Assembly (NCBI GenBank): GCA_018266845.1
Contig: JAFDZO010000027.1
Span: 1-64,000, forward strand
Origin: Bacteroidota bacterium
GTDB lineage: Bacteria; Bacteroidota; Ignavibacteria; Tepidaquicellales; Tepidaquicellaceae
Length of the DNA: 64,000 nt
Direction: 5' to 3'
Under the pieces are notes generated by a model. It saw nothing but the letters and a program-made list of their open reading frames with translations. It was not told where the DNA came from and searched no databases. How positions within the stretch are numbered: position 1 is the stretch's first letter; each line of letters begins with the position of its first letter. This document shows positions 1 to 64,000 of the stretch, piece after piece. The position numbers and the translations under genes were made by a program.

Positions 1-3000
1 CTAAGTTCGGCTGCGCGCCCGGACTGGTTGTGTTTACGTGATTCGACTGATTCCAACCCCATGGCTGAGTATTGTTTGCTCTCTTAACAATGCCGGTATA
101 TAAATAATTTGTTACGCTTACATTCATGTTATTAGCAACCAATGTGATGTCATAGGTATAACCTGCAAGACCGTCTGCTGCTGTAATTCTCCAGTACTGC
201 GGAGCTAAGTTGATGAAGTTTACTCCGGGCCATTGCGCGCTTGCATCAATATATCCTAAACCGCCGTTATCTGACAATGTTCCTGCGCCTGATGTAAAGA
301 ACTGCGCTGTCAATGTTCCGCCTGTTGTCGGTGCGCCCGTAAAACTAATGGATGCCGGACAGTAGTTTACTCCGTCTCCATAGTCCAACGGAAAGAGCGA
401 GTTAGTTGTAGTGTTGGTGCCGAACCATCTCTTTATTTTTCCTTTTACTGAACCGCCTGTTCTGGTGATACCGCCAACACTCGAAGTGGAGCTTCCAATT
501 GTGAGAGTGTTTGAACCCATATCAATTATTCCGCCGCCCATTGTTAAAGTGCCGTCAACTGTTGCATCGCCTGAAAATGTAAGCGTGGCGTTGTTGCCGT
601 TGCCCCAGTTCAAACCGGAATATACGCCGCCGGGCAGAGTAGTGGCGGTGTTTACTCCTGATAAATCGCAGCTTGAGGTAAATTCATATGCTCCAATATC
701 TGGATTGGTCGAGCTTCTTGCAGTTCCATTATAATCGGTTGTGGTGCCTGTCCCTGTAACACCGGAGTTTAACTCAGGAATTACTGATGTTGAGCTTGTT
801 ACAGGATTCAGATTTGTTGCTGATTGCATCTGCGGGTCAGCTACATAAGAATTTGTATTTGAGCCAAAACCGCTTTGTATATTTGAAAGCGTAGTTCTAT
901 CTATAGAAATAAATCCTGCATATCCTTGAGTACCATATCCGTAATAAACATTGTAATTAATGGAAGAATATGCAGAGCTTGTTGCTCCTGAATAAATAGC
1001 ATATACTTTTGCACTAGCATTGCCTGTAGCTACAAGATTGGTAGCAAATATATTATTTCTTATATCTAAATTAGTAGGACCTGTTTGAGCAATTGCCAAT
1101 GCCGCCGAGATAATTGAAGAGGATGTACTGTAAGGAGTAAATGCCCCTGAACTCATGTTTACTGTATTATAATATAGTTTTATTCCTCCTGTAGTAGAGC
1201 TTGAATTTGCAATCAATATACCTGCAATTACATCAGAAGTCATTGAAGTCCATCCTGTGCCTTTTATATTCCAAATAATATTATTGCTTACCGTTATGCT
1301 GCTCGATGCTGTGCCTGTATTGATAGTGAATCCCCTTCCGCCGTACCCTCCGGTATTTGTAGAATAAACATCGCTAATCGAATTTGCATTAAAAGTGGAG
1401 CTAACAACACCAGTCCCAATTTCAATTCCGCAAGGGTCTATTGTAAGCGTTGTTGATAGATTAAAAATAGTATTATTATTAACTGCAGCTCCCGTAGCCT
1501 GCTGCATGGATATGCCCTTAGACGTAACTTCGCTTCCGGCGGTATTTGAACCTATGGTATTGCTTGAAATGACTAAATTGTTATTCAAGCCGGTAGCATT
1601 TGCCGATACGGTAATTGCAGCATAACATTTTGTAATCAGATTTCCCTGTATTGTGAGGTTATCATTATCATCACCTGCGGTTCCTATAGAAGTGCCTCCG
1701 GCAAAAATGCCGTATGAAGTAGCAGTCGTATTTCCCCCTGTATTTATATTACAATTTTTTATTGTGTTGCCCGTACAGCCGGAACTTGTTCCCTGGCTTG
1801 CCAGCCAGATTACAGTCGTTGATGCTGCGGTATTTGAGTTTGTTAATGTTAAACTTTTATCGGAGCCGCCGCTATTACTTCCGTCAATAATAATATTATC
1901 TGCTCCATTTAACTTAATTAACGCTGCCCCGGATAACGACCCGGTTATAGTAGCTGTTGAAGCGGGTTTAATTGTAACCGTGAAAGTGCCTCCGCTATAA
2001 GTTAACTGATTTAAACTTGCAGTTGATGCCTCAGTTGTTCCAACCGCTTGAATTTCCAGAATAATGTTTCCCGTTATTACGCCGGCATTCAAAGCTGTAA
2101 ACGCCGCGCCTAATGTCGAATATGTCGCGCCTGTAGTTCCGACAGTATATGTGCCTGTAAATGAAGCTGAAATCCCATATACTTTCCAAGGCACCGGAGC
2201 TCCTTGGGTTGGTTTAGAGTTAACATTTTGCACGGGTGGATTGCCGCTATTTCCTGCTCCGAAAGGATTTGAGGTCAGGTTATTCGCCGCATCCTGAGCA
2301 GCCACAAACCAATAAATTGAATCGCCGGCAGTTACACTGCCTCCGTTAAGAATAGTATAGTCAACTGTAAAATCATACGGGCTTGAACCATTAGCTGCGG
2401 CTACATACTTCCAACCGTTATCAGCGCTTGTATTGCCTACAAATGCGTCATTATCCGTTTTCTTTTTATAGTACAATCTTGGAGCGCTTGCGCCTGATGA
2501 AACGCCTACATTATCGGTAATAGTTGCAACACCCGTAAGTGTCCTGCTTGTACCGGCTACGCCGGCGGAAACTGCGCTAAGAGAAATAACCGGAGCAAAA
2601 ATATCTGTGCCTGCTGTAAAGTTGCCTGCATCTGCTCCTATATCAACCGGGGTTAACCCGCTTCTTGCAGTTCCGTCGTAATCATCTGTTACTGTTGTAG
2701 CTGTTGTTCCTGATGCCTCTGCTACAGTTGTTCCGGTCAGGTGAAGGTCAACTGTTCCTGAACCTCCGGTAGCATCAACAAAACTAATTTGTGATACACT
2801 TGTTGCAACACCGCTGCCGGCATCTGCCCCTGAAAATGGCTGCCATGCCGCTAACGTATAATTTGTAGTACCGTTTCTTATAGTATTTGCCGCAGTGCTT
2901 GCATAATAAAGGTTATGAGAAAGAGTCAACCCAGTAGCAGTAACACCGCCCGTGTAAGTTCCGGCATACGCTGCGGCTACGTTAACAGCAGTGCCTGAAG

Positions 3001-6000
3001 CATTTTGCCTGTCGTTAACAAAAATATTATTTCTGAATGTTCTCGTGTTTACCGTTTGCTGAGCATTGAATGCAAAAGTGTTATTCACTGAAACAACGCC
3101 TGTGCCTCCAACATATACTGAATTATGAATAACGGTATTTGTTCCTAATGCTTCACTAATTCCATTAATGTTGTACCCGGTAGTTATTGATGAACCCGCC
3201 GCATTAATCCCCATTCGCACCATATTATTCTGATATGTAGTCAAACCATTTGCAATGTGAATTCCGGTTAACGTTGAACCTGTAGAAGTTGAATTGGAAG
3301 TAATGGAATGCACAAAATTTCTTGCAACTAAGTTTGTGCCGGTTGTTGGTCCGCTATACGCAAGCCCTACAACACTTACTGCCGTAGCAGGTGTATTTGG
3401 ATTTGCAGCCAGTGTATGAATAACATTTTGCTGTACTGTAGCGCCACTCGTAGTACTTGCGGTGTAAGAAACACCAATCACAGCAGAAGATGTACCCGTA
3501 CCTGTAGAAATTGTTGATGATGTCAAATTTCTGACCGTATTAGATGTAACGCTATACGCTCCGCCGGAAGAACCCTGAGCAAGAATACCTGTAACTAAAC
3601 TTGCCGTTGATGTTCCTGTCGAAGTTAAGTTTGCTACCGTATTAGATGAAATTGTATGCGTAAATGAAGTCAATGAAGCTGCACCGAAAATTCCTAAAAT
3701 TGAACTATTTGTAGAGTTCGATATACTGTTTGATGTTGATGTGCTTCCAACTGTGTTTGATGAAACAGTAAATGATCCGTTTGCGCCCTGAAAGCCAATA
3801 CCTCTTACGCTTGTTGTGCCTGTGCCGGATACTGAAATACTGCCGACAGTATTGTTTTGAATATTAATTATATCTCCGGTTCCTGTTCCCGCAAGAATAG
3901 CTGAAAAAATTGCTCCTGTACCAGAACCTGAAAAAGTAATTGACCCTGTACCTGTTCCGCTTCCTACTGTATTTCCTGTGGTAGTACCGCAATTAAATTT
4001 ACCTGTAACCATACTAATACCTGACTGCGCAGTAGATGTACTTGTTGTAGTAAGCGCAATATTTTGTATCGTATTATTTTGAATACTTGTTGCAGTTGTT
4101 GTACCAACTGTCAACTGCATTGCTCTAAAAACTAACGTTGTTGCTGCCGTCAAAGTCATTGCTGTGCCTCCGCAACTCGCAGAAGTACCTCCTATGTAAT
4201 TACCCGTTATCTGAACTCCGTTATTATTTGCGCTTGAAACTAATATTCCATTAAAAGTTGCGCCTGCGCCAAACGTTGATCTTGTCGCTGTCTGATAAAG
4301 ACTGTTACCGCTTATCACCCAGTCTGTATTACCAGATGACAAGTTAACACCGCAGCCTGCAAGTGAAGTGCTTGATGAATTGTAGAAATTAAAAATATTA
4401 CAATTTGAAATTGTATCAGAGCTATTGTAATAAGTTGATGTAGTGGTTGTACCTGCTCCATATACTCCGTTTGTTGGCGTTGAGGCTCCGTCCCTTATAT
4501 TACAATTATCTATTCTGTTACCATCGTTACCGTTTGTTCCGGTTGTTGTGCTGAATAATATTACACCACTTGTCGTAGAAGTATTTACACCTTGTACGTT
4601 ACAATAGAATACTCTGTTATTCTGAGCTTCATTAATAAATCGAATTGCTGTGCCAGAAGTACTGGTGTTCGCAACTATTAAATCCATAGCTCCGGTCTGA
4701 TTAACTCTGCCGTCTATTGTAAGATATGTAGATGCATTTAAGTCTATAGTTGCCGTAGTATTTGCGCTTGAGATAGATAAACCGGAGACGGTTGGATAAA
4801 CCGTTACAGTATTAGTAGCCGAAATTCCAGCTAATGCTCCAAATGTTATAGGATACGTTTCAGCAGCAGCCGGATAGCCTGCAATAAGCTGAATTTGTAA
4901 TGGTCCGCTTAGTCCTAAAGAGTTGATTGCAGCTATTGCTAATGTAAGATTATTATACGTACCGCCTGTACCTACAGTAATAGTACCTGATAGCGATGGA
5001 GCGCTTGTTGCCTGCGAGCCTGAAAGAACTGATGAAAATCCTCCTTCAGATAATGCGTAAACTCTCCAATAGTACGTGGCACCAACAGAAAGACCTGACT
5101 GAACAGAACTTACTGCATTTGCAGCTGTAGTGGTAACATAAGTAAATGTAACGTTATCAGTTGAACGATAAATTGCGTATCCGACTTCATTTGACGCGTT
5201 GTCCGACCAATTTAATGTCATCGCATTAACTCCAACGCCGGTAAATGATAATGAAGTGGGAGCGCTTGGCACAGGAGGAGTCATTACGTACGTTCTTCTG
5301 GAGCCATTCGCAGCAGAATTTAAGTTTGTAATCGCGCCCGTTGAGTATGCGGTATTATCCGTAAATGATGCAGTTACCGAGCTTGTATTTGACGACGATG
5401 TTATATAAAGCAGATTGTTAGTAGTAGTATTTGTAGCAAATCCTATTCCAACAGTCGCGTCTGATGCTTCAGCATTAGTTGTGATAGACATTGCTCCATA
5501 AACAAACTCAATCACTCCTGTTGACTCGTATAAACGAACCTGAAATGTTCCGTCATTTGTATAAGCAGTTGCCCACGTCAAAGTCATATTATTGAACTCT
5601 ATTACAAGGCACCTGTTAGGCGAGGAGCCGACAACTTTGTAATGAGTTTTTCCTGATGTGCCTGTTCCTAAATCTGCTGCAAAAGCAGAAATGATGGGAG
5701 TAGTTGTAGTGCCTCCGCTTACCACGTAGGTTGAGCTGCTAGCGCTTGTGCCGGAGTTAGATAAACTGACCAAACCATTAGTCGTAACATTGAACTGTGT
5801 GTATCTGTTTCCCATAAGGAAAAAATCAAATCCGATTGAAATAGCCGAAGCATTAACACCTTGATCAACACTGGCACCGGAAATTTGAGTAGTGCCGGTG
5901 CCCATATCAACTGTATTGGCATTTAAATCCAATGCTAAAGACCCGGAAGTTGTAGTGCTAAACGTATAGTTAGCGCTGCTTTGCGCAAACACAAAACCGG

Positions 6001-6070
6001 GGAAAATTTGCGTTAATATTGCAACTGCAAATAAAAGAAAGGAAATTCTTCGTAGAGTACTTTTTCTCAT
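1..6070 (-). CDS. Giant secreted FN3 / parallel beta-helix surface protein, C-terminus cut by the window edge
   Basis: Hand translation of the minus strand from ATG at 6070-6068 stays open to position 2, giving about 2,023 residues with no stop. Residues 1-30 form a signal peptide ending VFAQ. A beta-rich domain follows (about 31-260), then a fibronectin type III domain (about 265-350). Next comes a Ser/Thr/Gly/Asn-rich segment (about 360-1150) with recurring S-N-T-V / Q-N-N-T turns typical of right-handed parallel beta-helices. A spacer (about 1154-1320) contains YYKKKTDND and DSIYWFVAAQD. A second helix module (about 1325-1800) follows. Both helix modules close with near-identical DYDGTARS / DYNGTARS ... 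DIGA motifs, so the protein is an internal duplication. The short plus-strand frames opposite it are shadows. An adhesin or cell-surface role is inferred from composition. A type IX secretion tail would lie beyond the window. Confidence 0.85.
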   Translation of the reverse strand, partial: MRKSTLRRISFLLFAVAILTQIFPGFVFAQSSANYTFSTTTSGSLALDLNANTVDMGTGTTQISGASVDQGVNASAISIGFDFFLMGNRYTQFNVTTNGLVSLSNSGTSASSSTYVVSGGTTTTPIISAFAADLGTGTSGKTHYKVVGSSPNRCLVIEFNNMTLTWATAYTNDGTFQVRLYESTGVIEFVYGAMSITTNAEASDATVGIGFATNTTTNNLLYITSSSNTSSVTASFTDNTAYSTGAITNLNSAANGSRRTYVMTPPVPSAPTSLSFTGVGVNAMTLNWSDNASNEVGYAIYRSTDNVTFTYVTTTAANAVSSVQSGLSVGATYYWRVYALSEGGFSSVLSGSQATSAPSLSGTITVGTGGTYNNLTLAIAAINSLGLSGPLQIQLIAGYPAAAETYPITFGALAGISATNTVTVYPTVSGLSISSANTTATIDLNASTYLTIDGRVNQTGAMDLIVANTSTSGTAIRFINEAQNNRVFYCNVQGVNTSTTSGVILFSTTTGTNGNDGNRIDNCNIRDGASTPTNGVYGAGTTTTSTYYNSSDTISNCNIFNFYNSSSTSLAGCGVNLSSGNTDWVISGNSLYQTATRSTFGAGATFNGILVSSANNNGVQITGNYIGGTSASCGGTAMTLTAATTLVFRAMQLTVGTTTATSIQNNTIQNIALTTTSTSTAQSGISMVTGKFNCGTTTGNTVGSGTGTGSITFSGSGTGAIFSAILAGTGTGDIINIQNNTVGSISVSGTGTTSVRGIGFQGANGSFTVSSNTVGSTSTSNSISNSTNSSILGIFGAASLTSFTHTISSNTVANLTSTGTSTASLVTGILAQGSSGGAYSVTSNTVRNLTSSTISTGTGTSSAVIGVSYTASTTSGATVQQNVIHTLAANPNTPATAVSVVGLAYSGPTTGTNLVARNFVHSITSNSTSTGSTLTGIHIANGLTTYQNNMVRMGINAAGSSITTGYNINGISEALGTNTVIHNSVYVGGTGVVSVNNTFAFNAQQTVNTRTFRNNIFVNDRQNASGTAVNVAAAYAGTYTGGVTATGLTLSHNLYYASTAANTIRNGTTNYTLAAWQPFSGADAGSGVATSVSQISFVDATGGSGTVDLHLTGTTVAEASGTTATTVTDDYDGTARSGLTPVDIGADAGNFTAGTDIFAPVISLSAVSAGVAGTSRTLTGVATITDNVGVSSGASAPRLYYKKKTDNDAFVGNTSADNGWKYVAAANGSSPYDFTVDYTILNGGSVTAGDSIYWFVAAQDAANNLTSNPFGAGNSGNPPVQNVNSKPTQGAPVPWKVYGISASFTGTYTVGTTGATYSTLGAAFTALNAGVITGNIILEIQAVGTTEASTASLNQLTYSGGTFTVTIKPASTATITGSLSGAALIKLNGADNIIIDGSNSGGSDKSLTLTNSNTAASTTVIWLASQGTSSGCTGNTIKNCNINTGGNTTATSYGIFAGGTSIGTAGDDNDNLTIQGNLITKCYAAITVSANATGLNNNLVISSNTIGSNTAGSEVTSKGISMQQATGAAVNNNTIFNLSTTLTIDPCGIEIGTGVVSSTFNANSISDVYSTNTGGYGGRGFTINTGTASSSITVSNNIIWNIKGTGWTSMTSDVIAGILIANSSSTTGGIKLYYNTVNMSSGAFTPYSTSSSIISAALAIAQTGPTNLDIRNNIFATNLVATGNASAKVYAIYSGATSSAYSSINYNVYYGYGTQGYAGFISIDRTTLSNIQSGFGSNTNSYVADPQMQSATNLNPVTSSTSVIPELNSGVTGTGTTTDYNGTARSSTNPDIGAYEFTSSCDLSGVNTATTLPGGVYSGLNWGNGNNATLTFSGDATVDGTLTMGGGIIDMGSNTLTIGSSTSSVGGITRTGGSVKGKIKRWFGTNTTTNSLFPLDYGDGVNYCPASISFTGAPTTGGTLTAQFFTSGAGTLSDNGGLGYIDASAQWPGVNFINLAPQYWRITAADGLAGYTYDITLVANNMNVSVTNYLYTGIVKRANNTQPWGWNQSNHVNTTSPGAQPNL

Positions 6071-6698
6071 ACTAAATAGGGTTATTTTTTAATTAAATTT
6101 ACAAAGGGGAAATTTGTACAATGAAATATCTTCTTACGCAAAGGTAACTTCATGTACGTTAACGAAGCGATGTTTACAGCGCAAATAGTGCTAATAAAAA
6201 AAAACTAAAAGCTGCGCAATGCTTTTTTTACATCAATTCGTAATTGTAAAAATGGGATTTGAAATTATGCAGCAGTGTTTCTTTTTCTTTTAAAAAAAGA
6301 AAACTGCCATTTAAGAGGTGTTTATTCTGCCTTTCTTAGAGTTGAAAGGAAATAATCTAAAACAATATAATAAAACTATTTTAAAAAAGAGTTATATCAG
6401 ACAAAAATTTTCAGGACATTTTTTTATATTTGTGCTGTCATTTTGCGAATATTTTTTGGAAATCCGAATGAACAATTTCCCGGTATAGTAAAACTATTTT
6501 ATAGTAAAATATAAATACGAAACGGCGGCTTTGCTCCTCCGGTGCCAGTTTAGTATTTACTTCCCCTTCATCATCAGAAGTATTAAGAAATATACACAAG
6601 CCAATTAACCCATGCTTTGCCGAAAAGCGGAATGAATTAGCTAAAGGATTTTTTTTTATTCTGAATAAGAGGTTTTATTTAATTAATTTAAAAGAATC
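6071..6698. other. 628-base AT-rich divergent intergenic region
   Basis: This lies between the divergent surface-protein gene and lpxB and must hold both promoters. An imperfect T-rich/A-rich inverted repeat sits near 6278-6305, and a TATATTTG box at 6425-6432 could be a plus-strand -7 element without a clear -33 partner. I see no credible reading frame, tRNA or conserved RNA fold. Confidence 0.4.
6139..6146 (-). promoter_or_regulatory. Possible Bacteroidota-type -7 box for the giant surface protein
   Basis: Read on the minus strand this is TACCTTTG, matching the Bacteroidota -7 consensus TAnnTTTG, about 69 bases upstream of the ATG at 6070. The expected -33 TTTG is only partly present (TTCG about 16 bases further upstream), so the call is weak. 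Confidence 0.25.
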
Positions 6699-7829
6699 TT
6701 GAAAAACGAAGGAAAAAAAATATTCATTATTGCAGGGGAAGCCTCCGGCGATTTTCACGCAGCCAATCTTGTTAAAGAAATAAAGCTGCTGCGAGATGAT
6801 ACCGGATTTTGGGGCATAGGTGGCAGTGAAATGAAAATGCAGGGCGCAGTTCTTATACATGATTTCCATGAAATTAACTATATCGGCTTTACAAAAGTAA
6901 TAAAGAATTTAAAGAAAATTACAGGCGTGCTCAATGATACTGTTGAGCAAATAAAAAGAATAAATCCTGACGTGGTAATCCTTACAGATTTTCCGGGATT
7001 TAATTTAAAGCTTGCAGAAAAAATAAAGCCGTTTTTCAAAGGGAAAATTGTATATTACATTTCTCCGCAAATATGGGCATGGCATTATAGCAGAATAACA
7101 AAAATAAAAAAACTGATAGATATAATGCTCGTAATTTTTCCTTTTGAAAAAGAAATGTACGAAAAAGAAAATGTCGCATCAGAATTTGTAGGGCATCCTC
7201 TTAATAACAGAATTAGCAGCTATCTGGCTAAAAATGAGATTAAGCCGGATTTGAAAAAGGTGGTTTCACTTATGCCCGGAAGCAGGAAGGAGGAAATCGA
7301 AAGGATATTTCCTGTCTTTATCGAAGCCGCAAAGAAAATTTCAACGGCATATAATGCAAAAGTTAAAGTAATATGTTCTGAAAATTTCCCTCAGGATTTT
7401 TATAAAAAATTCAGCGGGACCGGGAATTTTGAATTTGTAATTAATAGTTCCGATGAGATATTATACAAAACAATTTCCGGCTCCGATTTAGTAATCACAA
7501 AGATAGGAACTTCCTCAATGGAATGCGCCCTTCTTGAAGTGCCTTTTATTTCAGGTTACAAGGCAGGCAAGATGAATTATTTGATTGGAAAGAATTTGGT
7601 TCGGATAAACAGTTTCGCAATGGTGAACATTTTGCTTCGAAGAAATGTTGTAAAGGAGTTCATACAAAAAGAAATGACGGCAGAGAATATTTTCAACGAA
7701 GCTGAGAAAATTTTTTCGGATGAAAAATACAGAGAGACTATGAAAAAGGCTTTTAAAGAAATGAAAGCAATTTTGACCAATGAAAATGCTTCGCATAACG
7801 CTGCTAAGATAATTTCAAACTACTTATAA
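6699..7829 (+). CDS. lpxB: Lipid-A-disaccharide synthase
   Basis: This GT19-family enzyme joins UDP-2,3-diacylglucosamine and lipid X into lipid A disaccharide at the inner membrane. Its 376 residues match the usual length of about 380. The N-terminal AGEASGDFHAA signature is at residues 12-22, PQIWAWHYSRI at about 123, and the donor-site LMPGSRKEEI at about 191. The start is TTG at 6699 with no obvious Shine-Dalgarno site; the glycine-rich signature sits where the family expects it, which supports this start. It heads a tight plus-strand series with an acyltransferase three bases downstream and then lpxK, so the operon makes lipid A. Confidence 0.95.
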   Translation: MKNEGKKIFIIAGEASGDFHAANLVKEIKLLRDDTGFWGIGGSEMKMQGAVLIHDFHEINYIGFTKVIKNLKKITGVLNDTVEQIKRINPDVVILTDFPGFNLKLAEKIKPFFKGKIVYYISPQIWAWHYSRITKIKKLIDIMLVIFPFEKEMYEKENVASEFVGHPLNNRISSYLAKNEIKPDLKKVVSLMPGSRKEEIERIFPVFIEAAKKISTAYNAKVKVICSENFPQDFYKKFSGTGNFEFVINSSDEILYKTISGSDLVITKIGTSSMECALLEVPFISGYKAGKMNYLIGKNLVRINSFAMVNILLRRNVVKEFIQKEMTAENIFNEAEKIFSDEKYRETMKKAFKEMKAILTNENASHNAAKIISNYL

Positions 7830-7832
7830 GTA

Positions 7833-8414
7833 TTGAAAAGTTTTTTAGAATACAAACTGCTTCCCTTCTTAATAAATATTCTTGCGGGGACTTTAAGATT
7901 TAAGAGTAAAAATGTTTTTTTACCAAAGAATGCGGTTTACATTTTTTGGCATTCACAGATGATAGGCGGGTGGTATTTATTCAAGAACAAAAAAGCTGCA
8001 GCAATTGTATCTCAAAGCAAGGACGGGGAAATCCTCACGGGTATCTTAAAAAATTGGAACTACAAAGTATGCCGCGGCTCAAGCTCGAAAGGCGGTAAGG
8101 AGGCGCTAAGAGATTTAATTGAATATGGAAAGCAGGGTTATTCTATTGTAATTACACCTGACGGTCCCCGCGGACCTGCAAACGAAATAAAAAATGGCGC
8201 GTTAGTGATAGCAAATGAGTGCAGCATTCCGGTTATTCCGGTTAAAATAAAATATTCATCAAAAAAAGTTTTAGCTAAGAGCTGGGATAAGTTTCAAGTC
8301 CCCTCTCCGTTTTGCAAATGTGAAGTTGAAATAGGTAACGAATTTTTTTACGAAAAATATCTTGAAGAAAATGAGCTTGTGGATTTCAAAAACAAATTAA
8401 AGAAAGAGCTTTGA
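7833..8414 (+). CDS. DUF374 lysophospholipid acyltransferase family protein
   Basis: The protein has 193 residues and belongs to the DUF374/LPLAT-like family. Family-type motifs are FWHSQMIGGW (about 38), SQSKDGEIL (about 62), RGSSSKGGKEAL (about 80) and TPDGPRGP (about 109). The first is the H-containing acyltransferase motif and the last the acceptor-side motif. The start is TTG, three bases after the lpxB stop, and the end overlaps lpxK by four bases. Placement between lpxB and lpxK makes an acyl transfer to a lipid A or Kdo-lipid A precursor likely, but the actual acceptor is not shown by the sequence. Confidence 0.8.
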   Translation: MKSFLEYKLLPFLINILAGTLRFKSKNVFLPKNAVYIFWHSQMIGGWYLFKNKKAAAIVSQSKDGEILTGILKNWNYKVCRGSSSKGGKEALRDLIEYGKQGYSIVITPDGPRGPANEIKNGALVIANECSIPVIPVKIKYSSKKVLAKSWDKFQVPSPFCKCEVEIGNEFFYEKYLEENELVDFKNKLKKEL

Positions 8415-9406
8415 AATTTTTAAGGTTATCATTAATACCGTTTAGTTTACTATACTGGCTGGTAATAACCTTCCGCAATAAATTTTTTGATTGGAATATT
8501 TTTAAGCATGTAAAGTTAAAAACGCCCGTTGTTTCCATCGGAAACATAAAAGCAGGCGGTACAGGAAAAACTCCTTTTGCAATTTTTCTTAGCGAATATT
8601 TTTTGAAGAAAAATCTTAAAACTGCAATAATTTCAAGGGGATATAAAAAAACAGGCAGTGAAGATTATTTTATAGAAGGTAAAGAGAGTTATCCTTCGTT
8701 AAAAAATTTAGGCGACGAGCCGTATCTTATTTTCAGAAGATTAAAAAATATTTCCGATAATTTTATTCTCGCATCAGGAAAAAGCAAATCCGCGCTTGCA
8801 AAAATTGCAGAGGAGAAATATAAACCCGATGTGATAATAATTGATGACGGCTTTCAGCATAGAAAATTATTCAGAAATATTGATATAGTTCTGACGGAAC
8901 ACAAAAAAAATTTATTTGATGATTTGCTGCTCCCGGCAGGAAATCTTCGTGAGACAAAAAGTTCTCTGAAGCGGGCATCTCTTGAAATCAGAAACAACAA
9001 GGCTTTATTAATTGAAACAAATGATAATATTTCCATTCGATATAAAAGCGGCGGATACTTTGACGAAAATGAAAACAAAGTTACGCTTGATAACGCAGTT
9101 TATACTTTATGCGCCATAGCAAATCCTGACTCATTTTATTCACTTATTAATAGAGATAAAATGAATATTTTGCGGAAGTTTGAATTTACCGACCATTACT
9201 CTTTCAACGAAGAGGAGTTAAGGAAGCTGTTTATCGGCACCGATAAAGAAAAAGTAATCGTTACAACAGAAAAAGATTTTGTAAAATTGAAAGAGTTCAA
9301 AAATCTTTTTAGTGATTACAAAATAGTTTACTTAAAGATTGACGTAGAGTTCAAAAAAGGCAGAAATATTTTTGAAAATAAACTTAAAGAAGTTTTAAAA
9401 TTATAA
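8411..9406 (+). CDS. lpxK: Tetraacyldisaccharide 4'-kinase
   Basis: LpxK phosphorylates the 4' position of lipid A disaccharide at the inner membrane, using ATP. Length 331 residues is normal. A hydrophobic N-terminal anchor (about 1-22) precedes the P-loop GNIKAGGTGKT (about 44-54). The family motif DDGFQHRK is at about 145 and EKDFVKL near the C-terminus. The start is TTG inside the preceding gene (four-base overlap), and the stop shares its last base with the next ATG, indicating translational coupling along the lipid A operon. Confidence 0.93.
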   Translation: MKFLRLSLIPFSLLYWLVITFRNKFFDWNIFKHVKLKTPVVSIGNIKAGGTGKTPFAIFLSEYFLKKNLKTAIISRGYKKTGSEDYFIEGKESYPSLKNLGDEPYLIFRRLKNISDNFILASGKSKSALAKIAEEKYKPDVIIIDDGFQHRKLFRNIDIVLTEHKKNLFDDLLLPAGNLRETKSSLKRASLEIRNNKALLIETNDNISIRYKSGGYFDENENKVTLDNAVYTLCAIANPDSFYSLINRDKMNILRKFEFTDHYSFNEEELRKLFIGTDKEKVIVTTEKDFVKLKEFKNLFSDYKIVYLKIDVEFKKGRNIFENKLKEVLKL

Positions 9407-10086
9407 TGATTGGTATTACTAAATCGGATTCTAAGTTTGACCGTTATCTAAGCTGGCTGGATTATTTTAAAGTTAATTATTGTGTTTTAGATTACGATAA
9501 TGCGGCAGAGGGTTTGGAAAAATTTGACGAATGCTCCGGGCTTATTCTCACAGGAGGATGCGATATTTATCCTGAAATTTACTGCGACTGGGACACACCC
9601 GAAACAAAAGGAACATACAAGCCCGGGCGGGACGGCTTTGAAATGAATTTGCTTGGTAAGGCAATAGAGCAGAATAAGCCCGTGCTCGGTATTTGCAGGG
9701 GTATGCAGTTGATTAACGTCTATTTCAGAGGCAGTCTGATTTTTGATATTGAGGAAATCAGAGGTGTCAATCACAGAAAAATCTCTGAAACGGAAGACAG
9801 GTACCACGATATAGTTATTTATGACAATACACTCTTAAAAGAAATATTAGGGGAAGAAAAAATCTCAATCAATAGTTCACATCATCAGTCAGTTGACAGA
9901 TTCGGCGAGGGATTGATGTGCTCTGCAAAAGCTCCCGATGGAATAATTGAAGGATTGGAGTACTCGAACAAAAAAGATAAGCCATTTTTAGTGGCGGTTC
10001 AATATCACCCTGAAAGACTTTTAGAAAGAGAAAATAAAGCATCCAAAAATTTGCTGGAAAGGTTTTTACATGAGTGTAAAGAGTAA
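9406..10086 (+). CDS. Class-I glutamine amidotransferase-like peptidase C26 (gamma-glutamyl hydrolase family)
   Basis: The 226-residue protein has a C26/PuuD-type fold. It shows LTGGCDIYP (about 48), the nucleophile elbow GICRGMQ with Cys at about 97, and the QYHPE motif carrying the catalytic His and Glu near residue 201. Family members hydrolyse gamma-glutamyl amides such as gamma-glutamyl-GABA, but the substrate here is unknown. It starts at an ATG overlapping the lpxK stop and overlaps the next lipoprotein gene by 17 bases. Its presence in an envelope operon is therefore transcriptional rather than clearly functional. Confidence 0.85.
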   Translation: MIGITKSDSKFDRYLSWLDYFKVNYCVLDYDNAAEGLEKFDECSGLILTGGCDIYPEIYCDWDTPETKGTYKPGRDGFEMNLLGKAIEQNKPVLGICRGMQLINVYFRGSLIFDIEEIRGVNHRKISETEDRYHDIVIYDNTLLKEILGEEKISINSSHHQSVDRFGEGLMCSAKAPDGIIEGLEYSNKKDKPFLVAVQYHPERLLERENKASKNLLERFLHECKE

Positions 10087-10858
10087 ACTTTTTCCTGTAA
10101 TATTTTTTATTTTGACAGGTCTTTCATCTGTTTCATTTTATTCTTGCGGCTCAAGTTCCGTTACTAATGTTAATGATTATACTGTAAGCGAAGTTATTTC
10201 TGCAATCAACAGTAATTCCCGGAAACTAAATTCTCTTAAAGGTGAAGGTGTAATTTCAATTGACTCCCCTGAAATGAGCAATTCCGGTTCTTTTACTCTT
10301 AGCATAGTAAAGCCTGATAGTTTATATATTAAGCTCGAGGGTCCTTTCGGAGTAAGCATAGCTGCAATTCTGCTCACGAGGGATAAATTCACTTATTATA
10401 ATATTCAGGATAACAAGGTTATCATAGCTCCTTCAACAGCAGCAAATATAAAAGCGGTGATGAGATTAAAACTGAGTTTAGATGACTTCTTAGAAGGCTT
10501 TACTGCTTCATACAGCTTTGCCGATACAAGTTCGCAAAACTATTCGTTAAGCCCTAAAGGAGATAACTTACTTCTTGTGCAAAAAACTGCGGATGAAACG
10601 AAGTTTTTCACAATTCATCCAATGAAAAAATATGTGATTCAATACAAAGTAACCGATAGAGACGGGAAAGAAAAGATGATAGTTGAGTATGAGAACTATT
10701 CGGAAGAGAACGGGTATTATTTCCCAAACAAAATTAAAATTTCAAGAACTGCAAGCAGCGAATATGTTTTTCTTGATTACAGTTCAAAAGAACTGAACAA
10801 GGGATATTTAGGCTATAAAATTAAATACCCCAAGTCAGCTAAAGTTATCGAATGGTAG
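10070..10858 (+). CDS. DUF4292 outer-membrane lipoprotein
   Basis: This is a 262-residue lipoprotein with an N-terminal signal and a lipobox ending in Cys26 (FYSC-G). The body resembles the LolA/LolB-like DUF4292 family, seen in segments such as LKGEGVISIDSP and YIKLEGPFGV and in a C-terminal part rich in beta strands. It may bind or carry lipids or lipoproteins at the outer membrane; that is inference from fold family. The start overlaps the previous gene by 17 bases, and the stop abuts the stop of a convergent gene on the other strand. Confidence 0.75.
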   Translation: MSVKSKLFPVIFFILTGLSSVSFYSCGSSSVTNVNDYTVSEVISAINSNSRKLNSLKGEGVISIDSPEMSNSGSFTLSIVKPDSLYIKLEGPFGVSIAAILLTRDKFTYYNIQDNKVIIAPSTAANIKAVMRLKLSLDDFLEGFTASYSFADTSSQNYSLSPKGDNLLLVQKTADETKFFTIHPMKKYVIQYKVTDRDGKEKMIVEYENYSEENGYYFPNKIKISRTASSEYVFLDYSSKELNKGYLGYKIKYPKSAKVIEW

Positions 10859-11527
10859 TTACTTTCTTAAGACGGCTTCCATTACCCTTGTATCGCCGGC
10901 TTTTTTAATGACATCCATCGGGAAAACCCACGTAAGTTTTCTTCCGTTTTGAGATGAAGCGTTCGTTGAAATAACGTCATACGGAAATTCAATATTTACT
11001 GTAAATGTTTTTCCCTCGAACATTTTGGCAGAGAGTTCATCCATAGAATTGTTTGTGCTGTCTGAATTTTGATCGTCGCCGTTTTCATTAACAAGTTTGT
11101 AGTAGAATTTCATGTTACCGTTTTCTTCCCGAAGATAGATAAGTGAATCGCCGTTACCCGATAAGTTATTCATATCAAGGGCAAGAACCGATATCTTGCT
11201 GAAGTTATAGTTAACTGTAAGAGTTTTTGATGAATCGGCGTTTAATGCTGAGTTTACATTCATACCGGAAATATACTCCGAGTTTTTAAAACTGCTATTT
11301 ATCTGGGAGATAATTTCTGTATCATCATAAGGATTTGTTTTCTTAGTTGTATCCAGAGAAGCCAGCGCCTGCATCATTCTAAAAAACTGGCTTGATAGGT
11401 TAACCGTCATTGTTTCTTTACCGGTGCCGTTTTTATTAATAACAATGTTTCTTGTAATATCCACGCATGAGCTGAATAAGACTACAAAAGGAAGTAAAAA
11501 TAAAATTTGTTTGTAAATTTTCTTCAT
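10859..11527 (-). CDS. Putative lipoprotein of unknown function
   Basis: The protein has 222 residues with a lipobox whose Cys is residue 21 (LFSSC). The start of the mature part (TRNIVINKNGTGKETMTVNL) resembles the beta-hairpin opening of LppM/DUF3153-like lipoproteins, in which a strand with a G-x-G turn is common. The rest is polar, with conserved-looking WVFPMDVI near the end, and no transmembrane tail is seen. It is a lone minus-strand gene convergent with the DUF4292 gene, with zero bases between the two stops. Function is not recognised. Confidence 0.6.
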   Translation of the reverse strand: MKKIYKQILFLLPFVVLFSSCVDITRNIVINKNGTGKETMTVNLSSQFFRMMQALASLDTTKKTNPYDDTEIISQINSSFKNSEYISGMNVNSALNADSSKTLTVNYNFSKISVLALDMNNLSGNGDSLIYLREENGNMKFYYKLVNENGDDQNSDSTNNSMDELSAKMFEGKTFTVNIEFPYDVISTNASSQNGRKLTWVFPMDVIKKAGDTRVMEAVLRK

Positions 11528-11540
11528 ATTGATTTAGAGT

Positions 11541-12728
11541 TTGATAAAAATATCTACATATCGTCATAAATTATACTTAAAAATTTTTTTCTTGAGTTTT
11601 TCTTTTCTTGTATTCTGCGGATTGGTTGATTTCGATTTCCGAACCGATAAAACAAACCAATTAGAAATTTACAAGCAGGAACTTGCAAAGATTGAGAAAG
11701 ATATTCTTGACACTAAAAGCGCAATTGCATTAAACAGCGAACAGCTAAAAAATTATTCCTCACAGGTTTCAACAGTTGCTGATTTGTTAAAAAGAGTGCA
11801 GTCCGACACTTTGAAAGAAGAGCGCGCATTGATTTTAATGGATGAGCAGCTCAAAAAAGTAAATGAAAAACTTGCAAAGATAAAAGCTAAGTTCGGCGCA
11901 AGAATTATATGGCTCTATAAAAACGGTGAGAATTATGAAAGCGAGCTTCTATTTAGCTCGAAATCGTTAAACGATTTTTATGTGCGCCTTGCTTATCTGG
12001 AGAAAGCTACAAAACTGAGAAAGTCTGAATTTGAAAAAATAAGGAAAGAACAAAAAGTCCTTCAGGAAGCAAAAAAAATTCTTTCACTTTCTTATGTACA
12101 AAAAATGAAATATATAGAAGGGAAAGCAGAGGATAAACAGACATTACTTGAGAAAAAAATTCAGTACGAAAACAAAGTGAAGTCTTTGAAGTATAGAGTT
12201 GATGAGCTTGAGAGAAGAAAAGAATTTCTTAATAAAAACGTAAAGTCTCTTGAATCTCTTTTAGCTGATAATTCATTCTCTCATTATGTAACTCTTGACC
12301 AGACCGTAAACTACGATGGGCGGCCTGTTTCAGCATTAAAAGGAAAACTAATTTTGCCTGTATTAAGCACTTTCGTTACAAAAGATTTCGGATTGAACTT
12401 CGATGTAAATGACAGAATATATTCTTTCAATACAGGGATTGATGTTTCCATTGCAAAAGGCTCGGAGGTAAAAGCAATTGCAAACGGCACGGTCGAATCA
12501 GTTACTTTTGTTCCAATGTATGGTTTCGTGATTTTTATAAACCACGGTGAGGGATTTAAATCAGCATACGGAATAATCGAAAACATAAAAGTTAAGCAGG
12601 GTGATATTGTAAAAGCCGGAACTGTAATCGCAAATACTTCCGATAACGCAAGCGGACAAGGCTTTCATTTTGAATTATGGAGATGGAGCAGACCGCTTGA
12701 CCCGAAACAATGGATAAAAGTAAATTAG
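11541..12728 (+). CDS. EnvC-like coiled-coil protein with degenerate LytM (M23) domain
   Basis: The protein has 395 residues: a signal or anchor (about 8-28), a long coiled coil (about 40-250) and a C-terminal LytM/M23 fold (about 259-395). Active M23 enzymes use H-x-G-x-D, a central His and an H-x-H. Here the corresponding positions read NTGID (about 297), YGII (about 343) and GFHFEL (about 374). Only one Asp and one His of the zinc site remain. As with EnvC and NlpD, this predicts a non-catalytic activator of peptidoglycan amidases acting at division. The start is TTG, 13 bases from the divergent lipoprotein start. Confidence 0.82.
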   Translation: MIKISTYRHKLYLKIFFLSFSFLVFCGLVDFDFRTDKTNQLEIYKQELAKIEKDILDTKSAIALNSEQLKNYSSQVSTVADLLKRVQSDTLKEERALILMDEQLKKVNEKLAKIKAKFGARIIWLYKNGENYESELLFSSKSLNDFYVRLAYLEKATKLRKSEFEKIRKEQKVLQEAKKILSLSYVQKMKYIEGKAEDKQTLLEKKIQYENKVKSLKYRVDELERRKEFLNKNVKSLESLLADNSFSHYVTLDQTVNYDGRPVSALKGKLILPVLSTFVTKDFGLNFDVNDRIYSFNTGIDVSIAKGSEVKAIANGTVESVTFVPMYGFVIFINHGEGFKSAYGIIENIKVKQGDIVKAGTVIANTSDNASGQGFHFELWRWSRPLDPKQWIKVN

Positions 12729-12733
12729 AATAA

Positions 12734-13384
12734 GTGAAGATTGAGAATCAAAAATATGGTGTTTCGGTAATAGTAACAACTTACAACAGGAAAAAGTTTT
12801 TAAAAAGAGCTTTAGACTCTTTATTGAAACAGTCTTTTAAAAATTTTGAAGTAATAATAATTGACGATGGCAGCAAGGATGATTCTGAAAAAATTATTTT
12901 CAAGTATTTAAAAGATAATTCTAACTTCAGATACCTTAGGCATTCAAACAGAAAAAATCCGCTTTCAGTAAACTCAGGGATTTTGCTCGCGACCGGAAGA
13001 TATATCACATTGCTTGATTCAGATGATGAATACAAAAAAGACCATTTGAATATAAGAGTAGAGTTTATGAAAAAAAATCCGACCATTGATTTGATTCACT
13101 CCCCTGCAAAGCTTATCGGCAAAGAAAAAGATATGTATCTTCCTGACGCTAGAAATAAAAATAAATTAATTCATATTAACGATTGTATAATCGGCGCAAC
13201 ATTATTCGGTAAGCGTGAGGTTTTCACAAAGCTGAAAGGCTTTAAAGACAAGTACTCAGCTGATTCAGATTTTTATGACAGGGCAATTAAGAAAGGTTAT
13301 ATGACTGCTAAGCTTGAAATACCTTCTTACGTATATTACAGAAATTTACCTGATAGTGTTACTAATAAATTAAAAAAGAAATGA
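12734..13384 (+). CDS. Family 2 glycosyltransferase
   Basis: The 216-residue protein is a GT-A fold transferase with VSVIVTTYNR near the N-terminus, the nucleotide-binding VIIIDDGSKDDS (about 40) and the metal-binding LDSDDEY (about 94-100). It is short for GT2 and has no membrane segment, so it is a soluble catalytic domain, probably adding a sugar to LPS or another envelope glycan. The start is GTG, six bases after the EnvC-like stop, and the end overlaps ribD in an ATGA junction, so the gene is co-transcribed with riboflavin genes. Confidence 0.85.
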   Translation: MKIENQKYGVSVIVTTYNRKKFLKRALDSLLKQSFKNFEVIIIDDGSKDDSEKIIFKYLKDNSNFRYLRHSNRKNPLSVNSGILLATGRYITLLDSDDEYKKDHLNIRVEFMKKNPTIDLIHSPAKLIGKEKDMYLPDARNKNKLIHINDCIIGATLFGKREVFTKLKGFKDKYSADSDFYDRAIKKGYMTAKLEIPSYVYYRNLPDSVTNKLKKK

Positions 13385-14445
13385 CAACGGATGAAAAAAT
13401 AATGCAGGGATGTATTGCTCTTGCTAAAAAAGGAGCAGGCTATGTTTCGCCAAACCCATTGGTAGGATGTATAATAATCAACAATGGAGAAATTATAGGC
13501 GAAGGTTATCACGAAAAATATGGAGAGCCGCACGCAGAAGCAAATGCTATAGAAGATGCAAAGAAAAAAGGACACTCATTAGTTGGGGCAAAGTTATATG
13601 TTAATTTAGAGCCTTGTTCTCATTTCGGTAAAAGACCTCCATGCGCCGATTTAATTGTAAGTGAAAAAATTGGAGAGGTTTTTATCGGTATGCAGGACCC
13701 TTATAAAGAAGTGAACGGCAAAGGGATTGAAAAACTTGAACAGGCGGGAATAAAAGTTACATCAGGAATTTTAGAAAAGGAATGCCGGGAACTAAACAAG
13801 TTTTTCATTACATACGTTACTGAAGAAAGACCTTATGTAACATTAAAAATAGCGCAAAGCATAGACGGAGCGATAGCTCTTAACAATGGCAAGTCGAAAT
13901 ATATTACAAATAAAACTTCACGCGAATTTGTTCATAGAATGAGAAGTGAATATGATGCCGTTCTCATAGGGAAAAATACTGCAAAAATGGATAATCCCGA
14001 TTTAAATGTAAGAGAAGTTGAAGGAAGAAATCCATTGAGAATAGTGATTGATAAAAATCTGAAGCTACCGAAAGACCTGAAAATATTTTGCGATAATGAC
14101 AAAGATAAAACTTATGTTATCACAAATGATAAAGAAGGAGAAAATTTAATTCGCATTAAAAACAAAATTTCTTCTAAAAAAATTTTGAAAAAACTGTATG
14201 AGATGAAAATCAACAGTATTATAGTAGAAGGAGGCGCGCATTTATTTTCACAATTTCTTGAAGATGAACTTTTCGATGATGTTTATTTTTTTATTGCTCC
14301 GAAAATTATAGGAACCGGATTAAGTCCTTTCAATAATTTCAAAATTAAATCATTAGACAAAGTAAAGAACTTAAAATTTGAATATCAAAAAAATTTAGAT
14401 AACGATATTTTGCTATACTATAAAAATTTATGTTCACAGGAATAA
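13381..14445 (+). CDS. ribD: Bifunctional riboflavin biosynthesis deaminase/reductase
   Basis: RibD deaminates and then reduces the pyrimidine intermediate made from GTP. The N-terminal cytidine-deaminase-like domain has the zinc site PHAEANA (His about 51) and EPCSHFGKRPPC (two Cys). The C-terminal reductase domain (about 150-354) includes TLKIAQSIDGAIA and the VEGGAHL motif. The 354 residues are full length. It overlaps the glycosyltransferase by four bases and ribE by 16. No FMN riboswitch fold is visible upstream, as expected for a gene inside an operon. Confidence 0.95.
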   Translation: MTTDEKIMQGCIALAKKGAGYVSPNPLVGCIIINNGEIIGEGYHEKYGEPHAEANAIEDAKKKGHSLVGAKLYVNLEPCSHFGKRPPCADLIVSEKIGEVFIGMQDPYKEVNGKGIEKLEQAGIKVTSGILEKECRELNKFFITYVTEERPYVTLKIAQSIDGAIALNNGKSKYITNKTSREFVHRMRSEYDAVLIGKNTAKMDNPDLNVREVEGRNPLRIVIDKNLKLPKDLKIFCDNDKDKTYVITNDKEGENLIRIKNKISSKKILKKLYEMKINSIIVEGGAHLFSQFLEDELFDDVYFFIAPKIIGTGLSPFNNFKIKSLDKVKNLKFEYQKNLDNDILLYYKNLCSQE

Positions 14446-15035
14446 TAGAAGGAATGGGAAAAATCGAATCTGTAAATGACAGAGGAGATTCCAAAAAATT
14501 TTCAGTAAACGTAGAAGAAAATTTTCTAATAGATGTACGTATTGGCGATAGTGTCTCCGTTAACGGAGCGTGCATGACGGTTGAAGAATACGGCAAAACG
14601 AATTTTAGCTTCACCGCAATAAAAGAATCACTCAGCAAAACTAATCTCGGTAGTTTGTCTGCCGGCTCTTATATAAATCTTGAAAAGAGCATGAGAATGA
14701 ATGCAAAAATTGACGGGCATATTGTTTCGGGACATGTTGATGCTGTGGGTTTAGTGGATAAAATTATTGAGAACGAAGACAGCTGGGAATTCTTTATAAA
14801 ATTTTCAAATAGATTTTCTGACAATATAATATATAAAGGCTCGATTGCTATAAATGGAGTGAGCTTAACTATTGCAGAAATTGTAAAGGAAGGCAATAAA
14901 AATACAACAATAAGAATTTCAATCATACCGCACACTTTTAATCACACAAATTTTAAATTTCTGAGAGAAGGCGATATTATAAATATCGAATTCGACTTAC
15001 TCGGAAAATACGTTAAAAGAATTTTAAGAAAATAA
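14430..15035 (+). CDS. ribE: Riboflavin synthase alpha subunit
   Basis: The enzyme dismutates two 6,7-dimethyl-8-ribityllumazine molecules into riboflavin. The 201-residue protein has the classic start MFTGIIEGMGKI and two lumazine-binding barrels. The first carries SVNGACMTV and the second DGHIVSGHVDAVG with SIAINGVSLTIAE. It overlaps ribD by 16 bases, implying coupled translation. No ribH or ribBA is seen in the window, so the pathway is completed elsewhere. Confidence 0.95.
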   Translation: MFTGIIEGMGKIESVNDRGDSKKFSVNVEENFLIDVRIGDSVSVNGACMTVEEYGKTNFSFTAIKESLSKTNLGSLSAGSYINLEKSMRMNAKIDGHIVSGHVDAVGLVDKIIENEDSWEFFIKFSNRFSDNIIYKGSIAINGVSLTIAEIVKEGNKNTTIRISIIPHTFNHTNFKFLREGDIINIEFDLLGKYVKRILRK

Positions 15036-15036
15036 G

Positions 15037-15318
15037 ATGTCATTTGCTTCCGAAAAGTCAATGTTTGAAATCTACAGAGAGAAAGGTTTCAACAGAAAGT
15101 TCAAACTAATAATTTATACTGAACTGAATGAGCACAACAAAGAGACGGAAATTAACCGCGCGTTAGATGGCGATACTGTGTTTGACGGTTTTTTGAAAGA
15201 CAGCAGAAAAGAGGAAGCAAAAAAAATATTGAAAGGAATTATTGATGAAATGAATACAACTGAAAACGCTATTAGTGAAGACACGATTAGAGAAAAACTT
15301 TCCGAATATCTCGCCTAA
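15037..15318 (+). CDS. Small protein of unknown function
   Basis: This is a 93-residue, highly charged, mostly helical protein with no signal or membrane segment. It begins with ATG one base after the ribE stop, so it is the last gene of the plus-strand operon. It ends by overlapping the stop of the convergent heptosyltransferase gene by four bases. I do not recognise a family. The clean spacing and the absence of an alternative frame support it as real. Confidence 0.6.
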   Translation: MSFASEKSMFEIYREKGFNRKFKLIIYTELNEHNKETEINRALDGDTVFDGFLKDSRKEEAKKILKGIIDEMNTTENAISEDTIREKLSEYLA

Positions 15319-16319
15319 GTTTTTTGCACAACTATCTCACAAATTTTTTCTTCTGAAATACTTCTCATACAATCAAATGTTCCTATAGGGCATTTATCTC
15401 CTCCGTGAATTGAACACGGTCTGCATTTCAACCCCTCTGTTTCAATTATTATGTCGTTTTCTCCATAGGGAAAAAACCCGAATTGCGGTATCGTCGCTCC
15501 CCATAAAGAAACAACCTTTGTACCAACTGAATTTGCAAGATGTAACGGGGCGGAGTCATTTGTAATTAACAATCTGCATCGTCTGATTAATTCTGCCGAT
15601 TCGAGAACGTTCAGTTTTCCCGCAGTATTTATTACATTTTCATTCTGTGAATATGAAATCAAAAAATCTCCAAGCTCCCTATCGCTCTCTCCGCCGATTA
15701 GAAAAACTTTTTCATTCGTTTGCTTCAACAATTCCAAAAGTCTTCCGAATTTTTCTTTAGGATACCTTTTCGTAAACCATACTGAACCGGGCGCTAGTGC
15801 AATCGCACTATTCGAAATACTATATTCATTAAATAAATTATCCGCAACTTTTCTTTCTTCATCTCCAATGAAAAGTTCAGGTTTGATAATTTCTTTTTCA
15901 TCTATTCCTAAAGGATTTAGCAGTGAAATATTTCTCTGAATTTCATGAATTCCTGTTTCATATTTCACTTTATTGGTATAAAGAAAAATCAGTGAAGATT
16001 TATTGAATGTTATTCTTTGTTTTGCCTTTGTTGAAAATGCCAGCAGGGCTGAACGCGCAGAGCGATGCGGAGAGATTACTACATCATAATTTCCTTTTAT
16101 CTCATTCTTAATTCTTCCGAATGTATCTTCCCCCCTTTTATCATAAACAATCAGTTTATTGATTAACGGATTATGCTTGAACAAATCCTTTACTGAAGGA
16201 ATGCAAAGAAAATCTATATGGGAATCCGGCAAATGTTTTTTTAACACTTGTACGAGAGGAAGCGTAAGTATTACATCACCAAGAAAAGCCGTCTGTATTA
16301 TTAAAATTCTTTTATTCAT
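15315..16319 (-). CDS. LPS heptosyltransferase II-like GT9 glycosyltransferase
   Basis: The 334-residue GT-B enzyme belongs to the WaaF/RfaF group, which transfers ADP-heptose to the LPS inner core. It starts with LIIQTAFLGDVILTLPLV, the usual GT9 N-terminal loop, and has the donor-site NDSAPLHLANSVGTKVVSLWG-type motif around residue 252. A Cys-rich tail segment (CRPCSIHGGDKCPIG) is common in this family. It is the last gene of the dxs-miaB-lpxL operon and shares one base with the upstream acyltransferase gene. Confidence 0.88.
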   Translation of the reverse strand: MNKRILIIQTAFLGDVILTLPLVQVLKKHLPDSHIDFLCIPSVKDLFKHNPLINKLIVYDKRGEDTFGRIKNEIKGNYDVVISPHRSARSALLAFSTKAKQRITFNKSSLIFLYTNKVKYETGIHEIQRNISLLNPLGIDEKEIIKPELFIGDEERKVADNLFNEYSISNSAIALAPGSVWFTKRYPKEKFGRLLELLKQTNEKVFLIGGESDRELGDFLISYSQNENVINTAGKLNVLESAELIRRCRLLITNDSAPLHLANSVGTKVVSLWGATIPQFGFFPYGENDIIIETEGLKCRPCSIHGGDKCPIGTFDCMRSISEEKICEIVVQKT

Positions 16320-17182
16320 CAGAACCTCGCATCTTTAAATCGTTTGTGAAACCACAGCCACTGCCCCGGATATTTTCTTATAACTTCTTCAAGCTTTTTA
16401 TTTACAAGCTGAACAAGCGCGTTTACATCGGAATCTTTCTTCCCGTCATAAGCGACAGTATTTATTCTCTCTACAAATATTTCATAGTTGAAATTTTTTC
16501 TTATGCCGTACGCAAGTACAAGTTCGCAGCTTGTTCTTAAAGCAATTTTTACTGCGCCGGGAAACGCAGGCACTTCTATTCCAAATAGTTTTATGTATTC
16601 TGCATATTGACTATGCGCCGCCTGATCAATAAGAAAACTAACAATCTCCCCTTCCTTTATTTTTGTAAACGCTTCTTTAATACCAAGACCTAAATTTATT
16701 ATTGTGTTGCCCGATGATTTTCTCAAACTCATAATATAATTGTTTGCACCACTGCTTGCCTGTTCTTTTGCAACTATGTTAAGATTATAATTTGCAAAAT
16801 ACGGAAAAGCGTAAGCGAATAATTCCCAGTTGGAAAAATGAGCGCTCATTAAGATGAGTCCTTGATTTTTATTCAAACCTTCTTCAAATATTTCAGCGTT
16901 ATCAACTTTTATGATTTTATCCGTAGCTATTTTATCAATTTTAGGAAGGTAAAACAACTCGAAGATATTTATACCAAGATTTATATAGCATTCTTTCAGA
17001 ACCGATTTTTTCCATACATTATCTTTTTCAGGGAAGCATAATTTAAGATTATACAAAGCAACTTTCTTCCTTATAGGAAATACATAAAAAAGAAAAAGTC
17101 CAAAGGTATAACCTAACCTTTGGACTATCCTTAACGGAAATAATCTTACGAAAAACCCGAATAGATTTATTAAAGCTGTCAA
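16319..17182 (-). CDS. Lipid A biosynthesis acyltransferase (LpxL/HtrB family)
   Basis: The protein has 287 residues with an N-terminal hydrophobic anchor. The acyltransferase H-x4-E motif is HFSNWE (about 115-120), and the C-terminus QWLWFHKRFKDARF is the usual LpxL/LpxM ending. Family members add secondary acyl chains to Kdo-lipid A at the inner membrane. Together with lpxB and lpxK nearby this supports hexa- or penta-acylated lipid A. It overlaps miaB by four bases upstream and the heptosyltransferase by one base downstream. Confidence 0.9.
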   Translation of the reverse strand: MTALINLFGFFVRLFPLRIVQRLGYTFGLFLFYVFPIRKKVALYNLKLCFPEKDNVWKKSVLKECYINLGINIFELFYLPKIDKIATDKIIKVDNAEIFEEGLNKNQGLILMSAHFSNWELFAYAFPYFANYNLNIVAKEQASSGANNYIMSLRKSSGNTIINLGLGIKEAFTKIKEGEIVSFLIDQAAHSQYAEYIKLFGIEVPAFPGAVKIALRTSCELVLAYGIRKNFNYEIFVERINTVAYDGKKDSDVNALVQLVNKKLEEVIRKYPGQWLWFHKRFKDARF

Positions 17183-18600
17183 TTTAAAATATGCTCACTG
17201 AATAATGTAGCTGAGTTTGCTTTTACAATTTTTACTTTCACTTTATCGCCGATTTTACACTCATGCTTTTTAATAAGCTCGCCGTTTTCATTTACGAATG
17301 TAACTTCTTTGGGAAGTATTACTGATTTATTACAATCAGTTCTTCCCATAAATTGTTCATCAGATTTTTTGCTGACGCTTTCAATCAATACTTCCATCTC
17401 TTTTCCTATCAAAGCGCGGTGTATCTCGGACGAAATTTCCCTCTGTACATAAATAAGCTCGTCCATTCTTTCTTTCTTAACTTCATCGCTTAATCTGTCC
17501 GGCATTCTGTACGCCTTTGTATTTTCTCTCGGCGAATAAATAAAAGTATATGCGCCGTCATATCTTACTTGTTTTATAAGGTCAACAGTCATCTTATGCT
17601 CTTCCTCAGTTTCAGAGGGGAAGCATGAGATAATATCCGTTGAAAGCCCAATCCCCGGCATTAAATCTTTCGCCTTCTGCATTACCTTCATATAATGCTC
17701 AACCGAATACAACCTGTTCATTAATTTTAGAATTCTATCCGAACCTGACTGCACCGGCAAATGAAGATAGTTGCAAATGTTATCGTACTCTGCCATTGTT
17801 TCAAGAAGCTTTGTATCGCAGTCATACGGATGAGAAGTTGAGTACCTTATACGAACATCGGGTACTGCCTTTGCAACCATTTTCAGCAAGTCAGGGAAAT
17901 CTGTATTTTCATAGTCGTATGAATTCACATTTTGCCCAAGTAAAGTTATATCCCTTACTCCGCTATCACGAAGCATCTTTGCCTCATCAACAATATTTTT
18001 GAAATTCCTGCTGCGTTCTCTACCGCGTGTAAACGGCACTACGCAGAACGTGCAAAACTTATCACATCCTCTTATAATCGTAAGCCAGGCACTGATTCCT
18101 TCTTTTCTCACAGGTACAATGTCATCATAAGTTTCCACTTTGGAAAGTTTCACTGCAATTCCTTTTTCGCCTGATTCCATGGCGCTTTCAATTAGATGCG
18201 GAACTTTTCTGTACTCATCGGGTCCCACAATCAAATCAACCATCTTTCTCTTTTCAAGTAAATCACTTCTAAGTCTTTCAGCCATGCAGCCTAAAATGCC
18301 TATAATAAGATTAGGATTTGTCTTCTTAAATTTTTTTAAGTCATCAAGTCTTTTATAAACTCTCTGCTCGGCATTATCGCGAATTGCGCAGGTGTTTACT
18401 AATATCACGTCTGAATCATTTATTTCAGAAGTTTCATTATAACCGAATTGGCTAAGCACAGAAAGCACGATTTCCGTATCGGAAAAGTTCATCTGGCAAC
18501 CGTAAGTTTCTATGTAAACCTTCTTATCGTTTGAAGGCTTATTAAAATTCAAATTCTGCTCGGCGGGATTGTTTATAATCAGCTTATTTAGTTCAATCAT
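17179..18600 (-). CDS. miaB: tRNA-2-methylthio-N6-dimethylallyladenosine synthase
   Basis: MiaB is a radical-SAM methylthiotransferase modifying A37 of tRNAs. The 473 residues comprise the N-terminal domain with cluster cysteines in ETYGCQM (about 35), NTCAIRD (about 71) and LGCMAE (about 105), the radical-SAM CDKFCTFC motif (about 179), and a C-terminal TRAM domain (about 400-470). The PFTRGRERSR segment after the SAM motif is characteristic of MiaB. It overlaps genes at both ends by four bases, so it is embedded in an operon with dxs, whose pathway supplies the dimethylallyl group needed for the substrate tRNA. Confidence 0.96.
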   Translation of the reverse strand: MIELNKLIINNPAEQNLNFNKPSNDKKVYIETYGCQMNFSDTEIVLSVLSQFGYNETSEINDSDVILVNTCAIRDNAEQRVYKRLDDLKKFKKTNPNLIIGILGCMAERLRSDLLEKRKMVDLIVGPDEYRKVPHLIESAMESGEKGIAVKLSKVETYDDIVPVRKEGISAWLTIIRGCDKFCTFCVVPFTRGRERSRNFKNIVDEAKMLRDSGVRDITLLGQNVNSYDYENTDFPDLLKMVAKAVPDVRIRYSTSHPYDCDTKLLETMAEYDNICNYLHLPVQSGSDRILKLMNRLYSVEHYMKVMQKAKDLMPGIGLSTDIISCFPSETEEEHKMTVDLIKQVRYDGAYTFIYSPRENTKAYRMPDRLSDEVKKERMDELIYVQREISSEIHRALIGKEMEVLIESVSKKSDEQFMGRTDCNKSVILPKEVTFVNENGELIKKHECKIGDKVKVKIVKANSATLFSEHILN

Positions 18601-19049
18601 TTTGTGTATATTTTCAGGTCTCTTAGTTTAATGTGAAAAATATCTCCCGTGCAAACAGAAGAACGCAGCGCCATCCTTAAATAAAAATACTGCTTTGTCT
18701 GCGGAGCGTCAACTTCAACCGAACTCATATTTGAAATTGCTTCAGTCCCTTCCAGCGACACAATATTCACTGCAGTATCTGCGGCACTGATATAAAAAAA
18801 TTTCAAAAAAGAAATATCGGCATCAGTATGAGCGTTGTAGCCCATCCTAATCTTTGATACTCCTCTGAAATCAATCGAATCAAGCGGAACAACTCTCGTA
18901 ATAACTGTACTGCAATCTCCAACTATGCTGTCTAATAATCCTGTTCTTTCGTATCTCAATCCATATGACTGTTCATTTGTTACAAGATTATCTTTACACC
19001 CGGTAATCAAAACCAAAAGCAGTACGCAATATGAAATGTATTTATACAA
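18597..19049 (-). CDS. Small putative lipoprotein
   Basis: The 150-residue protein has a signal sequence and lipobox Cys18 (LITGC). The mature part is polar and probably beta-rich, with no motif I recognise. It sits between dxs and miaB and overlaps dxs by eight bases and miaB by four, so it is translated from the same message. Its position gives no functional hint beyond the envelope theme of the operon. Confidence 0.6.
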   Translation of the reverse strand: MYKYISYCVLLLVLITGCKDNLVTNEQSYGLRYERTGLLDSIVGDCSTVITRVVPLDSIDFRGVSKIRMGYNAHTDADISFLKFFYISAADTAVNIVSLEGTEAISNMSSVEVDAPQTKQYFYLRMALRSSVCTGDIFHIKLRDLKIYTK

Positions 19050-21000
19050 ATTTCAGTTCCTGATTTTTTATAAAAAATTCTCTGGTTACTTCCGCTATTC
19101 CCTTAGCATCTATCTTAAGTTCTTCATAAAGCTCTTCAGGTTTTCCATGCTCAATAAACCTGTCAGGGATGCCGTGTATTAATAAATCATTTTTGAAATT
19201 ATGCTGTGCCATAAATTCAGCTACTGCGCTTCCGAAGCCTCCGATGATTGTATTATCTTCGATAGTAATCACTTTTTTAAATCTGTTAAATACATCATAC
19301 AATAATTCCCTATCAAGCGGCTTCACAAATCTCATATTGACAACTTCCGCATTTATGCTGTACTCCTCAAGAAGCTTTGCAGCTTTTACAGAGTGGTCAA
19401 CCATATTTCCTATTGCTAAGATTGCAATATCTTTTCCTTCTTTTACAATTTCACCCTTGCCGATTTCAAGCTGAGTAAACTCACCGGTCTCAACTCCGAG
19501 CGCATTTCCCCTCGGGTATCTTAATGCAATTGGACCTTTCTTATAAAGCGTTGCAGTGTAAAGCATATTGCGTAATTCGTTTTCATCTTTCGGAGCCATA
19601 ACAACCATTCCGGGAATTAATCTCATATAAGTTAAATCGAACGTGCCATGGTGTGTTGGTCCGTCTGCGCCAACAAGTCCGCCTCTATCCATTACAAACA
19701 CAACAGGAAGCTTTTGAATTGCAACGTCGTGAATAATCTGGTCGAATGCTCTTTGAAGGAAAGTAGAATAAATCGCGGCTACGGGAGTAAAGCCTTCGGT
19801 TGCAAGTCCTGCGCAGAAAGTTACTGCATGCTGTTCTGCTATACCTACGTCAAAATATCTGCTCGGCATTGCTTCTTGAAGAAAACTTAAACCTGTTCCG
19901 TCAGGCATAGCAGCGTTAACACCGATTACCTTTTCATCTTTTTGAGCAAGCTCAACTAATGCCTTTCCGAAAATACTTGTATAAGAAGGGACGGTAGATT
20001 TTTTATGTTCCTTTCCTGTAGCTTTATCGAACGGAGTAAGAGCATGAAGTTTCTGGAAGTGCGCATTTGAATATGAGGGTCCTTTTCCTTTCTCAGTGAG
20101 AACATGAAGAAGAATCGGTCCCGACATTTTTTTAATTTCTTCAAGAGTCTTAACTAGATTAACTACGTTATGCCCGTTTACCGGTCCGAAGTATCTGAAA
20201 CCGAGTGATTCAAACAGCATACCCGGGGTAACAACACCTTTTAATCCACCTTCAACTTTTGCAGCGACTTTTCTTAATCTGTCAGATGTTTTTTTATCAA
20301 GCTTTCCTGTTAATTCCCAAACCTTGCTTCTGAATTTGTTATACGATTCGTTTATAACTATGTCGTTAAAATAGTTTTGTATTGACCATACATTCGGAGC
20401 GATTGACATCTTGTTATCATTTAACACAACTATAATATCTTTTTTCAGAAGCCCGATATTATTCATCGCTTCATAAGCCATACCGCCTGTCATCGAACCG
20501 TCTCCTATAATAGCAGCGACTTTATAGTTCTTCTTCTGGAAATCTCTTGCCGCTGCAATACCGAGCGCTGCAGAAATGGAAGTTGTTGCATGACCTGCTC
20601 CGAATACATCATATTCGCTTTCGCTTCTTTTCAAAAATCCGCTGATGCCGTCTTTTTGCCTTATGGTTTTTAATGCGTCTCTTCTTCCGGTAAGAATTTT
20701 ATGTATGTATCCCTGATGACCGACATCCCAGAGGAGCTTATCGTCAGGTGTGTTAAAAACGTAATGAAGTGCTAAAGTTAGCTCCACTACACCGAGCGAA
20801 GCGCCAAGGTGTCCCCCGATTTTAGAAATCGTATCCATTAAATATTCACGAAGTTCGTCGCAAAGCACGCGCAAATCCATAAGATTCAAACCCTTTAAAT
20901 CCTTTGGATAGTTGATATGCTTTAAAAATTTTGTCGATTCGATGTTAAATTCTTCCAATTTAATTTTGTTTGCTTTTTTGCTTAATCCTGTTTTTTGCAT
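19042..21000 (-). CDS. dxs: 1-deoxy-D-xylulose-5-phosphate synthase
   Basis: DXS condenses pyruvate and glyceraldehyde-3-phosphate with thiamin diphosphate, the first step of the MEP isoprenoid pathway. I place the start at ATG 21000 (652 residues). A longer frame from 21021 adds seven residues encoded wholly by a palindromic repeat. Visible motifs are KIGGHLGASLG, the ThDP site GDGSMTGGMAYEA-N (about 167), DRGGLVGADGPTHHG and RYPRGNALG. It is the lead or near-lead gene for the downstream lipoprotein-miaB-lpxL-waaF series, with xseB 90 bases upstream across the repeat. Confidence 0.95.
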   Translation of the reverse strand: MQKTGLSKKANKIKLEEFNIESTKFLKHINYPKDLKGLNLMDLRVLCDELREYLMDTISKIGGHLGASLGVVELTLALHYVFNTPDDKLLWDVGHQGYIHKILTGRRDALKTIRQKDGISGFLKRSESEYDVFGAGHATTSISAALGIAAARDFQKKNYKVAAIIGDGSMTGGMAYEAMNNIGLLKKDIIVVLNDNKMSIAPNVWSIQNYFNDIVINESYNKFRSKVWELTGKLDKKTSDRLRKVAAKVEGGLKGVVTPGMLFESLGFRYFGPVNGHNVVNLVKTLEEIKKMSGPILLHVLTEKGKGPSYSNAHFQKLHALTPFDKATGKEHKKSTVPSYTSIFGKALVELAQKDEKVIGVNAAMPDGTGLSFLQEAMPSRYFDVGIAEQHAVTFCAGLATEGFTPVAAIYSTFLQRAFDQIIHDVAIQKLPVVFVMDRGGLVGADGPTHHGTFDLTYMRLIPGMVVMAPKDENELRNMLYTATLYKKGPIALRYPRGNALGVETGEFTQLEIGKGEIVKEGKDIAILAIGNMVDHSVKAAKLLEEYSINAEVVNMRFVKPLDRELLYDVFNRFKKVITIEDNTIIGGFGSAVAEFMAQHNFKNDLLIHGIPDRFIEHGKPEELYEELKIDAKGIAEVTREFFIKNQELKFV

Positions 21001-21005
21001 GAACT

Positions 21006-21031
21006 CGTTACGAAGCTCCAACTTCGTAACG
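21006..21031. repeat. CGTTACGA-type palindromic element just upstream of dxs
   Basis: Ten-base perfect arms CGTTACGAAG / CTTCGTAACG flank a six-base centre. The 26-base unit differs at one position from the element at 31673-31698, and both are preceded by TGAACT or a close variant. It supplies the apparent extra N-terminal codons of dxs and would form a hairpin in the message just before the chosen start. Confidence 0.8.
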
Positions 21032-21041
21032 TTATTTACAA

Positions 21042-21063
21042 TTTAGACCTCCGCCTACCCCCC
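21042..21063. repeat. TTTAGACC-CCGCCTA repeat segment, copy 1
   Basis: TTTAGACCTCCGCCTACCCC here closely matches, on the opposite strand, the segment 29966-29987 (TTTAGACCACCGCCTAACCC). Both sit next to short palindromes in intergenic spacers, so they look like dispersed copies of one element. Confidence 0.5.
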
Positions 21064-21090
21064 TATTTCGTAATGAGGGGAAAGTCAGGG

Positions 21091-21306
21091 TTATTTGGAA
21101 TTCTCCGTATTTATTTTTTCTATTTTTAATTCTGCTTCATTCAGTTTATCACGGCACGATTTTATTAACCGTAAACCTTCCTGATAATTTTTTATTAATT
21201 CATCCAATGAAGTTTCCTCTGTGCTGTCATCTAGCGATTCCATTATGCTCTGAAGTTTTTTGAATGAATATTCGAATGAAGTTGTATCTTCTTTTGATTT
21301 TGCCAT
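21091..21306 (-). CDS. xseB: Exodeoxyribonuclease VII small subunit
   Basis: The 71-residue XseB protein assembles with XseA into the single-strand-specific exonuclease VII. It has the family pattern of an N-terminal FEYSFKKLQSIMESLD helix, a loop with SLDELIKNYQEGLRLIKSC and a second helix with the C-x-x-x-L-x-x-A spacing. It lies four bases after xseA on the same strand. Confidence 0.92.
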   Translation of the reverse strand: MAKSKEDTTSFEYSFKKLQSIMESLDDSTEETSLDELIKNYQEGLRLIKSCRDKLNEAELKIEKINTENSK

Positions 21307-21310
21307 TTTT

Positions 21311-22498
21311 TTATTTAATTACTGCCTTCCTTGTATCGTCATAAAATTTAATAATAACGTCATCGTCTTTTAATAAACCCTTTGCGTTTGAAACAATTTT
21401 ATGCTCCTTTTCTACAATTGCAAATCCCCTCTTTAAAGTTTCTTCTGGGCTTGCCGTATGCAAAATTTTTTCGAAGTTATCTAATGTAGTTTTTGTGTTT
21501 GAAAATTTTACTTTAACTGATTCCAAAAGTTCCGTGCTCATATCATCTAATCTTATTTTATAATCATTAACAATATCTTTAGTTCTGTTCAAAATGTAAC
21601 TTCTTGAAAAGCTTTCTACCAATGCCTTTGCGCTTTGTATTCTACTTATGATATTTTGCTTAATTCCGATTTCATACTGCGTTAATCTTTCAAGCAAATC
21701 TTTTTTATCCGGCAGAATTAATTCTGCGGCAGCCGATGGAGTCGGCGCACGCATATCAGCTGCATAGTCCGCTAAAGTTGTATCTGTTTCGTGTCCTATT
21801 GCCGAAACAATCGGAAGTCTTGAATTTGCTATTGCTCTTACACATTCTTCTTCATTGAAAGTCCATAAATCTTCTATTGAACCTCCGCCTCTTGCCACCA
21901 CTAAAACATCTAAATTAAATTCTTCTTTGTTTGCCTGTGCAATCGCTTTACAGATACTTTCTATTGAACCCTGTCCCTGAACGTTTGCATGGAAAAGCAA
22001 AATCTCCACAACGGGGTATCTCTTCGCAGCAACTTTTTTAAAATCCTGAATTACCGCTCCTGTTTCCGAAGTGATAATACCTATTCTACGAGGGAAATCC
22101 GGTAAAGGTTTTTTTCTTTCCGAATCAAAAAGCCCCTCCTCAGAAAGTTTTTGCTTTAGCCGTTCAAGTTTTACGAGAAGCTCGCCAAGTCCGAAGTGTT
22201 CCATTTCCGCGACTGTAACAGAATAGCTTCCGTGGGGAACATACACATCTACGCTTCCGCTAACTAAAACTTTCATGCCGTCTTTCGGCTCAAATGGAAG
22301 ACGCATCGCGCTGGTGCGCCACATCTTGGCGGGAATCTGAGATTTATCGTCCTTTAAAGTGAAGTATAAATGACCCGAACTAAAATGCCGTTTGAAATTG
22401 GAAATCTCTCCTGTGAAAACCACTTCGGGAAATTTGTTTTCAATGACACCTTTTATCATTAAAGTTAAATCCGATACCGATAAAAAATTACCTTCCAA
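21311..22498 (-). CDS. xseA: Exodeoxyribonuclease VII large subunit
   Basis: XseA is the catalytic subunit of exonuclease VII. The 395 residues begin with an OB-fold DNA-binding domain (about 1-100, including GEISNFKRHFSSGHLYFTLKD). The catalytic domain follows, with GIITSETGAVIQD and ARGGGSIEDLWTFNEE (about 205), GHETDTTLADYAADMRAPTPSAAAE, and a coiled-coil C-terminal part. Length is slightly below the E. coli protein (about 455), mostly in the coiled coil. It starts the minus-strand series leading through xseB into dxs. Confidence 0.95.
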   Translation of the reverse strand: MEGNFLSVSDLTLMIKGVIENKFPEVVFTGEISNFKRHFSSGHLYFTLKDDKSQIPAKMWRTSAMRLPFEPKDGMKVLVSGSVDVYVPHGSYSVTVAEMEHFGLGELLVKLERLKQKLSEEGLFDSERKKPLPDFPRRIGIITSETGAVIQDFKKVAAKRYPVVEILLFHANVQGQGSIESICKAIAQANKEEFNLDVLVVARGGGSIEDLWTFNEEECVRAIANSRLPIVSAIGHETDTTLADYAADMRAPTPSAAAELILPDKKDLLERLTQYEIGIKQNIISRIQSAKALVESFSRSYILNRTKDIVNDYKIRLDDMSTELLESVKVKFSNTKTTLDNFEKILHTASPEETLKRGFAIVEKEHKIVSNAKGLLKDDDVIIKFYDDTRKAVIK

Positions 22499-22616
22499 TA
22501 AAAAGTATATAGTTAACTTGTGAAGATACGAAAATTAATTTTGAATTATAATTGCATTTTTTATCATGGAGTTAGAGGATTTTGCTAAAGTATAATTGCA
22601 TCCATTTTGGCGCCTT

Positions 22617-22659
22617 CCGTCCCGCTTGTCCCGCTTTAGCGGAGATAAAATCGGGACGG
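22617..22659. repeat. CCGTCCCG hairpin with nested CCGCT hairpin
   Basis: Arms CCGTCCCG (22617-22624) and CGGGACGG (22652-22659) pair perfectly. Inside them CCGCT/AGCGG (22631-22642) forms a second small hairpin. The TCCCGC core recurs at 29947-29967 and 30017-30032. Confidence 0.6.
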
Positions 22660-22669
22660 CTGAAGTAAT

Positions 22670-22694
22670 AAAAATCAGAAAATTTCTGATTTTT
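22670..22694. repeat. 12-base-arm AT-rich hairpin, terminator-like but with no gene ending nearby
   Basis: AAAAATCAGAAA and TTTCTGATTTTT pair perfectly around one base. It resembles an intrinsic terminator, yet both flanking genes start, rather than end, at this spacer. Confidence 0.6.
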
Positions 22695-22705
22695 ATTTAC
22701 AGCAG

Positions 22706-22725
22706 GTTACGACTATAGTCGTAAC
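22706..22725. repeat. Perfect 20-base palindrome of the GTTACGA family
   Basis: GTTACGACTA is followed directly by its reverse complement. The outer GTTACGA/TCGTAAC arms are shared with the elements at 21006, 31673, 31833 and 32149. Confidence 0.7.
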
Positions 22726-22934
22726 AAGGCGCCACTAATTCGGTATATTAATAAGAACTGAATTACTTTGAATAAGAAATACAGGAAGGTTATTTTTGAT
22801 TGCAATCTTTTAACATCAAGTTTAATATGGCGAAGAGTAAATGAGATTATTTTTTGATTATCTGTGTCATCATAGTAATCATAGCTATTTGTGTTCCTTA
22901 ATAAAACTAAAAAAATTATAATTCTTAAAATAAA

Positions 22935-23702
22935 ATGAAAATCTACTCTTGGAATGTAAATGGAATTAGAGCAATACAGAATAAAGGATTTATGGATTGG
23001 TTCAAAAAATCCAAAGGCGATGTTATCTGCCTTCAGGAAACTAAAGCTCAGGCAGAACAGCTTTCCGATGAAATAAAAAACATAGGCAAGTATAAATCTT
23101 ACTGGTTCTCTGCCGAAAAAAAGGGCTACTCCTCAGTTGCTACTTATACAATTCCCGAACCGGTAAATGTCAAGCTTGGATTATCTAATCCGTTATACGA
23201 CTGTGAAGGGCGAGTAATTATTACGGAATATCAGAAATTCGTTCTTGCAAATGTTTACTTTCCTAACGGCGGGCGCGGTCCCGAAAGAGTAAAATATAAA
23301 CTGGATTTTTATGACGAGCTTTTTTTCTATCTTCAAAAAAATTATCGCGAGAGAAAAGGTATAATAGTAACAGGAGATTTCAACACTGCGCATAAAGAAA
23401 TTGACCTTGCAAGACCGAAGGAAAATGTAAAAACTTCCGGCTTTATGCCGATTGAAAGAGAGTGGATTGACAGACTAATAAACCTTGGCTATGTAGATGT
23501 ATTCAGAACTTTTAATCAGGAGCCTGAGCAATATACATATTGGGACCAGTTCACAAAGGCTCGCGATAGAAATGTCGGCTGGAGAATTGATTACTTTATG
23601 GTAAGCAATGACATTGTGAAACATGTAAAAGAGGCGCAGATACACGCAGATGTTTACGGCAGCGACCACTGCCCTATTTCAATAACGATTGACTTAAAAT
23701 AA
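22935..23702 (+). CDS. xth: Exodeoxyribonuclease III / AP endonuclease
   Basis: The 255-residue protein belongs to the Xth/ExoA family of the exonuclease-endonuclease-phosphatase fold and repairs abasic sites. Motifs are SWNVNGIRA (about 5), LQETKAQ with the metal-binding Glu (about 34), GDFNTAHKEIDL, and the C-terminal SDHCPI with the catalytic Asp-His pair. Length matches the family. Its TAA stop shares the final A with the ATG of the next gene, so the two are coupled. Confidence 0.94.
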   Translation: MKIYSWNVNGIRAIQNKGFMDWFKKSKGDVICLQETKAQAEQLSDEIKNIGKYKSYWFSAEKKGYSSVATYTIPEPVNVKLGLSNPLYDCEGRVIITEYQKFVLANVYFPNGGRGPERVKYKLDFYDELFFYLQKNYRERKGIIVTGDFNTAHKEIDLARPKENVKTSGFMPIEREWIDRLINLGYVDVFRTFNQEPEQYTYWDQFTKARDRNVGWRIDYFMVSNDIVKHVKEAQIHADVYGSDHCPISITIDLK

Positions 23703-24709
23703 TGAAAGCTCTTGTTTTAGAAAAAACAGGTGATATAAAAGATTTAAAAGAAAATTTGGTTTTCCGCGATTTTGATACCCCCGTTCCTAAAGAGGGCGAA
23801 GTATTAATCAAAGTGCAATATGCTGCTTTAAATCATAGGGATGTTTGGATAACAAAAGGATTGTATTCGGGAGTTAGAACTCCGATAATTCTAGGCTCGG
23901 ATTGCGCAGGTACAATTGCAGATTCAAATGGAAGCTCGTTCAAAAATGGTGATGCCGTAATTGTTAATCCTACTATTAACTGGGGGGTTAATCAAAGCCA
24001 CCAAAATAAAAATTTTTCAATTCTGGGTCTTCCTGAAAATGGAACGCTCGCTGAATATATTTGCATTCCTTCCAAATATGTTTATCTTAAACCTGAACAC
24101 CTTTCCTTTAAAGAGGCTTCAGCTTTCCCGCTTGCAGGACTTACTGCTTACCGGGCATGCTTTGTTAGAGGAAAAATTACGGCAGGCGATAATGTTTTAA
24201 TCACAGGTGTCGGCGGCGGAGTTGCAACATTTGCTATGGTGTATTGCATTGCAGCGGGAGCGAATGTGTTTGTAACCTCCGGCGATGAAGATAAGCTGGA
24301 GCAAGCTATTACTTTCGGTGCTGTTGGGGGAATAAATCATAGAATTGAAAACTGGGAAAAACGTTTTAAAGAAATTCATCCAAAGATTAACAAAATAATT
24401 GACGGCGCGGGCGGTGGAACATTCGCTAAATGCCTTGATATATGCTCTGAGGGCGGAACGCTTATAAATTACGGAGCGACACTTGGCGCAGTAAAAAATT
24501 TCGAGATGCGCAGGGTTTTTTGGAAGCAGTTGAATATTTACGGCTCTACAATGGGATCGGATGAAGATTTTGCAAATATGATTGAATTTATTGATGCAAA
24601 GAAAGTGAAACCTGTTTTGGATAGTGAATATGAAATTCAAAACGGAGCGGAAGCATTTGTTAGATTGGAAAGCAGCAAACAGATGGGGAAAATAATCGTG
24701 AGAGTGTAG
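23702..24709 (+). CDS. Medium-chain dehydrogenase/reductase (quinone-reductase-like)
   Basis: The 335-residue protein has a GroES-like N-terminal domain (LNHRDVWITKGLYSG, LGSDCAGTI) and a Rossmann domain with GVGGGVATFA (about 170). The four structural-zinc cysteines of classical alcohol dehydrogenases are absent, favouring the zinc-independent quinone oxidoreductase or crotonyl reductase-type branch. The substrate cannot be read from sequence. It is coupled to xth by a TAATG junction, and its stop lies immediately before the toxin-antitoxin operator. Confidence 0.82.
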   Translation: MKALVLEKTGDIKDLKENLVFRDFDTPVPKEGEVLIKVQYAALNHRDVWITKGLYSGVRTPIILGSDCAGTIADSNGSSFKNGDAVIVNPTINWGVNQSHQNKNFSILGLPENGTLAEYICIPSKYVYLKPEHLSFKEASAFPLAGLTAYRACFVRGKITAGDNVLITGVGGGVATFAMVYCIAAGANVFVTSGDEDKLEQAITFGAVGGINHRIENWEKRFKEIHPKINKIIDGAGGGTFAKCLDICSEGGTLINYGATLGAVKNFEMRRVFWKQLNIYGSTMGSDEDFANMIEFIDAKKVKPVLDSEYEIQNGAEAFVRLESSKQMGKIIVRV

Positions 24710-24751
24710 AGACAAATGTCTTGACAAATCGGACAAAAGTCTGTATTTTTG
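24710..24751 (+). promoter_or_regulatory. Promoter and paired operator-like sites of the Xre/RES module
   Basis: TTGACA (24721-24726) and TATTTT (24744-24749) are 17 bases apart, and TATTTTTG also fits the Bacteroidota -7 consensus TAnnTTTG. Two related 12-base near-palindromes, AGACAAATGTCT (24710-24721) and GGACAAAAGTCT (24731-24742), flank the -35 box 21 bases apart, two helical turns. They are candidate binding sites for antitoxin autoregulation. The GTG start follows five bases after the box, so the message may be leaderless. Confidence 0.6.
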
Positions 24752-24755
24752 TATT

Positions 24756-25175
24756 GTGAAGAAAAAAGAAAAAATAATACAAGAGTACCCCTTAGGAACC
24801 AGTGAACCTGATATGGTTGTTTCAGAAGCATCAGCCGGTGTATATGCTGCATCTTTCTTTGACTTTGCAGATGCATGCGGTCATCCCAAAGAAAGACTTG
24901 CCGATATACTAAACATTTCAGTAAAAACTTTAATGCGCTACAAAACCAGGAAGGCTCGTATGAATCCTCAAAATAGCGAACACCTTCTAAAGTTGTTTGC
25001 GCTATACAGAAAAGGAATTGATGTATTCAGCAGCATTTCTTCTTTCAATCAATGGCTTGAAAAGCCTGCCTTTGGTCTTGGAGGCATTATACCATTCAAT
25101 TACCTCAATACCATATCCGGCATCGAAATTATCATAGAAGAGTTATCTCGAATTGAGCACGGAGACCTTTCATAA
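24756..25175 (+). CDS. Xre/MbcA/ParS-type antitoxin
   Basis: The 139-residue protein has a helix-turn-helix-like region (about 38-75, with ADILNISVKTLMRYKTRK) and a C-terminal toxin-binding domain (about 84-137, with VFSSISSFNQWLEKPAFGLGG). This is the layout of antitoxins paired with RES toxins. It starts at GTG 24756; the first Met of a shorter version would be residue 20. The next gene starts on the base after its stop. It should neutralise the RES toxin and repress its own promoter. Confidence 0.88.
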   Translation: MKKKEKIIQEYPLGTSEPDMVVSEASAGVYAASFFDFADACGHPKERLADILNISVKTLMRYKTRKARMNPQNSEHLLKLFALYRKGIDVFSSISSFNQWLEKPAFGLGGIIPFNYLNTISGIEIIIEELSRIEHGDLS

Positions 25176-25625
25176 TTGATACTCTATAGAATTTGTCATG
25201 AAAAATGGTCGCATGATTTAACTGCTTCAGGAAATGCCGGAAGATGGAATTCAAAGGGAAAATATGTCATCTACACTGCGGGCACTAGGGCGCTGGCATG
25301 TCTGGAAAATATTGTGCACAGGAGCGGTGAAGGCAGCAATGATAACTATAAAATATTATTAATAGAAGTTCCCGATACAACTATCATAACTGAAGTTAAA
25401 AAAGAGCAGCTTCAAAAAAACTGGAATGACTACAGTAATTATACCTACTGCCGAAAGTTCGGTGATGAGTGGCTGCGTAACTGCGCTACATTAATTCTTA
25501 AAGTGCCTTCTGCAATAATTCCTGAAGAAAATAATTATCTTATTAATCCAAACCATAAGGATTTTAAAAAAGTAAAACTTATAAGAACAGACAATTTCAC
25601 TTTTGACAAAAGATTAAAAAAGTGA
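25176..25625 (+). CDS. RES-domain toxin
   Basis: The 149-residue RES protein has the conserved Arg at residue 5 (LYRI), GRWNSKG (23-28) followed by VIYTAGTRALACLE with Glu44, and near the C-terminus VPSAIIPEENNYLINPNH with the conserved Ser. Known RES toxins degrade NAD+ or modify it onto targets, halting growth. The start is TTG directly abutting the antitoxin stop, so expression depends on antitoxin translation. Family residues all appear intact, so the toxin is probably functional. Confidence 0.9.
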   Translation: MILYRICHEKWSHDLTASGNAGRWNSKGKYVIYTAGTRALACLENIVHRSGEGSNDNYKILLIEVPDTTIITEVKKEQLQKNWNDYSNYTYCRKFGDEWLRNCATLILKVPSAIIPEENNYLINPNHKDFKKVKLIRTDNFTFDKRLKK

Positions 25626-25645
25626 ATTGAATCAGGATGATTCAA

Positions 25646-27172
25646 TTAAATATAAATTTTTAAATCCTTCCATATATCTTTCAAGCTAACTTTTGGATTT
25701 CTTCCTATAAAAATTCCCAGATTATTTTCATAAGGCATGGAAAGTTCATTTGAAGTTGAATCTAGCACCTCAACAGTGAAAAAATATTTTAAATGGTCTT
25801 CTATTTTCCCTCCTAAAATTATCATTGTAGAAATTGAATCGTTTCTCTCGCTTCCCCATAAATAATGATTATTATGAGGGCAGTAAACAAATGGCAGATT
25901 GTATTTTTTGCCGTAGTAATTAATAGCGCCCGCTTCTCCATAATTTTGAGCGAAGATGGATGTATGTTTCTTTTCATTCTCCGGTAACGAATTATATATG
26001 CGCGCAATTTTATCCGTCATCTCTTCCCACCCGAATCTATCGGCATAGAACTGCGGCAGAACGCCCATAGTGTGCTTTTCCGAGCCTTCCACATTTAATC
26101 CGAGAAGATTTTGATAGATGATAAAATTATCAACGCTCAGAACGGGAACTACTATCGGCACGGGGACAAGTTTAAACAAAAATAAAATTATCAGCACGGC
26201 ATATTTAACTTTAGTAAGATTTCTTTTTTCAAAAAAAGCCGCGGTTGAAACCGCCCCTGCAGTTACCATAAAAGGATAAAGCCCTTCGGTATAATATGGC
26301 TTTGCTTTAGTAAATAAAAACAAAATAAGACAAATTAAAAATGTAAGTCCGGCAAGTTTATATTTTTTATTTGCTCCAATGATAAGAGATATTAAACCCG
26401 TTATCCAGAAGATTGCATTGGCGGGACCGTAATCTGTAATTTGTGATTTTAAAAAAGATAACACGGAGTAATCTGCATTTTTATACTTTGCCGCGTTATC
26501 AATAAATTCTTTCGTAGCAAAATTATTTTGTATATTCCAAATCGCATAAGGAAAAATTGAGATTAAGATTATTGCAGCGCCAATCCAGAAATATTTTGAC
26601 TTAAAACATTTTCTTTCCTTTGTAAGAACTAAAGATATTACAAGAGCAGCAATTAGAAATATTGTTCCTATTTTATTATTAAATCCTATTCCTAAAATTA
26701 GGCTTACGGTTATCCAGTATTTTTCATTTTGTGTATTAATTAGTTTTGCTACAAAATAAAAAAGCAGTGTCCATATAAATATTTCCCAGCCGTTCATCGA
26801 ATAAAATCCGAAGTTTGCCATGGTAGTCGGCATCAAAGCAACGCAGACAAGTGTCAGATAGCCGGAATATTTACTGCCTCCAAGCTCGATATTAATTAAT
26901 GACGAAAGAATAAGGAGAGATGCTCCAAGTAATGCGGGAATAATTCTTATTGATAACTGTGATTCGCCAAAGATTGTAGTCCAGATTTTCAGAATAAAAA
27001 TAGAAAATGCCGGATGGTCAACATATCCGGCACTTAAATGATGTGAACAATCTAAATAATAAAATTCATCGCGGAAAATGGGGTAGTTTAATCCGCCGAT
27101 AAGTATGAATAGAAAATAGACTAACGAAAAGAAATAAACTTCTTTGCTTACTTTAGAAAGAAGCTTTATCAT
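25646..27172 (-). CDS. ArnT-like GT39 membrane glycosyltransferase
   Basis: The 508-residue polytopic membrane protein has about ten or more hydrophobic segments. The first periplasmic loop contains FRDEFYYLDCSHHL and GYVDHPAF, the acidic-residue motif of the ArnT/PMT family that uses polyprenyl-phosphate sugars. A soluble C-terminal domain follows. It probably transfers a sugar onto lipid A, glycans or proteins on the periplasmic side. It is convergent with the RES toxin gene, 20 bases away. Confidence 0.82.
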   Translation of the reverse strand: MIKLLSKVSKEVYFFSLVYFLFILIGGLNYPIFRDEFYYLDCSHHLSAGYVDHPAFSIFILKIWTTIFGESQLSIRIIPALLGASLLILSSLINIELGGSKYSGYLTLVCVALMPTTMANFGFYSMNGWEIFIWTLLFYFVAKLINTQNEKYWITVSLILGIGFNNKIGTIFLIAALVISLVLTKERKCFKSKYFWIGAAIILISIFPYAIWNIQNNFATKEFIDNAAKYKNADYSVLSFLKSQITDYGPANAIFWITGLISLIIGANKKYKLAGLTFLICLILFLFTKAKPYYTEGLYPFMVTAGAVSTAAFFEKRNLTKVKYAVLIILFLFKLVPVPIVVPVLSVDNFIIYQNLLGLNVEGSEKHTMGVLPQFYADRFGWEEMTDKIARIYNSLPENEKKHTSIFAQNYGEAGAINYYGKKYNLPFVYCPHNNHYLWGSERNDSISTMIILGGKIEDHLKYFFTVEVLDSTSNELSMPYENNLGIFIGRNPKVSLKDIWKDLKIYI

Positions 27173-27180
27173 GCGAATGT

Positions 27181-27753
27181 TTAATCTGTCTGCTGAATTT
27201 TCTTTCTCAATTCATTTAGTTCAGCGTTGATATTATCAAGCTCGGAATATTCAGATGTATCAGGATAATCTTTCTTCTTATGATTTTTCAAATATTTCTC
27301 ATCATAATCAATTTCAAAATCAGTTTCCGGCTCATATGATTTCCGTTCTTCTCTTTTGCTTTTTATTGCATCAAAGAAAACTTTCACGCCTTTTACAATT
27401 CCGCTTACTGAAGCAACCGTCTCCATTACTGGCGGCTGAACTTTTTCCCGGACCGTATCAACTAATTCAGTTACTTTTGTTACGGTATCTTTTACATTTT
27501 TTACAGTAGAAGTTACCGTATCCATATTTTTATCAACTGCGCTTGCTATTCTGTTAGCTGTAGAAAGAAATTTATTAGCATTCTCTATCAAAGGCTCGGC
27601 TTTTGTTTTCAAATCCATTACGTCATCCGAAACAGACTCGACCTTTTCGGCAAGAGCTTTGATAAGTTTGATTAAAACGGCTACGAACCCTATTAACACT
27701 CCTATTATCAGGATTTGCAGTATTACCGATATTATTATAAATGTATCTGCCAA
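27181..27753 (-). CDS. Membrane-anchored coiled-coil protein (DUF948-like)
   Basis: The 190-residue protein has one N-terminal transmembrane helix (about 5-30) and then an alanine/valine/threonine-rich amphipathic helix (about 35-125), as in DUF948 and apolipoprotein-like proteins, and an acidic tail (about 135-190). The start appears to be TTG at 27753. It lies downstream of the YtxH gene across a hairpin. A structural or envelope-stress role is typical for such pairs but not proven here. Confidence 0.6.
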   Translation of the reverse strand: MADTFIIISVILQILIIGVLIGFVAVLIKLIKALAEKVESVSDDVMDLKTKAEPLIENANKFLSTANRIASAVDKNMDTVTSTVKNVKDTVTKVTELVDTVREKVQPPVMETVASVSGIVKGVKVFFDAIKSKREERKSYEPETDFEIDYDEKYLKNHKKKDYPDTSEYSELDNINAELNELRKKIQQTD

Positions 27754-27767
27754 ATTGATATAAATTA

Positions 27768-27795
27768 TTGACCCGCTTGATTAGAAGCGGGTCAA
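27768..27795 (-). terminator. Hairpin between ytxH-like and DUF948-like genes
   Basis: A perfect 11-base stem TTGACCCGCTT / AAGCGGGTCAA encloses a six-base loop, starting 11 bases after the YtxH stop. The minus-strand tail is AT-rich rather than a pure U-run, so it may attenuate rather than fully terminate. Confidence 0.6.
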
Positions 27796-27805
27796 GTTTA
27801 TTTAG

Positions 27806-28231
27806 TTATGCTTGCTGTTGTTTTGTTTTCTCTTCTTTATAAGCATCTACGCCGGCTTTTACAGCATCTTTTATATGCTGTGTTTCAGTTGTAATTTTCT
27901 CCTTAGTCTGCTCTAATGTTGTAGAGGCTTTCAGCTTTGCATCGTTTAAAATTCTGTTTGCATCGTCAATCAAAGAGCTTGCTCTTTGTTTTGCCTGTGA
28001 AATTACATCCTGTGCTTTCACTTTTGCTTCATTCATGTAATCATTAGCCTTGCTTCTGGTTACTTCCCAGTACTCTGAAGCATCGTCAATGATTTCATCT
28101 TTTTTCTGTCTTATATCGGCTCTCAATTCTTTGCCGCTCTTTGGAGCATATAGCAGAGCAATTGCCGCGCCGATAGCGCTTCCGGCTAAGAAACCTACCA
28201 TTAAACCTTTAGCCATTTTGTTGTCTTCCAT
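27806..28231 (-). CDS. YtxH domain-containing protein
   Basis: The 141-residue protein has the YtxH signature: a glycine/alanine-rich membrane helix (about 8-26, GFLAGSAIGAAIALLYAPKSG) followed by KELR-type charged residues and a long amphipathic helix. Members of the family are small membrane proteins often linked to stress. A good AAGGAGA Shine-Dalgarno site lies nine bases before the ATG, which supports this start over the second Met at residue 6. Confidence 0.85.
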   Translation of the reverse strand: MEDNKMAKGLMVGFLAGSAIGAAIALLYAPKSGKELRADIRQKKDEIIDDASEYWEVTRSKANDYMNEAKVKAQDVISQAKQRASSLIDDANRILNDAKLKASTTLEQTKEKITTETQHIKDAVKAGVDAYKEEKTKQQQA

Positions 28232-28391
28232 GGAATGTTCTCCTTATTTTATTTTCATTCACTGCCCATTTCAGATAATTATCTAAAATAAACCTTGAAT
28301 CTGTTATCAAAATAGCAATATAAATCCCTTAAATCAATTTATATTACTTACATTAAATATATACGAATTAACAAGTTTAAAAGTTCAATTT

Positions 28392-29876
28392 TTATCGCAC
28401 ATACCTGTGCTTTACACCGACCGGAAAATACTCTGCATCACCCGTTTTTCTAAGCTCAATTACAGGCATCTGATATTCTTTGGCTACATAATTTTTGTAT
28501 TCGCTGTTTATTCTCAAGATTGAATCCAATATCGAATTCCCTATCTCAATCCTCAATTCCTCATAAGGCTCAATTCCCAAAGCAAGCTCAACTGTAATTC
28601 TAAAGTGCATATTTCTGTTTTCATCCTCCAATATCTGCATTACATATTTTCCCGTTACAAATTTATTTATCGCCTCAGCTTCGAGTCCGATTGAAATATT
28701 TTCGGGATATATATTCGCGCCGAAATACGAGAGCGTAAACATACTCCTTCCAAACACATAAACGAACGGAAGATTTCTCACAATCAATTCGGGATACTCA
28801 TTCTTAATTTCACCCAAAACATCGTAACCTTCCTTATTTAATATCGAAATCATTTCATCGAACGAATACACTCCGCCGTTATCTGCAATGTGATACCTTA
28901 TCAACGGAATACCCGAATCTCCCGTAAAAAGCAGCGTGCCTTCGTGCTCTTCAAAATATCTGCTGAACGGGTCATACTGACAAAGAGTCGGCAGCCGCGA
29001 TTGCCCGAAAATTTTCTTCGACAGTTCAGGATGCTTTGCAAAGAACTTTCTTATCTTTATCGTTAACGGAGTTTCATTTCCGAGCACTCCCGCATCAGCC
29101 GTTCCGTATAAAGATGAAAACGAAAGCACTTCATCTTTTATGCCAAGCCGTTCGCTTATCAGACTTCGCCATTCCTCCGATATAACTTCGCCTGCCATAA
29201 CTAATTTATTATCAAATTTTTTCCAGTCTATTCCTCTTGCAATTCCTGTATCAACTACATCTTTTAAAAATGGCGGATAGCCGAATAAAATCACTCTTTC
29301 AAAATTATATGCGAACTCACTTACAACTCTTAATATCTCATCTTTATTATTACCCGGTGTTAGCAGAGTAAGCTTGTATCCTTTCATAGATAAAAATCTC
29401 ACACAGTTTGTTGTGAACATACCTCCTACCCATGTACCCAGCGGAAAACAAATTACGCACAGATTATTTTTTGCTTGCGGTATAAAACATTCCTCTATCA
29501 CCTGCTCAAATCTTGCCGAGATATTTATCTCATCCGCTGCATCTCTCATCCAGAAAGTCGGAGTGCCCGTTGAACCGGAAGAAACAGAAACAAAATCAAG
29601 ACTGGAGAAATCCCCTTTCCTGCACACTTCAGCTATAGGATATTTTCTAACGTAATTATCTTTTCTTATAAAAGGAAGCGTTTGAAAATCTTTTAATGAT
29701 TTTATTGAAGATGCATCAACATCATTTTCATCCAGAAATTTTTTATATGCCGGAACATTCTCACATGTTCTTTTAAATAAATCTAAAATATGCTCTTCAA
29801 GATTTTCAGTGTTAATTCTGTTCAGCTGCGAATTTAAATCTTTTGAAAGGATTGAATTAAAATCTGTTTTTTTCAT
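28392..29876 (-). CDS. Phenylacetate-CoA ligase / CapK-like adenylate-forming enzyme
   Basis: The 494-residue ANL-superfamily protein of the PaaK/CapK branch has the AMP-binding P-loop SSGSTGTPTFW (about 98-108). SLYGTADAG and LLFTGDSGIPLIRYHIADNG serve as the adenylate motifs, and a C-terminal domain follows. CapK-like members act in polysaccharide or lipid modification and PaaK members activate aryl acids; the substrate here is unresolved. The gene is monocistronic, and a run of 12 C (G on the coding strand) lies 38 bases upstream of its start. Confidence 0.8.
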   Translation of the reverse strand: MKKTDFNSILSKDLNSQLNRINTENLEEHILDLFKRTCENVPAYKKFLDENDVDASSIKSLKDFQTLPFIRKDNYVRKYPIAEVCRKGDFSSLDFVSVSSGSTGTPTFWMRDAADEINISARFEQVIEECFIPQAKNNLCVICFPLGTWVGGMFTTNCVRFLSMKGYKLTLLTPGNNKDEILRVVSEFAYNFERVILFGYPPFLKDVVDTGIARGIDWKKFDNKLVMAGEVISEEWRSLISERLGIKDEVLSFSSLYGTADAGVLGNETPLTIKIRKFFAKHPELSKKIFGQSRLPTLCQYDPFSRYFEEHEGTLLFTGDSGIPLIRYHIADNGGVYSFDEMISILNKEGYDVLGEIKNEYPELIVRNLPFVYVFGRSMFTLSYFGANIYPENISIGLEAEAINKFVTGKYVMQILEDENRNMHFRITVELALGIEPYEELRIEIGNSILDSILRINSEYKNYVAKEYQMPVIELRKTGDAEYFPVGVKHRYVR

Positions 29877-29913
29877 TGGGGAATTTCAAAGTATTTAAAA
29901 ATTGCATACAATT

Positions 29914-29925
29914 CCCCCCCCCCCC
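29914..29925. repeat. C12 homopolymer upstream of the CapK-like gene
   Basis: Twelve consecutive C on the plus strand occur 38-49 bases before the minus-strand ATG. On the coding strand an imperfect -7 box (TACTTTG, 29887-29893) lies about 20 bases downstream, which puts the tract where a -33 element would be. A run of this length is slippage-prone and is also a common place for sequencing error. Confidence 0.7.
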
Positions 29926-30032
29926 TCCTTTTTTAAGGAGAGCTTGTCCCGCAGTTTTTTTGCGGGAGGGTTAGGCGGTGGTCTAAACCATAATTAACTT
30001 TCTTGTTCAGACCTGATCCCGCCAAGGCGGGA
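29925..30032. repeat. Cluster of short hairpins including TCCCGC elements and TTTAGACC copy 2
   Basis: The cluster contains CTCCTT/AAGGAG (29925-29940), TCCCGCA/TGCGGGA with a T-rich loop (29947-29967), the inverted copy of the TTTAGACC-CCGCCTA segment (29966-29987), and TCCCGCC/GGCGGGA with a two-base loop (30017-30032). No reading frame spans it credibly. Confidence 0.6.
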
Positions 30033-30086
30033 CAGGCACGATTAATAACCTGTCAGGTCAACCTTCACATAGGGATTGTACTGAAC

Positions 30087-30120
30087 AAAAAACGGCATCT
30101 TAAATTAATAAGACGCCGTT
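30087..30120 (-). terminator. Intrinsic terminator of lpdA
   Basis: AACGGCATCTTA and TAAGACGCCGTT form a 12-base stem with one mismatch and a six-base loop, 25 bases after the lpdA stop. The minus-strand transcript continues with a run of six U. Confidence 0.8.
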
Positions 30121-30144
30121 ATTATATAAAAAATAAAATGAATA

Positions 30145-31548
30145 TTAAATATTTATCGCTTCACCATAAGCAACTCCTGCAGCTTCAAGCACCGATTCAC
30201 TCAAGCTCGGATGCGGATGAATTGTTCTGATGATTGATTCGCCTGTTCCTTCAAGTGATTTCACTGCGACAAGCTCGGTAATCAATTCCGTTGCTTCATT
30301 GCCTACAATGTGCGCGCCGAGAAGTTCTCCGTACTTTGCGTCAAAAATAAGTTTTACCATACCGACTGTCTCCCCTGCTGCGCGCGATTTTCCGTTTGCA
30401 GAAAAAGGAAACTTACCGACCTTCAATTCATATCCTGCTTCTTTCGCTTTTGCCTCAGTCAAACCTACTGAACCGACCTGCGGCTGGCAGTATGTATTGC
30501 CGGGAACGTTGCTGTACTCAATATCAGGCGAGTGATGTCCTTTTATCTTTTCAACGCAGTTAACTGCTTCAGCCGATGCAACGTGTGCAAGCGCCGGCTT
30601 TATTGTTTCGTTTGTGCATGAAACGTCGCCGATAGCATAAATGCCCTCAACGTTTGTTTTGTAATTTGAATCTGTGTTAATTCTGTCCTTGAAAACTTTT
30701 ACACCTATATCTTCAAGCCCAAGATTTTCAATGTTTGCCTTAATGCCGATTGCAACAAGCACCACGTCCGATTCAATTTCTTCCGATGTCTTGCCTGAAA
30801 TCTTTGTAATAACTTTATCGCCTTTTACCTGAATTGATTCCGTTTTTGTCTCTGTATAAATTTTTACTCCGCTCTTTTTAAATTCGCGCGCAACTACGTC
30901 TGAAATTTCTTTATCTTCGACAGGTAAAATTGTCGGCATCATTTCAATGATTGTGATTTCTGTTCCGAACGCATTATAAAAATAAGCAAACTCGCAGCCG
31001 ATAGCACCGCTGCCTACTATTGTCATTTTTTTCGGAAGCTCTTTTGCAATCATTGCTCCGGTTGACGACCAGATTTTTTCTTCATCGAATTTCAAATCGC
31101 CTAAAGTTCTTGCCCTTGCGCCTGTTGCGATAATCGTATGCTTCGATTTTACTGTTTCAGTCTTGCCGTCTTTAGCTGTTACATTTATAGTCTTATCTTT
31201 ATTAAACTTTGCAGTTCCTTCAATTACAGTTATCTTATTTTTCTTCATCAAAAACCTCACGCCTTTTTCGGAAGTATCTGCCACTCCGCGCGAGCGTTTT
31301 ATTATTCCCGGGAAATCAAAATTTGCATTATCTACACTGATACCGTATTCTTTCAAATGCCCGACCTTATTTTGCAATTCGGCGCTTTTCAGTAATGCCT
31401 TTGTGGGAATACATCCCCAGTTAAGGCATACTCCGCCGAGCCTGTCTCTTTCAATTATGGCAGTCTTAAATCCAAGCTGCGAAGCTCTGATAGCAGCCGT
31501 ATAGCCGCCGGGTCCGCTGCCGATTACCGTTACGTCAAATTCTTGCAT
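30145..31548 (-). CDS. lpdA: Dihydrolipoyl dehydrogenase
   Basis: LpdA is the FAD-dependent E3 subunit that reoxidises dihydrolipoamide in pyruvate and 2-oxoglutarate dehydrogenases. I start it at ATG 31548 (467 residues), because FDVTVIGSGPGGYTAA then sits at the N-terminus; the frame extends 16 residues further upstream without homology. The redox-active pair is Cys41 and Cys46 (GGVCLNWGCIPTK), an NAD-binding GSGAIGCEFAY follows, and the C-terminal HPHPSLSE supplies the catalytic His. No E1 or E2 genes are adjacent. Confidence 0.95.
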   Translation of the reverse strand: MQEFDVTVIGSGPGGYTAAIRASQLGFKTAIIERDRLGGVCLNWGCIPTKALLKSAELQNKVGHLKEYGISVDNANFDFPGIIKRSRGVADTSEKGVRFLMKKNKITVIEGTAKFNKDKTINVTAKDGKTETVKSKHTIIATGARARTLGDLKFDEEKIWSSTGAMIAKELPKKMTIVGSGAIGCEFAYFYNAFGTEITIIEMMPTILPVEDKEISDVVAREFKKSGVKIYTETKTESIQVKGDKVITKISGKTSEEIESDVVLVAIGIKANIENLGLEDIGVKVFKDRINTDSNYKTNVEGIYAIGDVSCTNETIKPALAHVASAEAVNCVEKIKGHHSPDIEYSNVPGNTYCQPQVGSVGLTEAKAKEAGYELKVGKFPFSANGKSRAAGETVGMVKLIFDAKYGELLGAHIVGNEATELITELVAVKSLEGTGESIIRTIHPHPSLSESVLEAAGVAYGEAINI

Positions 31549-31672
31549 TTTATTGTATAGTATTAAATTATTGGAATTAAATATTAGAACATTCAATTTA
31601 CAAATATCGTTTTACACATTAAAGGAAGAAGAAAATATATAGAAGAGAAGTTGCCCTAAATAAAACTGAACT

Positions 31673-31698
31673 CGTTACGAAGCTCCAGCTTCGTAACG
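31673..31698. repeat. CGTTACGA palindrome, near-identical to the dxs copy
   Basis: Twelve-base perfect arms, CGTTACGAAGCT and AGCTTCGTAACG, enclose two bases. It differs from 21006-21031 at one position. Confidence 0.85.
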
Positions 31699-31704
31699 TT
31701 TACC

Positions 31705-31730
31705 CGTTCCCACGCAGGAGCGTAGGAACG
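31705..31730. repeat. CGTTCC-type palindrome, copy 1
   Basis: CGTTCCCACGC pairs with GCGTAGGAACG with one mismatch around AGGA. It is identical to 32104-32129 except for one base. Confidence 0.8.
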
Positions 31731-31763
31731 AGGAAATAAAAAATTTTCTTTTCTTCTCCTTTT

Positions 31764-31800
31764 CACCGCAAAGATGCAAAGATTTAGCAAAGCCCGCAGA
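31764..31800 (+). repeat. Degenerate CGCAAAG-type tract, copy 1
   Basis: Three GCAAAG words within a CACCGCAAAGATG...AGCCCGCAGA context. Similar tracts lie at 32062-32097 (inverted) and 51314-51349. Confidence 0.5.
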
Positions 31801-31830
31801 GAAATTTTTATACAATATCCATTCATTTAA

Positions 31831-31883
31831 CTCGTTACGATGTGGAACATCCAGCTTTAGCGGGACTCCAGCGTCGTAACGAG
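31831..31883. repeat. Interrupted CGTTACGA palindrome
   Basis: CTCGTTACGA and TCGTAACGAG form ten-base outer arms. The interior of 33 bases contains CAGCTTTAGCGGGACTCCAG, which resembles the TCCCGCTTTAGCGG hairpin at 22629-22642, as if one palindrome had inserted into another. Confidence 0.65.
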
Positions 31884-31931
31884 AAAAAATCATTAGTCAA
31901 CTTTAATTAATACTTAATAGTTTTAACAGTA

Positions 31932-31953
31932 ACCCCATCCTTTAGGATGGGGT
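31932..31953. repeat. CCCC-type palindrome, copy 1
   Basis: ACCCCATCCT and AGGATGGGGT pair perfectly around TT. The layout CCCC-A-N-CC / GG-N-T-GGGG is shared with 32030-32049. Confidence 0.75.
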
Positions 31954-31997
31954 ATGAAGCTAACTAAGTTTTCCCTTTAGGGTAAAACAGATTATTT

Positions 31998-32011
31998 GAC
32001 CCTGAAGGGTC
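31998..32011. repeat. GACCCT short palindrome
   Basis: GACCCT and AGGGTC pair around GA. An imperfect GTTTTCCCT/AGGGTAAAAC hairpin lies just upstream at about 31969-31988. Confidence 0.5.
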
Positions 32012-32029
32012 TGCTTACAGTTCATTTGC

Positions 32030-32049
32030 CCCCAGCCTAAAGGCTGGGG
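32030..32049. repeat. CCCC-type palindrome, copy 2
   Basis: CCCCAGCCT and AGGCTGGGG pair perfectly around AA. Confidence 0.75.
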
Positions 32050-32061
32050 TTAATGCAAACA

Positions 32062-32097
32062 CTTGCGTGCTCTGCGAAAAACTTTGCGCTCTCTGCG
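32062..32097 (-). repeat. Degenerate CGCAAAG-type tract, copy 2
   Basis: The reverse strand reads CGCAGAGAGCGCAAAG and GCAGAGCACGCAAG, the same word family as 31764-31800 in inverted orientation. Confidence 0.5.
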
Positions 32098-32103
32098 TTT
32101 AAA

Positions 32104-32129
32104 CGTTCCTACGCAGGAGCGTAGGAACG
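32104..32129. repeat. CGTTCC-type palindrome, copy 2
   Basis: Perfect 11-base arms CGTTCCTACGC and GCGTAGGAACG enclose AGGA. Confidence 0.85.
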
Positions 32130-32148
32130 AGATAATAATAACTGAACT

Positions 32149-32174
32149 CGTTACGACGCTCTGGCATCGTAACG
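32149..32174. repeat. CGTTACGA palindrome, copy adjacent to DUF2905
   Basis: CGTTACGA and TCGTAACG form eight-base arms with a partly paired ten-base centre. The flanking AACTGAACT matches the flank of 31673-31698, suggesting that part of the left flank belongs to the mobile unit. Confidence 0.75.
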
Positions 32175-32200
32175 CAATCCAAATCTCATGTAAAAAAACT

Positions 32201-32425
32201 ATGGAAAATTTTAACGGAATAGGAAAAGCAGTTTTTATAATCGGCCTCATCATTGCGGGCATTGGACTTGTGCTTATGTTCTTCAACAAAATACCCTTCA
32301 TCGGAAAACTTCCCGGCGATGTTACAATCAAAAGGGAAAACTTCACTGTGTATTTCCCTATCGCAACATCTATAATTTTCAGCATAATCTTATCTTTGAT
32401 TTTTTATTTTTTAAGAAGGGAATAA
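32201..32425 (+). CDS. DUF2905 family membrane protein
   Basis: The 74-residue protein has two transmembrane helices separated by the family signature PFIGKLPGDVTIKRENFTVYFP and a short basic tail. I place the start at ATG 32201. A longer frame begins at 32063, but its first 46 residues translate the CGTTCC and CGTTACGA palindromes. The HIT gene starts two bases after its stop. The function of DUF2905 is unknown. Confidence 0.85.
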   Translation: MENFNGIGKAVFIIGLIIAGIGLVLMFFNKIPFIGKLPGDVTIKRENFTVYFPIATSIIFSIILSLIFYFLRRE

Positions 32426-32426
32426 A

Positions 32427-32819
32427 ATGGACTGCAAATTTTGTAAAATCGTAAGCGGTGAACTGAAGTGCTATAAATTGTATGAGGACGAAAATCATAT
32501 TGCATTTCTGGATATAAGTCCAATACAGGAAGGTCATTTTATGATAATTCCGAAAAAACACGGAGAATATATTTTTGACTTAGATGAAACCGAATATACG
32601 GAGATAATGAAGCTGGCTCGGATACTTTCCAAAAAATTAAAAGATGCAACAAAAGCAAAGAAGATAGGACTTGCCGTTGAAGGATTCGGCGAGACTCATC
32701 TTCATATTCATCTTATGCCGATAAATAAAGCCGGTGACTTAGATCCCTGCAAACACAAAAGAGCATCGGATGAAAAGCTAACCGAAGTATATAATCACCT
32801 CCTGCCATTCTTCAAATAA
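32427..32819 (+). CDS. HIT-family nucleotide hydrolase/transferase
   Basis: The 130-residue histidine-triad protein carries the catalytic HLHIHLMP motif (about 91-98) and an N-terminal CKFC pair that, with a later His, can bind zinc as in bacterial HIT proteins. It probably hydrolyses AMP-lysine-type phosphoramidates or related dinucleotides. It follows DUF2905 immediately and is the last gene before a palindrome-bearing spacer. Confidence 0.9.
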   Translation: MDCKFCKIVSGELKCYKLYEDENHIAFLDISPIQEGHFMIIPKKHGEYIFDLDETEYTEIMKLARILSKKLKDATKAKKIGLAVEGFGETHLHIHLMPINKAGDLDPCKHKRASDEKLTEVYNHLLPFFK

Positions 32820-32844
32820 AATTTCACTTAAGACAATTTACCCT

Positions 32845-32870
32845 CGTTCCCAACGTCCTCGTTGGGAACG
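32845..32870. repeat. CGTTCC-type palindrome, copy 3
   Basis: Perfect 11-base arms CGTTCCCAACG and CGTTGGGAACG enclose TCCT. It has the same arm length and loop length as 32104-32129 but a diverged stem, in compensating pairs. Confidence 0.8.
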
Positions 32871-33050
32871 TAAAATCCCACCTTCCTGTCAAGCAAATTT
32901 TACAAAAATTTACCTATTAGTAGTAATAGGCATGAATGAATTTGAAATGAATTTTTCGTTTATTAAATTTCGGAAGTTCTTTCAAATAATACCTGAGTTT
33001 TTAGCAAATTCACGAAATCTCTCGGATTTGTTAAAACAGCGCTTTAACTC

Positions 33051-33076
33051 AAAACTTACGAGGGGGCGTAAGTTTT
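33051..33076. repeat. AAAACTTACG palindrome, copy 1
   Basis: Perfect ten-base arms AAAACTTACG and CGTAAGTTTT enclose AGGGGG. A second copy with a complementary loop lies at 63256-63279, 30 kb away. Confidence 0.8.
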
Positions 33077-33210
33077 GGTATATGTTTTAACAAAATTTAA
33101 GGCGGGAAAAAATCGCTATCTTTTTCATGGCAATACTTCAAAAATAAGGTATCAATTTCTAAGGTTCTTATAATAAATTTAATGTGTAATTTTAGGTAAT
33201 TGCAGGCAGT

Positions 33211-34281
33211 ATGAAAAGCGCTTTTCTTGAAAAAATCCTCGCTTCCAATCAAAGAAAGGGAGATACAACTCTAAAGCTTTTACACTATAAAAGAGTACTC
33301 ATTGTTATCTTCCTTATTGTAATAAATTCCCTTTTTGGAATCGTCGGATTTATGAGCATAGAAGGATATTCATTCGTTGACGCAATCTATATGACTGCTA
33401 TTACAATCAGCACCACCGGATTTGGAGAGGTGCATCCACTCACAACAAGCGGAAAAATTTTTACATCAATCCTGTGCATTACTTCAATCGGAACTGTTCT
33501 TTATGGCGTAACCATTATTTCATCTTTTTTAGTTGACGGAGAAATATTAAAACTCGTAAAAAATTTCAGTATGAACAAACAATTAAACGAACTGAAAAAT
33601 CACGTTATAGTCTGCGGCTTCGGTAGAAACGGCAAGCAGGTTTGCGAAGAGCTTGAAAAAGAAAAACGTCCTTTTATTATAATAGAAAGCAACGAAGAAC
33701 GCCTTGAGTATATAAAAGAACAAAGAAACTATATTTACATTGACGGTGATGCAACTAATGATGAAGTGCTGCTAAAAGCAAAAATAAAAGACGCGAAAGC
33801 ATTGATTACAACTCTGCCTAACGACCCCGATAATGTTTATGTGGTGCTTACCGCCAGAGAAATGAATCCTGCTATTACGATTATCAGCCGCGCATCGGAT
33901 GAATCGTCCGAATCAAAACTAAAGCGTGCCGGAGCGAACAATGTTATTATGCCGGAACGCATCGGCGGAACTCACATGGCTACACTTGTTACCAAGCCGG
34001 ACATAATGGAATTTATTGCTTTGATGACAGGACAGGCAGGAGTCTCTATTTCATTCGAGGAATTTCAGCATAAGGATATAAAACCGGAGCACAAAAATAA
34101 AACCATAAAGCAGCTATCGGTTAAGCGGCAGACAGGCGCAACCATAATAGGGTTAAAATCAGAGGATGGAATGTTTCATGTAAATCCGGGACTCGAAACA
34201 AAAGTAGAGGAACGAATGAATATAATAGCACTGGGCACAAAAGAGCAGCTCGAAAAATTGAAATCTGTTTTGCTGGTGTGA
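33211..34281 (+). CDS. Potassium channel protein with RCK/TrkA domains
   Basis: The 356-residue protein has two transmembrane helices flanking a pore loop with filter STTGFGEVHP (about 67-76), a variant of TVGYGD seen in prokaryotic TrkA-linked channels. A TrkA-N/RCK Rossmann domain follows (from about 130, VIVCGFGRNGKQV), then a TrkA-C domain (about 270-350). It is a ligand- or NAD(H)-gated K+ channel homologue of the MthK/KefB-like type. It is a single gene, convergent with a DUF3298 gene whose stop is two bases away. Confidence 0.88.
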   Translation: MKSAFLEKILASNQRKGDTTLKLLHYKRVLIVIFLIVINSLFGIVGFMSIEGYSFVDAIYMTAITISTTGFGEVHPLTTSGKIFTSILCITSIGTVLYGVTIISSFLVDGEILKLVKNFSMNKQLNELKNHVIVCGFGRNGKQVCEELEKEKRPFIIIESNEERLEYIKEQRNYIYIDGDATNDEVLLKAKIKDAKALITTLPNDPDNVYVVLTAREMNPAITIISRASDESSESKLKRAGANNVIMPERIGGTHMATLVTKPDIMEFIALMTGQAGVSISFEEFQHKDIKPEHKNKTIKQLSVKRQTGATIIGLKSEDGMFHVNPGLETKVEERMNIIALGTKEQLEKLKSVLLV

Positions 34282-34282
34282 T

Positions 34283-35044
34283 TTATTTAGTCCACCAGAA
34301 AGATAATGGTCCCCCGGAATTTACATAGGAGGAAATTTCGTTTTTTGGAATAAAAACCCTTTGCTCTCCCACAACATAAGGTCCTGCTTGATAAGGATTA
34401 AAAACTATGGTAATTCCCTTTTCGCTTACCAGAAAATTTTTATAATTCTCTAATTTTGGCGCTGTCCCTTCTGCAATCATTTCTTCCGCTCCGGCTATAC
34501 CGATTTTTTCCTGCTGCTCCATTAAGCTTTTCCGGCAAAACTCTGCTACAAACTTTAAATATGTATCCTTAGCAATTGAATCCTTTTTAAACAAATCAGA
34601 AAAACTCAAAAGCCCTAAATCCGTAAAATTGTAGTTAAATGTATGTACAAAATAATTCGGATGCGCTGTCCCAGCGATAAATTCATAACATGAAAGCTCA
34701 ATGCTGATAAAGGAATTCAAAGCATAGAAAGTTTTGTAATCAGTAACAAGCTCAGAGGTCATATCATTAAAAGCTGTGTCGTAAGTAAAAGAGCTAAGAT
34801 TGCTTTTAAAATCCTTTACCCAACTTTTTTCAAGGGTATCAATGAAAGTATTCATATCCCCTGCTATTCCGCGCAATCCCATTAATGCTTCAGGACCGAA
34901 GTTAAAGCTCGGGTATTTTAAATCAACTCTGTATTTATATTTATTGAAAATGCCTTCTTCTTTTGTAAAGGCGGAATCAATTTGAAAGGTTTGACCAAAG
35001 GAAAAAGACGCAATAAGCAAAAAAAATACGACGAAGGTTCTCAT
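34283..35044 (-). CDS. Secreted DUF3298 protein (RsiV-like fold)
   Basis: I start the gene at ATG 35044, which gives a proper signal peptide ending FSFGQ. The frame extends to 35134, but that would overlap the end of the upstream aminotransferase by 73 bases. The mature part has the DUF4163/DUF3298 layout, with GTAHPNYFVHTFNYNFTD (compare GGAHPN in the family), LSFSDLF, and a C-terminal GPYVVGEQRVFIP. Family members resemble the extracellular part of RsiV, a lysozyme-binding anti-sigma factor. Here there is no cytoplasmic domain. Confidence 0.75.
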   Translation of the reverse strand: MRTFVVFFLLIASFSFGQTFQIDSAFTKEEGIFNKYKYRVDLKYPSFNFGPEALMGLRGIAGDMNTFIDTLEKSWVKDFKSNLSSFTYDTAFNDMTSELVTDYKTFYALNSFISIELSCYEFIAGTAHPNYFVHTFNYNFTDLGLLSFSDLFKKDSIAKDTYLKFVAEFCRKSLMEQQEKIGIAGAEEMIAEGTAPKLENYKNFLVSEKGITIVFNPYQAGPYVVGEQRVFIPKNEISSYVNSGGPLSFWWTK

Positions 35045-35061
35045 TTTAAACCAACCTCTTT

Positions 35062-36168
35062 CTATATAAATTTCTTTAAGGATTTTAACATTGCAATGTT
35101 TTCTTCTTCGGTTCCTACCGTTATTCTCAAACAATGCCCTAAGCCAAACGGCTTAAGAGGGCGAATGATAATTCCATCTCGCAGCATGCTCTCATTTATA
35201 TCGGCAACTTTGTTTTCGTCTCCGAAATCAATCATCACAAAATTTGCGTAAGAAGGAATCCAATTCAAGCCCAGTTTGTCAAATTCATCCGTTATGAATT
35301 TATGCCCTTCTTGATTTATCTGCAAAGATTTTTGTAAAAATGCTTCATCTTCCAGCGAAGCAATAGCGCCGACCTGTGCAGGCAGCGAAGGCTCAAAAGG
35401 CATTTTTACTTTCATTATGCTTTCAATAAAATCCTTTTGCCCGAAGCCGTATCCGATACGAACAGCGGCGATGCCGTAAACTTTTGAAAATGTTCGTAAA
35501 GTAATTACGTTATCATGGCGGTAATGAAGCGAATCAGGATATTCAGGTTTATCCTGCGCAAATTCAAAATATGCTTCATCTAAAATTACAATTACATCTT
35601 CCGGGACTTTATCAACAAATTTTTCAAATTCATCTTTAGTGAAAATTGTACCTGTCGGGTTATTAGGATTACAAAGATATATAATTTTTGTCTTTGGATT
35701 TATTGCGTTATAGATTGCATCCAAATCAAATTTATATCCTTTTTTCATAGGTACTTCAACATATTTCTTTCCGCTGGATTTAGCCAGCACCTGAAAACCT
35801 ATGAACGTTCCTGCTGATGAAAGCAGCTCATCGTCATCCTGAAGAAAACACCTTAAAATATATGAAATTATTCCTTCGCTTCCGCTGCCGACTGCAACGT
35901 TATCAATATGCAGATCATATTTTTGGGCAATAAGTGTTCTAAGCTCTATTGCGCCTACATCCTGATAGCGGTGAACATCTGACATGCACTCAGTCATAGC
36001 CTTTACTGCGTTCGGCGATGGACCTAAAGGGTTTTCATTGGAGGCAAGTTTATATACCCTGTCTAAGTTAAACTCTTTTTTTATTTCTTCTATTGTTCTG
36101 CCCGGAACATAAGGGCGAAGACTTTTTATGTGGGATGGTATTAAGGACATTTGCTTTATTTTTTTCAA
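35062..36168 (-). CDS. hisC: Histidinol-phosphate aminotransferase-like PLP enzyme
   Basis: The 368-residue class I/II aminotransferase has YKLASNENPLGPSP (N-terminal substrate loop), the PLP-binding YLCNPNNPTGT, DEAYFEFA, and RTFSKVYGIAAVRIGYG with the Schiff-base Lys at about 228. HisC acts in histidine synthesis, but close relatives handle aromatic amino acids, and no other his genes are nearby. Either Met1 or Met7 could start it. The DUF3298 gene follows 17 bases downstream. Confidence 0.85.
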   Translation of the reverse strand: MKKIKQMSLIPSHIKSLRPYVPGRTIEEIKKEFNLDRVYKLASNENPLGPSPNAVKAMTECMSDVHRYQDVGAIELRTLIAQKYDLHIDNVAVGSGSEGIISYILRCFLQDDDELLSSAGTFIGFQVLAKSSGKKYVEVPMKKGYKFDLDAIYNAINPKTKIIYLCNPNNPTGTIFTKDEFEKFVDKVPEDVIVILDEAYFEFAQDKPEYPDSLHYRHDNVITLRTFSKVYGIAAVRIGYGFGQKDFIESIMKVKMPFEPSLPAQVGAIASLEDEAFLQKSLQINQEGHKFITDEFDKLGLNWIPSYANFVMIDFGDENKVADINESMLRDGIIIRPLKPFGLGHCLRITVGTEEENIAMLKSLKKFI

Positions 36169-36295
36169 AATAATTTTATTAATTCAAAGTTAAAATGAAT
36201 TAATAATTTCAGGTAAATGTATTATGAAATTCTTTTATACTGATTAATGTAATTTTTAATGCTTATTTTACAAAAATTTTAAGCTAATTAATTGT

Positions 36296-37240
36296 ATGAA
36301 AATCAAAACATTACTATTATTTTTGTTCTTTGTATTCAATGCAGCAGCTTTTTCTCAAAACAAAGATACAGTTTACGGATGGACTAAAACCGGATTTATC
36401 GGAATGAATCTAAATCAGGTTTCGCTTTCAAACTGGGCGGCAGGAGGAGAAAGCTCGGTTTCTGCAACGGGTTTGTTTTCAGGCTTAGTAAAGTATAACT
36501 CAAAAAAAGAATTCTGGTTAAATAATCTTGACTTTGCTTATGGCTTGATTAAAAGCGAAGACATTAAGGTTAGAAAAAATGAAGATAAGATTGAATTTAC
36601 TTCACAATACGGGAAATATGCAGGCGGAAATTTTTTCTATAGCGCCCTGTTTAATTTCCGTTCACAGTTTTCCAATGGTTATAACTACCCTGACGACTCT
36701 ACTGTTATTTCAAAATTCCTCGCGCCCGGATACCTGAAAGCTGCGCTTGGTATAGACTGGAAACCGGTAGATTATTTTTCTTTATTTGTTTCTCCGGCAA
36801 CCGGAAGATTTACATTTGTTAATGACCAGGTTCTTGCAGATGAAGGCGCTTATGGTGTTGATCCGGCAGTTTATGATGCCTTGGGAAATAAAATCACAAG
36901 CGGCAAAAAAATGAAGGGTGAATTCGGAGCTTCACTCACTGCATTGTTTGCGAAAGAGATAATGGAAAACGTTACTTTGGCTTCAAAGCTGAATTTGTTC
37001 GATAATTACACCGACGACGAAAAAGCTAACAGACTAAACGTAGATGTGAACTGGGAAACAGCTTTACTGATGAAAATAAATAAATTTTTAACAGCATCCA
37101 TTTCGACAAATTTAATTTACGACCACAATATTCCCGTGCCAATTTATGAAACAATAAACGGTGTTAAAACTCAAACGGGAACTGGACCGAGAACTCAGTT
37201 TAAGGAAGTATTAGGAATCGGTTTCGGAATTAAATTTTAA
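36296..37240 (+). CDS. DUF3078 outer-membrane protein
   Basis: The 314-residue protein has a signal peptide ending AFSQ (1-21). The DUF3078 signature begins at once: GWTKTGFIGMNLNQVSLSNW followed by AAGGESSVS. The rest alternates hydrophobic and polar residues in aromatic-rich strands, and the final residue is Phe, as expected for an outer-membrane beta-barrel. Its function is unknown; the family is common in Bacteroidota. A hairpin terminator follows. Confidence 0.85.
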   Translation: MKIKTLLLFLFFVFNAAAFSQNKDTVYGWTKTGFIGMNLNQVSLSNWAAGGESSVSATGLFSGLVKYNSKKEFWLNNLDFAYGLIKSEDIKVRKNEDKIEFTSQYGKYAGGNFFYSALFNFRSQFSNGYNYPDDSTVISKFLAPGYLKAALGIDWKPVDYFSLFVSPATGRFTFVNDQVLADEGAYGVDPAVYDALGNKITSGKKMKGEFGASLTALFAKEIMENVTLASKLNLFDNYTDDEKANRLNVDVNWETALLMKINKFLTASISTNLIYDHNIPVPIYETINGVKTQTGTGPRTQFKEVLGIGFGIKF

Positions 37241-37251
37241 TTTTTAATAAC

Positions 37252-37279
37252 AAAGGCGTGCTGTTATCGGCACGCCTTT
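37252..37279. terminator. Bidirectional hairpin between convergent genes
   Basis: A perfect ten-base stem AAAGGCGTGC / GCACGCCTTT with an eight-base loop lies between the stops of the DUF3078 gene and the DinB gene. Both flanks are AT-rich without a long pure U-run. Confidence 0.65.
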
Positions 37280-37289
37280 ATTAAATAAA

Positions 37290-37778
37290 TTAACTCTGGA
37301 AGGTTTTCATAAATTTTCTTATTTGCCTTCTGTGGCGGTAGATGTGCATTATGGCGTGCTCCATAATCTGGTCGAAGTCAAATGATTGTCCCCATGCCAC
37401 TTCCATGCGGTTCTTGGAATAATCCCACATATCTTCTTCAGCAACTCGCTTGAAACATGTTTCATTAAAAGCAAACATATCGTCAATAGCTTTACAATAT
37501 TCTCCTGCTGAATTAAGATGAGTTACCTTCGGAGTTACGAATTCTTCGCCCGGGTATTTGTGCTTTAAGATTAAAGTCGGATAGATATATCCGCACCTTA
37601 AAACATGGGATAAAATTGTTTGAATGGATTTGCAAGAAGGATTTTGCGTTTCCGAATCAACAATTTTTTCAAGATTTTCATCAGACACATTATTTATAGT
37701 CTGCTTTAAATCACTGAGGGCATTTTCATACAGGTCTAATAAAGCCCCGATAATTCCCTCTCTAAAAACTTGCTGCAT
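37290..37778 (-). CDS. DinB-family four-helix bundle protein
   Basis: The 162-residue DinB/YfiT-like protein has a metal-binding His triad: SHVLRCGY (about 57) and the C-terminal EHAIMHIYRHRRQI (about 140-153). Members of the family are metal-dependent thiol transferases or damage-inducible proteins of varied activity, so no substrate can be assigned. It is a single gene. Confidence 0.8.
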   Translation of the reverse strand: MQQVFREGIIGALLDLYENALSDLKQTINNVSDENLEKIVDSETQNPSCKSIQTILSHVLRCGYIYPTLILKHKYPGEEFVTPKVTHLNSAGEYCKAIDDMFAFNETCFKRVAEEDMWDYSKNRMEVAWGQSFDFDQIMEHAIMHIYRHRRQIRKFMKTFQS

Positions 37779-37880
37779 ATACTTGTAAATTTATTTGCCA
37801 TAAATTTATAAGTATTTTTATTAAAACTCAATCCATTTAATAGAACAACTTCATTCCAAAGCCGCAAAGGCGAGACAAAT

Positions 37881-38321
37881 TTATTTTTCTACAATATCAC
37901 CTTTAAGAGATACAACAATTGCGACTAAATCATTCATTTCTTTTTCGGGAACATTAAATTTTTTGAGAGAGGCAACAAGATGCCCGGCTGCGCTGTTCCA
38001 TTCTGCTTCACTAATTCCAAGCCCTTTATGAGACTGCTTCATTGTTCTGCCGATGTAAACGCATGGTCCGCCGGATGCAGCGCAAATCTGGTCCACCAAT
38101 AGCTGCCTGATTCTCATCTTGGATTCATCGCTTGCTCCTACAAAATATTTGCTGAGCATTTGGTCTGTTACAAGGCGCGGGACAAAATCATCCACAACTG
38201 CTGCGATGGCATCATATCCGCCAAGTCGCTTGTAAAGAGATTCCTGCGCTTGAGATTTGCTTACATTTAATGACATAATAAAAGTTACTGCTAAAAGAAC
38301 TGAAAAGATAATTTTTTTCAT
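37881..38321 (-). CDS. Exported group 1 truncated hemoglobin
   Basis: The 146-residue protein has a signal peptide (1-26, ending SQAQ) followed by a trHb1 domain: LYKRLGGYDAIAAVVDDF, the QICAASGGPCVYIGRTMKQSH region with the proximal His at about 98, and LGISEAEW. Globins of this type bind O2 or NO. Export to the periplasm is unusual but recurrent in this family. The two cysteines in CAASGGPC could form a disulfide there. Confidence 0.85.
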   Translation of the reverse strand: MKKIIFSVLLAVTFIMSLNVSKSQAQESLYKRLGGYDAIAAVVDDFVPRLVTDQMLSKYFVGASDESKMRIRQLLVDQICAASGGPCVYIGRTMKQSHKGLGISEAEWNSAAGHLVASLKKFNVPEKEMNDLVAIVVSLKGDIVEK

Positions 38322-38504
38322 TTTTGATAAATTTTATTTTATTTTAGAATAAATGGAATACGGAGCAAAATGTGAAATGGATTTCCCCCCGAAAGAGAAA
38401 AATATTTGCCGCAGCTGACAAAAAAATACCTTCCACCTTTGAATTGTAAATAAGTATCAGAATTGCTAATTTTATGCTTAATTATAAACCTACCTTTCAT
38501 TTTA

Positions 38505-38930
38505 ATGTCTCAGAATAGTTATTCGAAAATCAAGACCTTTGATCAGAAAAACTGGGTAAAAGAAAATTTATCGTATAAAAAAGACACGGGAAGCTGGGCT
38601 TGGATTCTGCACAGGATTACAGGCGTTGCCTTAATTGGATACCTATTTCTTCATATATACTCATTAAGCCCGCTAACCCAGGGCGAAGCTGCCTTTACAG
38701 ATAAGATGAAGTCATTCACAACTCCGTTTTTTATGTTTATTGAGTGGCTTCTTTTTGCTTTTGTTCTCTTCCACTCGCTTAACGGAATAAGAATAGTTTT
38801 AGTTGACTGGGCAGACGGGGCAAAGTATCACAGGTCGCTTTATGTCTGGTCGTGGATAGTCGGCGTAATTTTATTTGTGATGATGGGTGTAATTATGTTC
38901 TCTTACGAAATCGGCTTATTAGCCAAATAA
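38505..38930 (+). CDS. sdhC: Succinate dehydrogenase cytochrome b subunit
   Basis: I start the gene at ATG 38505 (141 residues); the frame runs up to 38463, but those codons are hydrophobic and unconserved. Three transmembrane helices are visible. The first carries WAWILHRITGVALIGYLFLHIY, and the second ends with LFHSLNGIRIVLVDW, which holds a heme-ligand-type His. It anchors SdhAB to the membrane for quinone reduction. sdhD follows 18 bases downstream, but sdhA and sdhB are not in the window. Confidence 0.88.
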   Translation: MSQNSYSKIKTFDQKNWVKENLSYKKDTGSWAWILHRITGVALIGYLFLHIYSLSPLTQGEAAFTDKMKSFTTPFFMFIEWLLFAFVLFHSLNGIRIVLVDWADGAKYHRSLYVWSWIVGVILFVMMGVIMFSYEIGLLAK

Positions 38931-38948
38931 ATTAAATTTTCTATCTTA

Positions 38949-39326
38949 ATGTTCAAGTATCAAAATACAAAATCATCCGGCTCAAAAAGCTGGGTAATAC
39001 AGAGAGTAACAGGTATTGCTCTTGTAATTTTAATGATTGGTCATTATATATTAATGCACTACAATCCTGATTCCGGTCATACATATCAGGCAGTGCTAAA
39101 CAGAATGTCTTATTCTTGGTATAGAATTATTGATATTAGCTTCCTGATATTGGGTATGTATCACGGACTGAACGGCGTATGGGGAATTTTCCGCGACTAT
39201 AAGCTGAAAACATGGCAGAATTACACAATATTTGCTCTTTTGCTTATTTTCGGATTGGCGTTTGTAGCATGGGGTTTGAGTATAATACTTTCTATCCCAT
39301 ATGTGCATACATCAAACATTCATTAA
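38949..39326 (+). CDS. sdhD: Succinate dehydrogenase membrane anchor subunit
   Basis: The 125-residue protein has three transmembrane helices. It has SKSWVIQRVTGIALVILMIGHY in the first and YHGLNGVWGIFRDY between the second and third, mirroring the SdhC pattern of Arg and His residues at the quinone/heme site. It is the partner of the preceding sdhC. The Hc1 gene starts 83 bases downstream, probably from its own promoter. Confidence 0.85.
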   Translation: MFKYQNTKSSGSKSWVIQRVTGIALVILMIGHYILMHYNPDSGHTYQAVLNRMSYSWYRIIDISFLILGMYHGLNGVWGIFRDYKLKTWQNYTIFALLLIFGLAFVAWGLSIILSIPYVHTSNIH

Positions 39327-39332
39327 TTTACA

Positions 39333-39364
39333 ATTGACTTTTATAGCCAAATTTATAATTTTTG
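39333..39364 (+). promoter_or_regulatory. Candidate promoter of the Hc1 gene
   Basis: ATTG (39333-39336) and TAATTTTTG (39356-39364) are 19 bases apart, resembling the Bacteroidota TTTG / TAnnTTTG pattern with one extra T. A TATAAT lies at 39354-39359. An AAGGA site occurs about 11 bases before the ATG at 39410. Confidence 0.4.
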
Positions 39365-39409
39365 CTAAATTAACCAAAAATTCAAATCTAAAAACAAGGA
39401 AAACTCCAC

Positions 39410-39598
39410 ATGGAAAAATTCAGTGATCTGCAAAAGAAGCTTGATGACATGAAGACAGATATTGAAAAATTCTATCAAAAAGGTCAGAATGCAGCAGGTA
39501 CAAGATTAAGAAAGAGTTTAAACGAATTAAAGAAGGTCGCTTCTGATATCCGTAAAGAAATTCAGGATATGAGAGCATCAAGAAAAACTGAAGGATAA
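39410..39598 (+). CDS. Histone H1-like DNA-binding protein Hc1
   Basis: The 62-residue basic protein has the Bacteroidota Hc1 pattern: an N-terminal FSDLQKKLDDMKTDIEKFYQKG, then AAGTRLRKSLNELKKVASDIRKEIQDM and a short basic tail. It is helical and should bind DNA and compact the nucleoid. A strong terminator follows immediately, so it is transcribed as a single short message or as the tail of the sdh message. Confidence 0.88.
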   Translation: MEKFSDLQKKLDDMKTDIEKFYQKGQNAAGTRLRKSLNELKKVASDIRKEIQDMRASRKTEG

Positions 39599-39621
39599 AT
39601 TTTTCTTGTTCTTTCATTCTG

Positions 39622-39691
39622 AAAGTGGAATCTAAATGAGGGTTTTTGCAGTTATACCTGTATGCCTTAATTTAGAATCCACTTTTTTTTT
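39622..39691 (+). terminator. Long-stem terminator after Hc1
   Basis: AAAGTGGAATCTAAAT (39622-39637) and ATTTAGAATCCACTTT (39670-39685) pair over 16 bases with one mismatch, followed by nine T. The loop of 32 bases is large for a plain terminator. Confidence 0.8.
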
Positions 39692-39757
39692 ATAGCCCTT
39701 TTATGAAAATATAGGGAGAAATAATATATTCACTAATTTTAATTACTTTCGATTTAA

Positions 39758-41557
39758 TTGAACGCATCACGAATTAGAAATTTTTGCATTATTGCCCACA
39801 TTGACCACGGCAAATCTACCTTAGCCGACAGGCTTTTAGAAAAAACAAAGACAATCGCTGAGCGCGATATGGTGAAGCAGATTCTTGACGATATGGAGCT
39901 TGAACAGGAGCGCGGTATTACCATAAAGCTGCATGCCATTCAGATGAAATATAAATCAATGGCAGGCGAAGATTACATTTTTAACCTGATAGATACTCCC
40001 GGGCACGTAGATTTTTCATACGAGGTTTCCCGCTCGCTTGCTGCCTGCGAAGGAGCATTGCTTGTTGTTGATGCTACGCAAGGCATTGAAGCTCAGACAA
40101 TCAGCAATCTATATCTGGCAATAGATAATGGTCTTGAGATAATACCCGTAATAAATAAAATTGACCTGCCCAATGCAATGCCCGATGTTGTTAAGCAGCA
40201 GATTGTTGAACTTATCGGCTGCAAACCGGAAGATATAATTCTTGCTTCAGCAAAAGCAGATATAGGAACTGATGATATTCTTGAGGCAATCGTTGACAGA
40301 ATTCCGGCAGCTGCAATTAATAATGATAAACCCCTTCGCGCATTAATTTTCGATTCAAAGTTTGATATTTACAGAGGAGTAATAATTTATTTAAGAGTAT
40401 TCGACGGCATTTTAAAAGAAAAGCAAAAAATAAAATTTTACTTTAACAATAAAGAATTTGAAGCTGAAGAAGTCGGTATTCTTAAAATGGATAAGGTTAG
40501 AACCGGCTCATTAGAATCAGGGCAGGTAGGATATTTAATTGCAGGCATAAAGGATGTAAATGATTCAAAAGTCGGTGATACAATTTTTGATGCAGAAAAT
40601 CCGATTGCAGAACCGCTGCCGGGCTATAAAGAAGTTCTGCCAATGGTGTTCAGCGGAATATATCCTTCGGCAGCAGATGATTTTGAAGAGTTGAGAGATT
40701 CGCTGGCTAAACTCAAACTTAACGATGCAGCTTTATCATTCGTGCCCGAAAGTTCGCTGGCGCTCGGATTTGGTTTCAGATGCGGATTTCTGGGAATGCT
40801 TCACATGGAAATTGTTCAGGAGCGTCTTGAGCGTGAGTACAATCTTAACATTGTTACAACAGTACCCAACGTAGAGTATAAAGTCTATAAAACAAACGGA
40901 GAAGTTGTAATTGTGGATAACCCGTCTTCTATGCCTGAACCACAGCACATTGATTATATAGAAGAGCCTTACATTGCTGCGAATATCATCACCCCCACCG
41001 AATACATGGGAAATCTGATGAAACTTGCAAACGAACGCAGAGGAATATTTGTAAACAGCAATTATGTTGATGCAAAAAGAGTTGATTTGCATTTCGAGCT
41101 TCCGCTTAGTGAAATTGTTTATGACTTCTATGATAAGCTGAAATCATTTTCCAGAGGATACGCATCGTTTGATTATGAGTTAAAAGATTACAGAAAATCT
41201 GATTTAGTTAAACTTGATATACTTTTAAATGGAGACCCCGTTGACGCGCTTTCAACGGTAGTTCACCGTTCAAAAGCTCATGACTGGGGAAAGCGTTTAT
41301 GTTCAAAGTTGAGAAAACTTATACCAAGGCAGATGTATGAAGTTGCTATTCAGGCAGCAATCGGGGCTAAGATTGTTGCAAGAGAAACAATTTCAGCAAT
41401 GAGAAAGAATGTTATCGCAAAATGTTACGGCGGAGATATTTCAAGAAAAAGAAAGCTCCTTGAAAAACAAAAAGAAGGCAAGAAGCGCATGAAGCAAGTC
41501 GGCTCAGTGGAAATTCCGCAAGAAGCATTTCACGCAGTGCTTTCGCTGGATGATTGA
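39758..41557 (+). CDS. lepA: Elongation factor 4
   Basis: This 599-residue translational GTPase back-translocates ribosomes. The G1 motif [10 protein letters not shown] is near residue 13, then [27 protein letters not shown], the EF-G-like domains and the LepA-specific C-terminal domain ([20 protein letters not shown]). The start is TTG at 39758, with the GTPase domain in the right place. lepB lies 62 bases downstream, the usual lepAB neighbourhood. Confidence 0.97.
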
Positions 41558-41619
41558 TGAACATTTTCAATAATTTTACGTTCTACATATAAACTAAGTT
41601 TTTAACTCTTAACACATTA

Positions 41620-42525
41620 ATGGCACTATTAAAAAAGAATCCTGATACTGCAAAGACAAAAGGAAAGAAAAATAAACCAAAAGAATTTTTTGATGCTTTA
41701 CTCTATGCCGCAGTAGTAGCTTTTATAATAAAAATATTTTTATTTGAGGCATATAGAATACCCACAGGCTCGATGGAAAACACACTGCTTGTAGGAGACT
41801 TTCTTCTCGTTACCAAATTCACTTACGGAGCTACTACGCCGAGAAATGTTCCCTTTACAGATATTAGACTTCCCTATTGGAAACTACCCGGCTTTAAAGA
41901 CCCGGAAAGAGGCGATATTATTGTATTCGATTTCCCGGGCGACAAAGATGAATTGGAGTCGAAAGAAGTTGTAAATTACATTAAACGATGTGTCGGTCTG
42001 CCCGGAGATACGATTCATATTGTTGATAAAAAACTTTACGTGAATGGCGCTCCGTTCCCTGACCCGCCGGGTGAGCAGTTTGACAAAGTAAAACGCGAGC
42101 CGAACTTTATGAATCCCAGAATTTTTCCAAAAGGAATGCCTTGGAATGAAGATAACTATGGTCCGATTCGAGTTCCTAAAAAAGGAGATAAGCTGAAAAT
42201 TGATGATAAGAATTTTGACGCATGGCGGATGTTTGCTTTAAAGGAAGGTCATAGATTGCAAATGAATCCGGGCGGAGTAATTACCTCTGACGGAACCGCT
42301 CTGCCAAATAATGAATATACCGTTGAAAGAAACTATCTTTTTATGATGGGAGACAATAGAAACAATTCTCTTGACAGCCGTTTCTGGGGATTTATGCCTG
42401 AAGAAAACATTGTGGGGCAGGCTTTTATGCTTTACTGGTCTTGGAATGCAAATATCCCGTTCTCAAATTTCTTTGACCTGCTCGGCTCTATCAGGTGGGA
42501 GAGAATCGGAAAGCTAATCAAGTAA
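41620..42525 (+). CDS. lepB: Signal peptidase I
   Basis: The 301-residue S26A peptidase cleaves signal peptides at the outer face of the inner membrane. It has one N-terminal transmembrane helix. The catalytic Ser is in RIPTGSMENTL (about 51), the Lys general base in VVNYIKRCVGLPGDTI (about 122), and the box E motif is MMGDNRNNSLDSRFWGF. A long insertion (about 150-225) is typical of Bacteroidota enzymes. It follows lepA and ends at a strong terminator. Confidence 0.95.
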   Translation: MALLKKNPDTAKTKGKKNKPKEFFDALLYAAVVAFIIKIFLFEAYRIPTGSMENTLLVGDFLLVTKFTYGATTPRNVPFTDIRLPYWKLPGFKDPERGDIIVFDFPGDKDELESKEVVNYIKRCVGLPGDTIHIVDKKLYVNGAPFPDPPGEQFDKVKREPNFMNPRIFPKGMPWNEDNYGPIRVPKKGDKLKIDDKNFDAWRMFALKEGHRLQMNPGGVITSDGTALPNNEYTVERNYLFMMGDNRNNSLDSRFWGFMPEENIVGQAFMLYWSWNANIPFSNFFDLLGSIRWERIGKLIK

Positions 42526-42551
42526 TTTTCCGTTAATCACAAGTCTTTTCT

Positions 42552-42587
42552 AAAAAATACCGGGAAATTTTTCCGGTATTTTTTTTT
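42552..42587 (+). terminator. Terminator of lepAB
   Basis: AAAAAATACCGG and CCGGTATTTTTT form a 12-base stem with a nine-base loop, followed by further T. It begins 27 bases after the lepB stop. Confidence 0.88.
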
Positions 42588-42714
42588 GCTTAAATTTTAC
42601 AATTTCTTAACCTCTGTAACAGAAAATTCTTCAAAAGACTAGATTTTTTTTTGAACTATTTCTAGCCGGTGTGTGTTTAGCTCATTATATATAAATTAAA
42701 AAGAGGATATTTTA

Positions 42715-43656
42715 TTGGATACAGGATTACTTTGGATTGTATTTAATGTGTTTGTTTTATCAATGCTTGCGTTAGATTTGGGGGTGTTTCACAAAAAATC
42801 TCATAAAGTAGAAATAAAAGAAGCGCTTATATGGAGCGGTGTTTGGATTGGATTCGCATTAATCTTCGCTTTAATGCTATGGATGGGTTGGATTTACAAA
42901 GGTAACTATAATCACGAAGAAGTTACAATGAAGTTTCTTACCGGCTATCTGATAGAAAAATCATTGAGCATAGATAACGTTTTTGTCTTTGTTCTTTTAT
43001 TCGGATACTTTAATGTTCCAAGTGAATACCAGCACAAAGTTTTGTTTTGGGGAATTATCGGAGCGCTTATAATGAGAGTTATTTTTATTTTTGCAGGTGT
43101 TGCATTGATAACCAAGTTTGAGTGGATAATATATGTTTTCGGCGCATTCCTTATTTTCACAGGAATAAAAATCGCTATACAAAAGGACAAAAAAATGGAG
43201 CCGGAAAAAAACCCAATTCTGAAACTGGTGAAGAAATTTTTCAGAATGACGGAAAATTTTGAAGGCGATAAATTTTTTGTGAAGAAAAAAGGAGTGAAAT
43301 ACGCTACTCCCCTTTTCGCTGTTCTCGTGCTTATTGAAGCGACAGATTTGATTTTTGCCGTTGATTCCATTCCGGCAATTCTGGCAATTTCAAATGATGC
43401 TTTTATAGTTTATACATCTAACGTATTCGCAATTTTAGGACTGCGGGCATTATACTTTGCGCTGGCAGGCATAATGCACTTATTCCATTATCTTAACTAC
43501 GGTCTGGCTGTCATTCTTTCATTTGTCGGCGTTAAGATGATTTTAGGCAAAGGGGTCATAGCTACTGAAGTATCGCTGCTTGTAATTGCAAGCGTTCTTT
43601 TGATTTCAGTGATGCTATCATTACTTTTCCCGAAAAAGAAAATCAAAGCCACATAA
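42715..43656 (+). CDS. TerC-family membrane protein
   Basis: The 313-residue polytopic protein has about eight helices. TerC signatures are FLTGYLIEKSLSIDNVFVF and EATDLIFAVDSIPAILA, each with a buried Asp. TerC/Alx proteins are linked to Mn2+ export and to metalation of exported proteins. The start is TTG with AGAGGA six bases upstream, which fixes it. It is a single gene bracketed by two terminators. Confidence 0.92.
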   Translation: MDTGLLWIVFNVFVLSMLALDLGVFHKKSHKVEIKEALIWSGVWIGFALIFALMLWMGWIYKGNYNHEEVTMKFLTGYLIEKSLSIDNVFVFVLLFGYFNVPSEYQHKVLFWGIIGALIMRVIFIFAGVALITKFEWIIYVFGAFLIFTGIKIAIQKDKKMEPEKNPILKLVKKFFRMTENFEGDKFFVKKKGVKYATPLFAVLVLIEATDLIFAVDSIPAILAISNDAFIVYTSNVFAILGLRALYFALAGIMHLFHYLNYGLAVILSFVGVKMILGKGVIATEVSLLVIASVLLISVMLSLLFPKKKIKAT

Positions 43657-43666
43657 ATTTTCTGAG

Positions 43667-43697
43667 AAGCTGTGCTAAACTAAGCACAGCTTTTTTT
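43667..43697 (+). terminator. Terminator of the terC-like gene
   Basis: A perfect ten-base stem AAGCTGTGCT / AGCACAGCTT with a six-base loop runs into seven T. Confidence 0.9.
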
Positions 43698-43740
43698 ATA
43701 TCCTTTCCCGAATAGAATAAATATTTTATAAGAAAAATAT

Positions 43741-44859
43741 TTGTCAGGGATTTACATACATATACCTTTCTGCCGCAGAAAATGCTCCTATTGCGATTTC
43801 TATCTTATTACAAATCTAAATATTGTTGACAGATTTGTTTCTAATCTGCTAAAGGAAATTGAGATTTCATCCGTTTCTTATAGAAAAGAAAAATTTAATA
43901 CAATTTTTTTCGGCGGAGGTACTCCTTCCATTCTTTCAGCAGATAAACTCGATATAATCATCAGCTCATTAAAGAATTATTTCAATATTAGTGAAAACCC
44001 CGAAGTTACCATTGAAGCTAATCCCGAAGATTTTGCAGATGCAGATTTTAATGAATACAGAGCAGCAGGGATAAACCGTTTCAGCTTTGGAGTACAGTCT
44101 TTCAATAATGACGAGCTTAAATTTCTAACACGGGAGCATAGCGCCGGGTATTCTGAAAAAATCATTAGAGAATGCCTGAAGATTTTTGATAATGTAAGCA
44201 TTGATTTGATTTATTCTCTCCCGAATCAAAAGAAAGATAACCTGATAAATTCACTCAAAAAAGTTATTGAGTTAAATGTTCCTCATGTCTCTGCCTACAC
44301 ATTAATTTTTGAAGAGCAGACAAAACTGTATAATCTGTTTAGAAAAAACTTAGTTACGAAAAATGAAGATTCACTTGAAGCAGAATTATATTCGCTTGTT
44401 ACGGATTTTCTTACATCAAGGGGCTTTAATCACTATGAAGTCTCAAACTATGCAAAGCCCGGTTACCAATCTAAGCACAACCTGAAATACTGGAGCTACG
44501 AAAATTATGTCGGATTTGGTCCATCTGCCCATTCTCTTTACAACGGCAGACGGTGGAATAATTACAGAGATATTGTGAAATACAATCTCTCGCTTCAAAA
44601 CGGCTCGCTGCCCATAGAAAATGAAATTATTCTGAATAAAGATATGATAAGGTTGGAATTTATTATGCTGGCATTGAGAAGTAAAGGTGTGGATTTTAAT
44701 CGTTATGAAAGTATGTTTGATGAAAAATTTACAGAGAAATATATAAGTTCTATTTCGGAATTAGTGAATAACAATCTTGGAGTTATCTCAAGCGATAATT
44801 TTAAACTAAACGAAAACGGGTTTAGGCTGACGGATGAAATTATAGCGAAATATTTTTGA
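43741..44859 (+). CDS. hemW: HemW-type radical SAM heme chaperone
   Basis: The 372-residue protein begins SGIYIHIPFCRRKCSYCDFY, with the radical-SAM CxxxCxxC and the extra downstream residue pattern of HemW/HemN-like proteins. FFGGGTPSIL, EANPEDF and FGVQSFNNDEL are standard. It lacks the extra N-terminal part of true coproporphyrinogen dehydrogenase, so HemW (heme delivery) is preferred. The start is TTG. Its end overlaps the end of the convergent PAP2 gene by 20 bases. Confidence 0.9.
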   Translation: MSGIYIHIPFCRRKCSYCDFYLITNLNIVDRFVSNLLKEIEISSVSYRKEKFNTIFFGGGTPSILSADKLDIIISSLKNYFNISENPEVTIEANPEDFADADFNEYRAAGINRFSFGVQSFNNDELKFLTREHSAGYSEKIIRECLKIFDNVSIDLIYSLPNQKKDNLINSLKKVIELNVPHVSAYTLIFEEQTKLYNLFRKNLVTKNEDSLEAELYSLVTDFLTSRGFNHYEVSNYAKPGYQSKHNLKYWSYENYVGFGPSAHSLYNGRRWNNYRDIVKYNLSLQNGSLPIENEIILNKDMIRLEFIMLALRSKGVDFNRYESMFDEKFTEKYISSISELVNNNLGVISSDNFKLNENGFRLTDEIIAKYF

Positions 44860-45796
44860 AGTTAATTTTTTTATTTTTATAAACAATATTTGCAATCAAT
44901 ATTGTTACGAGAATAAAAGGAATTGCTCCGATTAAATCCGCAGCATAATGATAGCGTAAATACACTGTAGAAAAAATCATTAATATAGAGTAAGGCAGAT
45001 AGAAGTAAAATGTGTTAGAGTTCATTTTTTTAGAGAGGTATGTTATCAGCACAATCATAATAGTATGCCCCGAAGGAAAGGCATCTCTCTGCGCAAACAG
45101 CTCAGGATTAGAGTGTCCTGAAGGAATTGACTCTCCAAAATCTATCAAATGCCTGATGTACTTTGCAAAGAATAACCCCGGAAGCTCATTATCTATATCA
45201 AGAAAATTGTGGATTGTAAACCTAGGACCTATTGCAGGCACTAAGAGGTATCCGAGAAATGAAAGATAAAACCCGACAAAGACAACAAACATTTCATATT
45301 TAAGCTCTTCGTATCTGTGCCAGAGATACAATTCCATGGCAAAAATAATCGGCATAAGATAAAAAATTCCATAAATTATTTGCAGGAATTCCGTTAACAA
45401 AGGGTGATTGAAATAGTTTGATACATTGGTCGGATCTCCGCCAAAAATAGCCCTGTCAATTTTTATCAAATAAGAATCATACAGCTTTGGGCTGAGGTAA
45501 ATCATTAAAACATATATCTGTTTAAAACATACGGCAACCATTAATACGGGATAGAAAAATCTTATCAGTCTGGCAAGCCCCGGCTCCCTTCTTGCAAACT
45601 CATCTTTCTTTTCATATATACTTACACAGTAAACTATTCCTATTGCAAGAAAAATATTTACAATCGGAATAAAAAATTTTTCGGAAATCACCGGAAGGGA
45701 AAAAATACTTATGAGTGAAAGTATTGCGAGGAAAATAAGATTAGCAACATCGGGGGCTTCTAAATAACGTAATCTATTTTTAAAATCTTCAATCAA
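44840..45796 (-). CDS. PAP2-family membrane phosphatase/transferase
   Basis: The 318-residue protein has six or more transmembrane helices. The PAP2 catalytic motifs are DAFPSGHTIMI (about 238-248) and YLRYHYAADLIGA (about 285-297), which supply the His and Arg of the phosphate-binding site. The upstream helices fit the Aur1/Ipt1-like (PAP2_3) branch, which can act as a lipid phosphatase or phosphotransferase. mgtE lies upstream on the same strand, nine bases away. Confidence 0.82.
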   Translation of the reverse strand: MIEDFKNRLRYLEAPDVANLIFLAILSLISIFSLPVISEKFFIPIVNIFLAIGIVYCVSIYEKKDEFARREPGLARLIRFFYPVLMVAVCFKQIYVLMIYLSPKLYDSYLIKIDRAIFGGDPTNVSNYFNHPLLTEFLQIIYGIFYLMPIIFAMELYLWHRYEELKYEMFVVFVGFYLSFLGYLLVPAIGPRFTIHNFLDIDNELPGLFFAKYIRHLIDFGESIPSGHSNPELFAQRDAFPSGHTIMIVLITYLSKKMNSNTFYFYLPYSILMIFSTVYLRYHYAADLIGAIPFILVTILIANIVYKNKKINFKNISL

Positions 45797-45805
45797 AGAG
45801 ATGCT

Positions 45806-47212
45806 TTAGATTACAGGATGATTCAAAAGGTATGTAGCAAGAGTCAGAAAAATTGAAACGCCTATTACATCCTGAAAAGCGGTCTCAAACGGACCGGAAG
45901 TAATAGCAGGGTCAAAGCCCAGCTTTTTGGAAAGGAACGGAAAAATAGTCCCGACCACTCCTGAAAGATTAATGGAAATGAACATTGAAATTGCGACAGT
46001 GAAAGCAAAAAGCAATTTGTCTGAATCTTCCCATATAAATCCAATGCAGCCGACAATTAATCCAACGACTAGACCTATTATAGTGGTAGTTTGAAGTTGT
46101 CTTTTTACAGGTTCAAACCACCTGTCGAGGCTTATTAAGCCAGTATCAAGCGCTCTAACAACAATTGCCGCAGACTGCAAACCTGTATTACCTGCAATAG
46201 CTGAAATAACCGGCATAAATGATGCAAGCAAAATTACTTTTTTAAGAGTTTCATCATATTGGGAAATTACAAATCCTCCAATGAACTCAATACCCAATGT
46301 AATTAACACCCAGGGCAAGCGCAGCTTTGCGATTTGAAACGGGGATTTTTTTTCAAGCTCTTCAGAGTCTGAACCCACCATCTTTGCAACATCTTCTGAA
46401 TACTCTTCTTCCATAACATCCATAATATCATCACTGCTGATTTTTCCAATTACTCTTCCATCCATATCAACAACAGGCAGCGAAACAAGGTCATAGCTTC
46501 TGAAAATATTTGCGACTTCCTGCTGGTCAATATCGGCGCGCACAGAAATTACATCGGGATTCATAACGTCTTTAATAATCTTATCCGGTTCCTTCATCAA
46601 AATGATAAACCTTTTTAATGAAATTATTCCGGCTAACTTATTTTCATCATCAACAACCCAAATATTATAAAGCTGGTCAACTTCTTCAGCCTGCTGCTGG
46701 ATTTCCACTATCCCTTCGGCAACGGTTTTATTGCAATGAACTGCAACATATTCCTTAGCCATGATACCGCCGGCAGTATTCTCATCATATTGCAATAGCT
46801 CACGAACTTCCTGCGAATCTTCCTTATCAATCGTATCAAGATTTTGAAGGACTTCATGCTTTTCTTTATCATCAAGCTCGCTTACAAAGTCGGCAGCATC
46901 ATCCGAATACATCTCACTGACAATAGAGCTTAGCTTCTTGCCTTCAAGACGCTCTACTATTTCATCTTTTCTTTCGTCTGAAATCTCAAGCAGAACATTG
47001 CTAGCCGTTTCATCATCAAGAAGAGAAAAAAGATAAAATGCGTCGTCATCCTCCTCAAGATTATCAACGATAACAGCAATATCAAAATCATACAAATCAG
47101 CTAATATATTACGAAGCGAACCATCCAGCTTATCGTGTATTAGTCCGGTAATATCCTCAAGAAGCTGCGTATCAACGTCAAGAACCGATTTATATGTATT
47201 TTCTTTTGACAT
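45806..47212 (-). CDS. mgtE: Magnesium transporter MgtE
   Basis: The 468-residue protein has an N-terminal helical MgtE_N domain (about 1-130, with acidic Mg2+-sensing residues), two CBS domains (about 135-260) and five C-terminal transmembrane helices (about 285-468). The helices include ASFMPVISAIAGNTGLQSAAIVVRALD, the pore-lining segment of the family. It imports Mg2+ with gating by cytoplasmic Mg2+. I see no M-box riboswitch in the 113 bases upstream. Confidence 0.94.
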   Translation of the reverse strand: MSKENTYKSVLDVDTQLLEDITGLIHDKLDGSLRNILADLYDFDIAVIVDNLEEDDDAFYLFSLLDDETASNVLLEISDERKDEIVERLEGKKLSSIVSEMYSDDAADFVSELDDKEKHEVLQNLDTIDKEDSQEVRELLQYDENTAGGIMAKEYVAVHCNKTVAEGIVEIQQQAEEVDQLYNIWVVDDENKLAGIISLKRFIILMKEPDKIIKDVMNPDVISVRADIDQQEVANIFRSYDLVSLPVVDMDGRVIGKISSDDIMDVMEEEYSEDVAKMVGSDSEELEKKSPFQIAKLRLPWVLITLGIEFIGGFVISQYDETLKKVILLASFMPVISAIAGNTGLQSAAIVVRALDTGLISLDRWFEPVKRQLQTTTIIGLVVGLIVGCIGFIWEDSDKLLFAFTVAISMFISINLSGVVGTIFPFLSKKLGFDPAITSGPFETAFQDVIGVSIFLTLATYLLNHPVI

Positions 47213-47325
47213 TTAAAGAAAAGGGCGTTAAAACTGAAAAGATTTTTGAAGTCTTGCAAGTTAGGAATTACAAGGCGGAGTTTCAATTTAAAAAGGAAAT
47301 TGAAGGATAAATTTTACAGTACGAA

Positions 47326-47883
47326 TTAATTTCTCAGATTATGTTTTGCGGCAAGTCCTTCGCAATAATTTTTTGCTTCAAGCAAACTTGTGTTGTTTGT
47401 TTCTTTGTACATCTTTATTGCCCCAATTAAATTTTCATTTCTAATCAAATCTAATAACTGACTATCTAAAGAAGATTGAGAGTTGAATACATCATTTACT
47501 CCTGTTTCAATTTGTCCTTGATATTTAAATAACGCCGGCATTTTTTTCATTACATCTTCCGCCATTTCTACTACTTCCTTTGCCTCTTCCAATGAGATAT
47601 TTTGTTTTTCACGGACAATCTTTATCGCCTCTAATTTTTTTCCTTCTTCAAGCATTGCCGCAATTTCGCCAATCAGCTTAAAATCTTTTGCTGCTGCCTT
47701 AATATTTTTTTTTGTTCGTAATTCAGGATTATAAAGCTCTGTTGATTGCGCAAAAACCTGCTGTCTTTGCATCTGGTAAAAATCACTGTTATTTTTATCC
47801 TTACGGAAAAGTAAACGCAGCAAGAATAATAAAACTATCGCAATCCCTGCTCCGAATATAGCAGCTAATAAAATATTTGTCAT
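47326..47883 (-). CDS. Membrane protein with two L7/L12 C-terminal-like repeats
   Basis: The 185-residue protein has one N-terminal transmembrane helix (about 4-24). Its cytoplasmic part carries two related helical motifs, LEEGKKLEAIKIVREKQNISL followed by EEAKEVVE (about 78-107) and IRNENLIGAIKMYKETNNTSL followed by LEAKNYCEGL (about 146-178). Both follow the K-x-x-A-I-K-x-x-R-x-x-x-x-x-S-L-x-E-A-K pattern of the ribosomal protein bL12 C-terminal domain. Such domains occur in non-ribosomal membrane proteins of unknown role. It is monocistronic. Confidence 0.7.
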   Translation of the reverse strand: MTNILLAAIFGAGIAIVLLFLLRLLFRKDKNNSDFYQMQRQQVFAQSTELYNPELRTKKNIKAAAKDFKLIGEIAAMLEEGKKLEAIKIVREKQNISLEEAKEVVEMAEDVMKKMPALFKYQGQIETGVNDVFNSQSSLDSQLLDLIRNENLIGAIKMYKETNNTSLLEAKNYCEGLAAKHNLRN

Positions 47884-47987
47884 GTCGTAAAATAGTAAAT
47901 TAATGAAAGTAAAACTATGCAGTGAACAAAACTATTAAAGTAGATTTTAATTAATTGATTGTTTAATTTGTCTTAAAATCCATAAAA

Positions 47988-48643
47988 ATGATAAATTTTT
48001 TTTAATATTAGCTTGCTTAATAAGTGTAAATTTATTTGCGCAGGATTGTGAGAAGCATTGTAACAATCATGAAAGTGGAAAAAGCGATTATTTTACTATA
48101 GGGTTTTATACAGGAAGCTATATAGGACAAGGCTCTCAAACTGAAAAGAATTTTTACTTCAATTCAATTTCTACTGAAATAGAATATGTCAAATCTGCTG
48201 ACTTTTCGTTATACGCAAGAGGAATTTACCAATTTTCAAATGTACATATACCTAATTATTATTCTTGGGCACCTTCAGGGACACAGTTTTTATACTATGA
48301 ACCTTCTCATTACAAAATGATAATTTCATTCGGCGGACGGTACTATGTAAGAAAAGAAGGTAACGTGAAACCTTATTTGCAGCTTGGTATAAATCAGGAG
48401 ACACAGTTTCAGGAAAATACAAAAGTTGAATATTTGTACCCTGATGGTGGAAAAGGTTCAGTTACATATTATGATGGCGGGTATTACTTCTACTATTTTA
48501 TGAATATTGGCGTAGGTTTTAATGTTAAAATTTCTAAAAAATTTTCTTTTGATATGAAATATGACCTTAACAAATCTTTGGAAAATACTTCATATAGTTT
48601 TAACGGATTCTCCGTATTAGGAGGTATAAAATATAACTTATAA
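47988..48643 (+). pseudogene. Outer-membrane beta-barrel protein interrupted by a T8 frameshift in the signal peptide
   Basis: From ATG 47988 the first frame reads M-I-N-F-F and stops at 48003-48005. The frame one base over continues LILACLISVNLFAQ and then about 195 residues of aromatic-rich beta-barrel sequence to the stop at 48643, ending in YNL. The two frames meet in a run of eight T (47996-48003). Adding one T would give an intact signal peptide plus barrel of about 218 residues. The in-frame Met at 48317 lies inside the barrel and is not a plausible start. It could be a pseudogene, a slippage-controlled gene or a sequencing error. Confidence 0.7.
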
Positions 48644-48647
48644 TCTT

Positions 48648-49502
48648 CTATCGCCCTAAAATCCCCTCGCCGGAAAAATCATTCAGTGAATAACTTGTTC
48701 TCACGGGCTGCATCGGCGGATTTTCATTATATACCATTGTCTCCATACCTGCTTCTACAATCACCTTATAGTTATTCTGTACTTCATTAATTTTTCTTGT
48801 AAACTCTTCCAGAGTAATTCTTCTATTTTCGTAATCATCGGTTATTTTCTTTTGTTCGGCAAGAGGAGTAAGTGTTGCTTTATTCGTATTATAAACCTCT
48901 ACCTTCCCTTCAAGAACAGTGATGATTGTTTTACGCTCAATCTTTGTTTCATCATCATACTTAGTTGTATCAATCACGAACCTCACATTGAACTTTGTGC
49001 CTCTTGAGCCTACCACCGCATTTTCTGTTGATACTTCATATTTCGTATCGCCGCCCATAACAGGGGCAACCTCAGACCAGGCAGTACCAAGTAACAGCCG
49101 AAGCGAAAAACTTCTTCCACCTTCACAGTTTAGCTCCGACATGTTTATCTCGGAGTTTGGCGCGCCTCTCATTATAGAGCCGTCGGAAAGTGTAATCTCT
49201 ATCATTGATTTCGGGCAGACTTTTATTACATCGCCCTGAGCAGCATTATCTCCAATTGAAGCATTGCTTTCAGTGCCGGGCACTCCGCACTCGCCGGAAG
49301 GTTTTATTATTTTAGCACAGCCCTTAATATTTGAAACTTTGCCGCTGCAGCCTGAAGTATAATATTTATTAATGCTGTTTCCGTCAAATAGAAGGCTATC
49401 GGAATTGAACTTTACTGATGAAAAACTCTGAGCATTTGATTTATGGGAGGATAGTGTGAAGATTAAAATCAAAAAAACTAAAGGGGAAATTTTTGATTTC
49501 AT
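48648..49502 (-). CDS. Secreted FecR-domain protein
   Basis: The 284-residue protein has a signal peptide ending SNAQS. The FecR domain (about 90-205) has ITLSDGSIMRGAPNSEI, LRLLLGTAWSEVAP and TENAVVGSRGTKFNVRF, the usual strands of this beta-rich domain. It lacks the cytoplasmic region and transmembrane helix of FecR anti-sigma regulators, so it is a free periplasmic or secreted form of unknown partner. It is convergent with the interrupted barrel gene, four bases apart. Confidence 0.8.
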   Translation of the reverse strand: MKSKISPLVFLILIFTLSSHKSNAQSFSSVKFNSDSLLFDGNSINKYYTSGCSGKVSNIKGCAKIIKPSGECGVPGTESNASIGDNAAQGDVIKVCPKSMIEITLSDGSIMRGAPNSEINMSELNCEGGRSFSLRLLLGTAWSEVAPVMGGDTKYEVSTENAVVGSRGTKFNVRFVIDTTKYDDETKIERKTIITVLEGKVEVYNTNKATLTPLAEQKKITDDYENRRITLEEFTRKINEVQNNYKVIVEAGMETMVYNENPPMQPVRTSYSLNDFSGEGILGR

Positions 49503-49559
49503 AAGATTTATTTTTAAGAAGATACAAATTTTGAAATGTAATTACAAATTGATAGCCAA

Positions 49560-50012
49560 TCAATATAGATGCAGCTTCATCCCTTCGTGAGTAGCTTTAA
49601 AACCTAATTTCTCGTAAAATCTTAAAGCGTCCTTCCTTCGTTTATCCGATGTTAGCTGAACAATCCTGCAATTTTTCTCCTTCCCTCTTTCAATAGCGTA
49701 ATTTATCATAAGAGAGCCGTATCCTTTTCCCGTCAATCCTTCCTTAATCCTTACGCTTTCTATCAGAAGCCTCATACTGCCCCCGTAATTCAGATTCGGA
49801 ATAAAGGTAAGCTGCATCGTGCCTGCTATTTCTCCGTCAAGCTCCGCTGTAATCAATTCCTGGTTTGAATCAGAGCTTATTTTATCGAAAAAATCATAAT
49901 AAGATTGCGGCAGAGGGGTCTCATATTTTTCTCTTTGCATCCCGAGAAAATCATTAGCCAGCATTTCTATAATGCAGGGCAGATCTTCCCTTACAGCTTT
50001 ACGGAATATCAT
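49560..50012 (-). CDS. GNAT-family N-acetyltransferase
   Basis: The 150-residue protein has the acetyl-CoA-binding motif GLTGKGYGSLMINYAIERGK (about 94-113), then NCRIVQLTSDKRRKDALRFYEKLGF, the standard GNAT motif A/B region. The substrate is unknown. It overlaps the upstream tail-anchored protein gene by four bases (ATGA junction), so the two are co-translated. Confidence 0.88.
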   Translation of the reverse strand: MIFRKAVREDLPCIIEMLANDFLGMQREKYETPLPQSYYDFFDKISSDSNQELITAELDGEIAGTMQLTFIPNLNYGGSMRLLIESVRIKEGLTGKGYGSLMINYAIERGKEKNCRIVQLTSDKRRKDALRFYEKLGFKATHEGMKLHLY

Positions 50013-50791
50013 GTATATTTTTGTAAAATTTTATATAAAATAAAAAAAACAACAAGCATTAAAACAATGAGGAATGAAAAAATATAAACGGGCTTAATTC
50101 TCCGTGATGAATTAGCAGCCTTTTCTGATTTTAATTTTTGCTTTTTTTTCTGCTCTTCGTCCTCTGCAAGAATTTTTTCCATCCAGATTTTCGTATCGGT
50201 AAAATTTTCGTTTACCTCCATAAACATTGCAGAGTTTGCGCTTTTTAGATTTGACTCTGCATAAGACTTGAGATTAAGAATTCCCTCCGGTATTTCCTGC
50301 CTTTTTTTCAAATTGTTAAGATAAACTTTATTGCAGTACTCCAGAATTAATTTACTCACAAAAGCATTTGCTCCTATAACAATGTTATCCAGTTCTAAAA
50401 GATAATTCAAATCATTTATATAAAGCTTCTGCATACTGCTGCTTTCCATTTTTGTGAACAGGTCATTGCGTTCCCTCTCGGAAGAGATTCTAAAATAGGT
50501 TTTCAGATAAAAAAGGCATTCGTTTTTTAGGTCGGTTATCTTTTTGGCGTTTGATGTCAGGTCAAAATCAATTTCAAAGCTTTCGCTAAGCGCTATCTCT
50601 TTTTCAATTTTGAAATCCCTGCAAATAATATCTATGTAATGGAGAAAAGGAATGTGAATACGCTGCCACAAAGCTTCTTTATCGGAAGGATACTCTTCAA
50701 GAACTTCGTCAATATACTCAATTGCGCTTTCGTAGTTTCTTAGCGCCACCTCTTCACGCGCAAGAGTTAGTTTGTTTTCGATATTGAGCAT
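50009..50791 (-). CDS. Tail-anchored helical protein, paralogue A of an unrecognised family
   Basis: The 260-residue protein starts with a TPR-like pair (about 8-45, NYESAIEYIDEVLEEYPSDKEALW). A helical middle carries FRISSERERNDLF (about 102-114), followed by a basic linker and a single C-terminal transmembrane helix (about 235-253) with almost nothing after it. It matches 52832-53677 in order and motifs but lacks the zinc ribbon. No enzymatic motif is visible. It is followed by a coupled GNAT gene. Confidence 0.65.
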   Translation of the reverse strand: MLNIENKLTLAREEVALRNYESAIEYIDEVLEEYPSDKEALWQRIHIPFLHYIDIICRDFKIEKEIALSESFEIDFDLTSNAKKITDLKNECLFYLKTYFRISSERERNDLFTKMESSSMQKLYINDLNYLLELDNIVIGANAFVSKLILEYCNKVYLNNLKKRQEIPEGILNLKSYAESNLKSANSAMFMEVNENFTDTKIWMEKILAEDEEQKKKQKLKSEKAANSSRRIKPVYIFSFLIVLMLVVFFILYKILQKYT

Positions 50792-50936
50792 ATAAAGAAA
50801 ATAAGCATTTCGTCAAAAATAAGATATGATGTAAGAAGCATCATCATATACTGCTTTGAATCACGCAACGAAAAAAACTAGATTTCCAATTTTGCAGTTC
50901 TTGAGTTTTGGAAGGGCGCTCCGTGTGATTTCACGA

Positions 50937-51105
50937 AAAGTAACATTTTTGTAACATTCTTTATTTTTGAGCTATTTTTAATGGTTTGTTACTTTCTCTG
51001 AGCATGTCTAAAAAGTAACATTTTTGTAACATTTTGAATTTTAAATATTGATTATTCAATACTTTTTACTTTCTAGAATGTTACTTTGTCAAATTTGTGT
51101 AACAT
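50937..51105. repeat. AAAGTAACATT iteron-like array
   Basis: A 22-base unit (AAAGTAACATTTTT then GTAACATT) is perfectly repeated at 50937-50958 and 51012-51033. Each unit contains two TAACATT words 11 bases apart. A further TAACATT is at 51099-51105, and inverted forms occur at 51077-51087 (AATGTTACTTT, the exact complement) and near 50987-50994 (GTTACTTT). Confidence 0.7.
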
Positions 51106-51313
51106 TTCTGCAAAATAATTAATAATCCAAAATTGTGTTAAAGAATTCATTCCTGCCTTAATACCCATACAAAAATATGGCATTTAATCCATAGTATAAA
51201 GTCATTTATTTATGCCATATTCAAACCTTATCACACGACAAGAATTGACACAATAAATATTACAAACACAAATTATTTAAACCACGCAGGAAGTGATAAG
51301 AGATTTTTTTAGA

Positions 51314-51349
51314 CACAGAAACGCTAAGACTTCGCAAAGTACGCAAAGT
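51314..51349 (+). repeat. Degenerate CGCAAAG-type tract, copy 3
   Basis: CACAGAAACGCTAAGAC is followed by two CGCAAAG words. It resembles the tracts at 31764-31800 and 32062-32097. Confidence 0.5.
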
Positions 51350-51404
51350 TGATTGAAAGAAATTTTTAGGAAATATGCAGGAGTTTCTCATAATTGAATA
51401 TGAA

Positions 51405-52313
51405 TTAATGACAAGCTCTATGAGAAATGGACTCATTCTTTTGAGTTCTCTTATAAATACACCAGCCGGCGCCGGCAAAAACTATTACTAGCCCTACAAC
51501 CTGAAGCAAATGAATTCCTTGATGCAAAAAAATAAAGCTGAGCAAAGCTGTTAGCGGAATGCTGAAAAAACTGTATGCCGAAGCAGATGATGCTCCAACC
51601 TGCGCTATACATTTATAATATACACCAAATACTGCCGCGCCGCCTAAAGCCCCGCTAAATACAAGCATTAAATAATTAACCTCTCCTAAATTTGCCCAAT
51701 GAATTTGTTGAACATCTACGAAGGAAATTGGTATTAGAATCAGTAACCCAAAAAAAGACAATACAGAAGTAAACATCGTAGGATGATATTTTTTGTTTAT
51801 ATCTGCAACAAGTGCCGAGCTGAATGAATATAAAATTGCGGCAACAAGAACTAATAAATCACCGTAGATTGAACCGCTTCCATGCTGAACTCCACCAAAA
51901 CTTGCAATTCCAACTCCTATTATTGCCACTGCCGCCCCCAAAAAAGCTGACCAGGACCATCGCTCCAGTTTAAATATCACCGAAAACACCATAGAAAAAA
52001 TCGGAGAGACATTAAAAATGATTGATGCTTGCGTTGCAGAAGTTCTCTGAATACCTTCGGCAAAAGCATAAGTATAAAAACCGAAATTCAAAACTCCCGC
52101 TATCATTATTAAAAGAAGCTCCTTCTTTGGAATAACTTTCCACTTCCTCCAAAATGTAGCAAAGAGAGCCATTAAAATTACTATAAATGAAACTCTTATG
52201 AGAGCAACTACATTGCCGGGTATTCCCTTAAGCAAACTCATAAACAGATAGTTTAAACTTATTAACGCAGCGAATATTAGCCCATAAAAGTTAAAGAATT
52301 TACTCCATTTCAT
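51405..52313 (-). CDS. EamA-type drug/metabolite transporter
   Basis: The 302-residue protein has ten predicted transmembrane helices in two EamA repeats. The first contains GNVVALIRVSFIVILMALF and the second GALGGAAVFGVYYKCIAQVGASSASAYSFF followed by a P-L-T-A-L motif. DMT family members export amino acids or metabolites; the substrate is unknown. It ends in a basic, His-containing tail. An intrinsic terminator separates it from the small gene upstream. Confidence 0.88.
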   Translation of the reverse strand: MKWSKFFNFYGLIFAALISLNYLFMSLLKGIPGNVVALIRVSFIVILMALFATFWRKWKVIPKKELLLIMIAGVLNFGFYTYAFAEGIQRTSATQASIIFNVSPIFSMVFSVIFKLERWSWSAFLGAAVAIIGVGIASFGGVQHGSGSIYGDLLVLVAAILYSFSSALVADINKKYHPTMFTSVLSFFGLLILIPISFVDVQQIHWANLGEVNYLMLVFSGALGGAAVFGVYYKCIAQVGASSASAYSFFSIPLTALLSFIFLHQGIHLLQVVGLVIVFAGAGWCIYKRTQKNESISHRACH

Positions 52314-52342
52314 TTTCAGAATTAATTTTGGATTGGTAATAT

Positions 52343-52379
52343 AAAAAAATCCGTAGAGAATTTCACTTCTCTACGGATT
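52343..52379 (-). terminator. Intrinsic terminator of the 85-residue gene
   Basis: A perfect 13-base stem AATCCGTAGAGAA / TTCTCTACGGATT with a six-base loop is followed, on the minus strand, by seven U. This is the strongest terminator in the window. Confidence 0.92.
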
Positions 52380-52410
52380 CAAGGAAATGGAGATAAATGA
52401 GACTTTTATA

Positions 52411-52668
52411 TTAATACACGAGACCTGCCGGAGCAGCGCTCATATAAACCATAGGATTGGTGGCGATAATATCATTAAATTCTTTGAATTGAGTAAAGTT
52501 TACATTCGAGCACCTGAACGAAAGCATTTCGCAGTCATCTTCATACAGCATTACAAGCACTTCATTGTTGTTTAATTTTTGAAAAGTATATTTCATATTT
52601 GTGCCCTTTGATGACCTTTTATTAATCTTCACAAAGGCTTTTTCGAGTTTGTTGAATTCTACTGACAT
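52411..52668 (-). CDS. Small protein of unknown function
   Basis: The 85-residue soluble protein has no signal or membrane segment and an alternating beta/alpha character. The middle segment TFQKLNNNEVLVMLYEDDCEML suggests strands, and the tail AAPAGLVY is hydrophobic. I do not recognise a family. It has its own strong terminator and an isolated position, so it is probably a single, perhaps well-expressed, transcript. Confidence 0.6.
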   Translation of the reverse strand: MSVEFNKLEKAFVKINKRSSKGTNMKYTFQKLNNNEVLVMLYEDDCEMLSFRCSNVNFTQFKEFNDIIATNPMVYMSAAPAGLVY

Positions 52669-52831
52669 GGTTTTAGAGTTTATAGGGTTAATTAATTAAT
52701 TTCTGTAACACCTATATTCATATTCCGTGCCAAAGAAAATCAGGATTTACTCCTTCAAAACATGCTAAAAGTAAAAAATTATAGTAGTTAAGATTATAAA
52801 TGAGATAGTTTACCGACTATATAGAGTAAAT

Positions 52832-53677
52832 CTAAATGAATAAAAGCAAAAAAATAATCAGAACAAGCAGAGCAAGAAGGAGGTAAAGAGTTATGTTGGG
52901 AGTTTTTTTAAGGTTAGTATCTTTTGAATATGTTTGTTTACTAAGATTTTCTGTTTCTATAGTTTTTAAATCCGATAAATAGTTTGAATTTAAAGTAGAA
53001 AAAGATTCAGAATCAATTTTTTTCAAATTTGTTTCTGTCTGACTGATTTGATTTTTTATTTTGTCAGGTAAAGAGATTTTCTTTCTCCGGGCATCCAAAT
53101 CACTTCGATAATAAAGCGGCAAAACGGAAGATAGTATCTCCGAGTTTGTTTGGCTGCATGCGTCATTTAATTTTTCTAAAACTGTTATGCTGTTAAAAAT
53201 CGCTTTAGAAAATTCCTGCTTACGTAATTTTCTTAAAAAATTATTTCTCTCATTATCCGATGAAATTCTAAAAAGATTTACTAATGATTTAATTGCTTTC
53301 TCCTTATATTTTTTATAAGGATTATCTGAATCATCATCAAAATAGCTATTATAATCGTTTTCTGAGTCAGAATAAAATAATTCTCCTTCATATTTTTGAA
53401 GTAATATATTAAAACGCAGCCACAAAGCATCTTTATTGTTGTTATTATCTTCAAGTATTTTTCCAACGTAAGATAACGCTTTATCGAAATTTTTATGGCT
53501 GAATTCAACTTTAGCTAAATCAAGTAATAGATTTTGATTATCACTTTCTTCAGATTTCGCTTCAAGAATATTTATAGTACTGCCGCAATACTCACAGTTA
53601 ATAAATTCAGTATCATTTTCGGTTAAATTTCGAACTATTGCCGAACACGAAGGGCAACGCAGGGTTTTAAGTTCCAT
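52832..53677 (-). CDS. Zinc-ribbon, TPR-like, tail-anchored protein, paralogue B of an unrecognised family
   Basis: The 281-residue protein opens with a zinc ribbon, LRCPSCSAIV (about 7-16) and INCEYCGSTI (about 26-35). A TPR-like pair follows (about 50-90, HKNFDKALSYVGKILEDN then KDALWLRFNIL). The middle segment FRISSDNERNNFLRKL (about 137-152) and a C-terminal transmembrane helix (about 262-280) end the protein. It aligns colinearly with 50009-50791. Zinc-ribbon plus C-terminal anchor suggests a cytoplasm-facing membrane scaffold; that is inference. Confidence 0.68.
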   Translation of the reverse strand: MELKTLRCPSCSAIVRNLTENDTEFINCEYCGSTINILEAKSEESDNQNLLLDLAKVEFSHKNFDKALSYVGKILEDNNNNKDALWLRFNILLQKYEGELFYSDSENDYNSYFDDDSDNPYKKYKEKAIKSLVNLFRISSDNERNNFLRKLRKQEFSKAIFNSITVLEKLNDACSQTNSEILSSVLPLYYRSDLDARRKKISLPDKIKNQISQTETNLKKIDSESFSTLNSNYLSDLKTIETENLSKQTYSKDTNLKKTPNITLYLLLALLVLIIFLLLFI

Positions 53678-53693
53678 AATCGGAAATTAATAA

Positions 53694-53729
53694 ATAAAAA
53701 ACCCGCTTTCAATTTCTTAAAAGCGGGTT
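53694..53729 (-). terminator. Intrinsic terminator of pckG
   Basis: AACCCGCTTT and AAAGCGGGTT form a perfect ten-base stem with a ten-base loop. On the minus strand it runs into six U. It lies about 57 bases after the pckG stop. Confidence 0.85.
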
Positions 53730-53786
53730 AACAATATTTAGTACGTATTTAACTCTGAATTCTACATTCTGAATTCTTAATTCAGT

Positions 53787-55532
53787 TTATCCTAATCTTT
53801 GCTCAAGAGCTTTGTATTCGTCCCACATTTCTTTTGGAAGGGTATCGCCGAATTTATCAAAGAATTCTTTCATTCCCGGAAGTTCACTCTTCCAGTTAGC
53901 ATTATTAACATCAAGAACTTTCTCTATTTGTTCCTTTGTAACATCGAGTCCTTTTGTATCTAATGCGTCAGGAGTAGGAACATTACCGATTGCTGTTGCT
54001 TTCGCATCGGCTTTGCCTTCCATTCTTTCGTGAATCCACTTCAATACTCTTGCATTGTCTCCGAATCCGGGCCATAAGAATTTGCCGTCTTCATCTGTTC
54101 TGAACCAGTTGATATGGAAAATCTTTGGAGCTTTATCTCCAAGCTTCTTGCCCATATTAAGCCAGTGCTGGAAGTAATCTCCTGCATTGTAACCTATAAA
54201 AGGAAGCATTGCAAACGGGTCGCGCCTTATTACACCTACTGCCCCTGTTGCTGCAGCAGTTGTTTCAGAAGACATCGTTGCGCCGACAAATACACCGTGC
54301 TGCCATGAAAGAGCTTCATATACAAGAGGAACATTTGTAGCTCTTCTTGCGCCGAAAAGAATCGCGTCAATCGGAACTCCTTTTGGATTTTCAAATTCCG
54401 ATGAAATACATGGGCATTGAGCAGCCGGAGCCGTGAAACGTGAATTAGGATGCGCAGCGTTTCCTTCTCCGCTATAATCTTTTCCCTGCCAGTCTTTCAT
54501 TCCTTCCGGTTTTTCTTTTGTATATCCTTCCCACCATGGTTCGTTTTCTTTTGTCAAAGCAACATTGGTGAAGATAGAATTTTTATGCAGCGAGGCAATC
54601 GCATTTGGGTTTGTCTTAGGGTTTGTTCCGGGAGCAACTCCGAAAAATCCGGCTTCAGGATTAATTGCATAAAGTCTTCCGTCATCACCGATATACATCC
54701 AAGCTATATCATCCCCTACTGTTTTTACTTTGTATCCTTCGTTCTCTAATGCTGAAACCATCATCGCGAGGTTTGTTTTTCCGCATGCAGATGGCAATGC
54801 TGCCGTAATATAAGATTTCTTTCCGTCAGGAGTTTCAAGCTCAAGAATAAGCATGTGCTCTGCCATCCATCCCTGCTCTCTTGCAAGCCATGAGGCAATA
54901 CGCAAAGCAAAACATTTTTTCCCGAGGAGAGCATTCCCGCCGTAACCTGAACCGACTGACCAGATTAAATATTCTTCGGGGAAGTGAGCAATGTATCTTC
55001 TTTCAGGATTGCAGTCAGCGACTGAATGCAGCCCCGCAACGTAATCGTATTCATCCTTCATAGAATCCAGCGCTTTCTGTCCCATTCTTGTCATTATTTT
55101 CATATTGGCTACAACATAAGCTGAATCGGTTATTTCAACCCCAACTTTAGATGCAGGCGCACCAAGCGGACCCATTACATAAGGCACAACGTACATTGTT
55201 CTTCCCTTCATACAGCCATCGTAAACCTCTCGCATGATTTTTTTCATTTCATCTGGAGATTTCCAGTGATTTGTCGGACCGGCATCTTTTTCGTTCTTTG
55301 TGCAGATAAATGTCAGGTGTTCTACTCTGGCAACATCGTTAGGATTTGAATATGAAAGGTAACAATTAGGATAGGTTTCTTCATTCAGTTTATGAAAAGT
55401 TCCGTCTTCGAGCATTTTGTTAACAAGCATCTGATATTCTTCATCAGAACCATTGCACCAGTAAATGGAATCGGGTTTGCAAAGATTAGCGCATTCCTGC
55501 ACCCAATCTTTCAACTTCATTGAATAAGGCAT
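53787..55532 (-). CDS. pckG: Phosphoenolpyruvate carboxykinase (GTP)
   Basis: This GTP-dependent enzyme converts oxaloacetate to phosphoenolpyruvate, the entry to gluconeogenesis. The 581 residues are slightly shorter than vertebrate forms. The P-loop with the active-site Cys is LPSACGKTNLAMM (about 245), GDDIAWM carries the metal ligands, and NPEAGFFGVAPGTN and NWFRTDEDGKFLWPGFGDN are family motifs. A good AGGAGA Shine-Dalgarno site precedes the ATG. It is a single gene with its own terminator. Confidence 0.96.
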   Translation of the reverse strand: MPYSMKLKDWVQECANLCKPDSIYWCNGSDEEYQMLVNKMLEDGTFHKLNEETYPNCYLSYSNPNDVARVEHLTFICTKNEKDAGPTNHWKSPDEMKKIMREVYDGCMKGRTMYVVPYVMGPLGAPASKVGVEITDSAYVVANMKIMTRMGQKALDSMKDEYDYVAGLHSVADCNPERRYIAHFPEEYLIWSVGSGYGGNALLGKKCFALRIASWLAREQGWMAEHMLILELETPDGKKSYITAALPSACGKTNLAMMVSALENEGYKVKTVGDDIAWMYIGDDGRLYAINPEAGFFGVAPGTNPKTNPNAIASLHKNSIFTNVALTKENEPWWEGYTKEKPEGMKDWQGKDYSGEGNAAHPNSRFTAPAAQCPCISSEFENPKGVPIDAILFGARRATNVPLVYEALSWQHGVFVGATMSSETTAAATGAVGVIRRDPFAMLPFIGYNAGDYFQHWLNMGKKLGDKAPKIFHINWFRTDEDGKFLWPGFGDNARVLKWIHERMEGKADAKATAIGNVPTPDALDTKGLDVTKEQIEKVLDVNNANWKSELPGMKEFFDKFGDTLPKEMWDEYKALEQRLG

Positions 55533-55572
55533 TTTTTCTCCTATTATTTATTTATGAATTTTAAAAAAAAAT

Positions 55573-56034
55573 TTATGCAAAAGGGTTTATCACCTTAAGC
55601 TTATTTTCAAAAACTTGATTGTGATTTAAATCTTCGGAATAAAGAATGGAGCAATCCGAATTTATGGCTTTAGCTACAATTAAAGAATCATAAAAACTTA
55701 TACCATATTTGAATCTTAAAGATAATGCATATTTATAATCATCAGTTCGTAAAATTGCTATTTCAAATGCTTTAATTATTTCAGTAAGGTAATTTTGAAG
55801 AACCTGCTCGCTTACATTATATTTCTTCAGAAACACATTAACAAATTCACCTATTACTTGATTACTAATGAAAATCCTGATTTTTAGTTCAATTAAATTT
55901 GAAGTCAAATTATCTGTAATAATTTGCTTTTTTATTTCAAGATTTGAAGTTTGTTTAAGAAAGCTATAGACTAAAATATTAGTATCCCAAAAGCAATTAT
56001 CTTTCATTTCTTTCGTCTCTGGTTGTAGAAACAT
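55573..56034 (-). CDS. PIN-domain toxin
   Basis: The PIN-fold ribonuclease has acidic residues in FWDTNILVYSF, GEFVNV, ISFYDSLIVAKA and YSEDLNHNQ, the four-Asp/Glu metal site. The frame begins at 56034 (153 residues), but ATG 56007 (residue 10) fits the domain start better and would leave an 11-base overlap with the antitoxin. PIN toxins cleave RNA, often tRNA or rRNA. It is the last gene of the queC/AI-2E series. Confidence 0.85.
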   Translation of the reverse strand: MFLQPETKEMKDNCFWDTNILVYSFLKQTSNLEIKKQIITDNLTSNLIELKIRIFISNQVIGEFVNVFLKKYNVSEQVLQNYLTEIIKAFEIAILRTDDYKYALSLRFKYGISFYDSLIVAKAINSDCSILYSEDLNHNQVFENKLKVINPFA

Positions 56035-56197
56035 ACTTATCTACAGTTATTCTATTTTTTTTCACATACTCTAAAAAATTAGCCATTTTATCTTTTTTGT
56101 CTTCCCTTTTTTCCTCTGCCAGTTTATACATAGCATCATCAATGCTTTCCGCTTCAATTTCTTTATTACGGTTATTTTTTATTTTCACTGTTATCAT
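55997..56197 (-). CDS. Antitoxin partner of the PIN toxin
   Basis: The 66-residue charged protein has a short N-terminal strand segment (ITVKIKNNRNKEIEAESIDDAM) followed by a basic helix-rich part. Its size, position and overlap with the PIN gene mark it as the antitoxin. The DNA-binding type is not clear to me. It begins on the base after the AI-2E stop codon, so the module may be transcribed from the upstream operon as well as from any promoter of its own. Confidence 0.75.
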   Translation of the reverse strand: MITVKIKNNRNKEIEAESIDDAMYKLAEEKREDKKDKMANFLEYVKKNRITVDKYVSTTRDERNER

Positions 56198-57307
56198 TTA
56201 CTTCTTTCCTTTAAAAATCTTCTTTATTCTGTTAGTAACTTTTGTAGTTTCTTTTAGCTCCGTTATAGAATTCTGATTATAGCTCATCATTATAGCTACC
56301 GGACGGGTTGATTCAAAATTCATCAGTATTATTTTTATCATACTCATAATAGGAATGGATAATATCATTCCCATAATACCCCATACATAACCCCAAACAA
56401 TTAAAGATAACAATAATAAAATTGGACTTAAATCCAATTTATCTCCCAAAACTTTCGGCTCAACTATATTGCCTATCACATTTGCAAGCACAACCAGAAG
56501 TATAAGAATTATTACAGGGGTTACAACATTATCATATTGAGCAAGCGCCGTGAGGAACGGCAATGCAGTTGCTATAAACGAACCTATATTCGGAATATAA
56601 TTCATCAAAAAAGAAAGAAATGCCCACACCATAAAGAAATCAACATGAAAAGCCCACAGCACAATGCCGACTACAATAGCATGCACAAGATTAATAACAG
56701 TCTTCCCTACTATATACCGCCTTACATCAAGGAAGATATCACCCATTGTTTTTGCTATGCTTCTTGCCCGCTCTTCAGAAAATGCCCGCAGCACCCTTCG
56801 CTTCAGGCTGCCGAGTTCGGAAAGAATAAAGATCACATAAATCAAAATAAGAATAAAATCTCCGAATATACCTGCAATGCCTGCAAACAGAGAAGTTATT
56901 ACTCCCTGCACAGAGGCATCCTGAATTATATTTTTCAGATTTATGGACTCTTTGAACGCCTTCTGGTCAAATCCGAATTCCTGCAATTTGTTTCCTGCAT
57001 AAACTAAAAGCTCATCGAACTTTGCCTGATATTTTGGAATTCCGTCTTTAAAAGGACCTATGCTTGTAAGAACGAATATGCTCGTAATATTTGCGATAAT
57101 TACAATACTCAAAACAACTATCACAATAGCTAATCCCGAAGGCACTTTTTTCTTTTTCAGCCACTCATAAAATGGTTCAAAAATGAACGCTATAATTATC
57201 GCAATAAAAAAAGGAAGCAGAATAGACTGCAATGTTTTTAAAGCAAAAAAAGAAACTCCCAGTATAAAAAGTATTGCCGCTATTTTTAGAACTTTGCTTT
57301 CTTTCAT
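56198..57307 (-). CDS. AI-2E family transporter
   Basis: The 369-residue membrane protein has about eight helices, with the family features PFFIAIIIAFIFEPFYEWLKKKKVPSG near the N-terminus and NYIPNIGSFIATALPFL in the second half. The C-terminal region has ILGDKL-like VLGDKLDLSPILLLLSLIVWG. Members include TqsA-type exporters and Na+/H+ antiporters. No specific substrate can be inferred. queC lies upstream, 11 bases away. Confidence 0.85.
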   Translation of the reverse strand: MKESKVLKIAAILFILGVSFFALKTLQSILLPFFIAIIIAFIFEPFYEWLKKKKVPSGLAIVIVVLSIVIIANITSIFVLTSIGPFKDGIPKYQAKFDELLVYAGNKLQEFGFDQKAFKESINLKNIIQDASVQGVITSLFAGIAGIFGDFILILIYVIFILSELGSLKRRVLRAFSEERARSIAKTMGDIFLDVRRYIVGKTVINLVHAIVVGIVLWAFHVDFFMVWAFLSFLMNYIPNIGSFIATALPFLTALAQYDNVVTPVIILILLVVLANVIGNIVEPKVLGDKLDLSPILLLLSLIVWGYVWGIMGMILSIPIMSMIKIILMNFESTRPVAIMMSYNQNSITELKETTKVTNRIKKIFKGKK

Positions 57308-57318
57308 TTAGCTTTCAG

Positions 57319-58011
57319 TTATTTGTAAGTTGGTCTTTTTTTATACGGAACCGGGTCTTCCAATTTTGCCTGCTGAAATCCCCTTAATCTTAAAGCGCAG
57401 CTATCACATTCACCGCATGCCTTGGTATTGCTTTTATAACACGACCATGTCAGGTTTATAGGTGATTTCAATTTGACAGATTTCAGCACTATTTCTTTCT
57501 TCGATAATTTTATTATCGGTGTTTCAATTTTTATTTTCGTATCAGGCTTTGTGCCCTTCGCAATCATCTCGTTATAAGCATCAAAAAAATTTTTCCTGCA
57601 ATCAGGGTATCCGCTTGAATCTTCCTCAACTGCTCCTATATAAATATGCCTTGCCCCTATCACTTCCGCCCAGCTTGTTGCTATTGCAAGAATGTTTGCA
57701 TTCCTGAAGGGAACATAAGATGACGGGACTTTCTTATTTTTTAAATTTGCTTTCTCAATTTTAATGTGCGAATCTGTTAAAGATGAGCCGCCAATATCCC
57801 TCAAATATTTTATATCAACAATTAATTTTCTTTTTACTCCGTAATATTTAGCAATTTCGTTGAACGCTTTCAACTCCCGTTTTTCAGTCTTCTGCCCATA
57901 GTTTATATGCAGAAATGCCAAATCATATTTTTTCGACGCGTAAGCAGCCGTCAATGCGCTATCCATACCGCCGCTTACGAGAACAATTGCTAAATCTTTT
58001 TTACTCTTCAA
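57319..58011 (-). CDS. queC: 7-cyano-7-deazaguanine synthase
   Basis: QueC converts 7-carboxy-7-deazaguanine to preQ0 in queuosine biosynthesis, with ATP. The 230 residues begin with the PP-loop VLVSGGMDSALTAAYA. The C-terminal zinc site is SCYKSNTKACGECDSC, with four cysteines. Length and layout match the family. It is in line with the CoA-transferase gene upstream (nine bases) and AI-2E downstream. Confidence 0.95.
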   Translation of the reverse strand: MKSKKDLAIVLVSGGMDSALTAAYASKKYDLAFLHINYGQKTEKRELKAFNEIAKYYGVKRKLIVDIKYLRDIGGSSLTDSHIKIEKANLKNKKVPSSYVPFRNANILAIATSWAEVIGARHIYIGAVEEDSSGYPDCRKNFFDAYNEMIAKGTKPDTKIKIETPIIKLSKKEIVLKSVKLKSPINLTWSCYKSNTKACGECDSCALRLRGFQQAKLEDPVPYKKRPTYK

Positions 58012-58020
58012 ATTTTTTGT

Positions 58021-59328
58021 TTATAAATATTTTAATTCTTTTGCTTTTTCAGTAAGTTCATCCCTGAAATTCGGATGAGCAATGTTAATCAAAAGCTCGG
58101 CTCTCTGCCTCAGGTTTTTTCCGAATAAGTCAGCAACTCCATACTCTGTAATAACATAATGTACATCACCACGTGAAGTAGTAACTCCGGCTCCCGGAGT
58201 CAGATAAGGTTTTATCTTAGAGATAGTATTTTCCTTTGCTGTTGATGCAAATGCCATTATAGGCTTTCCGTTTTTACTCCTCGCGGAGCCGCGTATGAAG
58301 TCAACCTGTCCGCCGAAACCTGAATAAATTTTATGCCCTATTGAATCTGCGCAAACCTGTCCCGTAATATCTACTTCGATACATGAGTTAATCGAAATCA
58401 TATTATCATTTCTTGCTATAGTAAACGGGTCATTGACAAATTTTGACGTTCTAAATTCAATCAGGGAATTATCATCAATATAATCGAATAATTTCTTTGT
58501 TCCGATAACAAAACTAGAAACAACTTTTCCCGGCAGAAGCGATTTTCTATCGCCGTTTACTACTCCAAGCTCGATTAAATCAATGAGACTATCCGAAAAC
58601 ATTTCAGTATGTATTCCCAAATCATTTTTTTCTCTCAAATAAGGCAGCACTGCATCAGGAATTGCTCCTATGCCCATCTGCAATGTATCACCGTCTTTGA
58701 TAAGCATTGAAATGTTTTCTGCTATTTTTCTGTAAACAGCTCTCTCTTCTTTAGGCATATTCGGGTCAACCATCGGGAGTTCGGGAAGCTCAATATCACA
58801 CTCAACAATATAGTCAATTTTATCTATATGAATAAAATTATCCCCAAGAACTCTCGGCATTTTTTTATTTAACTGCGCAACAATTACTCTGGAATTTTCT
58901 GCCGCTATTTTTGAACATTCATTGCTTACTCCGAAAGAACAATAGCCGTGAGCATCAGGCATCGAAAGATGAAGGAAGCATACATCAATTGGAAATTTTC
59001 CGCTCTCTAAAAGCAGAGGAATTTCTGAAAGAAAAATTGGAGTAAAATCTGCTCTTCCTTCCTGTACAGCTTTTCTGACATTGTTTCCGGTAAATAATGC
59101 ATTGTGTCTGAAATGCCCCGTCATTTCAGGATTTACATATGGAGCCTTAGTAAATGAAGTCAGATGGCAAATTTCTACATTATTAAGGTCGTTATATCTA
59201 TCGCATAATGCTTTTACAAGTAACTCAGGATAACAGCTGTTCGCATGTAAATATACCCTGTCGTCTGATTTGACAATTTCTACTGCCTTCTCAGGGTTTA
59301 CAATTCTATTCGAATAATCGTGAATCAT
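58021..59328 (-). CDS. Acetyl-CoA hydrolase / 4-hydroxybutyrate CoA-transferase family protein
   Basis: The 435-residue two-domain CoA-transferase has the catalytic Glu in the motif IHTEMFSDSLIDL (about 240), where the 4-hydroxybutyrate CoA-transferase has its active Glu. Further motifs are EFRTSKFVNDPFTIARN, SGFGGQVDFIRGSARS and TEYGVADLFGKNLRQRA. Family members move CoA between acetate, propionate, butyrate or 4-hydroxybutyrate; the substrate cannot be fixed here. It begins the minus-strand series ending in the PIN module. Confidence 0.88.
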   Translation of the reverse strand: MIHDYSNRIVNPEKAVEIVKSDDRVYLHANSCYPELLVKALCDRYNDLNNVEICHLTSFTKAPYVNPEMTGHFRHNALFTGNNVRKAVQEGRADFTPIFLSEIPLLLESGKFPIDVCFLHLSMPDAHGYCSFGVSNECSKIAAENSRVIVAQLNKKMPRVLGDNFIHIDKIDYIVECDIELPELPMVDPNMPKEERAVYRKIAENISMLIKDGDTLQMGIGAIPDAVLPYLREKNDLGIHTEMFSDSLIDLIELGVVNGDRKSLLPGKVVSSFVIGTKKLFDYIDDNSLIEFRTSKFVNDPFTIARNDNMISINSCIEVDITGQVCADSIGHKIYSGFGGQVDFIRGSARSKNGKPIMAFASTAKENTISKIKPYLTPGAGVTTSRGDVHYVITEYGVADLFGKNLRQRAELLINIAHPNFRDELTEKAKELKYL

Positions 59329-59529
59329 ATATTATGGTGTTTGCTTTTGAAAATACTTCTTATCAATTAAAGATTAAATGATGTTTAGAAGACGGAAAAA
59401 TATATTTTTTCTCTATGTAAAAATCGGTAAAATTACATAGATAAAAAATGATTTATATCATTTTAGATGAACTTTTTTAATTATTGGCTGTTACAAACAT
59501 AAACCTTTTAAAAAACAGGAGAAACAAAA

Positions 59530-60114
59530 ATGTCAAAATTGAAATCTGTAATTTTTTTAATAATTCTTTTTATTTCCTCTACTTCAGCATCTTTTGCCGG
59601 AGAAAATCCTAAAGAATTAAAAATCGGTGAATCTGTGCCCGACTTTTCTATAACCAACTATGACGGAAACACTTATTCGCTTTCTTTAAACTCCGGTTAT
59701 ACCGTCTTAATGTTTATTTCCTGCGAGTGTCCATATGTTCAGCCATATACATCCAGAATAAACGCTTTAGCAAATGAGTATAGCGCTAAAGGCGTAACAT
59801 TTTGGGGAGTAAACTCAAATAACAACGAAACAACTGATAGAGTAAAAGAGCACAAAACAGAAAAACAATATCCTTTTCCTGTTCTAAAAGATAATGCCAG
59901 TTACATTGCCGATTTATTCGGAGCTAAAAAAACTCCCGAAATTTTTGTAATTGATAAAAATATGACTCTTGTTTATCACGGCAGAATAGATAATGATAAA
60001 GATGAATCAAAAGTAACATCATCTGATTTAAAAAATGCGCTGGAGGAACTTCTTGCAGGTAAAATTGTTTCAAACGCAAGCACTGTATCATTCGGATGCG
60101 GTATTAAAAGATAA
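59530..60114 (+). CDS. Exported redoxin-family protein
   Basis: The 194-residue protein has a signal peptide ending SFAG, then a thioredoxin fold. The active-site segment is MFISCECPYVQPY (about 62-74), with cysteines spaced CxC rather than CxxC. This resembles the redoxin group with a CPYV/CPFV motif. The rest of the fold (AKGVTFWGVNSN, KTPEIFVID) is normal. AGGAGA eight bases before the ATG fixes the start. A second thioredoxin-like gene follows eight bases downstream. Confidence 0.85.
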   Translation: MSKLKSVIFLIILFISSTSASFAGENPKELKIGESVPDFSITNYDGNTYSLSLNSGYTVLMFISCECPYVQPYTSRINALANEYSAKGVTFWGVNSNNNETTDRVKEHKTEKQYPFPVLKDNASYIADLFGAKKTPEIFVIDKNMTLVYHGRIDNDKDESKVTSSDLKNALEELLAGKIVSNASTVSFGCGIKR

Positions 60115-60122
60115 TAAATTAT

Positions 60123-60611
60123 ATGAACATTATAAAAAAAGTAATATTCCTTCTCCTCCTGCTATCGTTTGGCAGGGCTTATTCACAGGAAATTGAGCCG
60201 CTGAAAAATGAAGAAATGGTGAAGCAGATTTTTCAGGACAACGAAAAGAAAATAGTTGTGATAAATCTCTGGGCGCAATGGTGTCAGCCTTGCAAAATAG
60301 AAATGCCCGGTCTGGTAAAATTCAGCAAAGAAAACGCTGATGATATGAAACTGATTTTAGTTTCGTTGGACGACAAAAAGGATTTGGAAACTAAAACCAA
60401 GCCATTCTTAAAATCATGCGATGTTGATTTTATATCGTACATTAACGCCTTTGATAAAGATGAAAAACTGATTATGATGCTTGACAAAAATTGGGAAGGG
60501 GCAATACCGGCAACATTTTTTTACAAAGATGGTGTGCTTGTAAAAAGCCTCATTGGAATGCAGGATGAAAAACAATTTCAGAAAGCTCTCAACGAAGTAA
60601 AAAAGATGTAA
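60123..60611 (+). CDS. TlpA-like periplasmic thioredoxin
   Basis: The 162-residue protein has a signal peptide ending AYSQ and a thioredoxin domain with the redox pair in LWAQWCQPCKIEMPGL (Cys about 55 and 58) and cis-Pro segment GAIPATFFYKDG (about 127). It probably acts as a periplasmic disulfide reductase or oxidase. It forms a two-gene unit with the preceding redoxin, which may be its redox partner (inference). Confidence 0.9.
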   Translation: MNIIKKVIFLLLLLSFGRAYSQEIEPLKNEEMVKQIFQDNEKKIVVINLWAQWCQPCKIEMPGLVKFSKENADDMKLILVSLDDKKDLETKTKPFLKSCDVDFISYINAFDKDEKLIMMLDKNWEGAIPATFFYKDGVLVKSLIGMQDEKQFQKALNEVKKM

Positions 60612-60636
60612 AAAAAATTTAAGGAAAATTTAAATA

Positions 60637-60672
60637 AAAAATCCTGCCGAGAAATCTCTTAGCAGGATTTTT
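60637..60672. terminator. Bidirectional terminator between tlpA-like and desaturase genes
   Basis: AAAAATCCTGC and GCAGGATTTTT form a perfect 11-base stem, with GAGA/TCTC nested in the loop. It lies between convergent stops, and the A/T ends provide U-runs in both directions. Confidence 0.85.
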
Positions 60673-60696
60673 CATTTTATATAAATACTCTTTTCT

Positions 60697-61605
60697 CTAA
60701 GCAGATACCGAATGCGCTTTTTGTTTCGCAATTCTGTCCAATCTTCTGCTTCTTTCTCTTCTCACTTTAGGTGTAAAAGGACCAAAAACATATGTCTTGA
60801 TAATATACCACCAAAAGCTTCTTTGGTTCAATTCAGGGTCAATAGTATGAGCAATTTTGTAATGCGCTTCCGGCGCTTCACTCCAGTGCAAACCTGCTCT
60901 ATCGTGATGCACTGTATGAAATCCGTTATTAAACAAAAAGAAGTTCAATCCTCCCACAAAATTCCTTGAGTGATTGGTTTCAGATTCTTCATCTGCATGC
61001 ACATGCTGAAGATAATTAAAGATTAAAACACTGAATAAAGAAAATTGCTGAGGTATAATTACGAAAAGAAGAGCCTTCCTCCAATCAATATACAAAAATA
61101 TTCCAACGAAAATTATCAGCACAGCATATTGAGCCAAGCATAGATAAAACTTTTCTTTATTGGTTTTTCTTAATTCACTCAGATGGTCTTTAATAGCTTT
61201 CTGTTGATAAAAACCGCTTATAGTCGGATAAGAAATTAAAGTGAGGAAATTATTTTTTTCACTGACTCTATAGGTAATAGTGTAATCTCCTAATCTGTTA
61301 TTCAGCCTGTGATGATTTTTGTTGTGGGTAGGAATCCACGCAAAAATCGGAAAACCATAAAAGCAGGTAAGCCACCAGTCAGTTAATATATTAAGATATT
61401 TATTTTTCCAAAGAGGGAGGTGATTATGATTGTGTGTCATTGTAGCCACTGTAACTGCCATGAACATTGCCCAAATGAACATGATGATATTGAAAGCGCT
61501 AAAATTCCATTTATCAAGGGTGCTGAAGTTCCACTGAATAACCAAAAGAGATGTGGTTACAAACATGAAAACTAAAGTCTTTACATCAGCTTTATATCTA
61601 AGCAT
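60697..61605 (-). CDS. Membrane fatty acid desaturase
   Basis: The 302-residue membrane di-iron protein has three histidine boxes: THNHNHLP (about 57-64), HNKNHHRLN (about 94-102) and HTVHHDRAGLHW (about 235-246). The remaining sequence forms four transmembrane helices. This is the layout of acyl desaturases that introduce cis double bonds using O2, which implies an aerobic or microaerobic life. Chain position and acyl carrier are not determinable. Confidence 0.88.
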   Translation of the reverse strand: MLRYKADVKTLVFMFVTTSLLVIQWNFSTLDKWNFSAFNIIMFIWAMFMAVTVATMTHNHNHLPLWKNKYLNILTDWWLTCFYGFPIFAWIPTHNKNHHRLNNRLGDYTITYRVSEKNNFLTLISYPTISGFYQQKAIKDHLSELRKTNKEKFYLCLAQYAVLIIFVGIFLYIDWRKALLFVIIPQQFSLFSVLIFNYLQHVHADEESETNHSRNFVGGLNFFLFNNGFHTVHHDRAGLHWSEAPEAHYKIAHTIDPELNQRSFWWYIIKTYVFGPFTPKVRRERSRRLDRIAKQKAHSVSA

Positions 61606-61729
61606 TAATAAATTTTATGTTGTTAAATTTAAGTTAGGGTAAATAATACCGTGTAGATACTCACTTATATTTACCCCACACATTAAACTAACTTTTAAAG
61701 ATTTCTACAGTATAAACTTACTGTAAACT

Positions 61730-63121
61730 CTAAATGTTCCCTACCATCTTTTTCGGGTCAACTTTAGCGGTAAATTCTTCATCCGTAAGCAAACCTAAAC
61801 TAATTGCAGCTTCGCGCAAAGTTGTGTTTTCCTTGTGAGCCTTCTTAGCAATCTTTGCTGCATTTTCGTAACCTATATGAGTATTGAGCGCTGTTACAAG
61901 CATTAATGAGTTTTCCAGCTGAACATTTATTCTTGCATAGTTAGGCTCTATACCTATAGCGCAATGTTTATCAAACGAATCACAAGCATCTCCAAGTAAT
62001 CTGGCAGAGTTTAAAAAATTAAAAATCATAACCGGCTTGAATACATTCAGTTCAAAATGCCCCGTCATACCCCCTACGTTAATCGCCATATCATTACCTA
62101 CTACCTGAGCGCATACCATCGTCATTGCTTCTGCCTGCGTGGGATTTACTTTCCCGGGCATTATAGAAGACCCCGGCTCGTTTTCAGGAATGAGAATTTC
62201 TCCAATACCGCTTCGTGGACCGGAAGCAAGCAATCTTATATCATTTGCAATTTTCATCAGGCTGCAAGCAAGAGTTTTTAATGCCCCCGATGATTCGACA
62301 ATAGCATCGTGCGCTGCAAGGGCTTCAAATTTGTTTGCCGCAGTTCTAAAAGGAAGTCCTGTCAGCTCTGCAATATGTTTTGCGACTATCACATCGTAAT
62401 TTTTAGGAACGTTTAATCCCGTACCCACAGCAGAACCTCCAAGAGCAAGCTCGGATAAATGATCGAGCGAGTTTTTTATTGCCTTCGCTCCATGCTCAAG
62501 CTGTGAAACATATCCTGAAAATTCCTGACCAAGTGTTAACGGAGTGGCATCCATTAAATGCGTTCTTCCGATTTTAACAACGCTCATATATTTTTCAGAT
62601 TTCTCATGTAATGTAGCTCTCAATTTATCAACATTCGGTAAGGTATTATCAATTAAAATTTTGTATGCAGCAATGTGCATTGCCGTAGGGAAAGTATCAT
62701 TGGAGGATTGCGATTTATTTACATCATCATTCGGATGTAACACTTTCTTTTCATCCGTAAGTTTACCGCCGCTAAGTACGTGCGCTCTGTTTGCAATTAC
62801 TTCGTTCACGTTCATATTTGACTGCGTTCCCGAACCCGTCTGCCATACTACTAAAGGAAACTCATCATCTAACTTTCCGGCAAGAATTTCATCGCATACC
62901 TGCCCTATTAGCTTCATTTTTTCTTCCGATAAAACTCCGCACTCGTGATTAGCCATTGCAGCTGCCTTTTTAAGAATTGCAAAGGCATACACAACTTCCT
63001 TAGGCATTAAATTACCTCCGATTGTAAAGTTCTCCTTCGACCTCTGTGTCTGCGCGCCCCAGTATTTATCAGCAGGCACTTTTACTTCGCCCATGGTATC
63101 GTGTTCGATTCTATATTCCAT
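61730..63121 (-). CDS. fumC: Fumarate hydratase, class II
   Basis: FumC interconverts fumarate and malate in the TCA cycle. I start the gene at ATG 63121 (463 residues, close to E. coli FumC at 467). The open frame reaches 63223, but its extra 34 residues are unconserved. Motifs are [38 protein letters not shown], the [14 protein letters not shown] segment and the fumarase signature [13 protein letters not shown]. It is a single gene. Confidence 0.96.
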
Positions 63122-63423
63122 TTTTGTTGAATTATTTAATGAAAAGCTTGAAAATATCAAATTTTTACTGTAGTTAAAATTGCAATATTTTGACCTTATC
63201 GCGCAAAAACTGACCGCTCCCAAATAGGCATAAATGCTTGATTTTCCATATAGCGAAACTTACGCTCCCTCGTAAGTTTTGATGTTAAATCTTTGTTTTT
63301 ATAATGATGAATTTTTCCTTGAAACTCAGATGCTGTAAAAATTCTAAATTTTTAACTTTCTTTTTATTCTTATTTAGACTAAGTTTAAATAAGAATTTCT
63401 TAAACTCCAAAAACAATCCAAAA
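63122..63423. other. Divergent intergenic region upstream of fumC and the right-edge gene
   Basis: This 302-base spacer contains the second AAACTTACG palindrome and an AT-rich hairpin TTCTTATTTA/TAAATAAGAA (63367-63395) 29 bases before the plus-strand ATG. Promoters for both genes should lie here. I could not fix a confident -33/-7 pair. Confidence 0.4.
63256..63279. repeat. AAACTTACG palindrome, copy 2
   Basis: Nine-base arms AAACTTACG and CGTAAGTTT enclose CTCCCT. The loop is nearly the reverse complement of the AGGGGG loop at 33061-33066, so this copy is in the opposite orientation. Confidence 0.75.
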
Positions 63424-64000
63424 ATGCACTTTTTAAAACCATTATTAGTTACTCTCTTTATTTTCTCTCTTTTTGTTCACGTTAGGGCTGATGAAAGACC
63501 TTTCCCATACACATATACATCCGATGTGCTGAAAAAAAGCATGCGCGACTTTGAAATCCACACAAACTTCAGAGTCGGAAGGGAAAATTTTTATTCCCGT
63601 ATCGAAAACCGTCTTGAGTACGAATTCGGCGTAACCGATAAATTTCAGGCAGCTTTTTATCTTAATTTTCAGAACTCAACAAGCGAAAACACTGCCAACA
63701 ATTCATACGACAGCAAATTTGAGTTCAAAGGTATCTCCACCGAATTCATTTATCAGCTTTCAAATAAATACACGAACTCCTTCGGCTTTGCCCCATATAT
63801 GGAGCTTACACTGAACACTCGCGAAGTTGAGCTTGAAACTAAACTAATTTTAGATAAAAAAATCGGACGCAGTTTTACTTTAGCGCTTAACTTAAATGCA
63901 GAATATGAATGGGAGTACAATCCCCTTCCTGAAAAAACAGAAAAAGAGCTTGAACTGGATATTCTTCTCGGCGGTTCATATCAGGCAACCAATAATTTTG
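63424..64000 (+). CDS. Outer-membrane beta-barrel protein, cut by the window edge
   Basis: The open frame from ATG 63424 runs to the window end (192 codons, no stop). It starts with a signal peptide ending HVRA, then repeated amphipathic strands rich in aromatic residues and turns (IENRLEYEFGVTDKFQAAFY, SFGFAPYMELTL, GRSFTLALNLNAEYEWEY). This is the pattern of a transporter-like outer-membrane barrel. The C-terminus is missing, so the family is not fixed. Confidence 0.7.
   Translation, partial: MHFLKPLLVTLFIFSLFVHVRADERPFPYTYTSDVLKKSMRDFEIHTNFRVGRENFYSRIENRLEYEFGVTDKFQAAFYLNFQNSTSENTANNSYDSKFEFKGISTEFIYQLSNKYTNSFGFAPYMELTLNTREVELETKLILDKKIGRSFTLALNLNAEYEWEYNPLPEKTEKELELDILLGGSYQATNNF

Follow-up and report, generated by a model that had tools for sequence, protein, structure and literature searches.

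The spacer between lpdA (minus strand, start codon near 31549) and a K+ channel gene on the plus strand (33211) holds a series of hairpins together with a DUF2905 gene and a HIT-domain gene. It is part of contig C19 of a 3.53-Mb genome in 46 contigs (G000, the own genome in what follows), and the window is the whole 64,000-nucleotide stretch of this contig that was analyzed. The hairpins of this spacer number ten to eleven, well beyond chance: a strict scan returned seven in 31549-33100, whereas 60 dinucleotide shuffles averaged 0.42 and never exceeded 3, and the window as a whole averages 0.73 per 1552 bp. An earlier note on this DNA had counted at least ten palindromes here; all those it named are present, and TTTTCCCTTTAGGGTAAAA at 31969-31987 joins them. 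The four hairpin families into which it had sorted them give way to two REP-like families and one unrelated element. By position, the features are:

31671..31698 (palindrome 31673-31698), plus strand: CT-tagged REP, CGTTACGA subtype, half 1 of inverted pair 1; CT followed by CGTTACGAAGCTCCAGCTTCGTAACG, loop CTCC on the plus strand
31705..31732 (palindrome 31705-31730), minus strand: CT-tagged REP, CGTTCC subtype, half 2 of inverted pair 1; CTCC loop and CT tag on the minus strand, 6-bp gap
31831..31883 (palindrome 31833-31881), no strand: long-loop REP, CGTTACGA-footed; about 23 nt with a AGCTTTAGCGGG-like hairpin take the place of the loop, and both strands have CT
31932..31953, no strand: CCTNNAGG-centered hairpin, CCCC type; palindrome and strict scan
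31969..31987, no strand: CCTNNAGG-centered hairpin TTTTCCCTTTAGGGTAAAA, missing from the earlier list
31998..32011, no strand: CCTNNAGG-centered hairpin GACCCTGAAGGGTC (GACCCT of the earlier note); palindrome
32030..32049, no strand: CCTNNAGG-centered hairpin, CCCC type; palindrome and strict scan
32104..32131 (palindrome 32104-32129), minus strand: CT-tagged REP, CGTTCC subtype, half 1 of inverted pair 2; C-/A+ pair, gap 19
32147..32174 (palindrome 32149-32174), plus strand: CT-tagged REP, CGTTACGA subtype, half 2 of inverted pair 2; C-/A+ pair, gap 19
32201..32425, plus strand: DUF2905 gene (Pfam PF11146); the same-genus relative is without DUF2905 here
32427..32819, plus strand: HIT-domain gene (Pfam PF01230), kept in the same-genus relative
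32843..32870 (palindrome 32845-32870), plus strand: CT-tagged REP, CGTTCC subtype, single, inner stem AACG/CGTT; genome pattern search and CT tag
32883..33144, plus strand: dispersed element of about 260 bp, not related to the REPs; core ACTTACGAGGGGGCGTAAGTTT (about 33053-33075)
33050-33077, no strand: CTTACG-type palindrome, inside the element at 32883-33144
63219..63311, minus strand: second window copy of the dispersed 260-bp element; model search

Copies across the genome were counted through pattern and model searches. The pattern CGTTNCNNNNCTCCNGNNNNGNAACG occurs 81 times in G000 and 30 times in a sister species of the same genus (G001), it is absent from the reversed controls, and a genome-wide pattern search recovered it in 25 of 59 relatives. 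The count that the earlier note had called for yields repeated families and not hairpins unique to this locus, with 27 genome-wide copies of CGTTACGA..TCGTAACG (reversed control 0), 42 of CGTTCC..GGAACG (control 3) and 10 of CCCCNNCCTNNAGGNNGGGG, the strict CCCC form (control 0). At 26 bp and 81 copies in G000, the first of these patterns agrees with the general definition of a REP, a palindrome of 20-40 bp with many dispersed extragenic copies. When 47 copies of G000 are oriented by their CTCC loop, the stem is preceded by a C in 46 and, directly at its 5' end, by a T in all 47, with no AG complementing these bases on the 3' side; the element is thus asymmetric and tagged. In its form, 5'-CT|CGTTNCNNNNCTCCNGNNNNGNAACG, a near-invariant unpaired CT abuts a covarying stem that closes on a CTCC loop. 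This differs from the unpaired GTAG or GTGG at the 5' foot that defines the GTAG superfamily, as the flank reads CT and its remaining positions are unconserved, and the flanks also lack the CGTC that is unpaired at one end of members of the CGTC superfamily. A literature search with the exact hairpin sequence returned unrelated primer-like coincidences only.

Wherever CGTTACGA and CGTTCC copies of G000 are neighbors with a gap of less than 30 bp, they are inverted (7 of 7 close pairs), which is the arrangement of a REPIN or BIME, two inverted REPs at short spacing; long alternating arrays are also found in a genome of the same family (G010) and in G013. The CGTTACGA and CGTTCC types are partner subtypes, the two halves of one REPIN system. 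The REPs of the window comprise the REPINs 31671-31732 and 32104-32174, the long-loop variant 31831-31883 and the single copy 32843-32870. Throughout G000 the REPs are clustered, with 37 pairs within 1.5 kb where about 1.3 would be expected, and local tandem arrays exist at C2:229093 and C10:19132. The clustering exceeds random expectation, but the case for the insertion hot spot of the earlier note is weaker than that note had it, since part of the clustering comes from inverted pairs and from local duplication in tandem. About six long-loop REPs are present in G000, among them 31831-31883, and they break the tag and loop rule; they may represent nested insertions or a third, separate REP subtype. 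These copies (31831-31883 in the window, as well as L188, L189, L190, L191 and L192) measure 45-50 nt, of which 19-24 nt at the loop position contain a second hairpin, for instance TCCCGATAAAATCGGGA.

As the earlier note stated, the window itself contains no RAYT gene, and the four Y1_Tnp loci of G000 all lie outside it. One of them, L003 on contig C11, is an intact RAYT of 178 aa with preserved HuH and Y motifs, surrounded by CGTTCCC- and CGTTGCT-subtype hairpins, about 14 in all, so that a RAYT with matching flanking hairpins, the other companion sought by that note, does exist elsewhere in the genome. In the NCBIfam model NF047646 (REP-associated tyrosine transposase, cut-off 80 bits), L003 scores 105, L004 116 and the RAYT of G010 (L186, contig C100) 103.5 bits; all three also carry HuH and the catalytic Tyr and are RAYTs (TnpA-REP) on both counts, and L002 stays just under the cut-off (79.5 bits). 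HxH and Tyr are invariant in the RAYT alignment. L186 sits within an alternating CGTTACGA(+)/CGTTCCC(-) array. L003 and L186 are both REPtrons, RAYT genes with cognate flanking REPs; the flanks of L003 are CGTTCCC/CGTTGCT and not CGTTACGA, and the link between CGTTACGA and a RAYT rests on G010. In a class relative, the RAYT L067 is flanked by a hairpin nearly identical to 32843..32870 of the window. The idea of REP/MITE-like elements akin to those moved by RAYTs is thus supported with regard to the REP-like nature of hairpins and the existence of a matching RAYT, and fails for the CTTACG hairpin, which belongs to the 260-bp element. Two observations accompany these loci. L002 (contig C15) and L004 (contig C7) are further RAYT loci of G000, each with its own flanking hairpins, whose stems differ and whose TCC/GGA center is mostly kept. 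Beside the REP array of G010, a short tandem repeat (L186 8634-8999, on contig C100) encodes SRTSELF / AKEFGRP-like units.

The two congeners differ in the REPs they carry. In G001 the orthologous spacer (lpdA ... HIT ... K+ channel) contains none of the window hairpins and no 260-bp element, and its homology to the window ends near 31635, which answers with a presence/absence polymorphism the comparison of the lpdA-DUF2905 spacer that had been suggested. The array of G000 at C10:19.1-19.5 kb is likewise missing from the orthologous spacer of G001, and a third spacer holds a single REP in G001 versus a REPIN and a CCCC hairpin in G000. REPs have been gained or lost between congeners; as even this nearest relative has diverged to 75-82% in the flanking genes, a difference may reflect loss there instead of gain here. 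Genes turn over in the spacer too, with DUF2905 (32201-32425) swapped for a different ORF in G001 (L123).

Such polymorphism bears on two other explanations. Immobile transcription terminators or mRNA 3'-end stabilizers, selected locus by locus, would also be expected in intergenic positions like those of our palindromes, and REPs elsewhere were reported mainly downstream of genes (PMC3733652). Yet this function accounts poorly for near-identical sequence at unrelated loci, for a CT fixed on one side only, for hairpins missing at two orthologous spacers, for arrays that surround RAYT genes and for 3' flanks devoid of a conserved T-run, and we regard it as very improbable. A different possibility is that the REPs are relics of a domesticated RAYT that no longer mobilizes them, the copies being inherited, locally duplicated and lost. 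RAYTs have indeed been described as domesticated transposases (PMC8266576), and diverged stems and the local tandem arrays at C2:229093 and C10:19132 are in line with such a history; the different copies of the two congeners and the intact catalytic core of the RAYT are not, and this makes the relic scenario unlikely to our mind.

The stems themselves are kept paired. In 36 distinct REP copies from relatives, 96.7% of the stem cells pair, and 49 cells show double changes as opposed to 16 in shuffles, a signal that collapses when the stem partners are slid. The covariation is limited to the inner stem, the only informative part since the search pattern in part dictates the foot and so also contributes to the invariance of the foot CGTT/AACG and of the loop. 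In the window, the two CGTTCC copies at 31705 and 32104 differ by one base and a third differs with its pairs preserved, just as had been described. Quasi-palindrome correction by template switching during replication is an established process, and it could explain the covariation as well as selection does. If it perfects the hairpins neutrally, neither selection nor transposition is needed for the pairing, and a covariation confined to the inner stem, next to an unvarying foot and loop, would suit it. As it leaves the dispersal, the CT tag and the RAYT link unexplained, we lean against it as the full account, possible as it is; template switching and mobility may also act together. The suggestion that selection or transposition keeps the fold is consequently supported by the strong covariation and weakened insofar as palindromes can correct themselves through template switching, so that conserved pairing need not imply selection.

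REPs and REPINs with RAYTs of the GTAG superfamily were reportedly described by Nunvar in 2010 and by Bertels and Rainey in 2011. Our system shares with them (Di Nocera 2013, PMC3733652) the short extragenic palindromes, the inverted pairs and arrays, a RAYT flanked by the same repeats and an asymmetric 5' tag, but differs in the CT directly at the foot, in the conserved CTCC/TCT loop and in GTAG-reading residues that are not conserved. E100, H101 and R104 of E. coli TnpA-REP are reported to read GTAG (PMC6006769), and none of the three is conserved in our RAYTs when these are aligned with that protein (4er8), in agreement with REPs that lack GTAG. A similar type is TnpA-Y1 subclass 2.6 (Bertels group 5), described as mostly from Bacteroidetes (Quentin 2018, PMC6006769): it likewise has a RAYT, about 179 aa long, with NHxH, WQ and YIHxNP, and 'atypical' flanking hairpins with genomic copies. 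On motif comparison only, the subclass has NH[LIV]H, WQ and YIH[QN]NP, the RAYT of G010 NHFH, WQ and YIHNNP, and that of G000 NHFH, WQ and YIHYNP. Unlike this subclass, the relatives found here span at least eight phylum-level groups. IS200/IS605 elements likewise employ a HUH/Y1 enzyme acting on single-stranded DNA hairpins, but our RAYTs score under the family cut-off (19.7 and 25.9 bits in NF033573, cut-off 55 bits), and the only IS200-like sequence among the Y1 loci of G000 is a remnant.

The breadth of this hairpin type was seen in a public genome collection, where CGTT/CGCT-footed palindromes accompany 39 of 80 RAYT loci and none of 19 control loci, and where 68 of 71 oriented units at the RAYT loci carry the CT tag; half of the 80 loci are without a CGTT/CGCT foot. 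Judged by record titles, the hosts include Ignavibacteria, Balneolota/Salinibacteraceae, Planctomycetota, Desulfobacterota, Pseudomonadota, Chloroflexota, Calditrichota and Hydrogenedentota, and the clade's RAYTs carry the same CT-tagged hairpins in eight or more phylum-level groups.

Altogether, these data make a well-supported case for a real REP/REPIN-RAYT system of a CT-tagged type that shares a permissive spacer with a second palindrome family and a genus-specific repeat. Very probably, the six hairpins within 31671-32174 and at 32843-32870 that carry the REP designation above are one family, comprising two REPINs, one long-loop copy and one single copy and likely spread by a chromosomal RAYT, the four CCTNNAGG hairpins being a second family and the CTTACG hairpin part of a different repeat. 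From the observed repeat family with its inverted pairs, covarying stems, tag and loop, together with the cognate RAYT loci and the presence/absence polymorphism, we infer that this RAYT moves these copies, and with it a cut position, a strand and a link to replication. The chromosomal RAYT (TnpA-REP), a HUH/Y1 single-strand endonuclease, would recognize the folded hairpin as single-stranded DNA, for example on the lagging-strand template, probably via the CTCC/TCT loop and the stem. It would then cleave at C|T abutting the 5' foot, and the released hairpin or hairpin pair would be joined to another CT elsewhere. In this manner copies could spread in trans to tolerant intergenic spacers, at times multiplying in tandem. 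The TnpA-REP enzymes of E. coli, S. maltophilia and Marinomonas cut REP single-stranded DNA at CT, the C|T site lying next to the REP (PMC8266576). The foot CT is therefore the obvious candidate for the cut site here, by analogy, as both the GTAG guide and the residues that read it are absent here. A RAYT clade with GTAG-less, CT-footed and CTCC/TCT-looped hairpins offers a direct test of the roles of guide and loop in cleavage-site choice, and it renders a hairpin family across many phyla interpretable. The biochemistry of TnpA-REP has been built on GTAG-tagged proteobacterial REPs.

The second family is a small one. Both CCCC hairpins, GACCCTGAAGGGTC and TTTTCCCTTTAGGGTAAAA (31932-32049) have the center CCTNNAGG in common, and on their sequences the CCCC, GACCCT and TTTTCCCTTTAGGGTAAAA types can be grouped around it. 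These hairpins represent another dispersed palindrome family, which has come to lie in this spacer as well. The IS200-like transposase remnant of G000 (L001, contig C33, 97-aa open frame) is flanked by CCACGCCTTTTAAGGCGTGG hairpins, which bear a resemblance in sequence to the CCCC-type palindromes of the window.

The CTTACG hairpin is the conserved core of the element of about 260 bp at 32883-33144 and not a REP. Whole-genome model searches put its copy number at 54 in G000 and at 38 in G001, whereas 38 other relatives had none, and the exact 23-mer core is absent from the GTDB collection, from which the own genome and records very close to it may be missing. Across roughly 200-260 bp, full-length copies share about 70-77% identity, the core ACTTACGAGGGGGCGTAAGTTT is nearly invariant, and essentially all copies examined lie between genes. 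Several functions were considered and rejected. A structured RNA found no plausible Rfam match (Rfam gave none over the window) and the core has double changes in 0 of 5 pairs; as there is no covariation and a few G001 copies break the stem, the core hairpin is not the conserved feature. In-frame stops in many copies and invariant third codon positions in the core speak against a protein-coding element, and neighboring genes on either strand (18 vs 16), functionally diverse in appearance, against a promoter or riboswitch. A preference of REPs for its 5' side (9 vs 2 of 36) was set aside given the larger intergenic space there.

We tentatively suggest, as a minority option, that the element represents a novel kind of functional site, dispersed in a single genus and confined to it, which would act either as a sequence-specific DNA site or as a transcript in its own right, and not as a riboswitch, promoter or simple MITE; it may have started out as a mobile sequence whose core later came under constraint. 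It constitutes an unexplained conserved repeat, restricted to one genus and open to testing. Like MITEs and other intergenic repeats it is short, intergenic, multi-copy and limited to one genus, but unlike MITEs it has a nearly invariant core, unclear terminal repeats and target duplications, and some copies at orthologous sites in G000 and G001, one pair being orthologous on both sides and two further ones on a single side.
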